A stretch of DNA of 64,000 nt from Streptomyces tendae. Lineage in GTDB: Bacteria > Actinomycetota > Actinomycetes > Streptomycetales > Streptomycetaceae. Each line of letters opens with the position of its first letter. Position 1 is the first letter of the stretch. Shown here in pieces: positions 1 to 64,000 of this stretch. The translations under genes were made by a program, and so were the position numbers. The notes beneath the pieces are model-generated. The model was not told the DNA's origin and did not search any database. It was given only the letters and a program-made list of their open reading frames with translations. The stretch spans positions 2,666,001 to 2,730,000 of the forward strand of contig NZ_CP043959.1 of NCBI RefSeq assembly GCF_008632955.1, written 5' to 3'.

Positions 1-1393
1 GGCCGCCGCGCACCGGCTGCTGGAGCACGGGGCGCGGGTCACCGTGCTGGAGGCCTCGGAGCGGGTCGGCGGCAAGCTGTTGCCCGGCGAGATCGCGGGC
101 GCCCGCGTCGACCTCGGGGCGGAGTCGCTGCTGGCCCGGCGCCCTGAGGCGGTCGGCCTCGCCCGCGCCGTGGGGCTGTCCGACCGGCTGCGGCCGCCCG
201 CCACCGCCACGGCCGCGCTGTGGACCCGCGGCGCTCTGCGCCCCATGCCGAAGGGGCACGTCATGGGCGTCCCCGGCACCGCCGCCGCCCTCGCCGGCGT
301 GCTGTCCGACGAGGGCGTCGCCCGCATCGGGCGCGACACCGCCCTCCCCCCGACCGAGATCGGCGACGACGTGGCGATCGGCGCGTACGTCGCCGAGCGT
401 CTCGGCCGGGAGGTCGTCGACCGTCTCGTCGAGCCCCTGCTCGGCGGCGTGTACGCGGGTGACGCCTACCGCATCTCCATGCGTTCGGCCGTCCCGGCGC
501 TCTTCGACGCGGCCCGCGTCCACCCCTCCCTGACCGAAGCGGTCCGCGCCGTCCAGGCGAAGACCGCCGCCGCCCAGCAGGCCGGCCCCGTCTTCATGGG
601 CGTCGCGGGCGGCGTGGGGTCCCTCCCGCTCGCGGTCGCCGACTCCCTGCGCTCCCGGGGCGCCCGCATCCTCACCGCCACCCCGGTCACCGAACTGCGC
701 CGCGAACCCGAGGACGGCTGGCGGCTCGTGGCCGGCGACGAGGTGCTGCACGCCGACGCGGTCGTGGTCGCCGTGCCCGCCCCGGCCGCCGCCGCACTGC
801 TGCGCACCGAGGCGCCCGGCGCCGCCGCCGAGCTGTCCGCCGTCGAGTACGCCTCGATGGCGCTGATCACCCTGGCCTACCGCCGCGCCGAGGCCCGGCT
901 GCCCGAGGGCAGCGGGTTCCTGGTGCCGCCCGTGGAGGGACGCACCATCAAGGCCTCCACCTTCGCCTCCCACAAGTGGGGCTGGGTCGCCGAGGAGAAC
1001 CCGGACCTGGCCGTCGTCCGCACCTCCGTGGGCCGCCACGGCGAGACGGAGATCCTGCACCGCGACGACGACGACCTGGTCGAGCTCTCCCGGCACGACC
1101 TGAAGGCCGCCACCGGCCTGGACGCCGCCCCGGTCGCCACCCGCGTCACCCGCTGGGACGACGGCCTGCCCCAGTACCCGGTCGGCCACCACGCGCGCGT
1201 GGCCCGCGTCCGCGCACACCTCGCGGGCCTGTCCGGGCTGGCCGTGTGCGGCGCCGCGTACGACGGCGTCGGCGTCCCGGCGTGCATCGCGAGCGCGTAT
1301 GCCGCCGCCGACCAGATCAGCGGTGACCTGCGCGCGGTGCAGGAGCTCACCGCCCACCCGGTGCAAAGCCTTCACGGAGGAGCAGGAGAATGA
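1..1393 (+). CDS. hemY: HemY/CgoX-type porphyrinogen oxidase, 5' end outside window
   Basis: FAD-dependent oxidase that oxidises coproporphyrinogen III (or protoporphyrinogen IX) late in heme synthesis. About 463 residues are visible, read from base 2. The glycine-rich FAD motif lies upstream of the window, but the following strand-helix is present ([15 protein letters not shown]), as is the C-terminal FAD-contact region ([20 protein letters not shown]), typical of the HemY/PPO flavin amine oxidase fold. The stop overlaps the start of hemQ by 4 nt (ATGA), so the two are translationally coupled. Actinobacteria use the coproporphyrin-dependent route, where this enzyme is called CgoX and acts before ferrochelatase and HemQ; that assignment is family knowledge supported here by the HemQ neighbour. 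Confidence 0.93.
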
Positions 1394-2130
1394 GGGACAT
1401 GAGTGACGACGCCACCACCCCCGCGCCCGACCGGATCCCCAACAAGGGCAAGCTGGCCAAGGACCTCAACGAGGTCATCCGCTACACCCTCTGGTCCGTC
1501 TTCAAGCTGAAGGACGTCCTCCCGGAGGACCGCGCCGGTTACGCCGACGAGGTCCAGGAGCTGTTCGACCAGCTCGCCGCCAAGGACGTCACCGTCCGCG
1601 GCACCTACGACCTGTCGGGCCTGCGCGCGGACGCCGACCTCATGATCTGGTGGCACGCCGAGACCGCCGACCAGCTCCAGGAGGCCTACAACCTCTTCCG
1701 CCGCACCCGTCTGGGCCGCGCGCTCGAGCCGGTCTGGTCGAACATGGCGCTGCACCGCCCCGCCGAGTTCAACCGCTCGCACATCCCGGCGTTCCTCGCC
1801 GACGAGACCCCCCGCGACTACGTGAGCGTCTACCCGTTCGTGCGCTCCTACGACTGGTACCTGCTGCCGGACGAGGACCGCCGCCGGATGCTCGCGGACC
1901 ACGGCAAGATGGCCCGCGGCTACCCGGACGTGCGCGCCAACACCGTCGCCTCGTTCTCTCTCGGCGACTACGAGTGGATCCTCGCCTTCGAGGCCGACGA
2001 ACTGCACCGCATCGTCGACCTGATGCGCCACCTGCGCGGCTCCGAGGCCCGCATGCACGTCCGCGAGGAGGTCCCGTTCTACACGGGCCGCCGCAAGGAC
2101 GTCGCGGACCTGGTCGCGGGCCTGGCCTGA
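1390..2130 (+). CDS. hemQ: HemQ coproheme decarboxylase (chlorite dismutase family)
   Basis: Converts coproheme to heme b by two peroxide-dependent decarboxylations, the last step of the coproporphyrin-dependent pathway. The 246-residue length suits the actinobacterial family. The catalytic Tyr sits in [11 protein letters not shown] (Tyr148 here) and the axial His in [11 protein letters not shown] (His171). Their 23-residue spacing is the same as between the Tyr and His of actinobacterial HemQ as I remember them. Start: ATG at 1390 overlaps the hemY stop; a second in-frame ATG at 1399 (MSDDATT) is equally plausible, and GGAGG/AGGAG sequences at about 1376-1388 could serve either. No transmembrane segment is seen, so it should be cytosolic. 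Confidence 0.96.
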
Positions 2131-2165
2131 CGCCCGCCCGGCCTCAGGCCGCGGGGGCGGGCGTC
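2129..2165. terminator. Bidirectional hairpin terminator between hemQ and peptidase gene
   Basis: An 11-bp perfect inverted repeat pairs 2129-2139 with 2155-2165. A GGCC-TCA-GGCC mini-hairpin lies inside the loop. It starts on the hemQ stop codon and includes the stop codon of the convergent peptidase gene, so it can end transcripts from both sides. No T-run follows, as is common in Streptomyces. Confidence 0.75.
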
Positions 2166-3757
2166 ACGGGTGCCGTCGGAGCGGGTGCTGCCGGAGTGGG
2201 TGCAGGGTGCGGTGCGCAGGAGGCGCGCCGGCCCGGCACCCGGCCGTCCAGCAGATACGCCGTCAGGTGCTCGTTGACGCAGGCGTTGGCCCCGCCCGCG
2301 AGGCCGTGGCTGCCGGCGTCCCGTTCCGTCACCAGCGTGGACCCGGCCAGCCTGCGGTGCAGTTCCAGGGCGCCGTCGTACGGGGTGGCCGCGTCCCGCT
2401 CGGCCGCAAGGATCAGCGTCGGCGGCAGCGCGCCCTGTCCGGCGCGCACGTCCAGCGGCCGCTGCCGGGGCGCGGGCCAGTAGGCGCAGGGCAGATTGGT
2501 CCACACGTTGTCCCAGGTCTCGAATGGCGCCCGGCGCGCCAGCCGGGTGTTGTCCCGGTCCCACACCGCGAAGTCCGTCGGCCAGGGTGCGTCGTTGCAC
2601 TCCACGGCGAGGTAGACCGCGCGCGTGTTCTCGGCCTCCGCCGCCGCCTCCGGATGCTCCTCGGCCTGCTCGACCAGCGGCCCGGGGTCGCCCTTCAGGT
2701 ACGCCGACAGGGCGTGCGCGCGCTGCGGCCAGTAGTCGTCGTAGTAGCCGGCCCTGAGCATGGCCGTGTGCAGCTGCGCCGGGCCGACCTTGCCGCCCGC
2801 CGGCCGCGTCGCCAGCCGGGCCCGCACCCGGTCGTAGCTGTCCTGCACCTCCTGCGCGGTGCCGCCCAGCCCGTACACGTCGTGGTGTTCGGCGGCCCAG
2901 GCCCGGAAGTCGGCCCAGCGGTCCTCGAACGCCGCCGACTGGGCCAGGTTGTTGCGGTACCAGATCCGCTCCGGGGCCGGGTTCACCGCCGAGTCGAACA
3001 CCATCCGCCGGACGTGCGTGGGGAACAGCGTCGCGTACAGCGCCCCGATGTACGTGCCGTACGACGACCCGAGGAACGTCAGCCGGGTCTCGCCCAGCGC
3101 GGCGCGCAGCACGTCCAGGTCCCGGGCGTTGGCGAGCGAGGTGAAGTGGCGCAGGGTGTCGCCGGCCCGCTCGGCGCAGCCGCGCGCGTAGGCCGCGGCG
3201 CGGGCCGCGCGGTCGCGTTTGACCTCCGCCGGGGGATGGGCGGGAGCGGGCGCGGGGCCCTGGTGGAAGGTCTTCGGGTCGGTGCACGACAGCGGCGCGG
3301 ACCGGCCCACCCCGCGCGGGGCGTAGCCGACCAGGTCGTAGGCCGCCGCGAGACGCTTCCACCCGGGGACGTGGCCGAGCATCGGGAAGTACATGCCGCT
3401 GGCGCCGGGCCCGCCCGGGTTGTGCACCAGGGAGCCCTGCCGGGGCACCGTGCGCCCGGTCCCGGGGTCCGTCCCGGTGGCCCGGGACCGGCTGACGGTG
3501 AGCCGGATCTGCTCGCCGTCCGGGCGGGCGTAGTCGAGCGGGACGCGCAAGGTGCCGCACTCCACGGTGGGCGGCAGGTCCTGCTCCTCGGCGCACGGGC
3601 CGAAGTCGATGCCCGCCCCGGCGGCGCGCGCGGCGGCGACGGCGGTGCCGCGCGCCTCACCGGTGACTGTCCGGGCACCGGCCGGCGCCGCGGCCAGGGG
3701 TGTGAGGAGCAAGGACCCTGCGGCCCCGGCGGCCAGGAGGACGGCGGCGGTTCTCAT
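2144..3757 (-). CDS. Secreted alpha/beta-hydrolase, tripeptidyl aminopeptidase (TAP/SlpD-E) type
   Basis: Predicted exported serine peptidase of the Streptomyces tripeptidyl aminopeptidase family (peptidase S33), which trims N-terminal tripeptides from secreted proteins. The 537-residue product begins with a Sec signal (MRTAAVLLAAGAAGSLLLTP, then an AXA-like site near APAGA). The nucleophile elbow is FLGSSYGTYIGALYA, the acid Asp is in AAERDAATPYDG and the His in GSHGLAGGANACV. A Pro/Ala/Thr-rich tail ends the protein. ATG at 3757 is chosen because AAGGGAT lies just upstream and the signal peptide begins there. A paralogue, made as a lipoprotein, lies at 9577-11175. The exact cleavage preference cannot be read from sequence. 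Confidence 0.9.
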   Translation of the reverse strand: MRTAAVLLAAGAAGSLLLTPLAAAPAGARTVTGEARGTAVAAARAAGAGIDFGPCAEEQDLPPTVECGTLRVPLDYARPDGEQIRLTVSRSRATGTDPGTGRTVPRQGSLVHNPGGPGASGMYFPMLGHVPGWKRLAAAYDLVGYAPRGVGRSAPLSCTDPKTFHQGPAPAPAHPPAEVKRDRAARAAAYARGCAERAGDTLRHFTSLANARDLDVLRAALGETRLTFLGSSYGTYIGALYATLFPTHVRRMVFDSAVNPAPERIWYRNNLAQSAAFEDRWADFRAWAAEHHDVYGLGGTAQEVQDSYDRVRARLATRPAGGKVGPAQLHTAMLRAGYYDDYWPQRAHALSAYLKGDPGPLVEQAEEHPEAAAEAENTRAVYLAVECNDAPWPTDFAVWDRDNTRLARRAPFETWDNVWTNLPCAYWPAPRQRPLDVRAGQGALPPTLILAAERDAATPYDGALELHRRLAGSTLVTERDAGSHGLAGGANACVNEHLTAYLLDGRVPGRRASCAPHPAPTPAAPAPTAPVTPAPAA

Positions 3758-3880
3758 CGGTGATCCCTTCGGTGCGCTGCCGCGCCGGTGCGCTGCATCG
3801 ACAAAAGGGATGTTTTCGGGCGGCGGGGGTGCGGGCAAGGACCGCTCACCGGGTGTCGGCCGCGGGTCGCCGGGCCCGGG

Positions 3881-4660
3881 TCACCACCCCGGGCGGGGCT
3901 CCCGGTGGGCGAAGGCCGCGCGCACCTGCGGTTCGCCCACCGCGTGCACCCCGCGCACCGCGACGGAGGTGAGGTAGGCGCGGTCGTCGTCGGTGTCACC
4001 GGCCGCCGCCCGGCACGCGGAGTCCAGCAGCCGCTGTCCGGCGGGGGAGGCCCAGCGAGAGGCGGGGTGCGCCTCGAACCGCGCTATGGCCAGGCAGCCC
4101 AGCGTGAACACCAGGGGCAGCGCGAACCACAGGGCGACCAGATGGCGCGGCATCCCCGACGGGACCGGCATGAGCAGCGCGACGGCCCCGAGCCCGGCCA
4201 CGGCCGGCGCCGCGAGCCGCAGCCGGCGGACCGCCTCCCCGACGCTCCGACCGGCACCCTCGGGCACCGCGAGTCCGGCGCGGACCAGCCGGTCCGCCAG
4301 CGCGCGCACTGCCTCCGTGGCCGCCGCGGCCTTCCGCACCGGCGCTATGGGCGACTGCCCGTCCGGCCCGATCGCCCCGATCACCGTCCGCTCCATGTCG
4401 TCCCGCCCGCGCGGATCGACGACGGTGGCCCAGCCGGTGTGGGCCAGCAGCAGCCGCCGCTGACGGGCCATCGCGACGAGCGTGACGTCGGCCACCCGGG
4501 CGGGGCCGCCGGACAGGAACGCCGCCTCGTACAACGTCAGGCCGCGCCCCTCTCCCGCGCCGTCACCGGCCGCCGCGTCACGCACCGCGGCGAGACACAG
4601 CCGCAGACAGGAGATCCCGGCGATCGCCCAGGCCAGGAGCAGGAGAGGAACCCAGAACAT
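3881..4660 (-). CDS. TIGR04222-type membrane protein
   Basis: The 259-residue membrane protein resembles the TIGR04222 family: an N-terminal helix (MFWVPLLLLAWAIAG), then the family-like stretch LTLYEAAFLSGGPARVADVTLVAMARQRRLL, a soluble part, and two further hydrophobic segments around residues 165-215. Function is unknown. Many members end in a long Gly/Cys-rich low-complexity tail; this one ends in REPRPGW with no such tail and has only a few scattered Cys. Start at 4660 fits the family N-terminus, although no clear ribosome binding site precedes it. The DUF692 enzyme encoded just beyond the lipoprotein gene is a likely functional partner, an inference from proximity. Confidence 0.78.
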   Translation of the reverse strand: MFWVPLLLLAWAIAGISCLRLCLAAVRDAAAGDGAGEGRGLTLYEAAFLSGGPARVADVTLVAMARQRRLLLAHTGWATVVDPRGRDDMERTVIGAIGPDGQSPIAPVRKAAAATEAVRALADRLVRAGLAVPEGAGRSVGEAVRRLRLAAPAVAGLGAVALLMPVPSGMPRHLVALWFALPLVFTLGCLAIARFEAHPASRWASPAGQRLLDSACRAAAGDTDDDRAYLTSVAVRGVHAVGEPQVRAAFAHREPRPGW

Positions 4661-4797
4661 GGGTTGTTTGTAAGGGACACGGTCGCGAGAACACCATGCC
4701 TTGTTCACCATGCGGACACGGTGTCGCGGGCGGGTGGCGATCCGCGGAGTCGTCCCATGACATTCTGGCGACGATCATCAGCGGGAGGGACGGCACG

Positions 4798-5268
4798 ATG
4801 CGGGTCAAGGGAAGTCGGCGACGCCGATGGAGCTGGAGTGTGGCGGCGGCAGCCGTGGTGTTGGCGGCCGGCTGCTCGCCAGGCGGTGACTCCGGCGACC
4901 CCGTGACGGCCGCCGGTGAGAACGGGGTCGGCGCGCAGCCCACACCCACACCCTCACCCACACCCACGGTGTCCGCCTCCGCCAGCCCCGCCCCGCCCCT
5001 GAAGGACGGCACCGCCGTACTCGTCCGCTGCGCGGACATGGAGGACCCGTACGCGACCGTGGAGATCAGGAATCCCAACGCACGTGAGGCCCTGCTGGAG
5101 GTCAAGACCCACTTCGTCGACGCGTACGGCTCCCCCCTGCTGGACACCAGCAATCAGGTGGACGTCCCCGCGAAGGACAAGGTCACGTACCGGGTGCCCG
5201 CCAAGTTCCAGTACACCGACCGGATCGCGCACTGCGAGGTCGAACCAGTGGTACGTGCCGTCCGGTGA
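4798..5268 (+). CDS. Small secreted lipoprotein with Thr-Pro linker
   Basis: The 156-residue product has a basic N-terminus (MRVKGSRRRRWSW), a hydrophobic stretch and a lipobox (LAAGC, Cys about residue 25), followed by a disordered TPTPSPTPT linker and a compact beta-rich domain of about 95 residues. GGGAGGGA precedes the ATG with good spacing. The fold of the C-terminal domain is not recognised; it resembles small FxLYD/DUF-type extracellular beta domains (VRCADMEDPYATVEIRNPNA). It lies between, and is transcribed oppositely to, the TIGR04222 and DUF692 genes, so shared function is only suggested by position. Confidence 0.85.
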   Translation: MRVKGSRRRRWSWSVAAAAVVLAAGCSPGGDSGDPVTAAGENGVGAQPTPTPSPTPTVSASASPAPPLKDGTAVLVRCADMEDPYATVEIRNPNAREALLEVKTHFVDAYGSPLLDTSNQVDVPAKDKVTYRVPAKFQYTDRIAHCEVEPVVRAVR

Positions 5269-5318
5269 CGTGGGGTTCGCCCGGGAGCCCGGGGACGAAC
5301 ACCCGGTGCGGACCCGCG

Positions 5319-6644
5319 TCAGCGTCGCAGCAGGGCGCGGCGGGTCGCGCGGGCCAGGCGGATGACCGGGCGGGCCGGGCGGGGCCTCGGGCCTGAGCGG
5401 TCGAGCCACCAGGCGCGCAGCTCGCGCCGCGCCCGCGTGTCCTCGGGCCGCCCGGTCAGCAGTAGTTCCTCGGCGAAGTCCATCGCGTCGCGCCGGTACC
5501 CGCCGGTCATCGGCCGCGTCTGCGCGTACGCGAGGAAGGCCGCCCGGTAGCCGTCGCCGAGGATCACCGGCAGCTCGGGCGCCACCTTGGCGACGACATC
5601 GGCCCGCTTGGCGGCCAGCGCCCGCGCCTGCACCCTCATCCGCGCCCGGTCGAACCCCTCGGGCACCGGCGTCCCCGCGGTCAGCGCGGACAGCACCGCG
5701 GTCTGCGCGAGCGCCAGCCGCTCCCGGGCCGGCGCGGTCCCGCCCTCGACGGCAACAACGTTCCGCGTCGGTGCGTACGCCGGGGCCGGGGTCTCCCGCC
5801 GCTTCCGCGCCCCCGCCTCCACCGCGCGCCCGATCGCGTCCAGTTCGCCCTTCAGCTCCGTCGGGGCCGGGAAGTTCTCGTCCCGCTCCAGCAGCACACC
5901 CGGCGGCGAGACGCGGGACGCGAGGTCGGTGAGGATGTCGAGCACCGGCCGCGGCACCGGGTGGGCGTGGCTGTCGTGCCACACGCCGTCCCGCTCGAGG
6001 CCGCCCGCGACATGGACGTACGCGATGGCCTCCAGGGGCAGTTCGGCGAGCGCCTCGGCCGGGTCCTCGCCGCGGTTGACGTGGTTGGTGTGCAGGTTGG
6101 CGACATCGATGAGCAGCCGTACGCCGGTGCGGTCGGCCAGCTCGTACAGGAACTGGCCCTCCGTCATCTCCTCGCCGGGCCAGGAGAACAGCGCGGCGAT
6201 GTTCTCCACGGCGAGGGGCACCGGCAACGCGTCCTGCGCGATGCGGACGTTCTCGCAGAGCACGTCCAAAGCGTCACGGGTGCGCGGCACCGGCAGCAGG
6301 TGCCCGGCCTCGCTTCCGGGGGATGCGGTCAGCGGCCCGCCCGCCCGCACGAACGCGATGTGCTCGGTGACCAGGGGCGATCCGAGCGCCGTGGCCCGCT
6401 CGGCGAGGGCGGTCAGCCGCTGCTCGTCCGGCCGGTCCCCGCCGCCGAGGCCCAGCGAGACACCGTGCGGGACGACGGTCACCCCGCGCTCGCGCAACCG
6501 CAGCAGCGACTCGGGCAGGTGCCCGGGGCAGACGTTCTCGGCCACCGCCTCGACCCAGTCGATCCCCGGCATCGCCTCGACCGCGTCCGCGATCTCCGGC
6601 CGCCAGCCGATCCCCGTACCCAGTCGCACCGTCATCCCCGTCAT
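5319..6644 (-). CDS. DUF692 (MNIO-type) enzyme fused to a partner-like C-terminal domain
   Basis: The 441-residue protein opens with a complete DUF692 TIM barrel (residues about 5-275). Candidate metal ligands lie in VVPHGVSLG (His60), TEHIAF (His95), AVENIA (Glu147), [12 protein letters not shown] (Asp180, His185, His188), YVHVAGG (His211), DSHAHP (His226, His228) and LLERDENFP (Glu253). DUF692 enzymes (now called multinuclear non-heme iron oxygenases, e.g. MbnB, TglH) modify Cys or other residues of ribosomal peptides. Residues about 305-400 form an alpha-helical domain ([22 protein letters not shown]-like, [12 protein letters not shown]) resembling the DUF2063/HvfC-type partner domain normally encoded separately; that match is by eye. 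The tail is Arg-rich. ATG 6644 follows GGAGGGGA. No peptide substrate is obvious nearby. Confidence 0.88.
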
Positions 6645-7213
6645 CCCCGTCCCCTCCCTCACCCGGCGTACCGCCCGGCCCCCGGTTCCGCCCGCACGGG
6701 CGTGCCGGGGATATGACCCCGGGCTCCGCGCCCGAACCGTCCTCCGGCCGCCTTCAGAGGAACATTTGAGGTTCGGGGTGGTCCGTCGCAGCGGGCGTCG
6801 GAACCGCCGCCGGACGACGGCTTCGGGCGCCGCGACGGCGAACCCTCCCTCACGGTGAGGGCACCGACGGCCGCCCGTTTACCCCAGCGGGCACACGACG
6901 ATTGCAGCGGCTCTCGCGCTCGCCATGGCCTCGTGGTGCGCGGGCGTGCGCGAGCGCTGGCTGCGGTACTCGGGGTACTGCTGACGGCCGGGGTGGCGCT
7001 GTGACACCCGCGAGCAGTGTCCGCGTGGCCGCGGGACGGCTCATGGAGCAGGAGGCCGGCGTCGGCCCGGGAAGAAGGCGTCTCCCCTGGGGCACGCTCG
7101 AACGCCCCCCTCCCGGGCCGTCCTGGCGTACCTCGCCGGAACTGGACCGGACGTGTCCGGCCGGTCGGGCGACGGCCGGGGATCCGGGCGTCGTGCGGCC
7201 GCCGGCCGCAGGT
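6645..7213. other. 569-nt gap with possible decayed signal-peptide remnant
   Basis: No convincing gene is seen. A short frame at 6933-7004 (GTG start, 23 residues, ALAAVLGVLLTAGVAL core) looks like a signal peptide or lipoprotein N-terminus that stops at once, possibly a gene remnant. A 6-bp hairpin (CCGGGG-atatga-CCCCGG) lies at 6705-6722 just upstream of the DUF692 gene. Confidence 0.4.
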
Positions 7214-9274
7214 CTAACGCACCTGGAAGGCCGTCGACACGCCCGTGATCGGGGAGACCTTCCCGCCCAGGCTCTTCGCGTCGCCGTGGTAGACGACCCG
7301 GTAGGTGCCCGAGGGGGTCCCCTGGGGGACGTCCCAGGTGATCGTGACCTTGGACGCGGCGACGCCGTCGCGGGCCCACTGGAAGCGGGTCGTCCAGTCG
7401 CCGTCGTCGGCGACGGTGTGCCAGGCGCCGCCGGAGTCCCGGCGCTCGATCCGCAGGTAGGTGTCGCCGCGGTGCAGGTCGTTGCCGGGGTGGGCGCCCG
7501 CGAAGACCACCTCGACGCGCTCACCCGGACGGTAGGTCTCCCGCGGCCTCACCAGCACGTCACCGAACTTCCGGAACAGCGGCGGCGCGTCCAGGACCAC
7601 CCCGGGCTGCAGCGCGAGCGCCTTGCCGGTCAGGTCCGGCGGCTCGGGGCCGAGGGGCAGGCTCGTGCCGTCGCGCAGGGAGACCGCCAGCTCGGCCGCG
7701 GTCTGCTGGAGCGCCGGGAGCTGCCAGCGGCCGAAGAGGGTGCTGCCGCCCTCGTACTGCTGGGCGTCGTACTCCTCGGGCGTCGTCACGTAGTGGAAGT
7801 ACGCGTTGCTGTACCCGGCGACCAGGACGTCGTCGAGAGGGGCGCCGACGATCCCGGCGACCGTGCGCCGCAGCCGCAGACCCGCGCACACGGTGACCTC
7901 GCCGGGGATGCCGATCAGGTACAGGGCGCCGATGCGCACCAGCATCACCGGCACCCGTTCCTGCACCCACGGGTAGATCCGGTTCATCTCCCCGATCGGC
8001 ACGAAGACGTCCTTCGGTGCCTGCGCCTGCTTCAGCTCCTGGGACACCGTGTAGATCAGGGAGTTGGAGATCGCGTCCCAGAACGGGTTCTCGCCCTCGT
8101 CGAACCCGGGGAAGGCCGGCCCGTCCTCCAGGCTTCCCGCCGCCATGGCCGCGCCGACGCACGGCTTGGACGTCCGGTGGGTCCGCCCGTCACCGGTGAA
8201 TTCCGGGCGCACCGTGACGTCGGAGAGGTCGATGTACACCAGCCGGGAGTCGACCGGGCCCGCCAGCGGTGCGCCGGGCCCCTCCGCCTGGGCCGCGGCC
8301 GCCTCGTACTGCCGCAGCCCACTGGCCCGGGTCGACTCGAAGTCGGCGGGCGTCGTCGGCGGAACGAGGTCCAGGTTGGGGGACATGTCGCCGCTGTTGG
8401 TCTGGGCGAACGCCGAGACGAACGCCGGGGAGCCGTCGGCCAGATAGTCCACCCCGTGGACCTCGCGCTCCCAGTGGTACGCCGCGTAGCCCTTGTTGTC
8501 GGCGCTGATCAGGCGGTTGTCGCCGGACATGCTGGTGCCGTGCACCGGGAACCAGTTGACCGCCCCGACGGTACGGCCGTCCCGCTCCACCCGCAGCAGC
8601 GTGGTGAGGGGGTCGACGGCGTCGGGGAAGTGGTCGCGGTCGGTCTTCGGGTTGCGGTCGAAGGCGGTCCGTGAGCGGTTGACGCTGGCGCCGGTCAAGG
8701 TGCCGTGGCTCAGCAGCAGTTCGGAGGGGGCGAGGTCCTCGTGGGCGTTGCGCGCCGCCTCGAACAGGCCGTCCGCCACCGCCTCGAAGGTCGCCTTGTG
8801 GAAGCCGAACGTCGTGGTGTTGTACAGCAGATGGTGCGAGTATCCGCCGGGACCGGCGTGCGTGTGGGTGGCGGTGATCAGCACGTTCTGCTCGGTGTAC
8901 AGGTCGCTGTACGCCTGCTTCAGCCGTCGCAGCACGGCCCGGTGCACGCTTTCGAAGATCATGGGGGAGTCGGCGACGATCAGCAGCACACGGCGGCCGC
9001 TCGCCTCCTCGACCACCACGAACGCCCGTGCCCGCAGCCGGGTGTGCAGACCCGCGGCCTGCTGGTCGAACCGGCCGTACCCCATCATGCCGACCTCGGC
9101 CACCTCACCGGTGGCGTCGGAGATGCCCCGGCCGACCAGGTAGCCGCCGCCTCCCGCGGCGGCGGCAGCGGCGCCCGGGGCGACCAGATGGGCGCCCGCC
9201 AGCCCGAGGCCGGTGACGGCACCGGCCTTCAGGACGGTCCGGCGGCTGCGCGACGGAGGACGTTTCGCGGTCAT
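7214..9274 (-). CDS. Neutral/alkaline non-lysosomal ceramidase, Tat-exported
   Basis: Predicted secreted neutral ceramidase that hydrolyses the N-acyl bond of ceramide. The 686-residue product carries a twin-arginine signal (SRSRRTVLKAG, then a hydrophobic stretch ending near GAAAAAAG). Family features include MMGYGRFDQQAAGLHTRLRARAF, the Zn-site stretch ITATHTHAGPGGYSHH, and GTSMSGDNRLISADNKG in the catalytic region. The last 120 residues form the usual C-terminal immunoglobulin-like domain (YRPGERVEVVFAGAHPGND). ATG 9274 is preceded by GAGGAG at good spacing. The natural substrate is uncertain because Streptomyces is not known to make abundant ceramide; scavenging host or soil sphingolipids is an inference. 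Confidence 0.93.
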   Translation of the reverse strand: MTAKRPPSRSRRTVLKAGAVTGLGLAGAHLVAPGAAAAAAGGGGYLVGRGISDATGEVAEVGMMGYGRFDQQAAGLHTRLRARAFVVVEEASGRRVLLIVADSPMIFESVHRAVLRRLKQAYSDLYTEQNVLITATHTHAGPGGYSHHLLYNTTTFGFHKATFEAVADGLFEAARNAHEDLAPSELLLSHGTLTGASVNRSRTAFDRNPKTDRDHFPDAVDPLTTLLRVERDGRTVGAVNWFPVHGTSMSGDNRLISADNKGYAAYHWEREVHGVDYLADGSPAFVSAFAQTNSGDMSPNLDLVPPTTPADFESTRASGLRQYEAAAAQAEGPGAPLAGPVDSRLVYIDLSDVTVRPEFTGDGRTHRTSKPCVGAAMAAGSLEDGPAFPGFDEGENPFWDAISNSLIYTVSQELKQAQAPKDVFVPIGEMNRIYPWVQERVPVMLVRIGALYLIGIPGEVTVCAGLRLRRTVAGIVGAPLDDVLVAGYSNAYFHYVTTPEEYDAQQYEGGSTLFGRWQLPALQQTAAELAVSLRDGTSLPLGPEPPDLTGKALALQPGVVLDAPPLFRKFGDVLVRPRETYRPGERVEVVFAGAHPGNDLHRGDTYLRIERRDSGGAWHTVADDGDWTTRFQWARDGVAASKVTITWDVPQGTPSGTYRVVYHGDAKSLGGKVSPITGVSTAFQVR

Positions 9275-9444
9275 ACGCTGCTCCTCAGGGTCGGTCGGCC
9301 CCCGGCGGGCAAAACATGAACAACATTCAAGTTCCGCGCGCCTCATTGGTACACCGCCCGACATGAACACGGCAAGAGGTGTGCACGGGGCAGGAGAACC
9401 CCCGGCGCGGCCCCGACGCCGGGACGAGAGCGCCACGCCGACAC

Positions 9445-9511
9445 CCGCACCTGCGCCACGACGAAGCCGGCCCGGGGCCCCCGCACCTGCGGCACGACGA
9501 AGCCGGCCCGG
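9445..9511. repeat. 36-nt tandem duplication, two copies
   Basis: CCGCACCTGC begins a unit at 9445 and again at 9481; about 31 of the first 32 bases of each copy match (GCCACGACGAAGCCGGCCCG versus GGCACGACGAAGCCGGCCCG). Noncoding and adjacent to a terminator hairpin. Confidence 0.8.
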
Positions 9512-9512
9512 T

Positions 9513-9533
9513 GGGCCCGTTCACGACGGGCCC
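9513..9533. terminator. Hairpin downstream of TAP-type lipoprotein gene
   Basis: Perfect 8-bp stem GGGCCCGT / ACGGGCCC with loop TCACG, about 45 nt past the stop of the minus-strand gene ending at 9577. No T-tract follows. Confidence 0.6.
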
Positions 9534-9576
9534 GGCGGGCCGGCTCGGCGGTCTCAGTGCCGGTACCGGACCGGTG

Positions 9577-11175
9577 TCACCCCTTGCCCCGCAGCGGCTC
9601 CCGCTCGCAGACGGTCCCCGCGGCCGGCACCGCGCCCTCCAGCAGGTAGGCGTTCACGGCCTCACGCACACAGGTGTTGCCGGAGTCGTACGCGCCGTGG
9701 CCCTCGCCCTCGTAGGTGAGTTCCACGCCGACGCCCTCGCCGAGCCGTTCGGCCATCCGCGCGGCACCCCCGTACGGGGTGGCGGGGTCACCGGTGTTGC
9801 CGACGAGCAGCACCGGCGGCGCGCCCGGCGCCCGCACGTCCGGGTGCTCGGCCTTGCCGCGCACCGGCCAGCCGGTGCACTCCAGCGCGCCCCACACCAT
9901 GGTGTCCCCGAACACGGGCGACGCCTCCTCGAACGCGGGGGCCTGCTCCAGCACGTCGTCCACGGTGTAGCGGTCGCCGCGGTCGGCGCAGGTGACGGCG
10001 GTCCGGGCGTCCTGCTGGTCGCTGTAGCCCCGGGCGTGGCGGCCGCTCAGGGCGTCCGCGAGACCGAGCAGGGTCGCGCCCTCGTCGGCCGCGAGCAGTT
10101 CCAGGCCCACCTCCAGGGCGGGCCAGGCGGTCTCCAGGTACAGCGCCTGGATCACGGCGTCGATCAGCTGGGATCCGGTGAGCACCCTCTCCCCGCCGAC
10201 GGTCAGCGGCTCGTCGTCCAGGGCCGCCTCCAGTTCCATGACGAGGCCGGCCACCTCCTCGGAGCTGTCGCCGAGCGCGCACCCGGTGTCCACGCACCAC
10301 TGGGCGAAGTGGTCGAAGGCGAGCTGGAACCCGGCGGCCTGCGCCAGGGCTCCCTCCATCTGGTTCAGCGTGGGGTCGACGACCCCGTCCAGGACGGCCC
10401 GGCCCATGTGGCGGGGGAACAAGTGGGCGTACACGCCGCCGAGTTCGGTGCCGTAGGAGATGCCGAAGTAGTGCAGCTTGTCGTCGCCGAGGAGGTGGCG
10501 CAGCAGGTCCAGGTCGCGGGCGGCGTCCTCGGTGCCCACGTGCGGCAGCATCCGGCCCGACTCCTGTGCGCAGGCCGCCGCGTACTGCTCCCGCGCCCGC
10601 AGCACGGCGGCCACCTCGGCCTCGCCGTCGTCGGGGGTGTCGTCCTGTTCGGCCATCGCCTGTGCCGCCTCGGCGTCCAGGCAGGTGACCCCGTCGCTGG
10701 CGCCGACCCCGCGCGGGTCGAAGCTCACCAGGTCGTAGCGGGACCGGAGGTGCTCGTAGTCGGAGGCGAGGGCGGGCAGCGTGGCCACCCCGGACTCGCC
10801 CGGCCCGCCGAAGTTGAACAGCAGCGAGCCGATGCGGTCGGCGGTGTCCGCGCGGGACGCCGCCCGGATCAGGGCGAGCTCGGTCGTCGCGCCGTCGGGT
10901 CTGTCCCAGTCCAGCGGCGCCCGCGCGGTGGCGCACTGCCAGCGGGTGCCGTCCGGCAACGGCTCGGGCGCGTCTCCGCCGCCCTGCAAGGGGGACGGGG
11001 CGGGGCAGTCCTTCCAGTCGAGGGACTGCGCCCATATCCGTCCGCGGTCGTCCTCCTCGCCGCCTCCGCCTCCCGCGCCGCCCTCGCCCGCCGGGCCGCA
11101 GGCGGCCAGGGAGGCGGAGAGCAGGACGGCACCGGACAGCAGGGCAGCAGTGGCTGTCGTACGTCGTGTCGGCAT
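9577..11175 (-). CDS. TAP-type alpha/beta-hydrolase lipoprotein
   Basis: Second tripeptidyl-aminopeptidase-like serine hydrolase in the window, here membrane-anchored. The 532-residue product has a lipoprotein signal with lipobox (SASLAAC) followed by a Gly/Glu-rich linker. The oxyanion region is FNFGGPGESG, the nucleophile elbow YFGISYGTELGGVYA, the Asp in GNTGDPATPYGG, and the His in EGEGHGAYDSGNTC. ATG 11175 lies after GGAGG (spacing about 7). Compared with the 2144-3757 paralogue it differs in anchoring (lipidated rather than released). Probable role is peptide trimming at the cell surface. Confidence 0.9.
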   Translation of the reverse strand: MPTRRTTATAALLSGAVLLSASLAACGPAGEGGAGGGGGEEDDRGRIWAQSLDWKDCPAPSPLQGGGDAPEPLPDGTRWQCATARAPLDWDRPDGATTELALIRAASRADTADRIGSLLFNFGGPGESGVATLPALASDYEHLRSRYDLVSFDPRGVGASDGVTCLDAEAAQAMAEQDDTPDDGEAEVAAVLRAREQYAAACAQESGRMLPHVGTEDAARDLDLLRHLLGDDKLHYFGISYGTELGGVYAHLFPRHMGRAVLDGVVDPTLNQMEGALAQAAGFQLAFDHFAQWCVDTGCALGDSSEEVAGLVMELEAALDDEPLTVGGERVLTGSQLIDAVIQALYLETAWPALEVGLELLAADEGATLLGLADALSGRHARGYSDQQDARTAVTCADRGDRYTVDDVLEQAPAFEEASPVFGDTMVWGALECTGWPVRGKAEHPDVRAPGAPPVLLVGNTGDPATPYGGAARMAERLGEGVGVELTYEGEGHGAYDSGNTCVREAVNAYLLEGAVPAAGTVCEREPLRGKG

Positions 11176-11230
11176 GGGCTCAGCCTCCGGCGGCCCCACC
11201 GCCGCCGCACGGCCGCACACCCATCCGGGG

Positions 11231-11289
11231 GACCCGGTCGGCGGACCCGGTCGGCGGACCCGATCGGACGGGGCCGATCGGACGGGGCC
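11231..11289. repeat. Short G/C-rich tandem repeats (13-nt and 14-nt units)
   Basis: Two perfect copies plus a partial third of GACCCGGTCGGCG (from 11231, 11244, 11257), running into two copies of GATCGGACGGGGCC (11262 and 11276). Noncoding, upstream of the lipoprotein hydrolase start and downstream of the broken PTH2 gene. Confidence 0.8.
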
Positions 11290-11343
11290 GGGCGGACGCG
11301 GCCGGGCGGTGTCGGAGCCGGCGCGGGCCGGACGGTGCCGGAG

Positions 11344-12060
11344 CTAGCGCAGCGCCGGGTGGTCCGCGACCACGGTGCACGACCCCGGGGCGATCTCCGT
11401 GAAGCCGGCGTCGCGCACCATGGGCAGGCCCCCGCCGGTCAGCGCGGGCCAGTCGGCCGGGTCGGCGGTGCGCACGGCGAGCGGGAAGCCGGCCGCGCGC
11501 CAGGCCTCACGGGCCGCGTCCGGCAGCTCCCACCAGGCCAGTTGGGCACCGTGACCGGCCTGGGCCATGGCCTTGCCGGCCGACATCCCAGCGCGGGTTC
11601 AGCCAGAGCGTGGGGACGCCGGGTCGGCCGGGGGCACCGGGTCCGGGTCGTCGAGGTCCGTGCCGGAGACCTGGAGACGGGCCAGGTCCTTCGGCCAGCC
11701 GTCCAGGGGGACCGGCGGGAAGACACGCACCTCGGCCGCCTTGCCGGTGACGGTGATCCCGGGAAGCGCCTCGGCGCGCCGCCACTCCGCGCCGCGCGCC
11801 CGGCGCACCACCTTGCGGATGCGGGCGTCCTGCCAGTCCCGCACCGCCCGGGCCCACTCGCCGTCGCCCACCGAGCGCTCGTCGGTCAGCATCACCAGGA
11901 CCGCGCGGGCGGCCGTCTCCAGGGCGTCCGTGCGGGCCGGCGGTGAGCCGCGCTCGATGCGGACCACCAGGGGCAGCACGAACTGGGGGGCCTCGTCACG
12001 GGAGCCCGGGTCGGGCCGGAAGGGGCTGTCGGGGTCGGGCGTCGTCCGGTCGTCGTTCAC
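11344..12060 (-). pseudogene. PTH2-type peptidyl-tRNA hydrolase, broken by two frameshifts
   Basis: Encodes the Streptomyces aminoacyl/peptidyl-tRNA hydrolase of the PTH2 kind in three frames. Frame one, from GTG 12060 (VNDDRTTPDPDSPF), covers the N-terminal domain to about 11630 and then meets a stop (PASPRSG). The next stretch, VPTLWLNPRWD (about 11590-11625), is read in a second frame. The catalytic stretch MSAGKAMAQAGHGAQLAWW to the end (ADHPALR) is in a third frame from 11586. One lost base near the DPG/VPT junction and two lost bases at the D-M junction (a GACATG-like sequence reduced to GATG) would explain it, and together they restore phase. The break is at the edge of the PTH2 domain. 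Either a real pseudogene or two sequencing errors about 35 nt apart; separate translation from ATG 11586 is possible. Confidence 0.82.
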
Positions 12061-12163
12061 CCGCCCAGTGTGCCAAGCCGGACGCCGGCCGTGACGGCCG
12101 GCTCGGTCAGACATCAAGGGGCGCCGAGCGGGCACGAGGGTGGGGGGAAGGGGCTGATGAGCG

Positions 12164-12529
12164 ATGACCCAGGTGGTGCCGCAGCGTGGCGGAGGAGGTT
12201 CCAGCGGTCTCTACGACGTGCTGGAGCTGATCCTGGACCGGGGGCTGGTGATCGACGCGTTCATACGCGTGTCACTGGTCGGGATCGAGATACTCAAGAT
12301 CGACATTCGCATCGTGGTGGCCAGCGTCGACACCTACTTGCGTTTCGCCGAGGCGTGCAACCGGCTGGACCTGGAGGCGGGGCCGCGCAAGCCCGCCGGG
12401 CTGACCGAACTCCCGGGGAAGATGCGCGAGTCGGGCTCCAAGGGAGTGGCCAAGGGGTTGCTGTCCGGCGCGGTGGAGACGGTCTCCGAGGCGTTCCAGC
12501 AGGCGCGTGACGAACCGAGGCGCAAGTAG
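12164..12529 (+). CDS. Orphan gas-vesicle structural protein, GvpA/GvpJ type
   Basis: The 121-residue product contains the GvpA/GvpJ core at residues 15-72 (DVLELILDRGLVIDAFIRVS, then LVGIEILKIDIRIVVASVDTY), the amphipathic helix-strand-strand-helix that builds the gas vesicle wall or its caps. A Gly/Ser-rich N-terminus and a basic helical tail (LSGAVETVSEAFQQARDEPRRK) extend it. No gvpF, gvpL, gvpN, gvpG or gvpK gene lies nearby, so a true gas vesicle role is unlikely from this locus alone; it may be a minor GvpJ/S-like protein serving a cluster elsewhere or have another assembly role. AAGGGG precedes ATG 12164 at a longish spacing. Confidence 0.85.
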   Translation: MTQVVPQRGGGGSSGLYDVLELILDRGLVIDAFIRVSLVGIEILKIDIRIVVASVDTYLRFAEACNRLDLEAGPRKPAGLTELPGKMRESGSKGVAKGLLSGAVETVSEAFQQARDEPRRK

Positions 12530-12669
12530 CGAACGCGACCGGCGCCCCTCGGACGACCTACCGGAACGCGCGATCGCTGCGGTGGTTGTGCGGGCCCTCG
12601 CAGGTGCTCGCGGAGCGTCTCCGACGCGGTTGACCGCACCGCCCGCCGCGTCGGATCCGAACGTGTCCG

Positions 12670-12861
12670 TCAGCCGGAGCAGGCCGTGCGTTCTGCTTCG
12701 CGCCATTCGCAGGTGGGGCACAGGGTGATGCCCTTGTACGTCTCCGGGTACTCCGTCGGCTCCTGGCAGAGCACGCACGCCGCGTACGGCGGGCCGTCCG
12801 CCTTCGGGGGCGTCTCCGTGCGGACGAGGCAGTAGTCGCGGTCGGTGCCGTTGTCGCTCAT
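12670..12861 (-). CDS. Small zinc-ribbon protein
   Basis: A 63-residue acidic protein with paired CxxC motifs (AACVLCQEP at about 29-32 and TLCPTCEW at about 48-51), the arrangement of a small zinc ribbon; further Cys occur at positions 11 and 61. Function unknown. GGAGG sits only 1 nt before the ATG, unusually close, so the true start or leader is uncertain. The next gene on the same strand lies 18 nt upstream (12880), suggesting co-transcription with the deacetylase. Confidence 0.72.
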   Translation of the reverse strand: MSDNGTDRDYCLVRTETPPKADGPPYAACVLCQEPTEYPETYKGITLCPTCEWREAERTACSG

Positions 12862-12879
12862 ACCTCCAGCGTAGGACGC

Positions 12880-13722
12880 TCAGCCGCGCCCGTTCGCGGC
12901 GCCGATCAGCTCGGAGACCTTGACGAAGCGGTAGCCCTGGCGGCGCAGCTCCGGGACGACCGTCCGTACCGCTTCCTCCGTGGCCGGGGCCGCGCTGCGC
13001 GTGCAGTGCAGGACGACCACCGAGCCGGGGCGCACCCCGTCCAGCACCTGCCGGGCCACCGCTTGCGGGTCCGTGGCGAACGCGTCCCCGCCGACGACGT
13101 CCCACTGCACGGCGGTGACCCCGGCCGGGGTGAGCGCCTTGAGTGCCCGCCGGTCGTAACAGCCGCCCGGGAAGCGGAAGTAGGGCATCGGATCGGGCAC
13201 GCCCGCGGTCCGGAACACCTCGTACGCCCGCTCCACGTCGGCCCGCATCCGCTCCCGCGTGACCGTGGGCAGGCCGTAGCAGTCGGCGGTGAAGGCGTAG
13301 TGGCTGTACGAGTGGTTGGCGACCTCGAACAGCGGGTCCCGGCCGATGGAGCGGGCCTGGTCCGGGTACTCCTCGGCCCACCGGCCCGTCATGAAGACGG
13401 TGGCCGGCACCTTCAGCGCGCGGAGCGTCCCGATCAGCCGCGGATGGTCGAAGTGCTCGCCGGCCGCGGCCCTCGGGCCCTGGTCGGCGGTCATGTCGGC
13501 GTCGAAGGTGAGGGCGACGGTCTTCCCGCCGTCCCGGGGGCCGTGCTCGAAGACCGGGGTGACACCCGCGGGGCCCGCGGCGAGCGTGGGCGGAGCCGAC
13601 GGGGCGGCCGGGGAGGGCGCGGGGGCGGGAGGGTGCGCGGCGGGCCCGGCGGTGGTGCCGCAGGCGGCCAGGGCGGCGGCGAGGGCACAGACGGCGATGA
13701 CACGGCGTGAAAGTGTGATCAC
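12880..13722 (-). CDS. Polysaccharide deacetylase (NodB) lipoprotein
   Basis: Carbohydrate esterase family 4 deacetylase predicted to act at the cell surface on peptidoglycan or another glycan. The 280-residue protein has a lipobox (LAAALAAC), a Pro/Ala-rich spacer, then the NodB domain: TFDADM (motif 1, Asp-Asp), ANHSYSHYAF (motif 2, HxxxH), YFRFPGGCYD (motif 3), WDVVGGDAF (motif 4) and SVVVLHC (motif 5). The start is GTG 13722, inside an inverted repeat and without an evident ribosome binding site, so the mRNA may be leaderless. Substrate is not determinable here. Confidence 0.93.
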   Translation of the reverse strand: MITLSRRVIAVCALAAALAACGTTAGPAAHPPAPAPSPAAPSAPPTLAAGPAGVTPVFEHGPRDGGKTVALTFDADMTADQGPRAAAGEHFDHPRLIGTLRALKVPATVFMTGRWAEEYPDQARSIGRDPLFEVANHSYSHYAFTADCYGLPTVTRERMRADVERAYEVFRTAGVPDPMPYFRFPGGCYDRRALKALTPAGVTAVQWDVVGGDAFATDPQAVARQVLDGVRPGSVVVLHCTRSAAPATEEAVRTVVPELRRQGYRFVKVSELIGAANGRG

Positions 13723-13737
13723 CGTATGACAATACGG
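13722..13737. promoter_or_regulatory. Inverted repeat overlapping the deacetylase start codon
   Basis: CCGTAT-gaca-ATACGG, a perfect 6-bp inverted repeat with a 4-nt centre, begins on the GTG of the NodB gene. The AT content inside a GC-rich background and the position suggest a repressor operator or promoter element; identity of the binder is unknown. Confidence 0.4.
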
Positions 13738-13842
13738 CGACCCTCGGCGGTGATCGTCGCAGCTCGTGCGGAGGGAACGGCGCGCTCACCCGACCGGCGG
13801 GTCGGCCCCGGGCCAAGGGGCCGCCCCGCCGTCACGCCCCGC

Positions 13843-15369
13843 TCAGATGTCCCGGCGCTCCAGCGGCCGCGTCGCCGGGCCTTGGACGACCTTGCCGTCC
13901 GTGTCGAAACGGGAGCCGTGGCAGGGGCACTCCCAGGCGCGCTCGGCCGCGTTGAAGTCGACGAGGCAGCCCATGTGGGTGCAGCGGGCGGACACGGCGT
14001 GCAGAGCGCCGTCGTCGTCGCGGTAGACTGCCAGCCGGCCGTCCTCCGTGCGGACCACCGCGCCCTCCCCGGGCGGCAGCGCCTCCACCGGCGGCGACGG
14101 GCGTAGCCGGTCGCCGACGAAGTGCTTGGCCACCTGCGCCTGGTGCTTGAGGAAGGCGGGCGCCTCACGGACCGCGGAGGCCAGGCGCCGCGGGTCGTAC
14201 AGCCCGCTCCAGGCGCACTCCCCGCCGGTGATCTGCGCGGTGAGCAGCCGGCCCGCCATCATGCCGCCGCTCATGCCCCAGCCGCCGAAGCCGGTGGCGA
14301 CGTACGTGTGGTCGGCGCCCGGGTGTAGCGGCCCGACCATCGGCACGGTGTCGGTGGGGTCGTTGTCCTGGGTGGCCCAGAAGTGGGTGAGCTCCACGCC
14401 GGGGAAGTGCCCGCGGGCCCAGTCCGCGAGCCGGTCGAAGCGGGCCCGGGTGTCACCGGTGCCCGGGGTGAAGTGCTCGCCGGTCACCACCAGCAGCCGG
14501 CGGGAGCCGTCGTCGCCGTAGGGGGCGGTCCGCACCGAGCGGGTGTTCTCGTCGGGGGTGATGTACATCCCGTCCGGGTCCAGCCCGGCCGGCACGGGAC
14601 CGGCGACGACCAGTTCGCGGCGCGGGGAGAGGCGGGTGAACAGCAGCGCGCGGTCGAAGAGCGGGTAGTGGGTGGCGACCACGACGTCGCGGGCCGTCAC
14701 GGAGGCCCCGGTCGAGGTCGACAGACGGCAGGGCGTGCCCTCCTCCAGGCCGAGGACGGTGGTGTCCTCGTACACGAGTCCGCCGTGCGCCACGATGTCG
14801 TCCGCGAGCGCCAGCAGGTACCTGCGCGGATGGAACTGCGCCTGGTCCGTCACCACCACCGCGCCCGCCACCGGGAACGGCAGCCCGGTCTCCGTCACGA
14901 ACGACGCGGGCAGCCCCGCCTCCCGCGCGGCCCGCGCCTCCGCGCGCAGCTCGTCCACCCGGTTCCCGTCCCGGACGTAGGTGTACGCGCTGCGGCGCTC
15001 CCAGTCGCAGTCGACGCCCAGCTCCGCCACCACCTCGGCGGTCCGCTCGATCGCCTCCGACTGCGAGCGGGCGTACAGCCGCGCGCCCTCGCTGCCGCGC
15101 GTGCGGCGCAGCTTGTCGTAGACCAGCGAGTGCAGCGCGGTGATCTTGGCGGTGGTGTGTCCGGTGACGCCCGCCGCGACCCGCCCGGCCTCCAGGACGG
15201 CGACGCTCCGGCCGGCCCGGGTCAGCTCCCACGCCGTGCACAGGCCGGCGATGCCGCCGCCGATCACGGCCACGTCGACGTCGAGGTCCTCGGCGAGCGC
15301 GGGACGGCGCTCCCCGCCCGGTGCGGTGCTCAGCCAGTACGAGTCACCCGTGTGCTGCTTCTGCGTCAT
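13843..15369 (-). CDS. FAD-dependent oxidoreductase with C-terminal Rieske domain
   Basis: The 508-residue protein is a DadA/GlpO-type flavoprotein: N-terminal GxGxxG in VAVIGGGIAGLCTAWEL and the second FAD contact in TYVATGFGGWGMSGG. The last 100 residues form a Rieske [2Fe-2S] domain with CTHMGC and CPCHGSRFD, supplying the two Cys and two His ligands. Such FAD-Rieske fusions are common in actinobacteria; the substrate (an amine or amino acid derivative by family) is unknown. ATG 15369 starts MTQKQHTGDSYWL, the family-like N-terminus, though no strong ribosome binding site is seen. No signal peptide. Confidence 0.9.
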   Translation of the reverse strand: MTQKQHTGDSYWLSTAPGGERRPALAEDLDVDVAVIGGGIAGLCTAWELTRAGRSVAVLEAGRVAAGVTGHTTAKITALHSLVYDKLRRTRGSEGARLYARSQSEAIERTAEVVAELGVDCDWERRSAYTYVRDGNRVDELRAEARAAREAGLPASFVTETGLPFPVAGAVVVTDQAQFHPRRYLLALADDIVAHGGLVYEDTTVLGLEEGTPCRLSTSTGASVTARDVVVATHYPLFDRALLFTRLSPRRELVVAGPVPAGLDPDGMYITPDENTRSVRTAPYGDDGSRRLLVVTGEHFTPGTGDTRARFDRLADWARGHFPGVELTHFWATQDNDPTDTVPMVGPLHPGADHTYVATGFGGWGMSGGMMAGRLLTAQITGGECAWSGLYDPRRLASAVREAPAFLKHQAQVAKHFVGDRLRPSPPVEALPPGEGAVVRTEDGRLAVYRDDDGALHAVSARCTHMGCLVDFNAAERAWECPCHGSRFDTDGKVVQGPATRPLERRDI

Positions 15370-15471
15370 GCGGGGCCGGGTACCCCGGTGTCCGGGGTTC
15401 ACCGGCGGCCAGGTGTGAGCCGTCCGGGTCACACCTGGCCGCGGCGCACCCGCGGCACCGGGGCGGAGGAC

Positions 15472-15499
15472 GTCACGCCCTGCGCCCCGGCCGTGACGG
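15472..15499. terminator. Hairpin after PhoX-type gene
   Basis: CGTCACG pairs with CGTGACG (7 bp, 14-nt loop) immediately beyond the stop of the minus-strand gene ending at 15502. Plausible terminator; no T-tract. Confidence 0.5.
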
Positions 15500-15501
15500 T
15501 G

Positions 15502-16896
15502 CTACCGGCGCCAGGGTCCGGTCACGGCGAACGTCGTGCCGGGGTCGTAGCAGTTGACGTACATCGTCCGGCCGTCCGGGGAGAACGTGACGCCGGCGAA
15601 CTCGCCCCACTCCGGTTCCTCGGGGGTGCCGACGTTCTGGCGGTTGCGGGCCATCGGGTAGACCTCGCCGCGCCGGGTCACGCCGTAGACGTGCTGGGCG
15701 CCGCCGCCGTCCTCGCACACCATCAGACCGCCGCTGGGCGCGAGGCAGATGTTGTCCGGGGACTCACCGGGCAGCTGGATGTCGGTGTCCGGGCCGAAGA
15801 CGATCACCAGCGTCAGGCGGCGCCGGTCCGGGTCGTAGCGCCAGATCTGGCCGTAGTGGTCGGCGGCCGAGCCGTCGGCGCTGCGGGCGAAGGACGACAC
15901 GAAGTAGACGGAGCCCCCGCCCCAGTAGCAGCCCTCCAGCTTCTGCGCGTGCGTGATGCCCTTCGGGCCGAAGTCCTGGAAGCGGATGGGCGTCTCGACG
16001 GCCAGCGGGTCGGGGACGTCGACCCACTCGATGTCGTCGAAGCGGGCACCGATCTCCTGGATCGAGGACAGGTCCGGCACCCCGGGCACCCGCATCGCCT
16101 GCAGCTTGCCGCCCGCGCGCAGCGAGCCCGTGCCGCCCAGCGGCTTCTTCGGCAGGAAGCGGTAGAACAGGCCGAAGGGGCGCTCGAAGGCGTCCTCCGT
16201 CTCGTAGACCACGCCCCGCCCCGGGTCGACCGCGATCGCCTCGTGCTGGAAGCGGCCCATCGCGGTCAGCGGTACGGCGCCGGTGCGGCGCGGGTCGGCG
16301 CCGTCGACCTCGAAGATGAAGCCGTGGTCCTTGGCGTAGCCGTTGGTGCCGGCCTTGTCCTCCGTCTCCTCGCAGGTCAGCCAGGTGTGCCACGGGGTGG
16401 GGCCGCCCGCGCAGTTGACGGCCGTACCGGCGATCGCGACCCGCTCGGAGAGCACACGGCCGCTCCGGTCGAGGGTCAGGGCGGTACAGCCGCCCTTGCC
16501 CTCGGGGTCGTAGGTCAGTCCGTCGATCACCGGGACCGGGACTCTGCCGGTCGCGCGGTTCTCGTGATTGCGGACCAGGTGGACGCGGCCCTGCCGGCCG
16601 GCGAAGGCGGCCATGCCGTCGTGGTTGGAGGGAACGGGCCCCTCTCCGGAGCGGAGCTGGTCGCCCTCCTTGGAGAGCACGGTGTAGCGGAACCCCTTGG
16701 GCAGGTCGAGCAGCCCGTGGGGGTCGGGGACCAGGGGGCCGTAGCCGGAGTGGCCGAGGTTCTGTGCGGCCGAGGTGCCGGTGAACAGTTCGGAGAGGGC
16801 GCCGGTGAAGACGATTCCGACACCCAGGGCACCGGAACGGGCGAGCATCTGGCGTCGGGTTGCCGTGGAGCCGTGGGGGGACCCGTTTTCTGACAT
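15502..16896 (-). CDS. PhoX-type (DUF839) phosphatase-like protein, Tat-exported
   Basis: The 464-residue beta-propeller protein is of the PhoX/DUF839 family, whose characterised member is a calcium-iron alkaline phosphatase. A Tat signal is evident (TATRRQMLARSGALGVG). Family features include DLPKGFRYTVLS, HNHENR-like VRNHENRATG, TPWHTWLTCEET and EAIAVDPGRGVVYETEDA. GGAAGG precedes ATG 16896. The pho-box cannot be judged by eye, so phosphate control is only an expectation from the family. Extracytoplasmic location is predicted. Confidence 0.9.
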   Translation of the reverse strand: MSENGSPHGSTATRRQMLARSGALGVGIVFTGALSELFTGTSAAQNLGHSGYGPLVPDPHGLLDLPKGFRYTVLSKEGDQLRSGEGPVPSNHDGMAAFAGRQGRVHLVRNHENRATGRVPVPVIDGLTYDPEGKGGCTALTLDRSGRVLSERVAIAGTAVNCAGGPTPWHTWLTCEETEDKAGTNGYAKDHGFIFEVDGADPRRTGAVPLTAMGRFQHEAIAVDPGRGVVYETEDAFERPFGLFYRFLPKKPLGGTGSLRAGGKLQAMRVPGVPDLSSIQEIGARFDDIEWVDVPDPLAVETPIRFQDFGPKGITHAQKLEGCYWGGGSVYFVSSFARSADGSAADHYGQIWRYDPDRRRLTLVIVFGPDTDIQLPGESPDNICLAPSGGLMVCEDGGGAQHVYGVTRRGEVYPMARNRQNVGTPEEPEWGEFAGVTFSPDGRTMYVNCYDPGTTFAVTGPWRR

Positions 16897-17031
16897 GGGG
16901 AAACCTTCCTGCTGGCGGACAGGAACTGTGACCCAGCCGTGTCTATCACCTGGTGCCGGTCCCGGGAACCACGCGAACCACTCGTGTCCCGGCCCCGGCA
17001 CCCCTCGAACGGCCGCCGCCGGCGGCGGTTG

Positions 17032-18495
17032 TCACGTGGTGAGCCGTACCGGCGGGGTGTCGGGGGCGCTGTGGCGGTCGGCCCAGTGGTGCAGCGCCGT
17101 GCTGCAGGCGTGGTCCAGGTGGTGCAGCCCGGTGAGGTCGAGTTCGACCGGGCGGTCCTGGGGGAGCGACTCCAGGGTGTCGAGGATCTTCGGCAGCCGC
17201 AGGAACGTGGCGTTGCCCGAGAGGTGGACCTGGACCGGGCCCGCGCCCTTGTCCATGACCTCCAGCTTGACCTTCGAGGACTCCCACGCGGTCTTCACCA
17301 CCGACAGCGCCAGGCCGATCAGCACGCCCTCGAACATGTTCACCACCACGATCGACACGGCCGTGACCACCAGGATCAGTGCCTCGCCCCGCTGCCCCCG
17401 CCACAGCGTGACCAGCCCCCGGAACGGGATCAGCTTCCAGCCCGCGTGGATCAGGATGCCGGCCAGCGCGGGCAGCGGGATCAGCGCGAGGGCCGACGGC
17501 AGCAGCGCGGCGAACAGCAGCAGCCACACCCCGTGCAGCACCCGGGCGGCCTTGGTCCTCGCGCCCGCCTGGACGTTGGCCGAGCTGCGCACGATGACCG
17601 CCGTCATCGGCAGCGCGCCGAGCAGCCCGCACACCGTGTTGCCCGCGCCCTGCGCCATCAGCTCCGTGTTGTACCGGGTGCGCGGACCGCTGTGCAGCCG
17701 GTCGACAGCTGCCGCGCTGAACAGGCTCTCGGCGGAGGCGATGAGGGTGAAGGCCACGACCGTGCCGAGCATCCCCACGTCCGCGAGCGCCCCGAAGGCG
17801 CTCCCGCCGGGCGGCTGGACGGCGTCGATCAGCCCGTGCACCTCGACCGTGGCGGCCGGCACGCCGAACGCCGCCGTGACCGCCGTCGCCAGCAGCACCG
17901 CGGCGAGCGGCCCCGGCACGGCCCCGGCCGGTCCCGGCAGCCGCCGCCACAGCACCATCACCACGACCGTGCCCGCGGCGACGGCCGCCGAGGCGAGCGC
18001 CTCCCGGCCGGCGAGCACGTCCGCGGCGGCCCCGGGCAGTCCGAGGATCTTGTCGACACCGCCGGCGGGCGCCTCCAGTCCGGCGGCCGCGTAGAGCTGT
18101 CCGGCGATCAGCACCAGGCCGATGCCGGCCATCATGCCCTCGATCACCGACAACGACATGGCCCGGAACCAGCGCCCGAGCCGCAGGGCGCCCATGACCA
18201 GTTGCAGCAGGCCCGCGGCCAGCACGATCACGCCGAGCGCGGGCAGTCCGTAGGTGTCCACCGCCTCGTACACCAGCACGGTGAGTCCGGCGGCCGGGCC
18301 GGACACCTGGAGACTGCTGCCCGGCAGCACCCCGGTGACCAGGCCGCCCACGATGCCGGTGACCAGGCCGAGTTCGGCGGGGACCCCGGAGGCGACGGCG
18401 ACGCCCACACACAGCGGGACGGCGACGAGGAAGACCACGAGCGAGGCGGCGAGGTCCTGCCGCAGGTGGGGTAAGCGGAACACGCGCGCCCTCAC
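17032..18495 (-). CDS. SulP-family anion transporter with STAS domain
   Basis: Secondary transporter for sulfate, bicarbonate or a related anion. The 487-residue protein has about 10-12 hydrophobic segments (first from LAASLVVFLVAVPLCVGVA), the SulP region SGPAAGLTVLVY, and a C-terminal STAS domain (about residues 385-487, QVHLSGNATFLRLPKI ... LDLTGLHHLDHACSTALHHW). GTG 18495 overlaps the stop of a small upstream frame as GTGA, suggesting coupled translation. No carbonic anhydrase gene is adjacent, so bicarbonate versus sulfate cannot be decided. Confidence 0.92.
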   Translation of the reverse strand: MRARVFRLPHLRQDLAASLVVFLVAVPLCVGVAVASGVPAELGLVTGIVGGLVTGVLPGSSLQVSGPAAGLTVLVYEAVDTYGLPALGVIVLAAGLLQLVMGALRLGRWFRAMSLSVIEGMMAGIGLVLIAGQLYAAAGLEAPAGGVDKILGLPGAAADVLAGREALASAAVAAGTVVVMVLWRRLPGPAGAVPGPLAAVLLATAVTAAFGVPAATVEVHGLIDAVQPPGGSAFGALADVGMLGTVVAFTLIASAESLFSAAAVDRLHSGPRTRYNTELMAQGAGNTVCGLLGALPMTAVIVRSSANVQAGARTKAARVLHGVWLLLFAALLPSALALIPLPALAGILIHAGWKLIPFRGLVTLWRGQRGEALILVVTAVSIVVVNMFEGVLIGLALSVVKTAWESSKVKLEVMDKGAGPVQVHLSGNATFLRLPKILDTLESLPQDRPVELDLTGLHHLDHACSTALHHWADRHSAPDTPPVRLTT

Positions 18496-18689
18496 CGGGT
18501 CCGGCGCGGGCCGGTGGCGGCGGCGCGCTCGACGTCGGCGGAGCGGAAGGCGGAAGGGCGAGCGGAGGAGAGTGCGGAGGACCGCGCGGAGGGGGGTACG
18601 GCGCCGGGGAACCGGTCCGCGGTGCGGCGGGCCGTCGGGTCAGGGCGTCGGCCGGAGGTACGGGGGCGGTCGGCGAAAGGGCGGTGCAT
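18492..18689 (-). CDS. 65-residue ORF coupled to the SulP gene
   Basis: ATG 18689 is preceded by a full AGGAGG at 18696-18701 with a 6-nt gap, among the best ribosome binding sites in the window, and the frame ends in a GTGA overlap with the SulP start, whose own site is weak. The peptide is rich in Arg, Ser, Ala and Pro (MHRPFADRPRTSGRR start, ATGPRRTR end), with no Cys, signal or known domain. A translational-coupling leader is more likely than a folded protein. Confidence 0.5.
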   Translation of the reverse strand: MHRPFADRPRTSGRRPDPTARRTADRFPGAVPPSARSSALSSARPSAFRSADVERAAATGPRRTR

Positions 18690-19102
18690 CTGTTTCCTCC
18701 TGGCGCGTGTGGGGACGCGTCGGACGGGCATGACGAGGACCGGTCCGCTGATCCATGGCCCGTGCTTGACGGACCGTATGCACGGATGCAAAGGCCGCAA
18801 GGGCCCCGGCTCCGGCGGCGGAGGTAAAGCGACGGCAAGGGCCGGGGGTGTGGCAGCCGGTCGCCCGACCTCGCAACACGCGTACCGGTCAAGGTGGTTC
18901 ACACCCCGCACCGCAGGCACACGCTTGGTCAACGGTTGGTCAAGAAACACCGTAACCCTGCGTGGCCGTTTGCAGGGTCACATCGGTGAGCCACGCCGGG
19001 AAGAGCCCGAAAAGGGCGGGTGGGATGGCGTGAACGCGGCCGTGATCACCGATGACCCGGCCGAGCGCCGAACGTGCGTGCAGCGAGCGGTCGGCGCGTG
19101 GG
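18690..19102. other. 413-nt gap upstream of SulP operon
   Basis: No gene is supported. A direct repeat TTGGTCAA occurs twice (18926-18943, TTGGTCAACGGTTGGTCAA) in an AT-richer patch that could be a promoter or regulator site. No riboswitch or tRNA is recognised. Confidence 0.4.
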
Positions 19103-20203
19103 TCAGACGGTGTCGGCGAGCCGCTTGGCGTCCCTGGCCAGCGCGGTGAGCCGTGAGATGGCACGGAAGTACTTCTTGCGGTAGCCGCCCTTCAGCATCT
19201 CCTCGCTGAACAGCTGGTCGAACGGCAGCCCCGACGCCAGCACCGGCACCTCACGGTCGTACAGCCGGTCCGCGAGGACCACGAGCCGCAGCGCCGTCGA
19301 CTGGTCCGGCACCGGCCGCACCCCGGTGAGGCACACCGCGCCGATGCCGTCGGTGAGGGCGCCGTAGCGGCTGGGGTGGACCCGCGCGAGGTGGTCGAGG
19401 AGCTCGGGGAAGGCGTCCAGCGACGCGCCCTCGGTGGCGTGCGCGACCCGCGTCACCACGTCGTCGGAGTACGGCGGCGGCGCGTCCGGCAGTCCCCGGT
19501 GCCGGTAGTCCTCGCCGTCGATCCGCAGCGCGCGGAAGTGCGCCGACAGGCCCTGGATCTCACGGAGGAAGTCCGCCGCCGCGAACCGGCCCTCGCCCAG
19601 CTTGCCCGGCAGGGTGTTGGAGGTGGCGGCGAGCGCGACGCCCGCCTCGACCAGCTTGCCCAGCAGGGTGGACACCAGCACGGTGTCGCCCGGGTCGTCC
19701 AGCTCGAACTCGTCGATGCACAGCAGCCGGTGCCCGGAGAGGGTCTTCACGGTCTGCTGGAAGCCGAGCGCGCCCACCAGGTTGGTCAGCTCCACGAACG
19801 TGCCGAACGCCTTGAGCGCCGGCTCGGCCGGGGTGGCGTGCCACAGGGAGGCCAGCAGGTGGGTCTTGCCGACGCCGTAGCCGCCGTCGAGGTAGACCCC
19901 GCGCGGCCCGGACGGTGCCTTCTTCGCCGTCTTGCCGAAGCCGAACAGCCGGCGCCGGCCCGAGTCCCCGCCCGGCGTTCCGCCGAGCCCCGCCGCGAAG
20001 CCCTCGAGGACGCGCACGGCCTCGGTCTGGCTCGGCTGGTTCGGGTCGGGTATGTAGGTGTCGAAGCGGACGGCGTCGAACCGCGGCGGCGGCACCATCT
20101 CGGCGACGAGCCGGTCCGCGGGGACGTGCGGCTCGCGGGCGGACAGCGAGAGCGGGGTCACGTCGGCCAGGGGACCGGGACGGGAGGCTGCGGAGGACGA
20201 CAC
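19103..20203 (-). CDS. zapE: Cell division protein ZapE (AFG1-like ATPase)
   Basis: AFG1/ZapE-type P-loop ATPase, in proteobacteria linked to Z-ring constriction and membrane protein turnover. The 366-residue protein has Walker A GGYGVGKTHLLASLW, Walker B LLCIDEFELDD, a sensor-like ALAATSNTLPGKL and the C-terminal family motif LFSEEMLKGGYRKKYFRA. A basic insertion near residue 75-90 (RRLFGFGKTAKKAPS) is typical of actinobacterial members. GTG 20203 with GGGGGA upstream gives MSSSAASRPG. Only 37 nt separate this start from the divergent reductase gene. Confidence 0.92.
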   Translation of the reverse strand: MSSSAASRPGPLADVTPLSLSAREPHVPADRLVAEMVPPPRFDAVRFDTYIPDPNQPSQTEAVRVLEGFAAGLGGTPGGDSGRRRLFGFGKTAKKAPSGPRGVYLDGGYGVGKTHLLASLWHATPAEPALKAFGTFVELTNLVGALGFQQTVKTLSGHRLLCIDEFELDDPGDTVLVSTLLGKLVEAGVALAATSNTLPGKLGEGRFAAADFLREIQGLSAHFRALRIDGEDYRHRGLPDAPPPYSDDVVTRVAHATEGASLDAFPELLDHLARVHPSRYGALTDGIGAVCLTGVRPVPDQSTALRLVVLADRLYDREVPVLASGLPFDQLFSEEMLKGGYRKKYFRAISRLTALARDAKRLADTV

Positions 20204-20240
20204 GGTCCCCCATCGTACGGGGCGTGGAAGACTGCCTGAC

Positions 20241-21053
20241 ATGCGACGCCTGTTCCCCGTGACCGACGTGACCGACGAGACGGCAGCCACCGGCGAGACG
20301 GCAGCGACCGGCGGGCCGGCCGGCCGGGAGTGGAGTCCGGCCGAACTGGCCGCCGCGTACGCCTACCCCGAGCCCGGCCCGGAGGGCCGCGTGCCGTGGC
20401 TGCGCGGCAACATGGTGTCCACCCTCGACGGCGCCGCCCAGCACGCGGGCCGTTCGCAGCCCATCTCCTGCCCGGCCGACATGCGGATCTTCGGCGTGCT
20501 GCGGGCACTGGCGGACGTGGTCGTGGTCGGCGCGGAGACGGTACGGCAGGAGGGCTACCGCCCGGCCCGCGCCCGCGCCGAGTTCGCGGCCGCCCGGGAG
20601 GCCGCCGGACAGACGCCGGCGCCGGTGATCGCGGTGGTCACGGCGAGCCTGGACCTCGACTTCTCGCTGCCCCTGTTCACCTCCCCGCTGGTACCGACGC
20701 TGGTCCTCACCGGCGCCGGTGCCGACCCGGTGCGCGTCGCCGCCGCGGAGAAGGCCGGTGCCCGGGTGGTCGTCGCCGGGGAGGGCGCCGCGGTCGACCC
20801 GGAGCGGGCCGTACGGGCGCTCGCCGAGCTGGGCCACACCCGGCTGCTGACCGAGGGCGGTCCCCGGCTGCTGGGCCAGATGGTCGCCGCCGGGGTGCTG
20901 GACGAGCTGTGCCTGACGGTCTCGCCGATGCTCACCGCAGGTGACGCCCAGCGGATCGCCGGCGGACCGACAGTGACACTGCCGCGGCGTTTCGCGCTGT
21001 CGTCGATGTTGGAAGAGGACGGTTTCCTGTTCACGCGCTACCGCCGGACCTGA
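20241..21053 (+). CDS. RibD C-terminal-type pyrimidine reductase family protein
   Basis: The 270-residue protein is a dihydrofolate-reductase-fold protein of the RibD C-terminal family, which reduces 5-amino-6-ribosylaminouracil phosphates in riboflavin synthesis. Family features are LRGNMVSTLDGAA, VVVGAETVRQEGY and LLTEGGPRLLGQ, with DELCLTVSPML near the end. It has no deaminase domain and no rib genes beside it, so it may be a stand-alone reductase with another substrate. ATG 20241 has only a weak upstream site, and the mRNA may be leaderless given the 37-nt divergent gap to zapE. Confidence 0.88.
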   Translation: MRRLFPVTDVTDETAATGETAATGGPAGREWSPAELAAAYAYPEPGPEGRVPWLRGNMVSTLDGAAQHAGRSQPISCPADMRIFGVLRALADVVVVGAETVRQEGYRPARARAEFAAAREAAGQTPAPVIAVVTASLDLDFSLPLFTSPLVPTLVLTGAGADPVRVAAAEKAGARVVVAGEGAAVDPERAVRALAELGHTRLLTEGGPRLLGQMVAAGVLDELCLTVSPMLTAGDAQRIAGGPTVTLPRRFALSSMLEEDGFLFTRYRRT

Positions 21054-21097
21054 CCGGTTCGGCCGGGGCGCGCCCGCCGGAAGGAGGAGAACCCGGT

Positions 21098-21123
21098 TTC
21101 CGCCGGTCCGGCGATCGGCGGAA
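21098..21123. terminator. Hairpin after RibD-like reductase gene
   Basis: TTCCGCCG pairs perfectly with CGGCGGAA (8 bp) around a 10-nt loop, 45 nt downstream of the stop. Confidence 0.55.
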
Positions 21124-21269
21124 CGACCCGCCCGTCCCGCGCGGTGACGGGCGAGACTGATTCCCGGCCGTACTCGCGCCCGCACGGGGAAGGATGATCT
21201 CCGGGGGGCCTGGCTCGGCCCACGGAGCAGCGAGGGCCCGAGGGTCCTCCGAGGAGTAAGGGGCGCCTG

Positions 21270-21743
21270 GTGTTCACAAGCGTACTGATGATCGAGAAGG
21301 CCCTGACGTCCGCCGACGTGGAGTTCGTCACCACCCTGCACGGCGACGAGCCGGTCTCCTTCCACGTCCTGCTCCAGCCGCGCGGCGAACAGGCCGACCG
21401 GCTGCTGAGAGCCATCGACGACGTCGCGCTCGGCGAGCTCGACGAGGCCGTGCGCGAGGGCGAGACGCCCGAGGGTGAGGAGGCCCGGTCCATGGGGGAG
21501 CGGGCGCTGGCGGTGTCCCTCCAGGCGCTGCGCACGACCGGCGACACCGCCGAGGGCCACCTGGTCGAGAACCACCCGCTGGACGCTCTGCGCAAGTTGG
21601 TCCAGGAGGTCGGCGCCGACGAGGTGATCGTCCTGACCGACCCGCACTACGTGGAGGAGTTCTTCCACCGGGACTGGGCCTCCCGGGCCCGCCACAAGGT
21701 CGGGGTGCCGGTGCTGAAACTCTTCTCGCACAGCAAGGCATAG
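21270..21743 (+). CDS. Conserved actinobacterial protein of unknown function
   Basis: The 157-residue acidic protein appears widely conserved in Streptomyces and is sometimes named indole-3-glycerol phosphate synthase; nothing here resembles a TIM-barrel TrpC. Its layout (MFTSVLMIEKALTSADVEFV, then ADEVIVLTDPHYVEEFFHRDW and a terminal VGVPVLKLFSHSKA) suggests an alpha/beta Rossmann-like or universal-stress-like fold. GTG 21270 is preceded by AAGGGG at 6 nt. It lies 81 nt upstream of murC on the same strand, so co-transcription is possible. Function not assigned. Confidence 0.85.
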   Translation: MFTSVLMIEKALTSADVEFVTTLHGDEPVSFHVLLQPRGEQADRLLRAIDDVALGELDEAVREGETPEGEEARSMGERALAVSLQALRTTGDTAEGHLVENHPLDALRKLVQEVGADEVIVLTDPHYVEEFFHRDWASRARHKVGVPVLKLFSHSKA

Positions 21744-21824
21744 GCTGGGGCCGGCGCTCTCCCGGCTCTCCCGCGAGGGCGCGAAGACCGTCGTCCCGCT
21801 CGTCGCACCACTGGGAGAACACGC

Positions 21825-23213
21825 ATGGCACCCGGCCTTCCTACCGCCATGGACCGACCGCACTTCATCGGCATCGGCGGCGCCGGGATGTCGGGCATCG
21901 CCAAGATCCTCGCCCAGCGGGGCGCCGCGGTGGCCGGGAGCGACGCCAAGGACTCGGCCACCGCCGAGGCGCTGCGCGGACTGGGCGCCACCGTGCACAT
22001 CGGCCACGCCGCCGGGCACCTCGCCGACGACGCCAGCTGCGTGGTGGTCTCCTCCGCGATCCGCGAGGACAACCCCGAGCTGCTGCGCGCAGCCGAGCTG
22101 GGCATCCCCGTGGTGCACCGCTCGGACGCCCTCGCCGCCCTGATGGACGGCCTGCGCCCGATCGCGGTGGCCGGCACCCACGGCAAGACCACCACCACCT
22201 CCATGCTGGCGGTCTCCCTCACCGAGCTGGGCCGTGAGCCGTCGTACGCCATCGGGGGCGACCTCGACGCCCCCGGCTCCAACGCGCTGCACGGCGCGGG
22301 CGACATCTTCGTCGCCGAGGCCGACGAGTCCGACCGCAGCTTCCACAAGTACGCGCCCGAGGTCGCGATCATCCTCAACGTGGAGCTGGACCACCACGCC
22401 AACTACGCGTCGATGGAGGAGATCCACGAGTCCTTCGAGACGTTCGTCGGCCGGATCGTGCCGGGCGGCACCCTGGTGATCTCCGCGGACCACGAGGGCG
22501 CCCGCGAGCTGACCCGGCGGCTGGACGGCTCGGTGCGGACCGTGACGTACGGCGAGTCCGCGGACGCCGACGTGAAGGTGCTCTCGGTCGTCCCGCAGGG
22601 GTTGAAGAGCGAGGTGACCGTCGAGCTGGACGGCGCCCCGCTCACCTTCACCGTGTCGGTGCCCGGCAGGCACTACGCCCACAACGCGGTGGCCGCGCTC
22701 GCCGCGGGCGTGGCGCTCGGCATCCCGGCCGCCGAGCTGGCCCCGGCGCTGGCCGCGTACACCGGCGTCAAGCGCCGCCTCCAGCTCAAGGGCGAGGCGG
22801 CCGGCGTCCAGGTGATCGACTCCTACGCGCACCACCCGACCGAGATGACCGCGGACCTGGAGGCGATGCGCGCCGCCGCCGGGGACGCCCGCATCCTCGT
22901 CGTCTTCCAGCCCCACCTGTTCTCCCGCACCCGCGAGCTGGGCAAGGAGATGGGCATCGCCCTCGCCCTGGCCGACGCCTCGCTGGTGCTGGACGTCTAT
23001 CCGGCCCGTGAGGACCCGATCCCCGGGGTCACCAGCGAGCTGATCATCGAGGCGGCCCGGGCGGCCGGCGCGGACGTGACGGCCGTCCACGACGCGGCGG
23101 AGATCCCCGGGGCGGTGGCGGGAATGGCGAAGCCCGGCGATCTGGTTCTCACCATGGGAGCGGGCGACGTCACCGACCTCGGCCCGCGCATCCTGGACCG
23201 TCTGTCGAACTAA
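21825..23213 (+). CDS. murC: UDP-N-acetylmuramate--L-alanine ligase
   Basis: Adds L-alanine to UDP-MurNAc, the first peptide step of cytoplasmic peptidoglycan precursor synthesis, using ATP. At 462 residues it is full length. The N-terminal UDP-binding domain shows HFIGIGGAGMSGIAKIL, the central domain the P-loop VAGTHGKTTTTSML with VAEADESDRSF, and the C-terminal domain YAHHPTEMTADLEAMR. GGGAGAA precedes ATG 21825. It is separated from the dcw cluster, as is seen in Streptomyces. msrB follows after 14 nt on the same strand. Confidence 0.97.
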   Translation: MAPGLPTAMDRPHFIGIGGAGMSGIAKILAQRGAAVAGSDAKDSATAEALRGLGATVHIGHAAGHLADDASCVVVSSAIREDNPELLRAAELGIPVVHRSDALAALMDGLRPIAVAGTHGKTTTTSMLAVSLTELGREPSYAIGGDLDAPGSNALHGAGDIFVAEADESDRSFHKYAPEVAIILNVELDHHANYASMEEIHESFETFVGRIVPGGTLVISADHEGARELTRRLDGSVRTVTYGESADADVKVLSVVPQGLKSEVTVELDGAPLTFTVSVPGRHYAHNAVAALAAGVALGIPAAELAPALAAYTGVKRRLQLKGEAAGVQVIDSYAHHPTEMTADLEAMRAAAGDARILVVFQPHLFSRTRELGKEMGIALALADASLVLDVYPAREDPIPGVTSELIIEAARAAGADVTAVHDAAEIPGAVAGMAKPGDLVLTMGAGDVTDLGPRILDRLSN

Positions 23214-23227
23214 GGGGCTGGAACCTC

Positions 23228-23635
23228 ATGCCGTACGACGTGGAGAAGCCGGACGAGCAGTGGCGCGCGGAGCTGTCGCCGTCCGAGTACGCCGTTCTGC
23301 GCCAGGCGGCGACGGAACCCGCCTTCACCGGTGAGTACACCGACACCAAGACCGAGGGCGTGTACTCCTGTCGCGCCTGTGGCGCCGAGCTGTTCACCTC
23401 GGACACCAAGTTCGAGTCGCACTGCGGCTGGCCGTCGTTCTTCGACCCGAAGGACACCGACGCCGTGGAACTGGTGCAGGACCGCTCGCACGGCATGGTG
23501 CGCACCGAGGTGCGCTGTGCCCGCTGCGGCTCACACCTCGGGCACGTGTTCGAGGGTGAGGGCTATCCGACGCCCACCGACCAGCGGTACTGCATCAACA
23601 GCATCTCGCTGAGCCTGCAGCCCGCCGATTCCTGA
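23228..23635 (+). CDS. msrB: Peptide-methionine (R)-S-oxide reductase MsrB
   Basis: Repairs methionine-R-sulfoxide in oxidised proteins. The 135-residue protein has the structural zinc pairs (SCRACGAELF and RCARCGSHLGH), the family stretch SHCGWPSFFDP, and the catalytic Cys near the end in QRYCINSISL. ATG 23228 follows AAGGGGCTGG. It is 14 nt downstream of murC, so both are probably on one transcript. Confidence 0.97.
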   Translation: MPYDVEKPDEQWRAELSPSEYAVLRQAATEPAFTGEYTDTKTEGVYSCRACGAELFTSDTKFESHCGWPSFFDPKDTDAVELVQDRSHGMVRTEVRCARCGSHLGHVFEGEGYPTPTDQRYCINSISLSLQPADS

Positions 23636-23650
23636 TCCGACGCCCGCTCC

Positions 23651-25027
23651 TCACCACCCGGTCAGCACCAGGTGGTTGAGGAGCAGGGCCGACGCCGCCT
23701 GCCCGGCGAGCCAGCCACGCGGACCGGGCAGGAAGGAGCCCGCCGGCAGCAGCCACAGGGTGAACGGCAGCCAGATCCGTTCCGTCTCCGCCTTGCTCAT
23801 CCCGGACAGGTCCGCGATCAGCAGGGCCAGCAGCGCGGAGCCCACCAGCAGCGCCAGCCGGGGCGCGGGACCCCGCAGGAGGGCCGCCCGGGCGGTCCCG
23901 AGCAGCACGCCGCCGCCCCTGCGCAGCCCCGCCACCGTGGCCGGGCCGACGACCAGCACCGCGCACGCCAGGTTCGCCCAGATCCAGTAGCCGTACGGGC
24001 GCACGCCGCCGGCGCCCTGGTAGTAGCGGGTGACCAGCAGCCGGTACGCCTCCCACCAGTCGAAGCCCAGCGCCGTGAACACGGCCGGCACGACCAGGAA
24101 CCCGGCGGCCACGTACGGCAGCGGCCGCAGCCGGCGGGTGCCGAGCAGCAGCACCGCCGCGGCGATCACCGCGACCAGCGTCAGCCCGTACGACAGGTAC
24201 AGCGTCAGCCCGAACAGCAGTCCGGAGCCGAGGCCCGTCCACGCCGGACGGCAGCCCGTGACGGCGAGGGCCAGCAGGGCGAGCGCCCACGCGGCGACCG
24301 CCGCGAACCATCCGTCGGCGGAGGTGCCCACCCACACCGCCGCCGGGGCCAGAACCAGGAAGGGGGCGGCCCGGCGGGCGAGACCCTCGTCGGCGAGCCG
24401 CCGCACGGTGACCAGGACGGCCACCGCCGCCGTGGTGCCGGCCGTGATGACGAACGCCCCGGCCCAGCCGCCGCCGCTGAGGCCGATCCGGTCCAGCAGC
24501 ACGAAGGTGAGGGTGGCGCCCGGTGGGTGCCCCGCGACGTGCGCCGGCCAGTTGTCGGGGGTGCCGATGAGGATGTGCGCGTGGAAGTCCCGCAGCGTCG
24601 CCGGGATGTCCTGCCACCGGTCGACGACCTGGAGGTACTCGTGCCGGGTGGTCAGCCGGCCGGCCACGCCCCGGGACCAGCCGTCGGCCAGCGCCAGCGA
24701 CCACGTCCAGGCCAGCGCGCCGCCCCACACGGTGAGCAGCAGCCGCCGCCACGGCAGCCGGGCCGCCAGCGCCGGGCCGTACGCCACGACGGCGACGGCG
24801 ACCGCGATCGCCGCCGGGGTGCCCGGGCCGACGTGCGGCATCCAGTTCCCCACCAGGGGCGGCCAGCCCACGCGGAGGGTGCCGTAACGGTCCTGGATGC
24901 GGGTGCCGACCAGGGCGGCGGCCAGGACCAGCGCCGCGGCGGCGGCGACGGCGTACCCGTCGAGCAGCGTGCCGCGGGAGCCGCGGACCGGGTCGCGGGG
25001 GTCGGTGCGGGGAGAGGTGCGCTTCAC
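23651..25027 (-). CDS. Polytopic membrane protein, GT-C glycosyltransferase-like
   Basis: The 458-residue protein has about 11-12 hydrophobic segments and a large extracytoplasmic-type loop after the second or third (LTTRHEYLQVVDRWQD ... HVAGHPPGATLTFV). The HPPG motif and the late stretch LSGMSKAETERIWLPF occur in actinobacterial GT-C-like membrane transferases that use polyprenyl-phosphate sugars. No DxD-type residue can be assigned firmly, so the enzymatic role is inference. The GTG start at 25027 (MKRTSPRTDP) has a weak upstream site. Convergent with msrB. Confidence 0.72.
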   Translation of the reverse strand: MKRTSPRTDPRDPVRGSRGTLLDGYAVAAAAALVLAAALVGTRIQDRYGTLRVGWPPLVGNWMPHVGPGTPAAIAVAVAVVAYGPALAARLPWRRLLLTVWGGALAWTWSLALADGWSRGVAGRLTTRHEYLQVVDRWQDIPATLRDFHAHILIGTPDNWPAHVAGHPPGATLTFVLLDRIGLSGGGWAGAFVITAGTTAAVAVLVTVRRLADEGLARRAAPFLVLAPAAVWVGTSADGWFAAVAAWALALLALAVTGCRPAWTGLGSGLLFGLTLYLSYGLTLVAVIAAAVLLLGTRRLRPLPYVAAGFLVVPAVFTALGFDWWEAYRLLVTRYYQGAGGVRPYGYWIWANLACAVLVVGPATVAGLRRGGGVLLGTARAALLRGPAPRLALLVGSALLALLIADLSGMSKAETERIWLPFTLWLLPAGSFLPGPRGWLAGQAASALLLNHLVLTGW

Positions 25028-25142
25028 GTCGTCACACGCTAGGCCGCCGGCCCTGCGGCATGCGGCTGACGAGCGGGGACGTCAGCGTTTCGTCACCGGT
25101 TGCGAGCCCTCTTCCGGGGTGGGGCCGACCTACGGTCGGCAC

Positions 25143-26429
25143 ATGGCACGGTCTTCCCTCCTCGGCCGCCTCCCGCGCGGCCCCTTCGCACCGGACTTCT
25201 GGCGCAGTCCCCTGCGCGGCCCCCGGTTCACGTCGGTGCTCGGCGTGGTCCTGCTCGCCGGCATCACCGTCATGTTCGTCACGGGCCTGGTGTCGTACGC
25301 CGCGTACAACCCGGATCTGTCACCGGTCAACGACCGGACACCCGGCAAGGGAATCCTCGGCTTCTACCTCTTCTCCTGGCCCACCGATCCGCCCTGGCTG
25401 TACCGGCTGACCCAGGGAGTCCACGTCACGCTCGGCCTCGCGCTGGTGCCGGTCCTGCTGGCCAAGCTGTGGTCGGTCGTGCCCAGGCTGTTCACCCTGC
25501 CGCCGGCCCGCTCGGTCACCCACGCCCTGGAGCGGATCTCGCTGCTCCTCCTCGTCGGCGGGGCGCTGTTCGAGTTCACCACCGGCATCCTCAACGTCCA
25601 GCTCGACTACATCTTCCCGGGCTCGTTCTACCCGCTGCACTTCTACGGCGCCTGGGTGTTCTTCGGGGCGTTCCTCGCCCACACGGTGCTGAAGGCGCCG
25701 GCGGCCTTCCGCAATCTGCGCCGGATGCGCCAGGGCGCCGGCGAGGCAGGGGACGAGGACCCGGTCGAGGCGCCCGTCGAGGATCTCGCCGCCCCCCGGC
25801 CCGACCCGCCCACCGTGTCCCGGCGCGGCGCGCTCGGCCTGGTCGGCGGTGGCTCGCTGCTGCTCGTCGCCACCTCCGCCGGGCGCAGCTTCGACGGGCC
25901 GCTGCGCGAGACGGCCGTCCTCGCCCCGCACGGCGGGCCCGAACCGGGCAGCGGACCGGGCGCCTTCCAGGTCAACAAGACGGCCGAGTACGCGGGCATC
26001 CGCCCCGACGACACGACCGAGGAGGCCTGGCGGCTCACCGTCACCGGGCGCACCGGCACCGTACGGCTCAGCAGGGCCGAACTGCTCACCCTGCCGCAGC
26101 ACGACGTCGCGCTGCCCATCGCCTGTGTCGAGGGCTGGTCGACCTCCGACCAGGACTGGCGCGGGGTGCGGCTGCGGGACCTCGCGGCGCTGGCCGGCCA
26201 CGACGACCCGGTCGACGTGTTCGTGGAGTCCCTGCAACTGCGCGGCACCTGGCGGCACGCCGCGCTGAGCGCCGATCAGGTCGCCGACGGGCGCTCGCTG
26301 CTGGCCCTGTTCGTCAACGGCGCGGAGCTCACCCCGGACCACGGCCACCCGGCCCGCGTGATCGTCCCCGCCGCCCCGGGAGTGCTCAACACCAAGTGGG
26401 TCGACCGTCTGACCTTCGGTGAGCTGTGA
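25143..26429 (+). CDS. Molybdopterin oxidoreductase (sulfite-oxidase fold) fused to cytochrome b561-like domain
   Basis: The 428-residue protein joins a four-helix membrane domain (residues about 30-190, with His in QGVHVTLGL, PLHFYGAW and FLAHTVLKA as candidate heme ligands) to a sulfite-oxidase-type molybdenum domain (about 250-428). The molybdenum-binding Cys is in PIACVEGWSTSDQDWRGV, followed by the substrate/cofactor stretch HGHPARVIVPA. A SRRGALGLVGGG segment at the domain junction resembles a second translocation signal. The fusion suggests an oxidoreductase that exchanges electrons with the quinone pool at the membrane. Start ATG 25143 has only a weak site and may be leaderless; the substrate is unknown. 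Confidence 0.85.
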   Translation: MARSSLLGRLPRGPFAPDFWRSPLRGPRFTSVLGVVLLAGITVMFVTGLVSYAAYNPDLSPVNDRTPGKGILGFYLFSWPTDPPWLYRLTQGVHVTLGLALVPVLLAKLWSVVPRLFTLPPARSVTHALERISLLLLVGGALFEFTTGILNVQLDYIFPGSFYPLHFYGAWVFFGAFLAHTVLKAPAAFRNLRRMRQGAGEAGDEDPVEAPVEDLAAPRPDPPTVSRRGALGLVGGGSLLLVATSAGRSFDGPLRETAVLAPHGGPEPGSGPGAFQVNKTAEYAGIRPDDTTEEAWRLTVTGRTGTVRLSRAELLTLPQHDVALPIACVEGWSTSDQDWRGVRLRDLAALAGHDDPVDVFVESLQLRGTWRHAALSADQVADGRSLLALFVNGAELTPDHGHPARVIVPAAPGVLNTKWVDRLTFGEL

Positions 26430-26442
26430 GGAGTTGCCCGCC

Positions 26443-26910
26443 ATGCGACGTTCCCCGTTGAACCGGGTGCCCCGGCCGGTGCTGGGCAGCCCGTTCCACC
26501 TGCTGGTGCTGCTGTGCTCGTTCGCCCTGTGCGCGTACGCGGGCGTACGGCTGCTCGACGGTGACTGGCTGATGATCACCGTGTGGTTCGTGGGTGCCGC
26601 GCTGATCCACGACCTGGTGCTGCTGCCGCTGTACGCGGCGGCCGACCGGGCGCTGATCACCGCGACCGGCCGGCGCGCGGCCTGGGTGAACCACGTGCGG
26701 GTGCCGGCCGCGCTGTCCGGGCTGCTGCTCCTCGTGTGGTTCCCGCTGATCACCGGACGGGTGTCGGAACGCTACGCGGCCGTCACCGCCCTGTCCGCCG
26801 ACGGATTCGCGGCCCGCTGGCTGCTGGTGACGGCGGCGCTGTTCGGCGGCTCGGCGGTCCTGTTCGCGGTCCGCACGGGCCGTCGCCGGCCGGCGACGGA
26901 GGACCAGTAG
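26443..26910 (+). CDS. Small integral membrane protein downstream of Mo-oxidoreductase
   Basis: The 155-residue product has four predicted membrane helices (LLVLLCSFALCAYAGVRLL, ITVWFVGAALIHDLVLLPLY, VPAALSGLLLLVWFPLI, WLLVTAALFGGSAVLFAV). GAGGAG at 26427-26432 serves ATG 26443. Only 13 nt after the oxidoreductase, it is almost certainly in the same operon and may help assemble or anchor that enzyme. No family name recognised. Confidence 0.85.
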   Translation: MRRSPLNRVPRPVLGSPFHLLVLLCSFALCAYAGVRLLDGDWLMITVWFVGAALIHDLVLLPLYAAADRALITATGRRAAWVNHVRVPAALSGLLLLVWFPLITGRVSERYAAVTALSADGFAARWLLVTAALFGGSAVLFAVRTGRRRPATEDQ

Positions 26911-27085
26911 GACCTGTCCGACGGATCATGCCGAAGACGCGGGGTCCGAAGTGCCGTCGGGCACCTCCGACGTGATCCGCCGACAGACCCTGGACCGGCC
27001 GGAGCGTGCTCCCCACGCGTCCTAGGATGAGCGGTGATCGTCATGGCCGGCCGGGGGCCGGCCCGAGGGGGAAGGGGGCCGCCGA

Positions 27086-28198
27086 GTGAGCGGGGCCGGG
27101 GGGCAGGGCGGGTCGTCCATGCCGGACGAGGAGTGGGAGCGGTTCCTGCGCGAGTCGGTGGACGGAGCGGGCGACGCGCCCGTGGAGCCGTCCGCGCGCG
27201 CCCGCGAGGTGCAGGCACGGCTGCGGAAGGGCGGCGGGCGGCCGGAGGGGTGGCGTACCTACACGCCGGCCACGCGCGGGCGCCGGACCGGCTGGTACGT
27301 GACCGGGCTGGTCGCGGCCGTCGCACTGGTCCTCGTGGCGTTGTTCCCGCAGCAGATCGTCGGATGGTTCGGCGGCGACGGCGGCGACCCGGCCGGGGCG
27401 CCCGTGGCCGCCGAGTCGGAGCGGCCCACCGCGGCCCCCGGCCCTGAGCGGGCCCTGCGCCCCACGCCCGACGAGCCGTTCCGCGGCTCGCCCGCCGCCC
27501 GCTGGGCCGACGGAGCCGACGGGATCACGGTGCCGGCGGCCAGGGCCACCGGCTGGATGGACGCAGCCCAGGTCGAGCGGGCGCTGCGGCGGAGCAAGGA
27601 GTTCATGGTGGCCGCCGGCCTCGACTCCGGTGTGCTGCGCGGGAAGCGTCCTGAGCGGGCGACCGCGCTGCTGAATCCGCATCAGCGGGACGTGCGGGAG
27701 TATCTGCGCGCCGCGCTGTCGTCGGCGACGCCCACCGAGGAGACGGACCCGCTGCTGCTGTTCAGCCGCTTCCGCCCGGACCAGGCCGAACTGGTCGGCG
27801 ACGTCGTCAAGACGCGCGGCCGGCTCACCTACCGCGAGGGTGAGCGGGGCGCCGTCGAGGTCACGGCGGACGTCACCTTCGTCTACCCGGTCACCCCGGC
27901 GGCCGGTGACGGCGGGGCGGACGCGGAAGTGGTCCGTACGATCGTCCGGCGCGAGGTGGTGATGAGCTGGGACGACCCGTCCAAGGTCATCACCGAACCG
28001 GACACGATGTCGCTCGTGTCGTACTCGCTGGACCTGACCAACGGCGGGTGCTCCGGCCCGACCGGCTACTTCGATCCCCCCTTCGGCAGGGCCGACGAGC
28101 AGCCCGCCGACGAGGCCCTGCTCGACCCGTACGACCGCAGCGAGCCCGTCGGCACGGCGACCGGGGCCGACGGCTGCGTGACCGCGACCCGCTCCTAG
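27086..28198 (+). CDS. Single-pass membrane-anchored protein, unknown function
   Basis: The 370-residue protein has an acidic cytoplasmic N-terminus (PDEEWERFLRESV), one transmembrane helix at about residues 70-88 (VTGLVAAVALVLVALFP), an Ala/Pro/Glu-rich linker and an extracytoplasmic domain of about 230 residues (QVERALRRSKEFMVAAGLDSGVL ... SYSLDLTNGGCSGPTGYFDPPF) with two Cys. GTG 27086 follows GAAGGGGG. The family is recurrent in Streptomyces but I do not recognise a function. Its stop overlaps the stop of the convergent methyltransferase gene by 4 nt. Confidence 0.85.
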   Translation: MSGAGGQGGSSMPDEEWERFLRESVDGAGDAPVEPSARAREVQARLRKGGGRPEGWRTYTPATRGRRTGWYVTGLVAAVALVLVALFPQQIVGWFGGDGGDPAGAPVAAESERPTAAPGPERALRPTPDEPFRGSPAARWADGADGITVPAARATGWMDAAQVERALRRSKEFMVAAGLDSGVLRGKRPERATALLNPHQRDVREYLRAALSSATPTEETDPLLLFSRFRPDQAELVGDVVKTRGRLTYREGERGAVEVTADVTFVYPVTPAAGDGGADAEVVRTIVRREVVMSWDDPSKVITEPDTMSLVSYSLDLTNGGCSGPTGYFDPPFGRADEQPADEALLDPYDRSEPVGTATGADGCVTATRS

Positions 28199-28956
28199 GC
28201 CGTCCGGCGGGGGCCGCCCCTCGTCGTGTCGGCGGGCGCCGGGGCCGGGGGCCGGAGGGCCGCGAAGGTGCGGGTGGGCGTGGACCACTGGTCCTCCGGG
28301 TGCCAGCCGCGCGCCCGTGCGTGGCGCAGCAGCGCCGGGGTGCCGAGGCGGGCCCAGGGGAAGAGCTCGCCGGGGCTGCCGTGGGCGTCGGTGACCTGGA
28401 CCAAGATCCGTTCGTCCACCTCCGGGTCCGGCACCGTCTCGGCGATCAGCAGACCCCCCGCCGTGAGGACCCGGGCCAGCCGGTCCAGCAGCGCGGCCGG
28501 GTCACCGCCGATGCCGATGTTGCCGTCCATCAGCAGGGCCGTGTCCCAGCACCCGGTGCCGGGCAGCGGGCCGAAGACCGAGGCAGGCACCGCCTGCCCG
28601 CCGCGCCGGACGGTGTGCGCGACCGCGGCCTCGCTGACGTCGATGCCGAGAACCCGGCGTCCCCGCGCGCCGAGCGCGGCCACCAGCCGTCCGGGGCCGC
28701 AGCCCACGTCCAGCACCGCGCCCTCGCAGCGTTCCAGCACCTCCAGGTCGGCCGCGTCCGGCTCCGCGCACCAGCGCTCCACGTCCAGCGGCAGCAGCCG
28801 CCCGTCGGAACGGCGCAGGAACAGCGGGCCCCGCCCGGCGCGCAGGGCGTCGGCGTAGGGGTCCGCCGACCAGGCGCGGTCCGCGGCCGGGACCGCCCGG
28901 CCGGTCGTGCGCCGCGGTCCGAGGCGGGGCGTCGTCGCCACCCGTGCCCCGCTCAC
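28195..28956 (-). CDS. Class I SAM-dependent methyltransferase
   Basis: The 253-residue protein has motif I VLDVGCGPGRLVAAL, an acidic strand-2 end VLGIDVSE and the later LTAGGLLIAET. The N-terminal region (PLFLRRSDGRLLPLDVERW) precedes the Rossmann core. GTG 28956 overlaps the stop of the DUF2064 gene as GTGA, so the two are coupled. The substrate is not known; membership in a GT2-DUF2064-methyltransferase operon suggests a sugar or glycolipid intermediate. Confidence 0.88.
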   Translation of the reverse strand: MSGARVATTPRLGPRRTTGRAVPAADRAWSADPYADALRAGRGPLFLRRSDGRLLPLDVERWCAEPDAADLEVLERCEGAVLDVGCGPGRLVAALGARGRRVLGIDVSEAAVAHTVRRGGQAVPASVFGPLPGTGCWDTALLMDGNIGIGGDPAALLDRLARVLTAGGLLIAETVPDPEVDERILVQVTDAHGSPGELFPWARLGTPALLRHARARGWHPEDQWSTPTRTFAALRPPAPAPADTTRGGPRRTA

Positions 28957-29573
28957 CGGCGGGCCGCCGTCAGCTCGGCCAGCACCGTGGCGAACCGGCC
29001 GCCCGGCGCCGCACCGGCGACGGCCGCCGCGTCCCGGGCCGTGTCGACGTCCCGCAGCAACGGCAGGTCCCGTACCCGTAGGCCGTCCAGCCGCCGCCGC
29101 TGCGCGGCCCCGGTGTCCGGCCGTGACATGGGCACCCCGCGCAGCAGCGCGGGGTCGGGTGCGGCCAGGCCCAGCGCCCAGAAGCCGCCGTCCGCGGCCG
29201 GGCCGAACCAGGCGTCGCACTCCGCGAAGTCCACGGTGAGCAGTTCCGGCGTCACCTGCGGGGTGTCCATGCCGATGAGCAGCGCGGGCCCGTCGCACCC
29301 GGCGAACGCGGCGGCCAGCCGCTCGTCGAGCCCGCCCCGGCCCTGCGGAACGACCTCGACGCCGGCCGGCAGCCACGGCCCCGGCGCCCCGTCCAGCACC
29401 AGCACCCGGCGTCCCGCGGGCGTGCGGGCGACCACGTCCAGGGTGTCCGCGAGCGCGGCCTCGGCGAGCGCCGCCGCCTCCTCGGGCGTGAACGGCGGGG
29501 TCAGCCGGGTCTTCACCCGGCCCGGCCGGGGCTCCTTGGCGATGACGAGCAGCGTGACCGCGGACGACCTCAC
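28953..29573 (-). CDS. DUF2064 / TIGR04282-type GT-A-fold transferase
   Basis: The 206-residue protein opens with LLVIAKEPRPGRVKTRLTP, diagnostic of the TIGR04282/DUF2064 family of nucleotidyltransferase/glycosyltransferase-fold proteins, followed by LLIGMDTPQVTPELL and the phosphate-site stretch GPAADGGFWALGL. The family name arsenosugar biosynthesis glycosyltransferase reflects one context only; no arsenic genes are near. GTG 29573 overlaps the upstream GT2 stop as GTGA. It likely makes or transfers an activated sugar in the same pathway as the two flanking genes. Confidence 0.88.
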   Translation of the reverse strand: MRSSAVTLLVIAKEPRPGRVKTRLTPPFTPEEAAALAEAALADTLDVVARTPAGRRVLVLDGAPGPWLPAGVEVVPQGRGGLDERLAAAFAGCDGPALLIGMDTPQVTPELLTVDFAECDAWFGPAADGGFWALGLAAPDPALLRGVPMSRPDTGAAQRRRLDGLRVRDLPLLRDVDTARDAAAVAGAAPGGRFATVLAELTAARR

Positions 29574-30286
29574 GAGGCCACCCCCTCGCGCGCGGCGGGC
29601 TCCTGGAGCACCCGGCTCATGTCCCGCACCGCCTGGAAGGTGCCGCGCCAGGTGCCGGTCACCTTGGAGGCGCCGGTGCGCGGCGTGTACGGCACGTCGT
29701 GCTCGATGACCCGCCACCCGGCGTCGGCGGCCCGCACCACCATCTGCAGCGGGTAGCCGCTGCGCCGGTCGGTCAGGTCCAGGGCGAGCAGTTCCTCGCG
29801 CCGGGCCGCCCGCAGCGGGCCGAGGTCACGCAGCCGCAGTCCGGTGCGGCGGCGCAGCAGCCGGGCCAGGGCGACGTTGCCGGCCCGGGCATGCAGCGGC
29901 CAGGCGCCCCGCCCTCGCGGCCGGCGCCGGCCCAGGACCAGGTCGGCCGTGCCGGAAGCGACCTCGTGGACGAACGGCACCAGGTCCGCCGGGTCCAGCG
30001 AGGCGTCGCAGTCGCAGAAGCAGACGATGTCGGCCGTGGCGGCGCTCAGGCCGGTGTGGCACGCGGCGCCGAAACCGCGCCGCGCCTCGTGCACGACGGT
30101 GGCGCCGAGCTCACGGGCGACGCGGTCGGAGCCGTCCGTGGAGCCGTTGTCGACGACGAGCGCGCGCCAGCCGGGCGGGATCCGCCGCAGTACCCACGGC
30201 AGCGCCGCGGCCTCGTCGAGACAGGGAAGGACGACGTCCACGGACGCCGGGCCCGGTGGTTCCGGGGAGGAGGGGGAGGAGGTCAC
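29570..30286 (-). CDS. Family 2 glycosyltransferase
   Basis: The 238-residue GT2 protein (DPM1-like) has VDVVLPCLDEAAALPWVL, VDNGSTDGSDRVA and CFCDCDASLDP (the DxD-equivalent). No membrane helix is present, unlike many polyprenol-phosphate glycosyltransferases. First gene of a tight operon GT2-DUF2064-methyltransferase with 4-nt overlaps. Start GTG 30286 is preferred; GTG 30295 is an alternative. It is divergent from the two-component regulator at 30400 with about 113 nt between, implying regulatory linkage. Confidence 0.9.
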   Translation of the reverse strand: MTSSPSSPEPPGPASVDVVLPCLDEAAALPWVLRRIPPGWRALVVDNGSTDGSDRVARELGATVVHEARRGFGAACHTGLSAATADIVCFCDCDASLDPADLVPFVHEVASGTADLVLGRRRPRGRGAWPLHARAGNVALARLLRRRTGLRLRDLGPLRAARREELLALDLTDRRSGYPLQMVVRAADAGWRVIEHDVPYTPRTGASKVTGTWRGTFQAVRDMSRVLQEPAAREGVAS

Positions 30287-30399
30287 GGCTCTCACCCTAC
30301 GAACGCCAAACGGGCATTCCGGGCAACGCCTCCTTACGAAACACGGACGTCGGCGCCCGCCCGGCCGGTTCGCGCGCGCCGGGTGCGAGGCTGGACGGC

Positions 30400-31119
30400 A
30401 TGGATCAGCCACCACCGAGCGGCGAGGCCGGAGCCCGGGTCCTCGTCGTCGACGACGACCCCACCGTCGCCGAGATCGTCACGGGCTACCTGGACCGCGC
30501 CGGCTACGTCGTCGACCGGGCCGGCGACGGCCCCGACGCGCTCGCCCGCGCCGCCGCCCACTGGCCCGACCTGGTCGTCCTCGACCTCATGCTGCCCGGC
30601 ATGGACGGGCTGGAGGTGTGCCGCAGGATGCGCGGACAGGGGCCGGTGCCGGTCATCATGCTCACCGCGCGCGGTGACGAGGACGACCGCATCCTCGGCC
30701 TGGAGGTCGGCGCCGACGACTACGTCACCAAGCCGTTCAGCCCGCGCGAGCTGGTCCTGCGCGTCGAGTCCGTGCTGCGCCGCACCCGTCCCGGGCCGGC
30801 CGCGGCCGGGCTGCTGGGCGCCGTCGGCCTCACCGTCGACCCCGCCGCCCGCCGGGCCACCAAGCGCGGCGCCGAACTCGCCCTCACGATCCGCGAGTTC
30901 GACCTCCTCGCGTTCCTCCTGGCCCATCCGGGGCGGGCGTTCGCGAGGGAGGAGCTGATGCGGGAGGTGTGGGGCTGGGACTTCGGCGACCTGTCCACCG
31001 TGACCGTCCATGTACGGCGGCTGCGCGGCAAGGTCGAGGACGACCCGGCGCGGCCCCGGCTGATCCAGACCGTGTGGGGCGTCGGCTACCGCTTCGACCC
31101 CGCGACCGGGGAGGCGTGA
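30400..31119 (+). CDS. OmpR/PhoB-type response regulator
   Basis: The 239-residue protein has a receiver domain (VLVVDDDPTVAEIV; phospho-acceptor Asp in VVLDLMLPGMDG; Lys in YVTKPFSP) and a winged-helix DNA-binding domain (IREFDLLAFLL, VTVHVRRLRGKVEDDP, VWGVGYRFDP). It is paired with the histidine kinase that begins 3 nt after its stop. Its target is unknown; the divergent GT2 operon is the obvious candidate. Confidence 0.94.
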   Translation: MDQPPPSGEAGARVLVVDDDPTVAEIVTGYLDRAGYVVDRAGDGPDALARAAAHWPDLVVLDLMLPGMDGLEVCRRMRGQGPVPVIMLTARGDEDDRILGLEVGADDYVTKPFSPRELVLRVESVLRRTRPGPAAAGLLGAVGLTVDPAARRATKRGAELALTIREFDLLAFLLAHPGRAFAREELMREVWGWDFGDLSTVTVHVRRLRGKVEDDPARPRLIQTVWGVGYRFDPATGEA

Positions 31120-31121
31120 CG

Positions 31122-32234
31122 ATGCGGGACACCCTGCTCATCGCCCTGTTCGCGTTCCTCGGCGCCACCTCGGCCGGCGTGCTCGGCGCGGGCGTGCTGC
31201 TGCTGATCCGGCGCCGGTCGCTGACGGCGCACCTCGCGGTCGTCGCCGCGGTCGCGGTCGCCGCGATGCTCGCCGGCACGCTGGCCGTCGCGCGGGCGAT
31301 GTTCCTCTCGTCGCACGACCTCAGCGTGGTGACCACGGTCGTCGCCATGGCCGCCGTGGTCTCCCTGGTCACCGCGCTGCTGCTGGGGCGGTGGGTCGTC
31401 GCCCGCAGCCGGGAACTCGCGCTCGCCGCCCGGTCCTTCGGGGACGGCGGAGAGTTCGCCGCGCCGGACGGGCCGGCCACCGCCGAACTCGCGGCGCTGA
31501 GCCGGGAGCTGGAGGCCACCAGCGTGCGGCTCGCCCAGTCACGGGACCGGGAGCGGGCGCTCGAGTCCTCCCGGCGCGAACTCGTCGCCTGGATCTCCCA
31601 CGACCTGCGCACCCCGCTCGCCGGGCTGCGCGCCATGGCCGAGGCGCTGGAGGACGGCGTCGCCGCGGAACCCGACCGCTACCTGCGGCAGATCCGCACC
31701 GAGGTGGAGCGCCTCAACGACATGGTCGGCGACCTGTTCGAGCTGTCCCGCATCCACGCGGGGACGCTGAAGCTGTCCCCCGCCCGGATCAGCCTCTACG
31801 ACCTGGTCGGCGACGCCCTCGCCGGCGCGGATCCGCTCGCCCGCGAGCACGGCGTACGGCTGGTGGGCCACGGGGTCGAACCGGTGCCGGTGGAGGTGGA
31901 CGGGCGGGAGATGAGCCGGGTGCTGGGCAATCTCCTGGTCAACGCGATTCGCCGGACTCCGGCGGACGGCACGGTGGCGGTGGCCGCGCGGCGGTCGTCC
32001 GAGGGGGCGGTGGTGGTGTCCGTGACGGACGGGTGCGGGGGCATTCCGGAGGAGGACCTGCCGCGGGTGTTCGACACGGGGTGGCGGGGGACGCATGCGC
32101 GGACGCCTCCGGCGGGGGCGGGACTCGGGCTTGCGATCGTGCGGGGGATTGTCGAGGCGCACCGGGGTACGGCGTCCGTCCGTAATGTCAGGGGAGGGTG
32201 CCGGTTCGAGGTGACGTTGCCCGCGGAGGTCTGA
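31122..32234 (+). CDS. Sensor histidine kinase
   Basis: The 370-residue kinase has three N-terminal helices (LLIALFAFLGATSAGVLGAG, LAVVAAVAVAAMLAGTLAVA, VTTVVAMAAVVSLVTALLLG) with almost no extracytoplasmic loop, suggesting a membrane-sensing (intramembrane) input. The H-box is WISHDLRTPLAGL, followed by N-box LVNAIRRTPADG and G-boxes DGCGGIPEED and GAGLGLAIV. GGGGAGG lies 7 nt before ATG 31122. The last ~95 codons (from about 31930) use G-ending and even A/T-ending codons (ATT, CAT, CCT, CTT, AAT) unlike the C-rich upstream part. Confidence 0.93.
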   Translation: MRDTLLIALFAFLGATSAGVLGAGVLLLIRRRSLTAHLAVVAAVAVAAMLAGTLAVARAMFLSSHDLSVVTTVVAMAAVVSLVTALLLGRWVVARSRELALAARSFGDGGEFAAPDGPATAELAALSRELEATSVRLAQSRDRERALESSRRELVAWISHDLRTPLAGLRAMAEALEDGVAAEPDRYLRQIRTEVERLNDMVGDLFELSRIHAGTLKLSPARISLYDLVGDALAGADPLAREHGVRLVGHGVEPVPVEVDGREMSRVLGNLLVNAIRRTPADGTVAVAARRSSEGAVVVSVTDGCGGIPEEDLPRVFDTGWRGTHARTPPAGAGLGLAIVRGIVEAHRGTASVRNVRGGCRFEVTLPAEV

Positions 32235-32241
32235 GGCGGGT

Positions 32242-32337
32242 GCGCAGTTCCCCGCGCCCCTGGAGGGCGTGTGCCCGTTGGGCTTGTTCGCCCGCGAGCG
32301 GGTGGGGCTGGCTTGGCGCGCAGTTCCCCGCGCCCCT
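32242..32337. repeat. Common Streptomyces intergenic repeat, two copies
   Basis: GCGCAGTTCCCCGCGCCCCT occurs perfectly at 32242-32261 and 32318-32337, between convergent genes. I recognise this as a dispersed intergenic element in many Streptomyces chromosomes, usually next to terminator hairpins. Confidence 0.8.
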
Positions 32338-32347
32338 TCGGGGGCGC
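32330..32347. terminator. UUCG-tetraloop hairpin between convergent genes
   Basis: GCGCCCC-TTCG-GGGGCGC is a perfect 7-bp stem capped by a UUCG loop, overlapping the second repeat copy. It lies between the histidine kinase stop (32234) and the convergent epimerase stop (32355), so can serve both. Confidence 0.75.
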
Positions 32348-32354
32348 CTTGGAG

Positions 32355-33356
32355 TCAGGTTTCTTGCAAGGGGGCCTGGGCGAACTCCCTCATGCCGTGC
32401 TCGAAGGTGATGTGCGGGGTCCAGCCGAGGTCGGTGCGTAGGCGGGTGGAGTCCGCGGTGATGTGGCGGACGTCGCCGAGGCGGTACTCACCGGTGACGA
32501 CGGGCTCCGGGCCGCCGCAGGCGTCGGCCAGGGCGCGGGCCATCTCGCCCACCGTGTGGGGCGTACCGCTGCCCGTGTTGTACGCCGTGAGGGCCCCGGC
32601 GGCCGCGTCCGCCTCCAGCGCCGTCACGTTGGCCGAGGCGACGTCCCGGACGTGGACGAAGTCCCGGCGCTGGCCGCCGTCCTCGAAGACCCGCGGGGCC
32701 TCGCCGCGGGCCAGGGCCGAGCGGAAGAAGGACGCGACCCCGGCGTACGGGGTGTCCCGGGGCATCCCCGGGCCGTACACGTTGTGGTAGCGCAGCGACA
32801 CCGCCGAGCCGCCCGTCGCGCGGGCCCACGCGGCGGCCAGGTGCTCCTGCGCCAGCTTGGTGGTGGCGTACACGTTGCGCGGGTCTACCGGGGCGTCCTC
32901 GCCGACCAGGCCCGGCTCCAGGGCGGCACCGCACACCGGGCACCGGGGCTCGAACCGTCCGGCCGCCAGGTCCTCCTCGGCACGCGGCCCCGGCCGCACC
33001 ACGCCGTGCCCGGCACAGACGTAACGGCCCTCGCCGTACACCACCATCGAGCCGGCCAGCACCAGCCGCCGTACGCCCGCGTCGGCCGTCGCGGCCAGCA
33101 GGACGGCCGTCCCCAGGTCGTTGCGGGAGACGTACTCCGGCGCGTCGCCGAAGCCCGTGCCGAGGCCGACCATCGCCGCCTGGTGGCAGACGGCGTCCAC
33201 CCCGTCGAGCGCCGCGCGCACCGCGCCCGGTGAGCGGACGTCCGCCCCCGGATCGGTACGGACGTCGAACACCACGGGTTCGTGCCCGCGCTCCCGCAGC
33301 GCCGTCACGACGGTGGACCCGATGAACCCGGCACCGCCGGTGACCAGTACACGCAT
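32355..33356 (-). CDS. NAD-dependent sugar epimerase/dehydratase (extended SDR)
   Basis: The 333-residue protein starts with MRVLVTGGAGFIGST and has the catalytic YATTK (Tyr-x3-Lys) and the downstream RYHNVYGPGMP typical of nucleotide-sugar epimerases. Between residues about 112 and 145 is an insertion with a CAGHG ... CPVCG cysteine pattern, possibly a small zinc site, as in dTDP-rhamnose 4-epimerase-like enzymes; that specific name is not secure. Convergent with the histidine kinase. It may supply an activated sugar for the GT2 operon, which is inference. Confidence 0.9.
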   Translation of the reverse strand: MRVLVTGGAGFIGSTVVTALRERGHEPVVFDVRTDPGADVRSPGAVRAALDGVDAVCHQAAMVGLGTGFGDAPEYVSRNDLGTAVLLAATADAGVRRLVLAGSMVVYGEGRYVCAGHGVVRPGPRAEEDLAAGRFEPRCPVCGAALEPGLVGEDAPVDPRNVYATTKLAQEHLAAAWARATGGSAVSLRYHNVYGPGMPRDTPYAGVASFFRSALARGEAPRVFEDGGQRRDFVHVRDVASANVTALEADAAAGALTAYNTGSGTPHTVGEMARALADACGGPEPVVTGEYRLGDVRHITADSTRLRTDLGWTPHITFEHGMREFAQAPLQET

Positions 33357-33459
33357 GCCCTCACGCTAAGCCCGCGCCCGACCCCGAACCGGCTCCACGC
33401 CCGGCACGTCACGGGTCCGTAAGACCCGTGGGCCGCCGGCCGGGTGGGCGCCCGGGACC

Positions 33460-34908
33460 TCAGCACACCCCTCGCAGCGGCAGCCGTACGGTGAAGACCG
33501 TCGCCCCCGGCCCGGCGGTCAGCGTGATGTCGCCGCCGTGGGCGCGGACCAGGGAGCGGGCGACCGACAGACCCAGGCCGCTGCCGCCACGGTCCCGGCT
33601 GCGGGCCTTGTCGACGCGGTGGAAGCGGTCGAAGACCCGCTCCCGGTCCTCCGCCGGGATGCCGGGGCCCGCGTCGGTGACCCGTACCAGGGCCGTGTCA
33701 CCGGAGACCGAGACCTCCACGGACACCGGGGTGCCGGCCGGGGTGTGCACGGCCGCGTTGGCCAGCAGGTTGTCCAGCACCTGCCGCACCCGCTGCGGAT
33801 CGAGCCGCAGCACCGGCGGGCCGGGGGCCCGGGCCGTGACCGTGAGCGGATGCGTCGGGCGCGCCGCCCGGAACGCGTCCGCGGCCTGCTGCACCAGCTC
33901 CGTCAGATCCGTGTCGGCCGTACGCAGCGGCGCCTCCGCCTCCGCCGCGTCCAGCCGGGCGAGCAGCAGCAGGTCGTCCAGCAGGACACCCATCCGCGCG
34001 GCCTCGGCCCGCAGCCGGGCCAGGTGCCGCTCCCGTTCGGCTGGCTCGTTCGCGGCGGCGTACTGGAACAGGTCCGCGTAGCCGCGCACCGACATCAGCG
34101 GGGTGCGCAGTTCGTGCGAGGCGTCCGCGACGAAGCGGCGCAGCCGCTGCTCGGCCTCCGCGCGGACCGCGAGCGAGTCGTCGATGTGCTCCAGCATCGT
34201 GTTGAACGCCGTGCGCAGTTCCGCCACCTCACGCCCGCCGTCGCGTCCGTCCGCGCGCAGCGGCAGCCGGGCCGCCGACTCGGTCAGGTCGTGCGAGGCG
34301 ATGCCGTGCGCGGTGTGCGCCATGTCGCTCAGCGGTTTCAGCCCGCGCCGCAGCATCCGCCGTCCGAACACCACCAGCGCCGCCAGCGCGAGCGCGAACA
34401 CCACGACCTGCACGGTGACCAGCCGTTCGACGGTCTTCTCGACGTCCTCCACGGGAGCGGCGCTCACCAGCACCACTCCCGGCTCCACCTCGCAGCCACG
34501 CAGCCGGTACGTGCCCTCCCCGTCGATCCGCGCGGTGCGCATCAGTTCCGTGTCGGAGTGCGCCATGGCCCGCGCGAGGTCGGCGAGCGGCCCGGTGTCC
34601 GCGGGTACGTCGGCGGGCCGGCGCAGACGGACCGCGTCGCCGGTGACGTCGTACACCGCCGTGTACCAGCCGTAGTACGGCTTGCGCCGCACCGTGCCGT
34701 GCGCCGCCGCGTCCTTGGCCTGCACGGTCTGGATCAGCTTCAGCTGGTCGCCGAGCTGCCGCTCGAGGTAGTCCCGCATGTAGGCGGTGAGCGCCGTGCC
34801 GACGACCGCGAACACCGCGAGGGACAGCACCCCGAGGCCCAGCGCCAGCCGGGTGCCCAGCCGCATCCGCCGGTGGGCGTCCCGCAGCCGCCGGGCCGCC
34901 GCCCTCAC
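33460..34908 (-). CDS. Sensor histidine kinase (HAMP, MprB/TcrY type)
   Basis: The 482-residue kinase has two membrane helices (LALGLGVLSLAVFAVVGTAL near 20-40 and VVVFALALAALVVFG near 165-180) flanking an extracytoplasmic sensor domain. Then come HAMP, H-box FVADASHELRTPLMSVRG, N-box LDNLLANAAVHTPAG, G1 VTDAGPGIPAEDRERVFDRF and G2 GGSGLGLSVARSLV. GTG 34908 overlaps the response-regulator stop as GTGA. Signal unknown. Confidence 0.94.
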   Translation of the reverse strand: MRAAARRLRDAHRRMRLGTRLALGLGVLSLAVFAVVGTALTAYMRDYLERQLGDQLKLIQTVQAKDAAAHGTVRRKPYYGWYTAVYDVTGDAVRLRRPADVPADTGPLADLARAMAHSDTELMRTARIDGEGTYRLRGCEVEPGVVLVSAAPVEDVEKTVERLVTVQVVVFALALAALVVFGRRMLRRGLKPLSDMAHTAHGIASHDLTESAARLPLRADGRDGGREVAELRTAFNTMLEHIDDSLAVRAEAEQRLRRFVADASHELRTPLMSVRGYADLFQYAAANEPAERERHLARLRAEAARMGVLLDDLLLLARLDAAEAEAPLRTADTDLTELVQQAADAFRAARPTHPLTVTARAPGPPVLRLDPQRVRQVLDNLLANAAVHTPAGTPVSVEVSVSGDTALVRVTDAGPGIPAEDRERVFDRFHRVDKARSRDRGGSGLGLSVARSLVRAHGGDITLTAGPGATVFTVRLPLRGVC

Positions 34909-35594
34909 TCCGCCGCCTGCCGGATCACGTACCCGAAGCCCCGCACGGTCCGGATCAGCGGCGCGCCGGTGGCGTCCAGCTTGCGCCGCAGCCGGCTGAC
35001 CACCAGCTCCACCACGTTCGCCCGGCCGCCGAAGCCGTACTCCCACACGTGGTCGAGGATCTGCGCCTTCGTCAGCACGGTCGGCGAGCGGCGCATCAGA
35101 TAGCGCAGCACCTCGTACTCGGTCGGGGTGAGCGCCAGCAGGTGCTCGCCCCGCCGCACCTCCCGGGTGTCCTCGTCCAGCGACAGGTCCCCCACCCGCA
35201 GCACCGACCGCCGGAAGTCCGGGCCCGCGCTGCGCCGCAGCACCGTACGCAGCCGCGCCATCAGCTCCTCCACGGCGAACGGCTTGACCAGGTAGTCGTC
35301 GCCGCCCCGGGTCAGCCCGGCCACCCGGTCGGCGACCCCGTCCCGGGCGGTGAGGAACACCACCGGCACCATCCGCCCCGAGCTGCGCAGCCCGTCCAGC
35401 ACCCCGAAGCCGTCGACGTCCGGCAGCATCAGGTCCAGCACCACGATGTCCGGGCGGAACGCGGCGGCGCGGCGCAGCGCCTCCTCGCCCGAGTGGGCGG
35501 TGACCGCCTCCCAGCCCTCGTACCGGGCGACCGTCGCCACCAGGTCGGCTATCGGAGGGTCGTCGTCCACCACGAGTACGCGCACTCTGTCCAC
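34905..35594 (-). CDS. OmpR-type response regulator
   Basis: The 229-residue regulator has a receiver domain (VLVVDDDPPIADLVA; Asp in VVLDLMLPDVDGFG; Lys in YLVKPFAVEEL) and a winged-helix output (LTPTEYEVLRYLM, ANVVELVVSRLRRKLD, VRGFGYVIR). GTG 35594 is chosen; GTG 35585 is possible. Coupled to the kinase gene by a GTGA overlap. Resembles the TcrA/MprA class. Confidence 0.94.
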   Translation of the reverse strand: MDRVRVLVVDDDPPIADLVATVARYEGWEAVTAHSGEEALRRAAAFRPDIVVLDLMLPDVDGFGVLDGLRSSGRMVPVVFLTARDGVADRVAGLTRGGDDYLVKPFAVEELMARLRTVLRRSAGPDFRRSVLRVGDLSLDEDTREVRRGEHLLALTPTEYEVLRYLMRRSPTVLTKAQILDHVWEYGFGGRANVVELVVSRLRRKLDATGAPLIRTVRGFGYVIRQAAE

Positions 35595-35884
35595 GGGCCC
35601 ATACTGCGGCACGGCACCGCCCGCGCCCGAGGCCCCCGCACGACCGGAGCCTGATCGACAGCGAACCGACAGCCGGCCGACAGGGTGCGGGCGGCGGCCC
35701 GTGCGGAGCAGGTGGTTTGGCCCGCCGGGTTCCGGGCAGGTGCGGCCCTGGCCCTCGGCCGCCCCCGCCGCCGGGGTCCCGTGACCCCGGGGGTGTCGTC
35801 GGTGCCGCCGTCTACACTCGACCGGCACGCGGCGCGGTCGACCCCGGCCGACCATCCTCAGCCACCCGAAGGGCAAGCGGCGTC
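35595..35884. other. 290-nt divergent region between response regulator and OpuC operon
   Basis: Must hold promoters for both the two-component pair and the osmoprotectant operon. No clear -10/-35 pair or operator palindrome is obvious by eye, and no gene is seen. Confidence 0.35.
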
Positions 35885-37042
35885 TTGATACGGATCGACT
35901 CAGTCACGAAGCGGTACCCGGACGGCACGGTGGCGGTCGACCGGCTGTCGCTGGAGATCCCGGACCGCTCGATCACCGTCCTCGTCGGACCCTCGGGCTG
36001 CGGCAAGACGACCACCCTCCGCATGATCAACCGGATGGTCGAGCCCACCGAGGGGACGATCCTCCTCGACGGCGAGGACGTGCAGCGGCAGCCGGTCACC
36101 ACCCTGCGCCGCTCCATGGGGTACGTCATCCAGAACGCGGGCCTCTTCCAGCACCGCACGATCGTCGACAACATCGCGACCGTCCCCCGCATGCTCGGCT
36201 GGGGCAAGCAGCGTGCCCGGGAGCGGGCGGCCGAGCTGATGGAGCGGGTGGGCCTGGACACCTCGCTCGCGAAGCGGTACCCGTACCAGCTCTCCGGCGG
36301 CCAGCAGCAGCGCGTCGGGGTGGCGCGGGCGCTCGCCGCGGACCCGCCGGTGCTGCTGATGGACGAGCCGTTCTCGGCCGTCGACCCGGTGGTCCGCAAG
36401 GGGCTGCAGGACGAACTGCTGCGCATCCAGGACGAACTGGGCAAGACCATCGTCTTCGTCACCCACGACATCGACGAGGCGATCAAGCTCGGCACCATGG
36501 TCGCCGTGCTGCGCGAGGGCGGCCGGCTCGCCCAGTACGCCCCGCCCGCCGAGCTGCTGTCGAACCCCGCGGACGGCTTCGTCGAGGACTTCCTCGGCGC
36601 CGACCGGGGCATCCGCCGGCTGTCCTTCTTCACCTCCGAGGCGCTGGAGCTGACCACCGACGCCGTGGTCCCGGCCGACGCGCCCGCCGCACGCCTCACC
36701 GCCGCCCGGACCCCGTACGTGCTGGTGACCGACGCCGACGGACGCCCGCTCGGCTGGCGGGAGCGCGGGAGCACCGGCGACTCCGGTCAGCTCCTGCCGT
36801 ACGGGCGCCCGTTCCGGCCCGGTACGGACTCGCTGCGGGTCGCGCTCGACTGCGCGGTCCTCTCGCCCACCGGCTGGGCGGTCGCCGTGGACGGTGACGG
36901 CCGGGCGACCGGGGTGGTCTCCCAGCAGACCATCGGCGAGGCGATCCGCGCCGCCCACACGGCGGCCGGCACCGCGCCCGCCGGGGCCTCCGCGGACGCC
37001 CCCGCGTCGGCGCGCGGCGAGGACGAGAAGGTCGCCGGATGA
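35885..37042 (+). CDS. opuCA: Glycine betaine/osmoprotectant ABC transporter ATPase
   Basis: ATPase of an OpuC/ProV-type importer for quaternary amines. The 385-residue protein has Walker A GPSGCGKTTTLRM, Q-loop VIQNAGLFQH, signature LSGGQQQRVGVARAL and Walker B VLLMDEPFSAVDP. The last ~130 residues are a degenerate CBS-like region (YVLVTDADGRPLGW ... VAVDGDGRATGVV). No ATG/GTG suits the family N-terminus (MIRIDSVTKRYPDG), so a TTG start at 35885 with AAGGG 11 nt upstream is preferred. It overlaps the first permease by ATGA. Confidence 0.93.
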   Translation: MIRIDSVTKRYPDGTVAVDRLSLEIPDRSITVLVGPSGCGKTTTLRMINRMVEPTEGTILLDGEDVQRQPVTTLRRSMGYVIQNAGLFQHRTIVDNIATVPRMLGWGKQRARERAAELMERVGLDTSLAKRYPYQLSGGQQQRVGVARALAADPPVLLMDEPFSAVDPVVRKGLQDELLRIQDELGKTIVFVTHDIDEAIKLGTMVAVLREGGRLAQYAPPAELLSNPADGFVEDFLGADRGIRRLSFFTSEALELTTDAVVPADAPAARLTAARTPYVLVTDADGRPLGWRERGSTGDSGQLLPYGRPFRPGTDSLRVALDCAVLSPTGWAVAVDGDGRATGVVSQQTIGEAIRAAHTAAGTAPAGASADAPASARGEDEKVAG

Positions 37043-37731
37043 GCGGCTTCTTCGACATCCCCAGCGACCTCCAGCACAGCTGGGCCGGCCTGGTCGGGCT
37101 GCACCTGCGCGAGGCCCTGCTGCCGGTGGCCGCCGGGCTGCTCCTCGCGCTGCCGCTGGCGCTGCTGTGCGGCCGGTTCCGCTGGCTGTACCCGCCGGTG
37201 CTCGGTGTGACGACCGTGCTGTACGCGGTGCCGTCCCTGGCGTTCTTCGTGGTGCTCATCGACTACACCGGCCAGACCGAGCTGACCGTGATGATCCCGC
37301 TGGCCCTGTACAGCCTGGTGGTGCTGGTCCCGGCGATCGTCGACGGCGTGCGCTCGGTGCCCGACGAGACCCTCGCCGCGGCCACCGCCATGGGCTTCGG
37401 CCCGGTACGGCGCTACGCCCAGGTGCAGTTGCCCATCGCCGCGCCCGCGATCATCGCCGGGCTGCGGGTCGCCACCGCGTCCAGCATCTCCCTGGTGAGC
37501 GTCGGCGCCCTCATCGGCAACCAGGGCGCCCTCGGCAACCTGCTGGCCGCCGCGCAGAAGTACGACCGGCCCGAACTCGCTATGAACGCCGTGCTCACCA
37601 CCGCGGCCCTGGCGATCCTGTGCGACGTCGCGCTGGTCGCCCTGCGCCGGGTGCTGACGCCCTGGATGCCCGGCCGGAAACAGGCCGCGTCGCCGCGTGA
37701 GGAACTCCTCGCGAAGGGTGCCGCCCGGTGA
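37039..37731 (+). CDS. opuCB: Osmoprotectant ABC permease 1
   Basis: The 230-residue permease has about five to six helices and the EAA-type loop SVPDETLAAATAMGFGPVRRYAQVQLPIAAPAI split here only for description. OpuCB/ProW family. ATG 37039 overlaps the ATPase stop, and its own stop overlaps the next permease start (GTGA). Confidence 0.93.
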   Translation: MSGFFDIPSDLQHSWAGLVGLHLREALLPVAAGLLLALPLALLCGRFRWLYPPVLGVTTVLYAVPSLAFFVVLIDYTGQTELTVMIPLALYSLVVLVPAIVDGVRSVPDETLAAATAMGFGPVRRYAQVQLPIAAPAIIAGLRVATASSISLVSVGALIGNQGALGNLLAAAQKYDRPELAMNAVLTTAALAILCDVALVALRRVLTPWMPGRKQAASPREELLAKGAAR

Positions 37732-38393
37732 ACGTCCTCAACTTCGTCCAGGCGTTCTTCAGCGACAACGCCCACTGGCACGGCTACGACGGCATCCCCA
37801 CGCGCTTCGTGGAGCACGTCCAGTACTCGCTGCTGGCCCTCGCGATCGCCGCCGCGATCGGCCTGCCCGTCGGGCTGCTGACCGGCCACACCGGACGCGG
37901 CGGGAACGTGATCGCCTTCGTCGCGAACGCGGCCCGCGCGCTGCCCAGTTTCGGACTGCTGGTGCTGGCCGTCCTGCTGATCGGCTTCGGGCTGCTGCCC
38001 GTCATGATCCCGCTGGTCGTGCTGGCCGTGCCGCCGATCCTGGTGACCACGTACGAGGCGGTCCGCACCGTCGACCCCGCGCCGGTGGACGCGGCCCGCG
38101 GCATGGGCATGCACGAGTCGCGGATCCTGTTCCGGGTGGAGGTGCCGGTGGCCCTGCCGCTGATCCTCGGCGGGCTGCGGTCCGCCGCCATCCAGATCGT
38201 GTCCACGGCCACCATCGCCGCGTACGTCAGCCTCGGCGGGCTGGGCCGGTACATCATCGACGGGCTCTACCAGCGCGACTACGAGAAGGTCGTCGGCGGC
38301 GCGACGCTGGTGGCGGTCCTGGCGCTGGTCACCCTCGCGCTGTTCTGGGCCGCGGGGCGCCTCGCGGTGTCACCCGGAGTGCGCCGCCGCTGA
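37728..38393 (+). CDS. opuCD: Osmoprotectant ABC permease 2
   Basis: The 221-residue second permease shows the same ProW-type core: ARALPSFGLLVLAVLLIGFG, and an EAA loop at VDPAPVDAARGMGMHESRIL. GTG 37728 is coupled to the first permease. Two distinct permeases are typical of OpuC rather than single-permease ProU systems. Confidence 0.93.
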   Translation: MNVLNFVQAFFSDNAHWHGYDGIPTRFVEHVQYSLLALAIAAAIGLPVGLLTGHTGRGGNVIAFVANAARALPSFGLLVLAVLLIGFGLLPVMIPLVVLAVPPILVTTYEAVRTVDPAPVDAARGMGMHESRILFRVEVPVALPLILGGLRSAAIQIVSTATIAAYVSLGGLGRYIIDGLYQRDYEKVVGGATLVAVLALVTLALFWAAGRLAVSPGVRRR

Positions 38394-38432
38394 CATTCGA
38401 TCAGCTGTGCGAAAAACGTAACCCCAACGGTC

Positions 38433-38462
38433 TTGACTGACCGTGAAACGGCTGGATTGGAT
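38433..38462 (+). promoter_or_regulatory. Candidate promoter for the binding-protein gene, possibly leaderless
   Basis: TTGACT (38433-38438) is followed after 18 nt by TTGGAT (38457-38462), which would put transcription start at about 38469, the ATG itself. TTGACT lies in the loop of an ACGGTC/GACCGT inverted repeat (38427-38444). This could allow extra production of the binding protein relative to the ATPase and permeases. Confidence 0.35.
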
Positions 38463-38468
38463 CGGTGA

Positions 38469-39425
38469 ATGATTTCCACGGCGAAGAGCTGCAGACCCAC
38501 CAAGAGGCACACCGGGGCGGCGGCCGTCGCGCTCGCCGCCGCGGCGGCGCTGCTCGCGGGCTGTTCCTCCGGTGACACCTCCGAGAACCCGCTCGACGGC
38601 GAGAAGGCCGACGCCGGCACCGTCGTCGTCGGCTCGAACAACTTCGCCGAGTCCACCCTGCTCGCCGACATCTACGGCGAGGCGCTGCGCGCCAAGGGCC
38701 TGAAGGTCACCTACAAGCACAACATCGGCAGCCGTGAGACCACGTACGGGCTGATGAGGAACGGCTCGGTGACGGTCCTTCCGGAGTACAACGGCTCCCT
38801 CCTCGCCTACCTCGACGCCGACGCGGAGCAGACCTCCGCCGACGCGGTCAACGAGGCGGCGAAGGCCAAGCTGGACAAGCAGCTGACCCTGCTGGAGTCC
38901 TCGCCGGCCGAGGACAAGGACTCGGTCAGCGTCAACGCGGCGACGGCGAAGAAGTACGGACTGACCGCCGAGTCCACGCTCGCCGACCTCAAGGACATCG
39001 CGCCCGAGCTGGCGATCGGCGGCTCGCCCGAGTTCCAGACCCGGCAGCAGGGCCTCAAGGGCCTGGAGGCCGTCTACGGGCTGAAGTTCAAAACCTTCAA
39101 GGCGCTGGACGCGGGCGGCCCGCTGACCCAGGCGGCCCTCGCGCAGAACGAGGTGCAGGCGGCCGACGTCTTCACGACCGACCCGACGATCGTGAAGGAG
39201 AAGTTCGTCGTCCTGAAGGACCCGGAGAACCTCTTCGGGTTCGCCAACGTCACCCCGCTGGTCCGCAAGGACGGGCTGTCGAAGGAGGGCGTCGAGGCCC
39301 TGAACGCGGTCTCCGCGAAGCTGGACACCAAGACGCTCCTCGACCTGGACGCCCAGGTGCAGCTGGAGAAGAAGGACCCGCTGGACGTGGCCAAGGCCTG
39401 GCTGAAGTCCGCCGGTCTCGCCTGA
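38469..39425 (+). CDS. opuCC: Osmoprotectant-binding lipoprotein
   Basis: The 318-residue substrate-binding lipoprotein has lipobox LLAGCSSGD and the OpuAC/QAT core VVVGSNNFAESTLLADIYGEAL and MRNGSVTVLPEYNGSLLAYLD. It captures glycine betaine, choline or a similar solute outside the membrane for the OpuCA-CB-CD transporter upstream. No strong ribosome binding site precedes ATG 38469, consistent with a leaderless transcript. Confidence 0.93.
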   Translation: MISTAKSCRPTKRHTGAAAVALAAAAALLAGCSSGDTSENPLDGEKADAGTVVVGSNNFAESTLLADIYGEALRAKGLKVTYKHNIGSRETTYGLMRNGSVTVLPEYNGSLLAYLDADAEQTSADAVNEAAKAKLDKQLTLLESSPAEDKDSVSVNAATAKKYGLTAESTLADLKDIAPELAIGGSPEFQTRQQGLKGLEAVYGLKFKTFKALDAGGPLTQAALAQNEVQAADVFTTDPTIVKEKFVVLKDPENLFGFANVTPLVRKDGLSKEGVEALNAVSAKLDTKTLLDLDAQVQLEKKDPLDVAKAWLKSAGLA

Positions 39426-39435
39426 GGCGCACCCT

Positions 39436-39460
39436 GGGGTGCGGCGGTCCGCCGCACCCC
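39436..39460. terminator. Strong hairpin after OpuC operon
   Basis: Perfect 10-bp stem GGGGTGCGGC / GCCGCACCCC with loop GGTCC, beginning 10 nt after the binding-protein stop and lying between convergent operons. Confidence 0.8.
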
Positions 39461-39500
39461 ACGGCCGCGCTCACCCGGCCGCACCCCACGGCCGCGCTCA
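39451..39500. repeat. Direct duplication (27-nt period) reaching the cvnD stop
   Basis: A 23-nt sequence starting GCCGCACCCCACGGCC occurs at 39451-39473 and again at 39478-39500. The second copy ends on the cvnD stop codon, and the first forms the right arm of the terminator stem. Confidence 0.8.
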
Positions 39501-40094
39501 GCCCACCGCGGCCGCCTGCGCGATCAGCAGGTCGATGAGCGCGATCAGCACGTCCCGGGAGGACTCCCGCTCCCGTGCGTCGCACAGCAGCACGGGCACC
39601 GCCGCGGGCAGCGTCAGCGCCTCCCGGATGTCCTCCACCGGGTACGGGTGCTCGCCGTGGAAGCCGTTGACGGCGACCACGAACGGGATGCCCCGCCGCT
39701 CGAAGAAGTCGATCGCGGCGAAACTCGACTTGGGCCTGCGCACGTCGACCAGGACCACCGCGCCCAGCGCGCCGAGGGCCAGGTCGTTCCACATGAACCA
39801 GAACCGCTGTTGTCCCGGCGTGCCGAACAGGTACAGCACTAGGTCGTCGGAGACGGTGATCCGCCCGAAGTCCATCGCGACCGTGGTGACACGTTTCTCC
39901 TCGACGCCGTCCAGGTCGTCGACGTCCAGGCCCGCCATGGTGAGCGACTCCTCGGTGCGCAGCGGCCTGATCTCGCTGACCGAGCCGACCATGGTCGTCT
40001 TGCCCACGCCGAAGCCGCCGGCGATCAGGATCTTGACCGTGTCGGGCGCCCCGCGGTCCGCGGACGCCCGGGCGGTGGTGTCAGAGCCGGCCAA
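39498..40094 (-). CDS. cvnD: Conservon GTPase-like protein CvnD
   Basis: Small Ras/Arl-like GTPase of a Streptomyces conservon. The 198-residue protein has P-loop GGFGVGKTTMVGSV, switch II FGTPGQQRFWFMW and a degenerate NKxD position (VVAVNGFHGE). The only start in the right place is TTG at 40094, overlapping the end of cvnC by 14 nt. Cvn proteins form a membrane-associated complex likened to eukaryotic G-protein sensing. Confidence 0.92.
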   Translation of the reverse strand: MAGSDTTARASADRGAPDTVKILIAGGFGVGKTTMVGSVSEIRPLRTEESLTMAGLDVDDLDGVEEKRVTTVAMDFGRITVSDDLVLYLFGTPGQQRFWFMWNDLALGALGAVVLVDVRRPKSSFAAIDFFERRGIPFVVAVNGFHGEHPYPVEDIREALTLPAAVPVLLCDARERESSRDVLIALIDLLIAQAAAVG

Positions 40095-40434
40095 GGCCCT
40101 CCCTCACTTTCTGCAGCAGGTCCGGATCCGGGGTGGTGACGGAACGCGGCGCGCGGACGGTGATCCGGCCCGCCTCCAGCAGGTCGGAGAGCATGATGAC
40201 GACCACGCTCACCGGCAGGTCGAGCCGCGCGGCGAGCTCGGCGACCGCCACCGGCTCCGCGCACAGCCGCAGGATCCGCGTGTGCTCCGGCTGCGGCCGG
40301 GCGGCCGTCTCCGGCTGCGGGTCCGCCGCCGTCACCGTCGTGATGAGCGTGAAGTCGGCGCGGCTCGGCCGGGTGCGGCCCCCGGTCAGGGTGAACGGCC
40401 GTACCAGCCGGCCCGCCGAGTCGCTGCCGCCCAC
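40081..40434 (-). CDS. cvnC: Conservon protein CvnC (DUF742)
   Basis: The 117-residue DUF742 protein has RLVRPFTLTGGRTRPSR near the N-terminus and a winged-helix-like middle (PVAVAELAARLDLPVSVVVIML). It links CvnB and CvnD in the conservon. GTG 40434 lies 1 nt beyond the cvnB stop; its end overlaps cvnD. Confidence 0.93.
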   Translation of the reverse strand: MGGSDSAGRLVRPFTLTGGRTRPSRADFTLITTVTAADPQPETAARPQPEHTRILRLCAEPVAVAELAARLDLPVSVVVIMLSDLLEAGRITVRAPRSVTTPDPDLLQKVREGLGRL

Positions 40435-40435
40435 G

Positions 40436-40867
40436 TCACACGCCTGGGTCGACGGCGGGACCGCCGGCGTCCCGCGGGGCCGCGCTGAGGTGCTCGCCGA
40501 TCTTCTTCACCAGCATGTTCATCTGGTACGCCACCACGCCGACGTCCGCCTTCGGACCCGTCAGCACCACCAGGTGGGCGCCGGGTCCCGCCGAGGTGAG
40601 GATCAGGTAGCTCTGCGCCATCTCGATGAGCGCCTGGCGCACCGGGCCGCCGCGGAAGTCCATGCTGACGCCCTTGCTGAGGCTCATCAGACCGGACGCG
40701 GTGGCGGCCAGGCGCTCGGCGTCGTCGCGCAGGAAGCCGGTGGACTTGCTGACCACCAGGCCGTCCTCGGAGAGGACCACGGCCTGGTTCACGTCGGCGA
40801 CCCGTTCCACGAGTCCGGTCAGCAGCTGGTCCAGCTGGGTGTGGGTGGCGGGCAGGGGGCGTGTCAT
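40436..40867 (-). CDS. cvnB: Conservon protein CvnB (roadblock/LC7)
   Basis: The 143-residue roadblock/LC7 protein has the typical N-terminus QLDQLLTGLVERVADVNQAVVLSEDGLVV and the end VAYQMNMLVKKIGEHL. Roadblock proteins act as small-GTPase partners or GAPs, here for CvnD. GAAGGA precedes ATG 40867. Confidence 0.94.
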   Translation of the reverse strand: MTRPLPATHTQLDQLLTGLVERVADVNQAVVLSEDGLVVSKSTGFLRDDAERLAATASGLMSLSKGVSMDFRGGPVRQALIEMAQSYLILTSAGPGAHLVVLTGPKADVGVVAYQMNMLVKKIGEHLSAAPRDAGGPAVDPGV

Positions 40868-40889
40868 GGCGGTGTTCCTTCGTCGGCGT

Positions 40890-43304
40890 TCAGCGGTCGG
40901 CGTCAGCGGTCGGGGTCGGGTGCCCGGAGGAGGAGGCGGGCACGCGCGTCGGGTCCTGTGGGGTGTCCTCGTGGTCCGGCTTCTCGTCCGGTGCGGCGCG
41001 GTCGTCGCCCTCGGGAGCGCCGTCGACGGCTCCCCGGGCCTTGGACGTGCCGCGCTGGAAGCCCCCGAGGGAGGAGGCGGCGCGTTCCGCGGTGAACTCC
41101 TCGTCGGACGCGTCCTCGGGCTCCTGCCCGGGCGCCGGCTCCTCGAGCAGTTCGGCGGCCAGGCTGGTCTGCGGCACCCGGCGGGGGAGCGGGGCGAGCC
41201 CGCCGGAGCCCGGGACGGCCGCGTCGTTCTCCCGCGCGGGAACGGGCCGCTGCGGGGCGGGGATCCGGGGCGCGGCGGCCGGGGCGACGGCGTCCGCCGC
41301 CCGGCGGGCGGCGCGCGTCTCGGGCGCACCGTCCGCGTCGTCGGGCTTCCCGGCGCCCGCCGTGCCGTCGGCGGCCCCGGCGTCGCGGACCACGACGTCG
41401 TGCGGGACCAGCACGATCGCGGTCGTCCCGCCGTACGGCGACGGGCGCAGGGTGACGGTGATGCCGTGCCGGTGCGCGAGCTGGGAGATCACGAACATGC
41501 CGAGGCGCAGGTCGTCGGCGAGCGCCACCACGTCGAACTGCGGGGGCCGGGCCAACTGGCCGTTGAGGGAGTCGTAGTCCTCCTCCGACATGCCGAGGCC
41601 CCGGTCCTCGACCTCCACGGCGAGGCCCTTGGCCACCATCGCCGCGCGCACCGTGACGGGGCCGGGCGCCGGCGAGTACACGGTGGCGTTGTCGATCAGT
41701 TCGGCCAGCAGGTGGATCACGTCGGCGACCGCCGGCGGCGCGAGTGCCACCTCCTCGTCGGTGAACACCTCCACCCGCTGGTACTCGGCCACTTCGCCGA
41801 CGGCACTGCGCAGGATGTCGATCAGCGCGACCGGTTCGCTCCAGGTGCGTCCGGGACGCTCACCGCTGACGATGACCAGGTTCTCCTCGTACCGGCGCAA
41901 CTGGCTGGCCGCGGAGTCCAGTTCGTACAGGCCCTTGAGAACCTCGGGGTCGGTGTGCCGGCGTTCCAGCGCGTCGAGCTTGCTGAGCTGGAGGTTGACC
42001 AGATTCTGGCTCTGCCGCGCGATTCCCAGGATGATCTTCTGGAAGCCGCGCCGGGTGTCGGCGAGTTCGACGGCGGTGTGCACGGCGGTGCGCTGCGCGG
42101 TGTTGAACGCCTGCGCCACCTGCCCGAGTTCGTCGTGACCGTAGTCCAGGGGGGTGGTCGCCGACTCGGCGTCGACCTTCTCGCCCCGCTCCAGCCGCGC
42201 CACCACGTCGGGCAGCCGCTCCTGCGCCAGGCCCAGGGTCGCGAGCCGCAGCCCGCGCAGCCGGCGGGACAGCGAGCGGGTGATGCGCCAGGACAGCCCC
42301 ACGCACAGCAGCAGCGCGAGCAGCCCGGCGGCGCTCAGCGACGCGGCCGTCACCAGCAGGCTGCGGGCCTCGTCCGCGCTGCGGCTGAGCAGCGCGTCGG
42401 TCTGCTGCCGGATCATGGTGCTGTAGCGCGGGGTGACCGTGTCCATGGCCTCGTCCCAGCGGTCCTTCAGGTCCGGCAGCTCGGTCTCGCCCGCCTCCCC
42501 CTCGGCCGGGGTGGCCAGCACCTGGTCCTCCACCGCCTCCAGCGCCCGCCACGCGGGGCTCTGCAGGATCTCCTCGGCCTGCGTCTTGAGGCCGCCGCTG
42601 AGCGACGGCACGATCTGGTCCCCGACCAGCCAGCGCCGGGTGTGCACCAGCGCGGCGAACTCCTGCCGGCGCTCGGCGTCGAGACGGCCCGACGGCCACG
42701 CCAGCGTGAGCAGCGCGTCCTCCCGGGAGACCAGCTCCGCCGCGTGCTCCAGCGCCACCAGCGGCTGCGCCTGGGAGGTCAGGTCGCCGTCGTCGACCTG
42801 GGACAGCTCCTGGAAGGCGTGGATCTGGTCGTCGATGATCGAGGTGTACTGCTCCAGCGCCTCCTCCGCGGTGATGTCGCGGGGGCCGTCGATCTGGTCC
42901 CGGTAGTACTCCAGGCTGCCCACCGAGCCGAGCACCGAGTACAGCCGGTCCGAGACGCGCGCCGGGGCCTCGGCGATCGCGTCGGCCTGCCCCATCAGCC
43001 GCGCCACCGACCCGTCGGTGGTCCGGCGCTGGGCGTCCAGCGCGGACCGCGACCCTCCCGGCCCGGCCAGCCAGGCCGCGGTCAGGCGCCGTTCCCGCTG
43101 CAGGGCGAGCGTGGCGTGGGTGCCCATCGCGCCGGTGTCGCGGCTCAACCGGGTCTGCGAGCGCAACTCCAGACCCTCGGAGAACATGCGGATCGTCGTC
43201 AGGCCCCACAGGGCCGCGAGGGTGACGCAGGGCACCAGGGCGAGCAGGATCAACGAGAGGCGTATGGAGCCGAGACGGCGCCGGGCACCTGTCCGAGGAG
43301 ACAT
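40890..43304 (-). CDS. cvnA: Conservon sensor kinase-like CvnA (nitrate-sensor domain)
   Basis: The 804-residue protein has a first membrane helix (LSLILLALVPCVTLAALWGL), a long helical NIT-type extracytoplasmic domain (about 45-310, THATLALQRERRLTAAWLAG), a second helix (LLALLLCVGLSWRI), HAMP, and a kinase-like HATPase (LIDNATVYSPAPGPV, DRGLGMSEED). The usual phospho-acceptor His box is not evident, as in conservon kinases. The last ~190 residues are disordered and rich in Ala/Pro/Glu. ATG 43304 follows AGGA. It is 50 nt downstream of the binding lipoprotein gene. Confidence 0.92.
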   Translation of the reverse strand: MSPRTGARRRLGSIRLSLILLALVPCVTLAALWGLTTIRMFSEGLELRSQTRLSRDTGAMGTHATLALQRERRLTAAWLAGPGGSRSALDAQRRTTDGSVARLMGQADAIAEAPARVSDRLYSVLGSVGSLEYYRDQIDGPRDITAEEALEQYTSIIDDQIHAFQELSQVDDGDLTSQAQPLVALEHAAELVSREDALLTLAWPSGRLDAERRQEFAALVHTRRWLVGDQIVPSLSGGLKTQAEEILQSPAWRALEAVEDQVLATPAEGEAGETELPDLKDRWDEAMDTVTPRYSTMIRQQTDALLSRSADEARSLLVTAASLSAAGLLALLLCVGLSWRITRSLSRRLRGLRLATLGLAQERLPDVVARLERGEKVDAESATTPLDYGHDELGQVAQAFNTAQRTAVHTAVELADTRRGFQKIILGIARQSQNLVNLQLSKLDALERRHTDPEVLKGLYELDSAASQLRRYEENLVIVSGERPGRTWSEPVALIDILRSAVGEVAEYQRVEVFTDEEVALAPPAVADVIHLLAELIDNATVYSPAPGPVTVRAAMVAKGLAVEVEDRGLGMSEEDYDSLNGQLARPPQFDVVALADDLRLGMFVISQLAHRHGITVTLRPSPYGGTTAIVLVPHDVVVRDAGAADGTAGAGKPDDADGAPETRAARRAADAVAPAAAPRIPAPQRPVPARENDAAVPGSGGLAPLPRRVPQTSLAAELLEEPAPGQEPEDASDEEFTAERAASSLGGFQRGTSKARGAVDGAPEGDDRAAPDEKPDHEDTPQDPTRVPASSSGHPTPTADADR

Positions 43305-43354
43305 CGTGGTCCTAGAGCGGTCGGGTGGTGGGGACGGTACGCACGGGAGGCCCG

Positions 43355-44353
43355 TCAGCGGGTTCCGGCGGCGGCGAACCGGGCGACCGAGTCCGCCTCC
43401 GTCTTGGTGACGAACGCCGGCCCGGTCAGGACGGGCGCGACCCCGCCGCCGCTGACGTTGCCGTTGGTCCGGTACAGGTGCAGCGCGTCCACGGCGAGGT
43501 AGCCCTGCAGGTAGGGCTGCTGGTCGACGGCGAACCGCACGGTGCCGCCGCGCACGGCGTCCACCAGGTCCTCGTTGAGGTCGAACGTGGCGACGGCGGC
43601 GTCGCTCTCCGCCTCCGCCGCCGCCTCGACCGCGGTGAGCGCGAAGTCGGCCCCGTTGGTGACGACCTGGTCGATGGTCGGGTCCTGGCGCAGCCGGGCC
43701 GTGACGATGCCGGAGACGGCCCGCTCGTCCGTGCCGTCCACGTAGAGGTTCTCGGTCGTGCCGCGGAACGTCTTCTTCACCCCGGCGCAGCGGGCCTCCA
43801 GGCCGACGTTGCCGCGCTCGTGGACGACGCACAGGGTGTGCTTGGCCTTCAGGTCGTTCAGCTTCTCGCCGACGGCCCGGCCCGCCAGGCTCTCGTCCTG
43901 GCCGAAGAAGGCCAGCAGTCCGGCCTTCTCCCACGAGTCGAGGCCCGAGTTGAGTCCGACCACGGGGATGTCGGCGGCCCGCGCCTCGTTGACCGGGCCC
44001 TTCATCGCCTGCGGCTTGGCCAGGGTCAGCGCGATGCCGTCGACGCCGTCCCGGACCGCCTGGCGCACCAGGTCCGCCTGGCCCGCCCCGTCCGGGTCGC
44101 TGAGGTAGGTCAGCTCGATGCCGTCCCGGGCGGCCGCCGCCTCGGCGCCCTTGCGTACCCGGTCCCAGAAGACGTCACCCTCGCTGCCGTGGGTGACCAG
44201 GGCGACCCGCATCCCCCCGGTGCCGCCCGCCGCCTCCGAGGGCCCCTCGTCCGCCCCGGAGGCGGAACAGCCGGCCGTCAGCAGGCCGATGGTGACCGCC
44301 ACGACCGCCGTACGGCGTCTCGGGATGCGGCGGGAGGGGGGACGAGTGTTCAT
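43355..44353 (-). CDS. Periplasmic sugar-binding-type lipoprotein heading the conservon
   Basis: The 332-residue protein is an RbsB/LacI-type periplasmic binding protein (MRVALVTHGSEGDVFWDRV, DGIALTLAKPQAM, IPVVGLNSG, VDQQPYLQGYLAVDALHL) with lipobox GLLTAGC. No ATPase or permease is adjacent. It lies 50 nt upstream of cvnA on the same strand, so it may present a ligand to the CvnA sensor rather than feed a transporter. ATG 44353 lacks a strong site, leaving the start slightly uncertain. Confidence 0.88.
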   Translation of the reverse strand: MNTRPPSRRIPRRRTAVVAVTIGLLTAGCSASGADEGPSEAAGGTGGMRVALVTHGSEGDVFWDRVRKGAEAAAARDGIELTYLSDPDGAGQADLVRQAVRDGVDGIALTLAKPQAMKGPVNEARAADIPVVGLNSGLDSWEKAGLLAFFGQDESLAGRAVGEKLNDLKAKHTLCVVHERGNVGLEARCAGVKKTFRGTTENLYVDGTDERAVSGIVTARLRQDPTIDQVVTNGADFALTAVEAAAEAESDAAVATFDLNEDLVDAVRGGTVRFAVDQQPYLQGYLAVDALHLYRTNGNVSGGGVAPVLTGPAFVTKTEADSVARFAAAGTR

Positions 44354-44763
44354 GAGGAGCGCGGACCTCGCTGTGCGGCAGAGCAAGTGCAGGGGAGAGC
44401 ACGGACGGATCCGGACCACCGCGGGGTGCGGCCGACCGGGTGACTCTCGCTGGCCGGAGCCAACCGCGTGGAACCACTGGTCGTCAAGTGAACAGCCACG
44501 CGAAGTGAGGCGCCGCTGCCGCATTGTGATGAACCGTGAGCAGCGGCGGTGCGGGTCGGCGGGGCTCCGGTCCGAAAGGCCCGGCACGGCGTGCGCGGAC
44601 CCGGCGCGCTGTTTCACTCCGCGACGTACGCCGCTTTTGCTCCTCTTGTTCAACTGCTCCCGTCAGACGGGGTGATGATTGCCCGCGCACAGTGAGTTAT
44701 CGTGTACAGGGCGTTAAAACAAACGGCATGGACCGTTGCTTTCCGGCCACAGGAGCGCAGTCG
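44354..44763. other. 410-nt divergent region between conservon and cprB-like gene
   Basis: No gene is supported. It carries promoters for the conservon operon and for the TetR regulator, plus the imperfect palindrome at 44717-44742. The stretch near 44640-44725 is less GC-rich than its surroundings. Confidence 0.45.
44717..44742. promoter_or_regulatory. Imperfect palindrome upstream of cprB-like gene, ARE-like
   Basis: AAA..AACGG-N6-CCGTT..TTT centred at 44729/44730, 22 nt before the ATG. Receptors of this family bind AT-flanked palindromic autoregulatory elements and often repress themselves, so this is a candidate self-operator. Match to a published element was not tested. Confidence 0.45.
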
Positions 44764-45411
44764 ATGGCAAGGCAGGTACGCGCCGAGAAGACGCGCGCGA
44801 CGATCATCACGGCCGCCGCCGACCTGTTCGACCGGCAGGGCTACGAGTCGACCAGTCTCAGCGACGTCGTCGAGCACGCCCGGGTCACCAAAGGGGCGTT
44901 GTACTTCCACTTCGCCGCCAAGGAGGACCTCGCCCACGCCGTCCTCGAGCTCCAGTCCGCGACCTGCCGCCGGCTGGCCCGGGACACCGCGACCCGCGGC
45001 CGTACCTCCCTGGAGGCGCTGATGCGCCTGACCTTCTGCGTGGCCAGGATGTCCGCCGAGGACCCCGTGCTGCGGGCCGGACTGCGCCTGGCCACCGGCG
45101 GCACCCGGCCACGCCCGCCGCTCAGCCATCCCTTCACCGAATGGCTCGACATCGTCACGGCCCGGCTGGAGGGTGCCGTCGAGGAGTCCGACGTCCAGCC
45201 GGACGTCGACATCGACGTCGTCGCCCACTCCCTCGTCTGCTTCTTCGTCGGCACCCGGGTGGTCGGCCGGACCCGGGAGGACGTCACCCGCCAGCCCCGC
45301 CGCACGGCCGAGATGTGGCAACTCCTGGTCCGCGCCCTGGTCCCCGTGACCCGCCGCGCCCGTTACCTCTCCCTGGCCGCACGGCTGGAACGGGAGATCG
45401 CACCCCTGTGA
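44764..45411 (+). CDS. cprB: TetR regulator of the gamma-butyrolactone receptor family, CprB-like
   Basis: The 215-residue protein has the N-terminal helix-turn-helix (TRATIITAAADLFDRQGYES ... VTKGALYFHFAAKEDLAHAVLE) and a ligand domain whose text (LEALMRLTF, VLRAGLRLATGG, PPLSHPFTEW, RRTAEMWQLLVRALVPVTRRARY) closely matches CprB of S. coelicolor as I remember it. AGGAG is 8 nt before the ATG. No butyrolactone synthase (AfsA type) gene is in the window, so it would sense a distant or exogenous signal. Gene order cprB, DUF89, geosmin synthase matches my memory of that chromosome. Confidence 0.88.
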   Translation: MARQVRAEKTRATIITAAADLFDRQGYESTSLSDVVEHARVTKGALYFHFAAKEDLAHAVLELQSATCRRLARDTATRGRTSLEALMRLTFCVARMSAEDPVLRAGLRLATGGTRPRPPLSHPFTEWLDIVTARLEGAVEESDVQPDVDIDVVAHSLVCFFVGTRVVGRTREDVTRQPRRTAEMWQLLVRALVPVTRRARYLSLAARLEREIAPL

Positions 45412-45451
45412 CGCCCGGCGCGCCGTGCGCCCCCGGGTTACGGTGAGCCCC

Positions 45452-46630
45452 ATGTCCGAGATCCCCGCCGCCCCCGTGATCGTCGCCGACGAGCCCGGCA
45501 CCTTCCCGCACGGCGTGCTGGCCGAGCGGCATCCCGCGATCCTCCGGCAGATCGCCGAGGCCCTCCCGTACGGGCCCGGTCAGCGACGCGCGCTCGACGC
45601 CCTGCTGGCGAACTGCACCGAGGGCACCATCACCCCCCTGCCCGCCGACGCCCACGACCGCGACCGCTGGGCCGCCTGGGGCATGGACGCCCACGCCGGC
45701 CGCTCCTGGTACGACGTGCCCTGGCTGTGGTCAGAGAGCTGGTTCTACCGTCAGCTGCTGCACGCGGTGGGCTACTTCGCGCCCGGCCCCTGGCAGGGCA
45801 TCGACCCCTTCCGCCCCGCCAAGCTCGCCGAGCTCGACGCGCCCGCCACGGACGAGGAACTGGCCGCGCTCGACGACCTGGAGGGCCGCCCCGAGGACGA
45901 GCGGGCCCGCGCCCTGCTGCACGGCTCCCTCTGGGGCAACCGCGCCGACCTCGGCTTCCGCCTGTCCGCCGAGGGCGCCGAGGAGACCACCGCCGTCCCC
46001 GCGTTGGTGGCCGACGACAGCGAGCTCCTGTGGGCGCTGCTCGACGGCTCCCCCGCCGGCACCCTGTGCCTGGTCGCCGACAACGCGGGCCGCGAACTCG
46101 TCCCGGACCTGCTGCTGATCGCCCACCTGCTGGCCCACGGCCGCGTCGCCCGCGCGGTGCTGCACGTCAAGCCGCACCCGTACTACGTCTCCGACGCCAC
46201 CACGGCCGACGTCCTCGACGCCGTGCACCGGCTCACCGGCGCCAAGGGGGCCGCCAGGGTGTACGGACAGGGCCTGCGCGCCGCCCTCACCGACGGCCGG
46301 CTCGTCCTGCGCGCCCACCCCTTCTCCTGCGCTCCCCTGCCGTACTCCGACATGCCGGACGACCTGCGCGCCGACTTCGCCGCCGCGACCGTCACCGTCC
46401 TCAAGGGCGACCTCAACTACCGCCGCCTGGTGGGCGACCGGTACTGGCCCCCGACCACCTCGTTCGCCGGCGTCACCGCCTACTTCCCGGGACCGGTCGC
46501 CGCTCTGCGCACCCTGAAGTCCGACGTGATCACCGGACTGGAACCCGGGACGGAGGCGGCGCTGGTCGCGGAGGAGGGGCAGCGCTGGCGCACCGGTGGC
46601 ACCCACGCGCTGGTCCAGGTACGGACCTGA
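45452..46630 (+). CDS. DUF89/ARMT1-like damage-control phosphatase
   Basis: The 392-residue protein resembles the DUF89 ARMT1-type family, metal-dependent phosphatases thought to remove damaged phosphometabolites. Candidate metal-site motifs are LVADNAGRELVPDLLL (Asp-Asn-x-Gly-Arg-Glu) and VLKGDLNYRRLVGDRYW. ATG 45452 (MSEIPAAPVIVADEPG) has a weak GGTGAG upstream. It sits between the cprB-like gene and geosmin synthase on the same strand; a link to geosmin is positional only. Confidence 0.87.
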   Translation: MSEIPAAPVIVADEPGTFPHGVLAERHPAILRQIAEALPYGPGQRRALDALLANCTEGTITPLPADAHDRDRWAAWGMDAHAGRSWYDVPWLWSESWFYRQLLHAVGYFAPGPWQGIDPFRPAKLAELDAPATDEELAALDDLEGRPEDERARALLHGSLWGNRADLGFRLSAEGAEETTAVPALVADDSELLWALLDGSPAGTLCLVADNAGRELVPDLLLIAHLLAHGRVARAVLHVKPHPYYVSDATTADVLDAVHRLTGAKGAARVYGQGLRAALTDGRLVLRAHPFSCAPLPYSDMPDDLRADFAAATVTVLKGDLNYRRLVGDRYWPPTTSFAGVTAYFPGPVAALRTLKSDVITGLEPGTEAALVAEEGQRWRTGGTHALVQVRT

Positions 46631-46716
46631 GCCCTCAACTCCCGTTTCCGGGCACGGTTCACGCGAAGGTGTGATCACGAGACGGCCGGCGGATGCGGCC
46701 GGAGCGGCGCGGGTAG

Positions 46717-48882
<2,166 letters not shown>

Positions 48883-48943
48883 CGGCCGGCCCCGACCTCG
48901 GGCGGTCCCCCTGACGGCCGGCACGTCCGGCGGAGGCGACACC

Positions 48944-49513
48944 ATGGAACAACCTGTACTGCGGCCCCGGCCGATGCCGGGGGACCGGGTCGGGCCGCAG
49001 CACCCTCCCGGGCGGGCCCTTCCCGGGGACGACACCCCGAAGCGGCCGAGGCGGCTGCTGCCCGCGCTGCTGGGCACGGCGGCGGGCCTGGTGCTGCTGT
49101 TGTCCGGCGTCGGCCTGGGCGTGCTCGGGGTCACCCTGGCCGGCGGGGGCGGACTCGCCGGGCTGACGCGGCAGGCGGGCCTGTCCCCGGCCGCCGGGGC
49201 GCCCGCTCCCTCCGCACCGGCACCACGGCAGGCACCTGCCGCGCCCGTCGCCGCCCGGCTCGGCGTGGAGGTGGCCGACGGCAGCGGGCCGGGCGCCCTG
49301 GTGGTCGGCGTGCACGTCCCCGGGCCCGGCTCCGCCGCCGGTCTGGAACAGGGCGACCTGCTGCTGGCCTTCGGGTCCACCCGGGTCGACTCGGCCGCCG
49401 ACCTGGCCCGTGCCGTGGCCCGGGCCCGCCCCGGCGACGAGGTGACACTGACCGTGCGCCACCCGGGCGGCGGCTACCGGCAGCTGACGGCCGTCCCCGG
49501 CCTCCTCACGTGA
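48944..49513 (+). CDS. Membrane-anchored PDZ protein
   Basis: The 189-residue protein has a Pro/Arg-rich N-terminus, one helix at about 40-66 (LLGTAAGLVLLLSGVGLGVLG), an Ala/Pro linker, and a PDZ domain at about 102-188 (LGVEVADGSG, VVGVHVPGPGSAAGLEQGDLLLAF, EVTLTVRHPGG). It has no protease domain, so it is a HtrA-like PDZ without catalytic part. GGAGG is 7 nt before ATG 48944. Its stop overlaps the convergent gene by 8 nt. Confidence 0.87.
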   Translation: MEQPVLRPRPMPGDRVGPQHPPGRALPGDDTPKRPRRLLPALLGTAAGLVLLLSGVGLGVLGVTLAGGGGLAGLTRQAGLSPAAGAPAPSAPAPRQAPAAPVAARLGVEVADGSGPGALVVGVHVPGPGSAAGLEQGDLLLAFGSTRVDSAADLARAVARARPGDEVTLTVRHPGGGYRQLTAVPGLLT

Positions 49514-50261
49514 CCACCCGGAAGTGGCTGGTCAGCCGCCCCTCGTCGTCCAGCACATGGAAGGCGAGCCCGACCGGGGCGTCCCGGTCGGCCGGCTGCT
49601 CGCCCTCCCAGGGCAGCCGCAGCGTCCAGGTGACGCCCGGCCCCACCAGCACCGGCCGGCCGGCGAACGTGGTGGCGGCCGGGGTGTGGGCGTGACCGGT
49701 GATCAGCGCCACGACCTCGGGGTGGCGCGCCAGCAGCCCGGCCAGCCGCTCCGGTTCGCGCAGCGGATACGCGTCCGGCAGAGGGTGGTGCAGCGGCACC
49801 GGCGGGTGGTGGAAGGCGAGCAGCGCACCAAGCCCCGCGTCGAGCCCGTCCAGGGTGGTCTCGATCCAGGTGAGGGTCGCCTCGTCCAGGGCGCCCTCGT
49901 CCTCGCCCGGAATGCTCGAGTCGCACATCAGCACGGCGGCGCCGTCCAGCACCCGCACCTCGTTGACCGGCCCGTCGGCCGACGGCAGGCCCAGCAGCGC
50001 CTCGCGGTACGGCCCCCGGCTGTCGTGGTTGCCCGGACAGGTCAGCACGGGGAACGGTGCGTCCCCGTCGCGCAGGCCGAGCAGGGCGGCGGCCTCCTCG
50101 TACTCGGGCTCGGTGCCGTGGTCCGCGATGTCGCCGGTCACCAGCAGCGCGTCCGGCGGGACCGGCAGCCCCCACAGGTTGTCGCGCACCCTGCGGGCCC
50201 GCTCCGTCGCCCGTGCGCTGCCGTCCAGGTGCAGGTCGCTGATGTGTGCGAGTACGAGCAC
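49506..50261 (-). CDS. Metallophosphoesterase, CpdA-like
   Basis: The 251-residue protein of the calcineurin-like family has all motifs: HISDLHLDG, VTGDIADHG, CPGNHDSR, AFHHPPVPLH and ITGHAHTPA. CpdA/Icc-type cyclic nucleotide phosphodiesterases have this layout; the true substrate is open. GAGGAGG lies 9 nt before GTG 50261, which also opens the first strand, so longer starts are rejected. Confidence 0.93.
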   Translation of the reverse strand: MLVLAHISDLHLDGSARATERARRVRDNLWGLPVPPDALLVTGDIADHGTEPEYEEAAALLGLRDGDAPFPVLTCPGNHDSRGPYREALLGLPSADGPVNEVRVLDGAAVLMCDSSIPGEDEGALDEATLTWIETTLDGLDAGLGALLAFHHPPVPLHHPLPDAYPLREPERLAGLLARHPEVVALITGHAHTPAATTFAGRPVLVGPGVTWTLRLPWEGEQPADRDAPVGLAFHVLDDEGRLTSHFRVVT

Positions 50262-50456
50262 GGTCGTACGCCTCCTCGGCCGAACCGTTAATGGTTGGTC
50301 ATGATCCAAGCATTAGACCGAGGGGTGAGGCAACGGGGTGCCGTCGACCGGGCGTGGATCGACGGGGCGAACACCGCGAACCGGCTGCCCGCCGCACCCG
50401 TCCGGCGGGCAGGATGCTGCCCGTAGCCCCGACGTCCGCCCTGGGAGGCACCCCGG

Positions 50457-51584
50457 ATGACCGGCACCGCGCCCGCGTCCTTCACCGCTGACGACTACAA
50501 GGCCCGCATGGAACGGGCGGCGCGGCAGGCCGCCGACGCGGGACTCGCCGGACTGCTGGTCGCGCCGGGCCCGGACATGGTGTGGCTCACCGGGTACACG
50601 CCCCCCGCCGTCACCGAACGGCTCACCCTGCTGGTCCTGGCCGCCGGGCGGGAACCCGTGCTCGTCGTGCCGACGTTGGAGGCACCCGACGCCGAACGCG
50701 CCGCCGGCGCCTCCGCCCTCGCCCTGCGCGACTGGACCGACGGCAAGGACCCCTACGCCGCCACCGCCGCGCTGCTGGACGCCGAGGGACGGTTCGGCGT
50801 CAGCGACAACGCCTGGGCCCTGCACCTGCTGGGGCTTCAGCAGGTGCTGCCCCGCACCGCGTACGTCTCCCTCACCGAGGCGCTGCCGATGCTCCGCGCC
50901 GTGAAGGACCCGGCGGAACTGGACCGGCTCGCCGCGGCCGGTGCCGCCGCCGACGCCACGTTCGAGGAGATCAGGAACGTCGCCTTCGCCGGCCGCCTCG
51001 AGTCCGAGGTGGCCGCCGACCTCGCCGCTCTGCTGCGCCGCTTCGGCCACTCCCAGGTCGACTTCACCATCGTCGCCTCCGGACCGAACGGCGCCAACCC
51101 GCACCACGAGGCCGGTAACCGCCGCATCGGGCGCGGCGACATGGTCGTCCTCGACTTCGGCGGGCTGAAGGACGGCTACGGCTCCGACACCTCCCGCACG
51201 GTGCACGTCGGCGAACCCACCGAGGAGGAGCGCCGGGTGCACGACGTGGTGCGCGCGGCGCAGGAGGCGGGCTTCCGCGCGGTGCGGCCCGGGGCGGCCT
51301 GCCAGGACGTCGACCGGGCGGCCCGCGCGGTCATCGCCGACGCCGGGTACGGCGAGTACTTCATCCACCGCACCGGGCACGGCATCGGCGTCACCACCCA
51401 CGAACCCCCGTACATGATCGAGGGCGAGGAGCAGCCGCTCGTCCCCGGCATGTGCTTCTCCGTCGAACCCGGCGTCTACCTGCCGGGCCGGTTCGGAGTG
51501 CGCATCGAGGACATCGTGACGGTCACCGAGGACGGCGGGCGGCGGCTGAACGACACCACGCGGGAGATGGTCATAGTGGACTGA
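50457..51584 (+). CDS. M24-family Xaa-Pro-type aminopeptidase
   Basis: The 375-residue protein has the creatinase-like N-terminal domain and the M24 pita-bread catalytic domain. Metal ligands are read in VVLDFGG, GYGSDTSRT, HRTGHGIGVT, SVEPGVYLPG and RIEDIVTV. Predicted to cleave Xaa-Pro bonds in the cytoplasm. ATG 50457 is the first start after the intergenic region; the gene is upstream of the APH-like gene by about 50 nt on the same strand. Confidence 0.95.
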   Translation: MTGTAPASFTADDYKARMERAARQAADAGLAGLLVAPGPDMVWLTGYTPPAVTERLTLLVLAAGREPVLVVPTLEAPDAERAAGASALALRDWTDGKDPYAATAALLDAEGRFGVSDNAWALHLLGLQQVLPRTAYVSLTEALPMLRAVKDPAELDRLAAAGAAADATFEEIRNVAFAGRLESEVAADLAALLRRFGHSQVDFTIVASGPNGANPHHEAGNRRIGRGDMVVLDFGGLKDGYGSDTSRTVHVGEPTEEERRVHDVVRAAQEAGFRAVRPGAACQDVDRAARAVIADAGYGEYFIHRTGHGIGVTTHEPPYMIEGEEQPLVPGMCFSVEPGVYLPGRFGVRIEDIVTVTEDGGRRLNDTTREMVIVD

Positions 51585-51633
51585 GCGGCCCCTCCCGTCC
51601 CACCCTGCCTCTCCGAACGGCAATGGCGCGACC

Positions 51634-52584
51634 ATGACCCAGGCACCGACACCCACCGCGGACACCGTCCGCAGACTGGCCCGAACCCTGCTCAAGGACG
51701 CCGGGCAGACCGGCGACGCGACCTCCGCCGAGCCGGACCTCCGGCCCGTCGCCGAGGAGGCCGGGCCCACCACGTGGTGGGTCGGCACCCGGCACGTGCT
51801 GCGCCTCGCCCCGGACCGTGCGACGAGTACCCGCCGCCGCCGCGAGCTGCGGCTGCGTGAACTGGTCCGCCCGCACGTCCCGGTGGCGTTGCCCGTCGGG
51901 GTGGCGCAGACCGAGTGGGCCCCCGGTCTGCTGTGCACCCTGGACACCCGGCTGCCCGGCGGGACGGCGGAGGAGAACACGGTGTCCGCCGTCGGTGAGA
52001 CCGACCTGGCGGGACTGCTCACCGGGCTGCACCAGGTGCCGGCCCGGCAGGCCGAGGCGCTGGGCGTGCCCCGGGTGCCGCCGCGGTCCCTGGAGGAGCT
52101 GCGCCGGGCCGCCGCGGAGGCCGCCGAACGGCTCGCCGAGGCCGACGAGTTCGACGCCGGGCGACTGCGCCAGTTCACCCCGGCCGCGACGGTCCAGCTC
52201 GCCGCCCAGCCCAGCTCGGCGGTCCTCGTCCACCACGCCCTCACCGGCGGGAACCTCGTGGTCGGCGCGGACGGCCGGGTGCGCGGCGTTCTCGGCTGGG
52301 ACGCGGCGGTGATCGGCGACCCGGCCGAGGACATCGCGGGACTGGCCCGCGCGCTCGGGGCCCCGGCCGCCGTCCGCGCCGCCACCCTCGCGGGATACGG
52401 CGCCCGGCCCTGCCTGCGCGGCCTGTGGCTGGCCCGCTGCGACTGCGTCGTCCAGCTCGCGGAGGCACTGTCCCACGACGCCAAGGCGTCCCTGCCCCTG
52501 CTTCGCACCCGCCTGCGCCGCGCCTGGGAACCCATCATGCTGGAACGCGTCACGGACCTGAGAGACAGCGACGCGGCCCCGTAA
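51634..52584 (+). CDS. Aminoglycoside phosphotransferase-fold protein lacking catalytic Asp residues
   Basis: The 316-residue protein has the APH/choline-kinase fold outline, but the catalytic loop reads HHALTGGN (200-207), so the catalytic Asp of HxDxxxxN is Ala202, and the metal-binding Asp of the DW/DF motif is replaced: GVLGWDAAVIGDPAED has Gly221 at that place. IGDPAED is retained. It is therefore a probable pseudokinase and should not be called a resistance gene. Downstream of the M24 peptidase, likely co-transcribed. Confidence 0.8.
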   Translation: MTQAPTPTADTVRRLARTLLKDAGQTGDATSAEPDLRPVAEEAGPTTWWVGTRHVLRLAPDRATSTRRRRELRLRELVRPHVPVALPVGVAQTEWAPGLLCTLDTRLPGGTAEENTVSAVGETDLAGLLTGLHQVPARQAEALGVPRVPPRSLEELRRAAAEAAERLAEADEFDAGRLRQFTPAATVQLAAQPSSAVLVHHALTGGNLVVGADGRVRGVLGWDAAVIGDPAEDIAGLARALGAPAAVRAATLAGYGARPCLRGLWLARCDCVVQLAEALSHDAKASLPLLRTRLRRAWEPIMLERVTDLRDSDAAP

Positions 52585-53128
52585 CCGGCCCCGCCCGGCC
52601 CGACGCGGCCCCCCGCACCCGCGCCCGGTGACCGGCCTTCAGACCAGGCGTCGGTGTCGCGCGATGTGACCGTGCCCGACCACCGAGTCCGAACCACCCT
52701 ACCCGTCCCGCGGCCGACCGCTCTGTCCGGGGCCGAGCGCCGTGACCCGCCTTCGGACTCGGGGGCCGTCGGGCCACGCGGCGCGAATCCGGTCTCCGCC
52801 GGCGGGGCCCGAGCGCCTGCTCGTGGCCGGTCACCTCGACTCGAACCCGGGACCGGTGACGGCCACCCGGGGGCAGGGGTCGTCACGCGGCGCGGCACTC
52901 CCTGCGGTCAGCCGCAAGGCCGGTGGCGCCGCGTACGGCGTGCTCGGGCGCCTGCGGTCAGCCGCAAGGCCGGTGGCGCCGCGTACGGCGTGCTCGGGCC
53001 CCGCGGCCGAGGCTCCGGACCACGAGCTGGTCCACGGGTCCCGGGACACGCGTGAGTCCCCTAACGGCGTGCCGGGCCGCACCGGCCCGGAGACCCTGGG
53101 GGCGGCCCCGTACTCCGGGGTGCCCGCC
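52585..53128. other. 544-nt gap with 50-nt tandem duplication
   Basis: Between the APH-like gene and the convergent treZ end. No gene is convincing on either strand. It holds the duplication at 52901-52999; the rest is unremarkable GC-rich sequence. A T-loop-like GTTCGAGTC on the minus strand at about 52838-52846 was checked and is not a tRNA. Confidence 0.55.
52901..52999. repeat. Perfect 50-nt tandem duplication
   Basis: CCTGCGGTCAGCCGCAAGGC begins units at 52901 and 52951; 49 consecutive bases match. Each unit has a TGCGG-TCAG-CCGCA hairpin and a GCCG ... CGGC arm, so the pair can form two stem-loops in a row. Confidence 0.9.
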
Positions 53129-54874
53129 TCACTCCTGGAGGAGTACCACCGCCGACTCCGACGGGAGGCGCAGGACGCCGTTCGGACCCGGGGGGCCGAC
53201 CGGCTCCCAGGCGGCCAGGACGCGGGCGCCGCGGATGCCCAGCGGGATGTCGGCCGGCCGGTCGCCGAGGTTCACGGCGACCCGGACGTCACCGCGCCGG
53301 AAGGCGAGCCAGCGCTGCTCCTCGTCGTACGCCACCTTGGTGTCGGCCAGGTCGGGGTCGGTGAGGTCCGGCTGCTCGCGGCGCAGCTCCAGCAGCCGCC
53401 GGTACCAGTCCAGCACCCGTGCGTGCGGCTCACGTTCCGGTTCCGACCAGTCCAGGCAGGAGCGGTCCCGGGTGGCGGGGTCCTGCGGGTCGGGCACGTC
53501 CTGCTCCGCCCACCCGTGCGCCGCGAACTCCCGGCGCCGGCCCTCGCTCACCGCCTTCGCCAGCGCCGGGTCGGTGTGGTCGGTGAAGAACTGCCACGGC
53601 GTGCCCGCCGCCCACTCCTCGCCCATGAACAGCATCGGCGTGAACGGCGCGGTCAGCGTCAGCGCCGCCGCGCAGGCCAGCAGCCCGGGGGAGACCAGCG
53701 CGGCGAGACGGTCGCCCTGGGCACGGTTGCCGATCTGGTCGTGCGTCTGGCTGTAGCCCAGCAGCCGGTGCGCGGCCACCCGGGTGCGGTCCAGCGGCCG
53801 CCCGTGGTGCCGGCCCCGGAAGCTGGAGTACGTGCCGTCGTGGAAGAAGCCTCCGGTGAGCGTCTTGGCCACGGCCGCGAGCGGGGCCCGCGCGAAGTCC
53901 GCGTAGTAGCCCTGCGCCTCACCCGTCAGCGCGGTGTGCAGGGCGTGATGGAAGTCGTCGTTCCACTGCGCGTGCAGCCCGAAGCCGCCGTTCTCGCGCG
54001 GGGTGATCACCCGCGGGTCGTTGAGGTCCGACTCGGCGATCAGGAACAGCGGCCGGCCGGTGTCCCCGGCCAGGGTGTCCACGGCCTGCGACAGCTCCTC
54101 CAGGAAGTGGCGCGCGCGGGTGTCCACCAGCGCGTGCACCGCGTCCAGGCGCAGCCCGTCGATCCGGTAGTCCCGCAACCAGGCCAGCGCGCTGTCCACG
54201 AGATACGCGCGCACCTCGTCCGAGCCGGGCGCGTCCAGGTTGACCGCCGCGCCCCACGGCGTGTGGTGCGTGTCGGTGAAGTACGGCCCGAACTGGGGCA
54301 GGTAATTCCCGGACGGTCCCAGGTGGTTGTGCACCACGTCCAGGACCACGCCGAGCCCCAGCGCGTGCGCCCGCTCGACGAACCGTTTCAGCCCCTCGGG
54401 CCCGCCGTACGGCTCGTGCACCGCCCACAGCGAGACGCCCTCGTACCCCCAGCCGTGCCGTCCCGGGAACGGGCACACCGGCATCAACTCGACGTGCGTC
54501 ACGCCGAGGTCGGCGAGGTGGCCGAGCCGCTCGGCGGCGGCGTCGAAGGTGCCCTCACGGGTGTAGGTGCCGACGTGCAGTTCGTACAGCACCGCGCCGG
54601 GCAGCGGACGCCCGGTCCACCCGGTCCGCCAGGTGAAGCCGTCGTGGTCGACGACGGCGCTGAGTCCGTCCGGTCCGTCGGGCTGGCGGCGCGAGCGCGG
54701 GTCCGGCAGCACCGGTCCGTCGTCCAGCGCGAAGCCGTACCGGGAGCCGTCGTGCGCCTCGGCCTCCCCCCGCCACCACCCCTCCCGCTCCGGATCGCGC
54801 TCCAACGCGCGCGTGACGCCGTCGCACCGGAGCGTCACTCGGCCGGCCTGTGGTGCCCACACCTCGAACTGCAC
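53129..54874 (-). CDS. treZ: Malto-oligosyltrehalose trehalohydrolase
   Basis: Releases trehalose from maltooligosyl-trehalose made by TreY. The 581-residue GH13 protein has an N-terminal beta domain (FEVWAPQAGRVTLRCDG), then VVLDVVHNHLGPSGNYL, nucleophile Asp in DGLRLDAVHAL, acid Glu in LFLIAESDLND, and GYSQTHDQIGNRA. GTG 54874 has AAGGGGAA 8 nt upstream. treY and glgX follow at higher coordinates on the same strand, interleaved with two unrelated genes. Confidence 0.97.
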   Translation of the reverse strand: MQFEVWAPQAGRVTLRCDGVTRALERDPEREGWWRGEAEAHDGSRYGFALDDGPVLPDPRSRRQPDGPDGLSAVVDHDGFTWRTGWTGRPLPGAVLYELHVGTYTREGTFDAAAERLGHLADLGVTHVELMPVCPFPGRHGWGYEGVSLWAVHEPYGGPEGLKRFVERAHALGLGVVLDVVHNHLGPSGNYLPQFGPYFTDTHHTPWGAAVNLDAPGSDEVRAYLVDSALAWLRDYRIDGLRLDAVHALVDTRARHFLEELSQAVDTLAGDTGRPLFLIAESDLNDPRVITPRENGGFGLHAQWNDDFHHALHTALTGEAQGYYADFARAPLAAVAKTLTGGFFHDGTYSSFRGRHHGRPLDRTRVAAHRLLGYSQTHDQIGNRAQGDRLAALVSPGLLACAAALTLTAPFTPMLFMGEEWAAGTPWQFFTDHTDPALAKAVSEGRRREFAAHGWAEQDVPDPQDPATRDRSCLDWSEPEREPHARVLDWYRRLLELRREQPDLTDPDLADTKVAYDEEQRWLAFRRGDVRVAVNLGDRPADIPLGIRGARVLAAWEPVGPPGPNGVLRLPSESAVVLLQE

Positions 54875-54951
54875 GGACGGTTCCCCTTCGTCTGCTCACC
54901 GTGATGTAGCGCCTCCATCGTGCGGCATGAGAGATCAATTCGCCGGGGGAT

Positions 54952-54968
54952 CCGCCGTTTTGCGGCGG
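54952..54968. promoter_or_regulatory. Hairpin in the treZ / FHA divergent region
   Basis: CCGCCG-TTTTG-CGGCGG, a perfect 6-bp stem, lies in the 178-nt region between treZ (minus) and the FHA gene (plus). Possible attenuator, operator or leader structure; no partner known. Confidence 0.35.
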
Positions 54969-55052
54969 GTGTCGTTCGAGGTGTGGGTGCGGAGGGCGTC
55001 CGTTTCCGCGGTTCCTGGACAGCCCGGCCGTGACTGACCGACAATCGACAGC

Positions 55053-55604
55053 GTGACGTCGTCCTTCGAGTTCTCCACGTACCCCGCGCGGTTGTCCGAC
55101 GCGGAGCGGGACAAGGCGCTGAGCGTGCTGCGGGACGGCGTCGCCAAGGGCCGTCTGTCCCACGACACGTTCATCCGGCGCATGGAACTGGCGCTCACCG
55201 CGCGGCGCGCCGACGAACTCGCCGCGCTCACCGCCGACCTCCCGCGCGAGAACCGCCTCGCGCGCGCGGTGTTCGGCTCGGTCGAGGCCGTGTCCGGGTT
55301 CACCGTCCGGCTGCGCCGGGCCTGGCAGGCCGAGAAGCTGCCGAAGCTGCTGCTGCCGCACCCGGCGCACGGCCATCCGCTGCGGATAGGGCGCGACCCC
55401 GCCAACGGGCTGCGGCTGACGCACGAGACGGTCTCCCGGGTGCACGCCGAACTCCGCCACCAGGGCGGCCTGTGGGTGCTCCGGGACCTCGGCTCCACCA
55501 ACGGCACGACGGTGAACGGCCGTCGGGTGGTCGGCGCGGCCGTCGTACGTGAGGGCGACCAGATCGGCTTCGGCCGGATCAGCTACCGGCTCGCCGCCAA
55601 CTGA
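55053..55604 (+). CDS. DUF1707-FHA domain protein
   Basis: The 183-residue protein has a DUF1707-like helical N-terminus (YPARLSDAERDKALSVLRDGVAKGRLSHDTFIRRM split at family positions) and a C-terminal FHA domain (LRIGRDPANGLRLTHETVSRVHAELR, LRDLGSTNGTTVNGRRV) that binds phosphothreonine peptides. It links Ser/Thr kinase signalling to an unknown target. GTG 55053. The gene is divergent from treZ and convergent with the M14 gene. Confidence 0.9.
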   Translation: MTSSFEFSTYPARLSDAERDKALSVLRDGVAKGRLSHDTFIRRMELALTARRADELAALTADLPRENRLARAVFGSVEAVSGFTVRLRRAWQAEKLPKLLLPHPAHGHPLRIGRDPANGLRLTHETVSRVHAELRHQGGLWVLRDLGSTNGTTVNGRRVVGAAVVREGDQIGFGRISYRLAAN

Positions 55605-55770
55605 CGCCCTGCCAGCCGTCGTTGAGACTTCGCTGCCCCGGCTGGACCGGCGGATCGACGCGCGTTGCGCCGACTTCCGTGACGCGCTCGCCGCCCGGTG
55701 CACACCGGTGGACCGCCAGGCGGAGCACCACTCGTCCCGCCCGACGCCCGTCGTCGCCCGGTCCCGAAGG

Positions 55771-57018
55771 TCACAGCCCGCCCCGCGCCTGCCGTGCGGC
55801 CGCCATCACCGTGCGGGACTGGTGCTCGACCTGGTGCCGCACCGGCACCCAACGGGCCCGGAAACGGGTGGCGAAGGCGTCGCTCCACTGGGCGACCAAC
55901 TGGTCGAGCCGAGCAGCCGCCTGCGCGTCGGTGTGCCGCAGCGCGCGGCGCAGCATCGCCGCCGCCCGGAGCGGCACCCGCCGGGCGAAGGCGTCCACGC
56001 TGCCGACGTAGGCGCGGGTGCCGTCGGCGGGCGGCGTGTGGGCGAGGTCGGCGGCCAGACCCGGGACCAGCTCCAGCACCCAGGTGGCCGCCCGCAGCAG
56101 CGGACCGTCGGTGTCGCCGGGCAGCGGCCGCGCGCCCTCCAGCACGTGCCGCACCTCCCCGGTGTCCCGCAGCAGCCGCTCCGCGAGCGCGTGCATCGCG
56201 GTGTCCGGCGCCGGATGCGGGGCGGGGTCGTCCACCAGGTCGCTCGCCCACATCGGCACCTCTATCACCGCGGTCAGCCCGCCGTAGCGGTGCGCGTGGT
56301 ACCAGGTGCTGTGCCGGGCGTCGTCGGACAGGCTGGGATAGGCCGGCGCGGCCTCCGGCGCGGGCATCACGTGCACCCCGGGCCCCGAAGCGGGCCATCC
56401 CGCCGCGTCCGAGGCGCCCGTCTCCACCGGGATGTGCAGCTCGGCCGCGGACTTGGCGAACGGTTCCGCCAGCCCCGGCACGTCCCTGGTCAACTGCACC
56501 CAGCTGCCGCCCAGATCGGTGCCGTGCAGGGAGACCTGGAGGAAGGGCCGCAGCTCGTCGATCACCCCGGTCAGCGCCCGGGTCTCCGGGGGCAGCCGGT
56601 CGGCGGGCAGCACCGAGGGGGCCCACTCGGGCTGCTCCGGCCCGGCGGGACGGAAGAAGCCGAGGTGGTAGTCGTACAGGCTGCGCGGGGCCGGTGTGAC
56701 GTGCAGGCTCGCCCCGTCGGGGTCGGCGCACAGCAGGAAGTGCCACGACATGCCGTCCCGCAGCTCCCGGTCCTGCAGGGTCCGCCGGGCCAGCGCCAGC
56801 AGCGTGCCGTTGCCCGCGGGTTCGTTGGCGTGCGCGCCCGCCACCACGAGGACGGCGCTACGGGCGCGTCCGACGGACAGCAGGTGCAGGGGCCGCCCCG
56901 CACGGGAGACGCCCACCTGTCGCAGCACACACAGCCCCGGCCACTGGACGGCCAGCGCCCGGGCGGAGAAGACCAGCTCGGCCACCGTCGGATAGCGCGA
57001 CTCCCGCAGCGGACCCAC
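55771..57018 (-). CDS. M14-type zinc carboxypeptidase
   Basis: The 415-residue protein has zinc ligands in AGAHANEPAGNGTLLAL (His-x-x-Glu), a third His in VSLHGTDLGG, and a Glu in TAVIEVPMW as candidate catalytic residue. No signal peptide is evident, so it is probably cytosolic, unlike secreted carboxypeptidases; it may cleave an amidated or peptidoglycan-type substrate, which is open. GTG 57018 with a weak upstream site. Located between treZ/FHA and treY. Confidence 0.87.
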   Translation of the reverse strand: MGPLRESRYPTVAELVFSARALAVQWPGLCVLRQVGVSRAGRPLHLLSVGRARSAVLVVAGAHANEPAGNGTLLALARRTLQDRELRDGMSWHFLLCADPDGASLHVTPAPRSLYDYHLGFFRPAGPEQPEWAPSVLPADRLPPETRALTGVIDELRPFLQVSLHGTDLGGSWVQLTRDVPGLAEPFAKSAAELHIPVETGASDAAGWPASGPGVHVMPAPEAAPAYPSLSDDARHSTWYHAHRYGGLTAVIEVPMWASDLVDDPAPHPAPDTAMHALAERLLRDTGEVRHVLEGARPLPGDTDGPLLRAATWVLELVPGLAADLAHTPPADGTRAYVGSVDAFARRVPLRAAAMLRRALRHTDAQAAARLDQLVAQWSDAFATRFRARWVPVRHQVEHQSRTVMAAARQARGGL

Positions 57019-57241
57019 CCCCCGTCACCGCCGGCATCCGCACTGCGCAGTACCCCACGGTCACGAGGTGGTGTCAAGGGCACCGAGGGGGAGCCGCCAG
57101 GGGGCGCCCGGAGGCACTCCCCGGCCTCGCGCCCGCACACCCGCCACCCCGGCCCGCCGCACATCCACGAGCCCCGCACCGGCCCCGCGCGCTGCCCGCA
57201 TCACCCCTGCGTGCGCGCGCCCACGAGGGCCTCCGCGGATC

Positions 57242-59590
57242 TCACTCCGGCACCCTCTCCAGCAAAGCCACCGGCAACGCCGCGAACAGTTCCGCCGCCG
57301 GCACCTCGCCGCTGAACTCCCGTCCCGCGTCGTGTACATCGGCCCACCGGCCCGGTGGGAGCGGGAGGCGGGTGTCATGCCAGCCGCCCGAATCGGCGAG
57401 GCGGAGGGACAGGCGGGTCACCGCGGTGATCACCTCGCCGGAGCGGGCGAACGCCAGGCAGTGCGCCGCCGCCGGTCCCTCGGCCGTCAGCGGCTCGTAC
57501 GAGGCCGTCTCGCCGAAGAGCTCCGGCCGCCGTGCCCGCAGGGCCAGCGCCGCCCGCGTGACCGCCTCCTTGTCGCCGCCGTCCTCCCCGAACCGCACCG
57601 GCCGCCGGTTGTCCGGGTCGACCAGGGCCCGGTACTCGTGCTCGGTACCCTGGTAGAGGTCGGGCACGCCCGGCATCGTCAGGTGCACCAGCGCCGCGCC
57701 CAGCACGTTCGCCCGGATGTGCGGCTCCAGCGACGCGCGGAACTCGGCCACCTTCCGGCCCGGCACTCCGCACGGGCCCGCCGACACGAACCGCGCCACC
57801 GCCTCCTCGTACGGCGGCTCCTGCTCGGTCCAGCTGGTGAACAGGCCCGCCTCGCGGACATGCTTCAGCAGCGCCGCCTGCACCCGCTCCTCCTCGGCCG
57901 GCCCCAGCCCGAACACCGTCTGCCAGGCCGCCCACGCCAGCTGGGCGTCGGGCACCCCGTCCCCGGTGCGGGACACCCCGGCGAGGAGGTCCGCCCAGCG
58001 CTCCGGGCACTCGGTGAGCACGTGCAGCGCCGCCCGCACGTCCGCGCTGCGCTTGGCGTCGTGCGTCGACAGCACCGTGCCCGTGACCGGCCAGTCGCGC
58101 TGCACGCGCGCGCAGTACGCGTGGAACCGGTCCGGGTCCACCGCCGGGTCGCCCGGTTCACCGCCCACCTCCGTCGCCGACAGCAGCGGCACATAGCGGT
58201 AGAACGCCGTGTCCTCCACGGACTTGGCCCGCAGCGCCGACGCCGTCTGCGCGAACCGCGTACGGAACTCCACGTGCGCGGGTCCGTCCCCGTACCGCCC
58301 GAGCACCAGGTCGCGTACGACGTCCACCGCGCCGGCCTCCTCCGGGACGGCGAACGCGCGCCGGGCCCCGTCCGCGGCCTCCTCGGTCACCACCGAGGCC
58401 GCGTCCACGGAGGCGTACGGGCGGTACACGTCCAGGCGTACCAGCAGCTCCAGCAGCGCGGTGCGCAGTGCCCAGGGCGCGCGGTCCCGCAGCGCGGTCT
58501 CCGGCGCGGTCGCGCACAGCCGGACCGCCGTCCGGGTCAGCCGGTCCATCTCGGTGGCCAGCTCGTGCGTCAGCACCTTGTACGCGGCCCGCCGCACCGT
58601 GGCGTCCCAGTCGCCGCCCCGGTCCGTCTGCGGGGCCGCGAAGGCCCGGTAGCGGCCCAGCAGCTCCCCGAACCCGGCCGGGTCGGTGAACACCCCGTCG
58701 ACATGGCGCAGGGCGTCGTAGCCGGTGGTGCCGGCGACCGGCCAGGAGGGCGGCAGCGGCTCGCCGTCGGCGAGGATCTTCTCCACCACCGTCCAGCGGC
58801 CACCCGTCGCCTCGTGCAGCCGCCGCAGATAGCCGTCGGGGTCGGCGAGCCCGTCCGGGTGATCCACGCGCAGCCCGTCGATCACGCCCCCGTGCAGCAG
58901 TTCCAGGATCTTTCCGTGCGTCACCTCGAACACCTCGGGGTCCTCCACCCGCACGCCGATCAGCTCGGAGATGCTGAAGAACCGGCGGTAGTTGAGCTCG
59001 GTGCGGGCCAGCCGCCACCACACCGGCCGGTACCACTGCGCGTCCAGCAGCTGCGGCAGCGGCAGCCCCGCCGTCCCCTCGCGCAGCGGGAAGGTGTGGT
59101 CGTAGTAACGCAGCACGTCGCCGTCGACCTTCAGCCGGTCCGCCTCCTCGCCGAGCGGGCCGCCGAGTACCGGCAGCAGCACCTGTCCGCCCTGGGCCTC
59201 CCAGTCGATGTCGAACCAGCGGGCGCGGCGCGAGGACGGGCCGTCGCGCAGCACGTCCCACAGCGCCGCGTTGTGGCGGGGGGACATCGCCATGTGGTTC
59301 GGGACGATGTCCACCACGAGACCCAGCCCGTGCCGCCGCGCGGTGCGGGACAGCTCCCGCAGCCCCTCCTCACCGCCCAGCTCCTCCCGTACGCGCGCGT
59401 GGTCCACCACGTCGTAGCCGTGCTGGGAGCCGGGCACCGCCTCCAGGACGGGCGACAGATGCAGATGGGACACGCCGAGCGAGGCCAGGTACGGCACGGC
59501 CTCGGCCGCCGCCGCGAACGGGAAGCCGGGCTGCAGCTGCAGCCGGTAGGTCGCCGTGGGCACCGCCGGGTCACGTCGCTCAGGGGTCAT
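57242..59590 (-). CDS. treY: Malto-oligosyltrehalose synthase
   Basis: Isomerises the reducing-end bond of maltodextrin to alpha-1,1, making maltooligosyl-trehalose. The 782-residue GH13 protein shows SHLHLSPVLEAVPGSQHGYDV, VDIVPNHMA, catalytic Asp in DGLRVDHPDGLADPDGYL, and Glu in WTVVEKILADGE. ATG 59590. Same strand as treZ and glgX, with glgX ending 92 nt upstream. Confidence 0.97.
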   Translation of the reverse strand: MTPERRDPAVPTATYRLQLQPGFPFAAAAEAVPYLASLGVSHLHLSPVLEAVPGSQHGYDVVDHARVREELGGEEGLRELSRTARRHGLGLVVDIVPNHMAMSPRHNAALWDVLRDGPSSRRARWFDIDWEAQGGQVLLPVLGGPLGEEADRLKVDGDVLRYYDHTFPLREGTAGLPLPQLLDAQWYRPVWWRLARTELNYRRFFSISELIGVRVEDPEVFEVTHGKILELLHGGVIDGLRVDHPDGLADPDGYLRRLHEATGGRWTVVEKILADGEPLPPSWPVAGTTGYDALRHVDGVFTDPAGFGELLGRYRAFAAPQTDRGGDWDATVRRAAYKVLTHELATEMDRLTRTAVRLCATAPETALRDRAPWALRTALLELLVRLDVYRPYASVDAASVVTEEAADGARRAFAVPEEAGAVDVVRDLVLGRYGDGPAHVEFRTRFAQTASALRAKSVEDTAFYRYVPLLSATEVGGEPGDPAVDPDRFHAYCARVQRDWPVTGTVLSTHDAKRSADVRAALHVLTECPERWADLLAGVSRTGDGVPDAQLAWAAWQTVFGLGPAEEERVQAALLKHVREAGLFTSWTEQEPPYEEAVARFVSAGPCGVPGRKVAEFRASLEPHIRANVLGAALVHLTMPGVPDLYQGTEHEYRALVDPDNRRPVRFGEDGGDKEAVTRAALALRARRPELFGETASYEPLTAEGPAAAHCLAFARSGEVITAVTRLSLRLADSGGWHDTRLPLPPGRWADVHDAGREFSGEVPAAELFAALPVALLERVPE

Positions 59591-59682
59591 GGGAACCTAC
59601 GTACCCCTCTGGCCGCCTTTCGTGCGCCCGCTCGCCCCACCGGGTCACCCGTCGCCCGGACGGGTGAACCCGGGGTGTGCGG

Positions 59683-61833
<2,151 letters not shown>

Positions 61834-62133
61834 GGACACGACTCTTTCAGGTGTACGGCGCCGGTGGGGACGCCTTGGGTCCGAGTGTCCCCGTGTCTCC
61901 CCGAAAGGGCGGGAAGAACCTTCTACCCACGCCCTCGCCGCCGACGACCGCACATCCCGCGAATCCGCTATGAAACCGCTCACTCGCCGTCTCGCGCGGG
62001 GCGGAACGGTCGTTTGAACGGGGGAAGTTGGGAAACGACCCTGTCCATCGGGCTGCACCGCGCACCGCAGGCGGAGTACTCTCCTTGATCGTCAGGACGG
62101 GGAGTGCTCGGGGGAGCGGAAGGCGGTGCGCGG
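61834..62133. other. 300-nt divergent region between glgX and HEPN gene
   Basis: Promoter region for both directions. The AT-richer parts are near 61966-61975 and 62016-62040. A GAGTACTC palindrome occurs at about 62073-62080 upstream of the HEPN gene. No gene is seen. Confidence 0.4.
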
Positions 62134-63375
62134 GTGGGGTCGGGAGGGCTGGAACTGCCCCCTGGTGACGAGGGTCACGAGGGGAGCGGCTCCACGGACG
62201 TCCCGCCCGGTGCGGTGTCCCTGGCACGGCCGATGGACGCGGGTTCGATCGGGCCGGAGCTGGACTGGGGCGCGGACGCCTGGCGCGAGGTGCGCACCCG
62301 CGCGCAGCGGGCCGGCCGGGCCTACATCTGGCTGAACCTGGTCGAGCAGCGGCTGCGCGCGGTCGTGGCCGCCGTCCTGCGGCCGATCTACGAGCCCGTG
62401 CACGGCGACGACTGGGTGGTGGCCGCCGCCGGACCCGCCGGGCAGGAGTGGGTGCAGCGCGCGGTCGCCGTGCGCGAGGTCAGCCGCCGCAAGGGCTACC
62501 TGCTCGATCCGGCCGACGACAACGTGCTGTCCTTCCTCACCCTGCCGCAGCTGCGTGAGCTGATGGTGCAGCACTGGCCGTGCTTCGAGCCGTACTTCGA
62601 CGACCGCCGGGACGTCGAGCTGGCTCTGGACGAGCTGGAGGTCACCCGCAACGTGGTCTCCCGCAACCGGGCGCTGTCCGAGGCGGTGCTGAACCAGGCC
62701 GAGCGGGCCTCCGCGCGGCTGCTGGAGATGCTGGGCGCGGGCGGCGACGTGCCCTCGGCGCGCCGGCTGCCGGTGGACGCGGTCGAGGACCTGGTCGGCG
62801 ACCGGTACGCGGACGTGGTCGCCGTCCACCCGGACCGGGTGCGGCTGTTGCGCCAGTTCCCCGCCGAGGACATATTCGGCGGGGCCCGCCGGCTCGACGC
62901 GATCGGCATCGGCCTGAACCTGCTCGTGCAGAACTTCTCCGGGCGCCGGCTGGTGCGGCTGGCCGAGTCCGGCTGCCGGGTGCGGCTGCTGTTCCTCAAC
63001 CCGGCCTCCAGCGCGGTCAAGCGCCGCGAGCGTGAACTGGGCATCAAGCGCGGCGAGCTGGGCCGTTCCGTCGAGATGAACATCCTGCACATGCGCCGCG
63101 TGCGGTCGCGGCTGCGGGACCCGGGCGCCTTCGAGATCCAGGTGTACGACGAGACGCCGCGCTGCACGGCCTACCTGGTGGACGGCGACGGCTCGGACGG
63201 CATCGCCGTGGTGCAGAACCACCTGCGGCGCGTCCGGGGCATGGAGGCGCCGGTGCTGGTCCTGCGCAACGGGACCAAGGTGGTCAAGCCGGGCGAGATC
63301 GAGGAGGGGGGCCTCTTCCCCACCTACCGCGAGGAGTTCGAGCTGATGTGGGCGGATTCGCGGCCGGTGTCCTGA
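62134..63375 (+). CDS. SAV2148-family HEPN-domain protein
   Basis: The 413-residue protein matches the SAV2148 family of Streptomyces: an N-terminal acidic tail (VGSGGLELPPGDEGHEG), a helical HEPN region (about 55-220, VVSRNRALSEAVLNQAERAS) and a C-terminal alpha/beta domain (RLLFLNPASSAVKRRERELG, MNILHMRRVRSRLRDPG) that looks like the phospholipase-D-like fold but lacks an HKD motif. HEPN proteins often act on RNA; role here unknown. GTG 62134 is preferred; GTG 62104 with GGACGGGGA upstream is an alternative. Confidence 0.85.
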   Translation: MGSGGLELPPGDEGHEGSGSTDVPPGAVSLARPMDAGSIGPELDWGADAWREVRTRAQRAGRAYIWLNLVEQRLRAVVAAVLRPIYEPVHGDDWVVAAAGPAGQEWVQRAVAVREVSRRKGYLLDPADDNVLSFLTLPQLRELMVQHWPCFEPYFDDRRDVELALDELEVTRNVVSRNRALSEAVLNQAERASARLLEMLGAGGDVPSARRLPVDAVEDLVGDRYADVVAVHPDRVRLLRQFPAEDIFGGARRLDAIGIGLNLLVQNFSGRRLVRLAESGCRVRLLFLNPASSAVKRRERELGIKRGELGRSVEMNILHMRRVRSRLRDPGAFEIQVYDETPRCTAYLVDGDGSDGIAVVQNHLRRVRGMEAPVLVLRNGTKVVKPGEIEEGGLFPTYREEFELMWADSRPVS

Positions 63376-63469
63376 AAGCGGGTGACTGTCCGGGCTTCGT
63401 GCGGGCCGTACGGCGCGGGGCCGGGCCGGCGCGTCCCTCCCGGCAAGCGGAATGCGATCCTCTGATTGT

Positions 63470-63499
63470 CAGTGGCGCGTGTCAGGGTGAAAGCCACTG
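63470..63499. promoter_or_regulatory. Inverted repeat upstream of exonuclease gene
   Basis: CAGTGGC and GCCACTG (7-bp arms, 16-nt spacer) lie about 33 nt before the exonuclease ATG. Suitable for an operator; no regulator identified. Confidence 0.35.
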
Positions 63500-63531
63500 G
63501 GGGAACGCACCACACAGAAGGGGGGCAGCCC

Positions 63532-64000
63532 ATGGGCTGGCACCGGGAGCTGCTGATCGGCTTCGACCTGGAGACCACGGGGACGGACCCGCGCGAGGCG
63601 CGGATCGTCACAGGAGCCGTGATCGAGCTCCGGGCGGGCGAGCCGCTGGGTCGCCGGGAGTGGCTGGCCGACCCGGGCGTGCCGATCCCGGAGGACGCGG
63701 TCGCGGTCCACGGCATCAGCAACGAGCGGGCGGCCGCCGAGGGCCGCCCCGCCGACCAGGTCGCCGACGCCATCGCCGGTGTCCTCGCCGCCTACTGGCA
63801 GACCGGCGTCCCGGTCGTCGCCTACAACGCCTCCTTCGACCTGAGCCTGCTCTCCGCCGAACTGCGGCGCCACGGACTGCCGTCCCTGCGCGACCGTCTG
63901 GGCGGCGCCGACCCGGCCCCGGTCATCGACCCCTACACCATCGACCGCGCGGTCGACCGCTACCGCCGCGGCAAGCGCACCCTCGAAGCGGTCTGCGCCG
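63532..64000 (+). CDS. DEDDh 3'-5' exonuclease (DNA polymerase III epsilon-like), 3' end outside window
   Basis: The first 156 residues of a DnaQ-type exonuclease are visible. The DEDDh motifs are Exo I GFDLETTGTDP, the substrate contact VAVHGISNERA, and Exo II VVAYNASFDLSLL; the third motif lies past the window. AAGGGGGG is 7 nt upstream of ATG 63532. Proofreading versus DNA repair cannot be decided from this part; a stand-alone exonuclease is common in Streptomyces. Confidence 0.94.
   Translation, partial: MGWHRELLIGFDLETTGTDPREARIVTGAVIELRAGEPLGRREWLADPGVPIPEDAVAVHGISNERAAAEGRPADQVADAIAGVLAAYWQTGVPVVAYNASFDLSLLSAELRRHGLPSLRDRLGGADPAPVIDPYTIDRAVDRYRRGKRTLEAVCA

Follow-up and report, generated by a model that had tools for sequence, protein, structure and literature searches.

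The locus and its conserved MNIO enzyme

The window, by which we mean the whole 64,000-nucleotide stretch of DNA analysed, encodes an MNIO enzyme with a C-terminal extension, a TIGR04222 membrane protein and a small lipoprotein, with the following features.

5319..6662, minus strand: MNIO ORF, with the likely ATG at 6644, giving 441 aa
5790..6644, minus strand: MNIO (DUF692/PF05114) catalytic domain, residues 1-285, by Pfam match and TglH alignment
5739..5789, minus strand: variable linker of about 17 aa from the MNIO to the partner domain, with boundaries by profile search
5331..5738, minus strand: predicted fused partner domain (PME-type 2/TglI-like, helical), about residues 303-438, by standalone homologues, AlphaFold and TglI match
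3881..4660, minus strand: TIGR04222 membrane protein of 259 aa without a Cys tail ("type B"; ORF 3881..4711, likely ATG at 4660), by NCBIfam
4798..5268, plus strand: 156-aa lipoprotein, outside the MNIO system

The DUF692 enzyme of the original prediction was borne out by a Pfam search, in which the intact 441-aa ORF matched PF05114 with an E-value of 8.6e-76 (255 bits against a cut-off of 25), and codon-position bias backed both minus-strand genes. By alignment to 8hci/8hi7 and 3bww, using the TglH ligand list of PMC10880893, the positions H60, H95, E147, D180, N183, H211, D224, H226 and E253 were found to correspond to the TglH ligands, the two N-terminal His of the set being assigned by motif. 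None of the nine varied in any of the 89 Streptomyces sequences compared, with or without a Cys-tail gene, and the window MNIO domain, as read from its sequence, looks intact and active. With the HvfB, BufB and ApyH equivalog models of NCBIfam, the window MNIO scored 139.6, 173.7 and 115.1 bits, thus staying below the cut-offs of 360, 310 and 400, respectively.

In the window genome, a genome-wide profile search detected no MNIO other than this one. The MNIO profile was present, usually in single copy, in 96 of 101 sampled Streptomyces genomes (95%), as against 15 of the 296 genomes sampled across the phylum, and the Streptomyces fusion enzyme is strongly conserved, with a mean identity of 86%. 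By profile distribution, the MNIO is a core enzyme of Streptomyces. At loci of their own (L004, L005, L006), a few Streptomyces have an extra MNIO whose PF05114 type differs and scores far higher (358-371 bits).

The MNIO locus is syntenic across Streptomyces, where the common order is a PTH2-like gene, the MNIO gene, a Cys-tailed TIGR04222 gene where present, a DUF4142 gene, a tail-less TIGR04222 gene and a TAP-like peptidase gene, followed on the other strand by hemQ and then a protoporphyrinogen-oxidase-like gene. The lipoprotein, named as a neighbour in the original prediction, is not part of the system. It is encoded on the plus strand, and none of the other MNIO loci examined has a homologue of it, so that we regard it as a bystander and reject it as partner or substrate.

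Several further observations concern the surroundings of the enzyme gene. The PTH2-like gene (11344-12135), usually just upstream, lies 4.7 kb from the MNIO gene in the window, where a neutral ceramidase and a second TAP-like peptidase (7214-11220) separate the two; in most relatives they are close. It is broken here by an in-frame stop at 11599-11601, and forms a single intact frame in relatives. A 63-aa protein with the look of a zinc ribbon (CxxC...CxxC; 12670-12861) is conserved near the MNIO in about 19 loci.

The fused partner domain

In a Pfam search of the window protein, no family covered the C-terminal ~130 residues of the MNIO. Among 80 non-Streptomyces loci (Micromonospora, Actinoplanes, Actinomadura and others), chosen by MNIO similarity alone, a standalone partner gene followed the MNIO in all 80, with a profile E-value of 1e-13 or better, and these genes overlap the MNIO stop, nearly always by a 4-nt ATGA. 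The single window sequence, when used as the query, recovered 38 of the 80 standalone partners (best E-value 4.5e-16). At the Streptomyces loci, the partner is fused behind the MNIO in 82 and encoded by a separate gene at the MNIO stop in 8, the linker of the fused proteins measuring 13-256 aa in other Streptomyces. A quick MNIO tree places the split L037/L097 pair within the fused rows.

The AlphaFold model of the window partner domain, obtained with 72 homologues (151 aa, pLDDT 85.6), is all helical, with no strands, and too short for a full RRE (winged helix). The best two PDB chains by VIA-align were both TglI of the TglH-TglI complex, with 8hi7_A at Z 7.1 (3.3 A over 116 residues) and the second at Z 6.8, and the next unrelated row followed at Z 3.7. 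Neither the partner-domain model nor the TIGR04222 model obtained a significant E-value from Foldseek against the PDB, and a search of the PDB by sequence with the partner profile gave no meaningful match. Helical models commonly give middling Z values, and the TglI match counts mainly because the TglI family had already been predicted by gene order.

For residues ~305-400, the original prediction had proposed a partner-like domain of the DUF2063/HvfC kind, to be checked by HMM and structure. The fused partner stood, through the standalone homologues (80 of 80, plus the 8 in Streptomyces) and TglI as the best fold match; the HvfC type did not, as the DUF2063 Pfam signature is absent from the window protein and matched only 2 of 73 partner members (best E-value 0.018), which places the window partner in PME-type 2 and not in HvfC/type 1. 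The window domain shows traits of PME-type 2, namely homologues encoded right after the MNIO, no Pfam DUF2063 in the window domain and a structural relation to TglI. In addition, the standalone partner of M. matsumotoense has 158 aa and agrees with PME-type 2 model B of PMC12452194 in organism and length, the two features on which it was matched. On these alignments and models, we conclude that the C-terminal domain of the window MNIO is a fused PME-type 2 partner, and that the protein is a natural one-chain enzyme.

Loss of the linked Cys-tail gene and candidate substrates in trans

The window TIGR04222 protein matched its NCBIfam model with an E-value of 5.8e-47 (160.3 bits against a cut-off of 43), and its AlphaFold model reached a pLDDT of 84.5. 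It had been predicted to be without the usual Cys tail, leaving the substrate in cis not obvious, and it indeed lacks a Cys/Gly tail, carrying four Cys at 18, 22, 189 and 216, three of which fall within predicted TM helices. The model of its core resembles GOLPH3/Vps74 (Z 8.5, 6.9 and 6.7), and among TIGR04222 relatives Pfam DUF2207_C matched 37 of 62 (best E-value 5e-5) and GPP34 matched 2 (0.005); this likeness, drawn from a model, is suggestive only.

At all 70 non-Streptomyces loci with readable upstream DNA, the gene directly upstream of the MNIO encodes a TIGR04222 protein with a Cys/Gly/Ser tail. Two types occur in Streptomyces. Type A bears a Cys tail and is encoded immediately downstream of the fusion; type B is tail-less, and the two coexist in many genomes. 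The window locus has type B only, and a genome-wide search found no further full TIGR04222 member in the window genome. On the quick MNIO tree, type A is missing from the locus in a clade of 38 rows that includes the window, with the exception of L103, and is sporadically absent in a few rows elsewhere. Read from gene content and this tree, the window clade has lost the adjacent Cys-tail TIGR04222 gene and keeps the tail-less paralogue.

The adjacent type B protein might itself be the substrate, modified at transmembrane or non-Cys residues. It adjoins the MNIO on the same strand, and, as a check of gene order across Streptomyces revealed, about 30 of the 40 loci without type A retain a TIGR04222 neighbour. 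However, its Cys lie mostly inside predicted TM helices, it coexists with the Cys-tailed type A in many genomes, and the MNIO-bearing genomes G013, G023 and G044 have no TIGR04222 at all, which weakens type B as a general substrate. We thus consider this explanation quite improbable.

With the usual neighbouring substrate gone in the window lineage, the likely targets would be small membrane peptides with cysteine tails, the genes of which lie elsewhere in the chromosome. The original prediction had suggested looking elsewhere for small Cys-rich ORFs that co-occur with the enzyme, and this search succeeded. We scanned the window genome for a single Cys spacing, C-x4-C in a Gly/Ser context, so that further tail proteins may exist in the genome. 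Two candidates outside the window are considered below.

G000:C1:226742-227014 (L304:7743-8015): 91-aa peptide with a TM helix, a WW motif and a Cys tail, by pattern scan
G000:C1:2839740-2840480 (L003, L147): TIGR04222-like, soluble-looking protein with the tail YCGGAFSCAGGEGSGGCGGGGGCGGGGGN and four tail Cys, by a weak TIGR04222 search match

Two other pattern matches (L302, L303) were set aside, since neither belongs to the Gly/Ser/Cys tail of a plausible gene.

The 91-aa peptide has one N-terminal TM helix, an Arg-rich stretch, the WW motif and the tail SCGSSSDGGSSCGGGSSCGGGGCGGGGG, and matched no NCBIfam and no Pfam family. The YxzE putative-bacteriocin model matched 6 of 12 of its relatives (best E-value 1.9e-5), perhaps owing to composition. 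The relatives are syntenic, lying upstream of DUF2617 and a spermidine-synthase-like membrane protein (speE; both identified by Pfam) in 36-37 of 38 loci. Upstream of the peptide gene there is a conserved stretch like CTCTGGACTTCCTCAACTCTGCTTTGG (L304, about 7600-7640), the 10-mers of which occur in about 23 of 36 loci; to judge from its sequence, it is possibly a promoter or operator.

In every one of the 36 readable genomes from the clade without type A, the peptide has at least three Cys, as it does in 58 of 62 readable genomes when the other MNIO-bearing Streptomyces are included. Four early-branching MNIO-bearing Streptomyces (G018, G034, G036, G050) have no such peptide at the locus, and the linked Cys-tail gene is present there. 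Among Streptomyces without the MNIO, the orthologue kept by G046, G049 and G088 is down to two tail Cys, and no orthologue was seen at the locus in G087; the Streptomyces without the MNIO may represent one or two events. One exception is G008, which keeps the Cys tail and in whose assembly of 740 contigs no MNIO was found.

One could suppose that the fusion enzyme of the window clade was repurposed to a non-Cys or non-peptide substrate after the loss of the tail gene, since the clade has no Cys-tail gene at the locus and the enzyme is strongly conserved (86% mean identity). The presence of the unlinked Cys-tail peptide in every readable genome of the clade speaks against this supposition and makes it very improbable.

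Across the phylum sample, the Cys-tail peptide was found in 8 of 15 genomes with the MNIO and in 0 of 281 without it, after peptide-family profile matches in G219, G110 and G371 had been discarded for want of a Cys tail. The Fisher p-value of this co-occurrence is 5e-12, and 5e-4 without Streptomyces, both uncorrected for phylogeny, which confounds the association because the eight positives comprise six Streptomyces and two members of one other genus. The tails also resemble one another in composition. The motif SCGG was counted 69 times in type A tails against 18 in shuffled sequences, 99 against 10 in non-Streptomyces TIGR04222 proteins and 77 against 8.0 in the peptides, and a preferred five-residue Cys spacing (C-x5-C) is common to all three.

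These data bear on the possibility that no enzyme modifies the Cys tails, which would then be of an ordinary low-complexity, disulphide or metal-binding kind, and that the co-occurrence with the MNIO comes from shared ancestry. The small number of independent events, the G008 exception and the frequency of Gly/Ser-rich tails in GC-rich genomes would fit such an explanation, but it leaves us to account for the absence of the Cys-tail peptide from all 281 actinobacterial genomes without the MNIO, for its occurrence in a second MNIO-bearing genus, and for a motif and spacing that match the tails genetically linked to the MNIO. We therefore regard it as unlikely.

The TIGR04222-like protein with four tail Cys is encoded 168 kb from the MNIO. 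It might be the main substrate, with the 91-aa peptide unrelated, inasmuch as it is akin to the classical TIGR04222 candidates. Of 44 genomes searched, however, only 15 yielded an orthologue, with the tail Cys varying from 0 to 4, and its relatives in the clade keep the Gly-rich tail with 0-2 Cys, which weakens it as a general substrate. As the main substrate it is thus unlikely too, slightly more so than the ordinary-tail explanation.

Proposed function and relation to known systems

We propose that the fused partner domain would hold the substrate near the di-iron site and tune that site, as in the engineered HvfB-HvfC, and that the enzyme would oxidise Cys of the S-C-G-G repeats in C-terminal Gly/Ser/Cys tails, the product probably being 5-thiooxazoles or a related metal-binding group, by analogy to HvfA. 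In the window genome, the substrates would be encoded in trans, the main one being the single-pass peptide at the speE/DUF2617 locus, with the TIGR04222-like protein as a possible second. Taken from sequence comparison and analogy, oxidation of the tail Cys of substrates in trans, chiefly of the 91-aa peptide, by a natural MNIO-partner fusion is in our judgement fairly probable. Across 18 sequences, the peptides are uncharged ahead of the TM helix and bear a mean net charge of +6 behind it. By the positive-inside rule, this pattern puts the tail on the cytoplasmic side, where a cytosolic enzyme can reach it; PMC12452194 assigns TIGR04222 tails to the periplasm, counter to this placement. The modified tails would thus be anchored in the membrane and face the cytoplasm, where they would perhaps buffer copper or another soft metal, a role in metal handling suggested by analogy only.

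The original prediction had considered the system undescribed, which proved too broad, since Antoine et al. described both MNIO-TIGR04222 loci and partners of PME-type 2 in 2025 (PMC12452194). Those loci share the enzyme family, the Cys-tailed TIGR04222 proteins as putative substrates and the short helical partner, and their cluster II (peptidyl-tRNA hydrolase - MNIO - TIGR04222) looks like the Streptomyces locus. They differ in that the partners are separate genes and the genes considered are adjacent to the MNIO; in the text searched, neither a fusion of MNIO and partner nor an unlinked Cys-tail peptide is reported.

Similarly, HvfB/HvfC of oxazolin maturation (PMC13419390) pairs an MNIO with a required partner acting on repeated Cys-Gly motifs, and an engineered HvfB-HvfC single chain, which resembles the window protein, is active (PMC13419390). 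HvfC is however a DUF2063+RRE (type 1) partner, and HvfA carries EGKCG motifs together with a Sec signal. The window partner is short, and the candidate tails here are C-terminal on membrane anchors. TglH/TglI of 3-thiaglutamate biosynthesis (PDB 8hi7, 8hci) shares the iron-ligand set and provides the best structural match (Z 7.1), but consists of two chains, its substrate Cys is added to the C-terminus of TglA, and its chemistry is a carbon excision. MovX, as cited in PMC13419390, is likewise a one-chain MNIO with a C-terminal module; this module is said to be an RRE, a description that sets it apart from the strand-free helical domain modelled here.

Three features set the window system apart from known loci: a natural single chain of enzyme and partner, a large clade in which the linked substrate gene was lost, and candidate substrates in trans. 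The natural fusion and these candidates appear to be new, as neither was described in the literature searched, little of which was subscription-only. A wider claim, that a genus-wide one-chain fusion acts on unlinked membrane-anchored peptides of ~70-130 aa with cytoplasmic S-C-G-G hexad tails, which would form a new family of in-trans MNIO substrates, and that the enzyme outlived the loss of its linked substrate gene, seems to us to lean only slightly towards likely.

To our knowledge, MNIO substrates have so far been sought beside the enzyme gene. Many TIGR04222-associated MNIOs were left without clear substrates in the 2025 landscape paper (PMC12452194). The natural one-chain MNIO-partner fusion could be used for structural and mechanistic work that has needed engineered fusions. 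If the unlinked Cys-tail peptides are substrates, gene-neighbourhood mining would be shown to miss real MNIO substrates, and an enzyme of 95% of the sampled Streptomyces would gain a testable role.

Follow-up and report, generated by a model that had tools for sequence, protein, structure and literature searches.

A break in the PTH2-type gene of Streptomyces tendae is probably a sequencing or assembly error and draws attention to a predicted tandem PTH2 protein

The gene described here occupies positions 11344-12063, on the minus strand, of the window, that is, of the whole stretch of 64,000 nucleotides of Streptomyces tendae DNA that was analysed (contig NZ_CP043959.1). It is a gene for a PTH2-type, peptidyl-tRNA hydrolase-like protein with an interrupted reading frame, and it comprises a first part, a last part, and a short stretch between them that is read out of frame (Table 1). 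When the first part was searched alone at E 1, it matched zero families of Pfam or NCBIfam, and its fold has been taken from an intact relative, L002. The last part matches the Pfam family PF01981 (PTH2) with E=2e-6 and 28.5 bits, above the cut-off of 23, and contains the motifs GKxxAQ and DAGxTE. Two NCBIfam Pth2 models also match it, both below their cut-offs. A six-frame PTH2 profile search of the window's genome gave no match at E 0.001; this search missed the short broken copy, and absence of the family is therefore not implied by it.

Table 1. Features of the interrupted PTH2-type gene, in positions of the window.
Feature	Position	Strand	Description
First part	11599..12063	(-)	GTG 12063 to TGA 11601-11599, 154 codons; N-terminal half (PTH2-like by structure only) and linker
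Last part	11344..11586	(-)	80 residues from ATG 11586; PTH2 domain without its first strand
Out-of-frame stretch VPTLWLNPRWD	11585..11617	(-)	From the sequence and relatives; strand 135-138 in the L002 model
TGA, sole stop inside the gene	11599..11601	(-)	From the sequence and tblastn
First one-base gap	11621..11623	(-)	Within a C run of the coding strand; against the four nearest relatives
Second one-base gap	11594..11597	(-)	Exact base within the range ambiguous; against the four nearest relatives
Third one-base gap	11586..11589	(-)	Exact position ambiguous; against the four nearest relatives
Inverted repeat, arm 1	11623..11631	(-)	9 bases, perfect, read by eye; paired in folds
Inverted repeat, arm 2	11576..11584	(-)	From the sequence and folds

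The nearest relatives of the gene are those of S. griseoincarnatus, S. werraensis, S. albogriseolus, and S. pseudogriseolus, with DNA identities of 89 to 91%. In the best alignments to these four, about 38 bases contain three one-base gaps, the only ones in the gene; a single two-base gap in place of the second and third is possible. Because of the first gap, reading runs into the TGA. The three gaps sum to -3, and the first and last parts therefore lie in the same frame; tblastn crosses the whole gene in one frame with the single TGA. In the relatives, the segment equivalent to VPTLWLNPRWD is in frame and carries the strand with which the second half of the protein begins. A preliminary description of this DNA, made from its letters, had recognised a PTH2 gene broken at 11560-11640, with the readings PASPRSG-stop, VPTLWLNPRWD, and MSAGKAMAQAGHG. 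Place and readings agree with the sequence, the PTH2 identity is borne out by the match to PF01981 above its cut-off, and the net loss of three bases that had been proposed is found against the relatives. The two changes assumed in that description become three separate one-base gaps when the gene is best aligned with its four nearest relatives, and its three frames are reduced to two, since the sum of -3 returns the last part to the frame of the first. Nor do the frameshifts compensate in effect, as had been thought, because the TGA sits within the shifted stretch.

All three gaps are enclosed by a perfect 9-base inverted repeat, which could favour error or mutation alike. The fold around the repeat is no better than that of shuffled sequence (z 0.61 as DNA, -0.37 as RNA). 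Mutation guided by a hairpin was considered; the repeat is real, its folding is ordinary for the base composition, and its inner arms, compared by eye, are not exact copies, so that this mechanism was not relied on. At the equivalent place in L002, an inverted repeat of different letters was seen by eye.

The junction was compared in four sets of relatives, which overlap in genomes. It is open in all 29 relatives fetched from the 30 loci of the first search, the remaining locus being the window itself, in 29 of 29 other loci from a protein search of 392 Streptomyces genomes, in 80 of 80 named loci, and in 28 of 28 further loci from a class-level search. Alignment with orthologues, one of the checks proposed at the outset, thus found the relatives open across the junction. 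The protein was matched in 370 of the 392 Streptomyces genomes, the window's own included, and no match to it was found in the other 22. Among the Streptomyces matches listed, which are the better-scoring part, only the one in the window's genome has an internal stop. The class-level search gave one other row with a stop, in genome G444, where it precedes the conserved protein rather than falling at the junction. Of 246 genomes drawn from the class, the window's genus included, 53 had a match, and these belong to 15 of 103 genera. Set against these relatives, the break exceeds chance, and as a property of the window's assembly it is not exceptional.

The intact protein was modelled from L002 (L002:1502-2218) over 223 residues, using an alignment of 30 sequences including its own. 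The model has a pLDDT of 88.7 and a pTM of 0.89, and the order of elements strand, helix, helix, strand, helix, strand, strand occurs in it twice. The N-terminal half aligns to 1xty with a VIA-align Z of 12.4 (2.2 A over 104 residues, 12% identity) and to 1q7s with a Z of 11.8; the PTH2 fold was thus found on the intact relative, not on the window's broken gene. In Foldseek, Pth2 structures rank first for L002 but weakly, with a best E of 2.8e-3, and no row was obtained at E 0.001 or below. The N-terminal half has no Pfam match, either in the intact relatives or in the window. The C-terminal half of an intact relative matches the PF01981 profile at E 1e-7, intact relatives score 32.6 and 32.2 bits against this family, and by sequence the C-terminal half matches 1wn2 at E 1.5e-5, with its motifs aligned to that protein. 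GKxxAQ and DAGxTE, motifs with a catalytic role, occur in the C-terminal half only, and K148, Q152, D202, A203, G204, T206, and E207 are invariant in the 30 aligned relatives.

VIA gives one alignment per entry, and here these fell on the N-terminal half. Its C-terminal rows are unrelated folds with Z 2.0 to 2.4 and for this reason cannot speak against a PTH2 fold; the C-terminal fold therefore rests on the sequence match and the order of the elements. A profile comparison of the two halves placed them in register but weakly, with probabilities of 1.0 and 3.9%. Model and fold comparison together predict that the intact protein is a single chain with two PTH2-like halves, of which the second alone carries the motifs.

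Substitutions against S. griseoincarnatus number 5, 9, and 62 at codon positions 1, 2, and 3, and the third-position share of 0.82 (62/76) compares with 0.66 in intact genes of the region. By conservation, the gene also ranks in the top third of those compared. These figures point to purifying selection acting on it until very recently; the relaxed selection expected of a pseudogene was not found, in a comparison where a very young pseudogene would look the same. The preliminary description had also proposed a search for a second PTH gene, and one is present: an intact Pth1-type gene at G000:C1:6319231-6319794 matches PF01195 at E 7.8e-61 and contains no stop. Since Pth1 is intact, loss of the PTH2-type gene could be tolerated.

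The frequency of such lesions in the assembly was estimated by comparing the window's genome, gene by gene, with that of S. griseoincarnatus (G131) over the regions 2316001-2730000 and 3500001-3900000 of the former (G000). Genes were taken from a simple codon-usage gene caller of our own, and the rates depend on this caller and on the single reference genome. Genes with coverage under 80% or identity under 82% were dropped, so that 166 of 324 gene calls remained in region 1 and 269 of 334 in region 2. Gaps were not counted as isolated if they lay within 30 bases of an alignment end, or if an opposite gap or one longer than a single base occurred within 25 bases. The 435 genes retained cover 458,281 aligned bases. 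In the window's assembly they contain 55 isolated one-base deletions and a single insertion, and the lost base is G or C in 49 of the 55 cases. In the reciprocal comparison of 439 genes, G131 has 20 one-base insertions against 1 deletion, the window's assembly again being the shorter. Lesions of the same kind are in excess elsewhere in the assembly, and in one direction, as expected if they are assembly errors.

An early stop together with isolated one-base gaps is found in 22 of the 435 genes in the window's assembly and reciprocally in 1 of 439, where the ORF of the window's assembly is itself shifted. A looser count of early stops gives 6/166 and 24/269 genes in the window's assembly against 2/166 and 5/273 in the relative. 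It includes unclean cases (in region 1, one gene with a gap at the very start; in region 2, one without a gap and several with stops in the first codons), and the stricter count has therefore been relied on. In the six broken genes of region 1, all ten non-triplet gaps are one-base deletions. An earlier version based on codon usage had found breaks in 8 of 133 genes of the window's assembly and in 2 of 135 genes of the relative; some of these breaks were no more than stops near the gene end. A frameshift screen of all ORFs was dominated by antisense ORFs and was replaced.

Several genes hold 2 to 4 deletions, and 10 of 24 distances between neighbours within a gene are under 50 bases. Two of these ten are in the PTH2 gene; the short distances in further genes indicate that close spacing occurs elsewhere in the assembly too. 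In region 2, 17 of 43 deletions fall in runs of at least three equal bases, which make up 14% of background positions. Over both regions, 24 of the 55 lost bases lie outside any run, and the deletions are therefore not a plain homopolymer artefact. Across the tertiles of conservation the deletions number 10, 17, and 28, being commoner in less conserved genes, and so are not spread evenly regardless of conservation, as would be expected of errors. Pure random error would not lean in this way, and some of the 55 deletions may therefore be real. As a group, broken genes are somewhat more diverged than intact ones in region 1 (0.112 vs 0.081, with third-position shares of 0.60 vs 0.66) and in region 2 (0.102 vs 0.095, with 0.62 vs 0.65); the PTH2 gene, with its share of 0.82, does not follow this tendency. 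Ten broken genes of region 2 were scanned; seven had a family match, and none of these seven was recognisably essential by name. Within the 64 kb window itself, 47 genes were compared and isolated one-base deletions were found in the PTH2 gene only.

Two other places in the compared regions stand out, with gene products named by eye. The gene at G000:C1:2500533-2501256 resembles a secreted xylanase and has two one-base deletions and an early stop. Around G000:C1 2514000-2533000, several shifted genes are clustered and include a sugar nucleotidyltransferase-like gene and a polysaccharide chain-length-like gene; either the assembly is poor here or a polysaccharide cluster is decaying.

Comparable defects have been described in Streptomyces. 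According to the available part of one study, the differences between PacBio-only and short-read-corrected genomes are mostly single-base insertions in homopolymers (PMC6923854). Those long-read-only assemblies likewise come from high-GC Streptomyces and show frame-disturbing single-base differences, which, to judge from the wording of that part, were mostly settled by adding a base (PMC6923854). They differ from the present case in their homopolymer pattern, since 24 of the 55 gaps here lie outside runs of equal bases.

The break is thus best explained as a sequencing or assembly error, and the gene is very probably intact in the organism. Single bases, mostly G or C, would be missing from the consensus, three of them within about 38 bases where the second half of the protein begins. 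The product in the cell would then be the usual Streptomyces protein, about 239 residues long. We infer that the deletions are errors rather than mutations, and their source would be a long-read assembly without full correction, comprising 3 contigs and 7.3 Mb. Counted for this explanation were the one-way excess of deletions, the purifying selection on the gene, and the intact relatives. Counted against it were the lean across the tertiles, the greater divergence of broken genes, the deletions outside runs, the rating of the assembly as 99.99% complete, the position of the PTH2 gene as the only deletion-bearing gene of the 47 in the window, and the lack of any recognisably essential gene among the seven family-matched broken genes of region 2.

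Three choices had been named for this locus: recent pseudogenisation, assembly error, and unusual recoding. The set was the right one; error has gained support, pseudogenisation is possible but weak, and recoding is unsupported. In a real, very recent inactivation, three deletions would have arisen close together, perhaps helped by the hairpin, with Pth1 doing the essential work. The lesions do lie between the arms of the inverted repeat, but the hairpin is no stronger than that of shuffled sequence of equal make-up. The intact Pth1 gene and the Streptomyces genomes that lack a match to the protein would allow for such a loss, and the lean of the deletions to less conserved genes, together with the slightly greater divergence of broken genes as a group, suits it as well. 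The substitutions in the gene, however, show no relaxation, zero fetched relatives are broken at the junction, and further genes of the assembly carry like one-base deletions, with hardly any change in the opposite direction. Inactivation is on this balance unlikely.

The break falls at the linker between the two predicted halves and an ATG stands at the start of the second part, so that one might think of a functional split, with the N-terminal half and a second half from ATG 11586 pairing as two polypeptides. The first strand, residues 135-138 in the L002 model, would be missing from this second piece, the fusion is present in all fetched relatives, and the one-base-deletion pattern of the assembly applies here too; a split is very improbable. 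Even less credence can be given to recoding, in which the full protein would be obtained by frameshifting or by read-through of the TGA. The net change of -3 means that one read-through would restore the C-terminal frame, but the second half would still have its first strand replaced, and recoding is needed by none of the fetched relatives; it fails on these two points. A break conserved among relatives, as recoding would predict, was seen in 0 of the 29 relatives and 0 of the 80 named loci, no other stop occurs among the Streptomyces matches listed, and the stop in G444 is not at the junction.

The break matters mainly as a warning. Frameshifts in this assembly, with 22 of 435 aligned genes affected, should not be taken as pseudogenes or recoding without reads, and other apparent pseudogenes of the window's genome deserve equal doubt.

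The tandem PTH2 protein that emerged as a by-product is more interesting than the break. Pth2 acts as a dimer. Archaeal and human Pth2 proteins of PF01981 (e.g., 1wn2, 1q7s, 3erj, and 1xty) resemble the C-terminal half by sequence and the N-terminal half by fold. The available part of one report gives their length as 116-120 residues (PMC11202043), whereas the present protein is predicted to have two such halves per chain, and the first of them lacks the conserved motifs. Pth1 (PF01195), whose name refers to the same reaction, is encoded by a separate, intact gene in the window's genome. It is likely that the protein is a single-chain tandem PTH2 in which the N-terminal copy, a half without a Pfam family, has lost the motifs and is a built-in partner, perhaps for tRNA binding or in place of the second subunit of a Pth2 dimer, and residues of catalytic type are retained by the C-terminal copy. 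A pseudo-dimer of this kind, next to an ordinary Pth1, would be standard in nearly all Streptomyces and some related actinobacteria. No description of a tandem PTH2 was found in the literature on Streptomyces, actinobacterial, tandem, or structural Pth2, in which subscription papers were thinly covered. The finding raises the question of why a bacterium with Pth1 keeps an archaeal-type enzyme with a built-in second fold.
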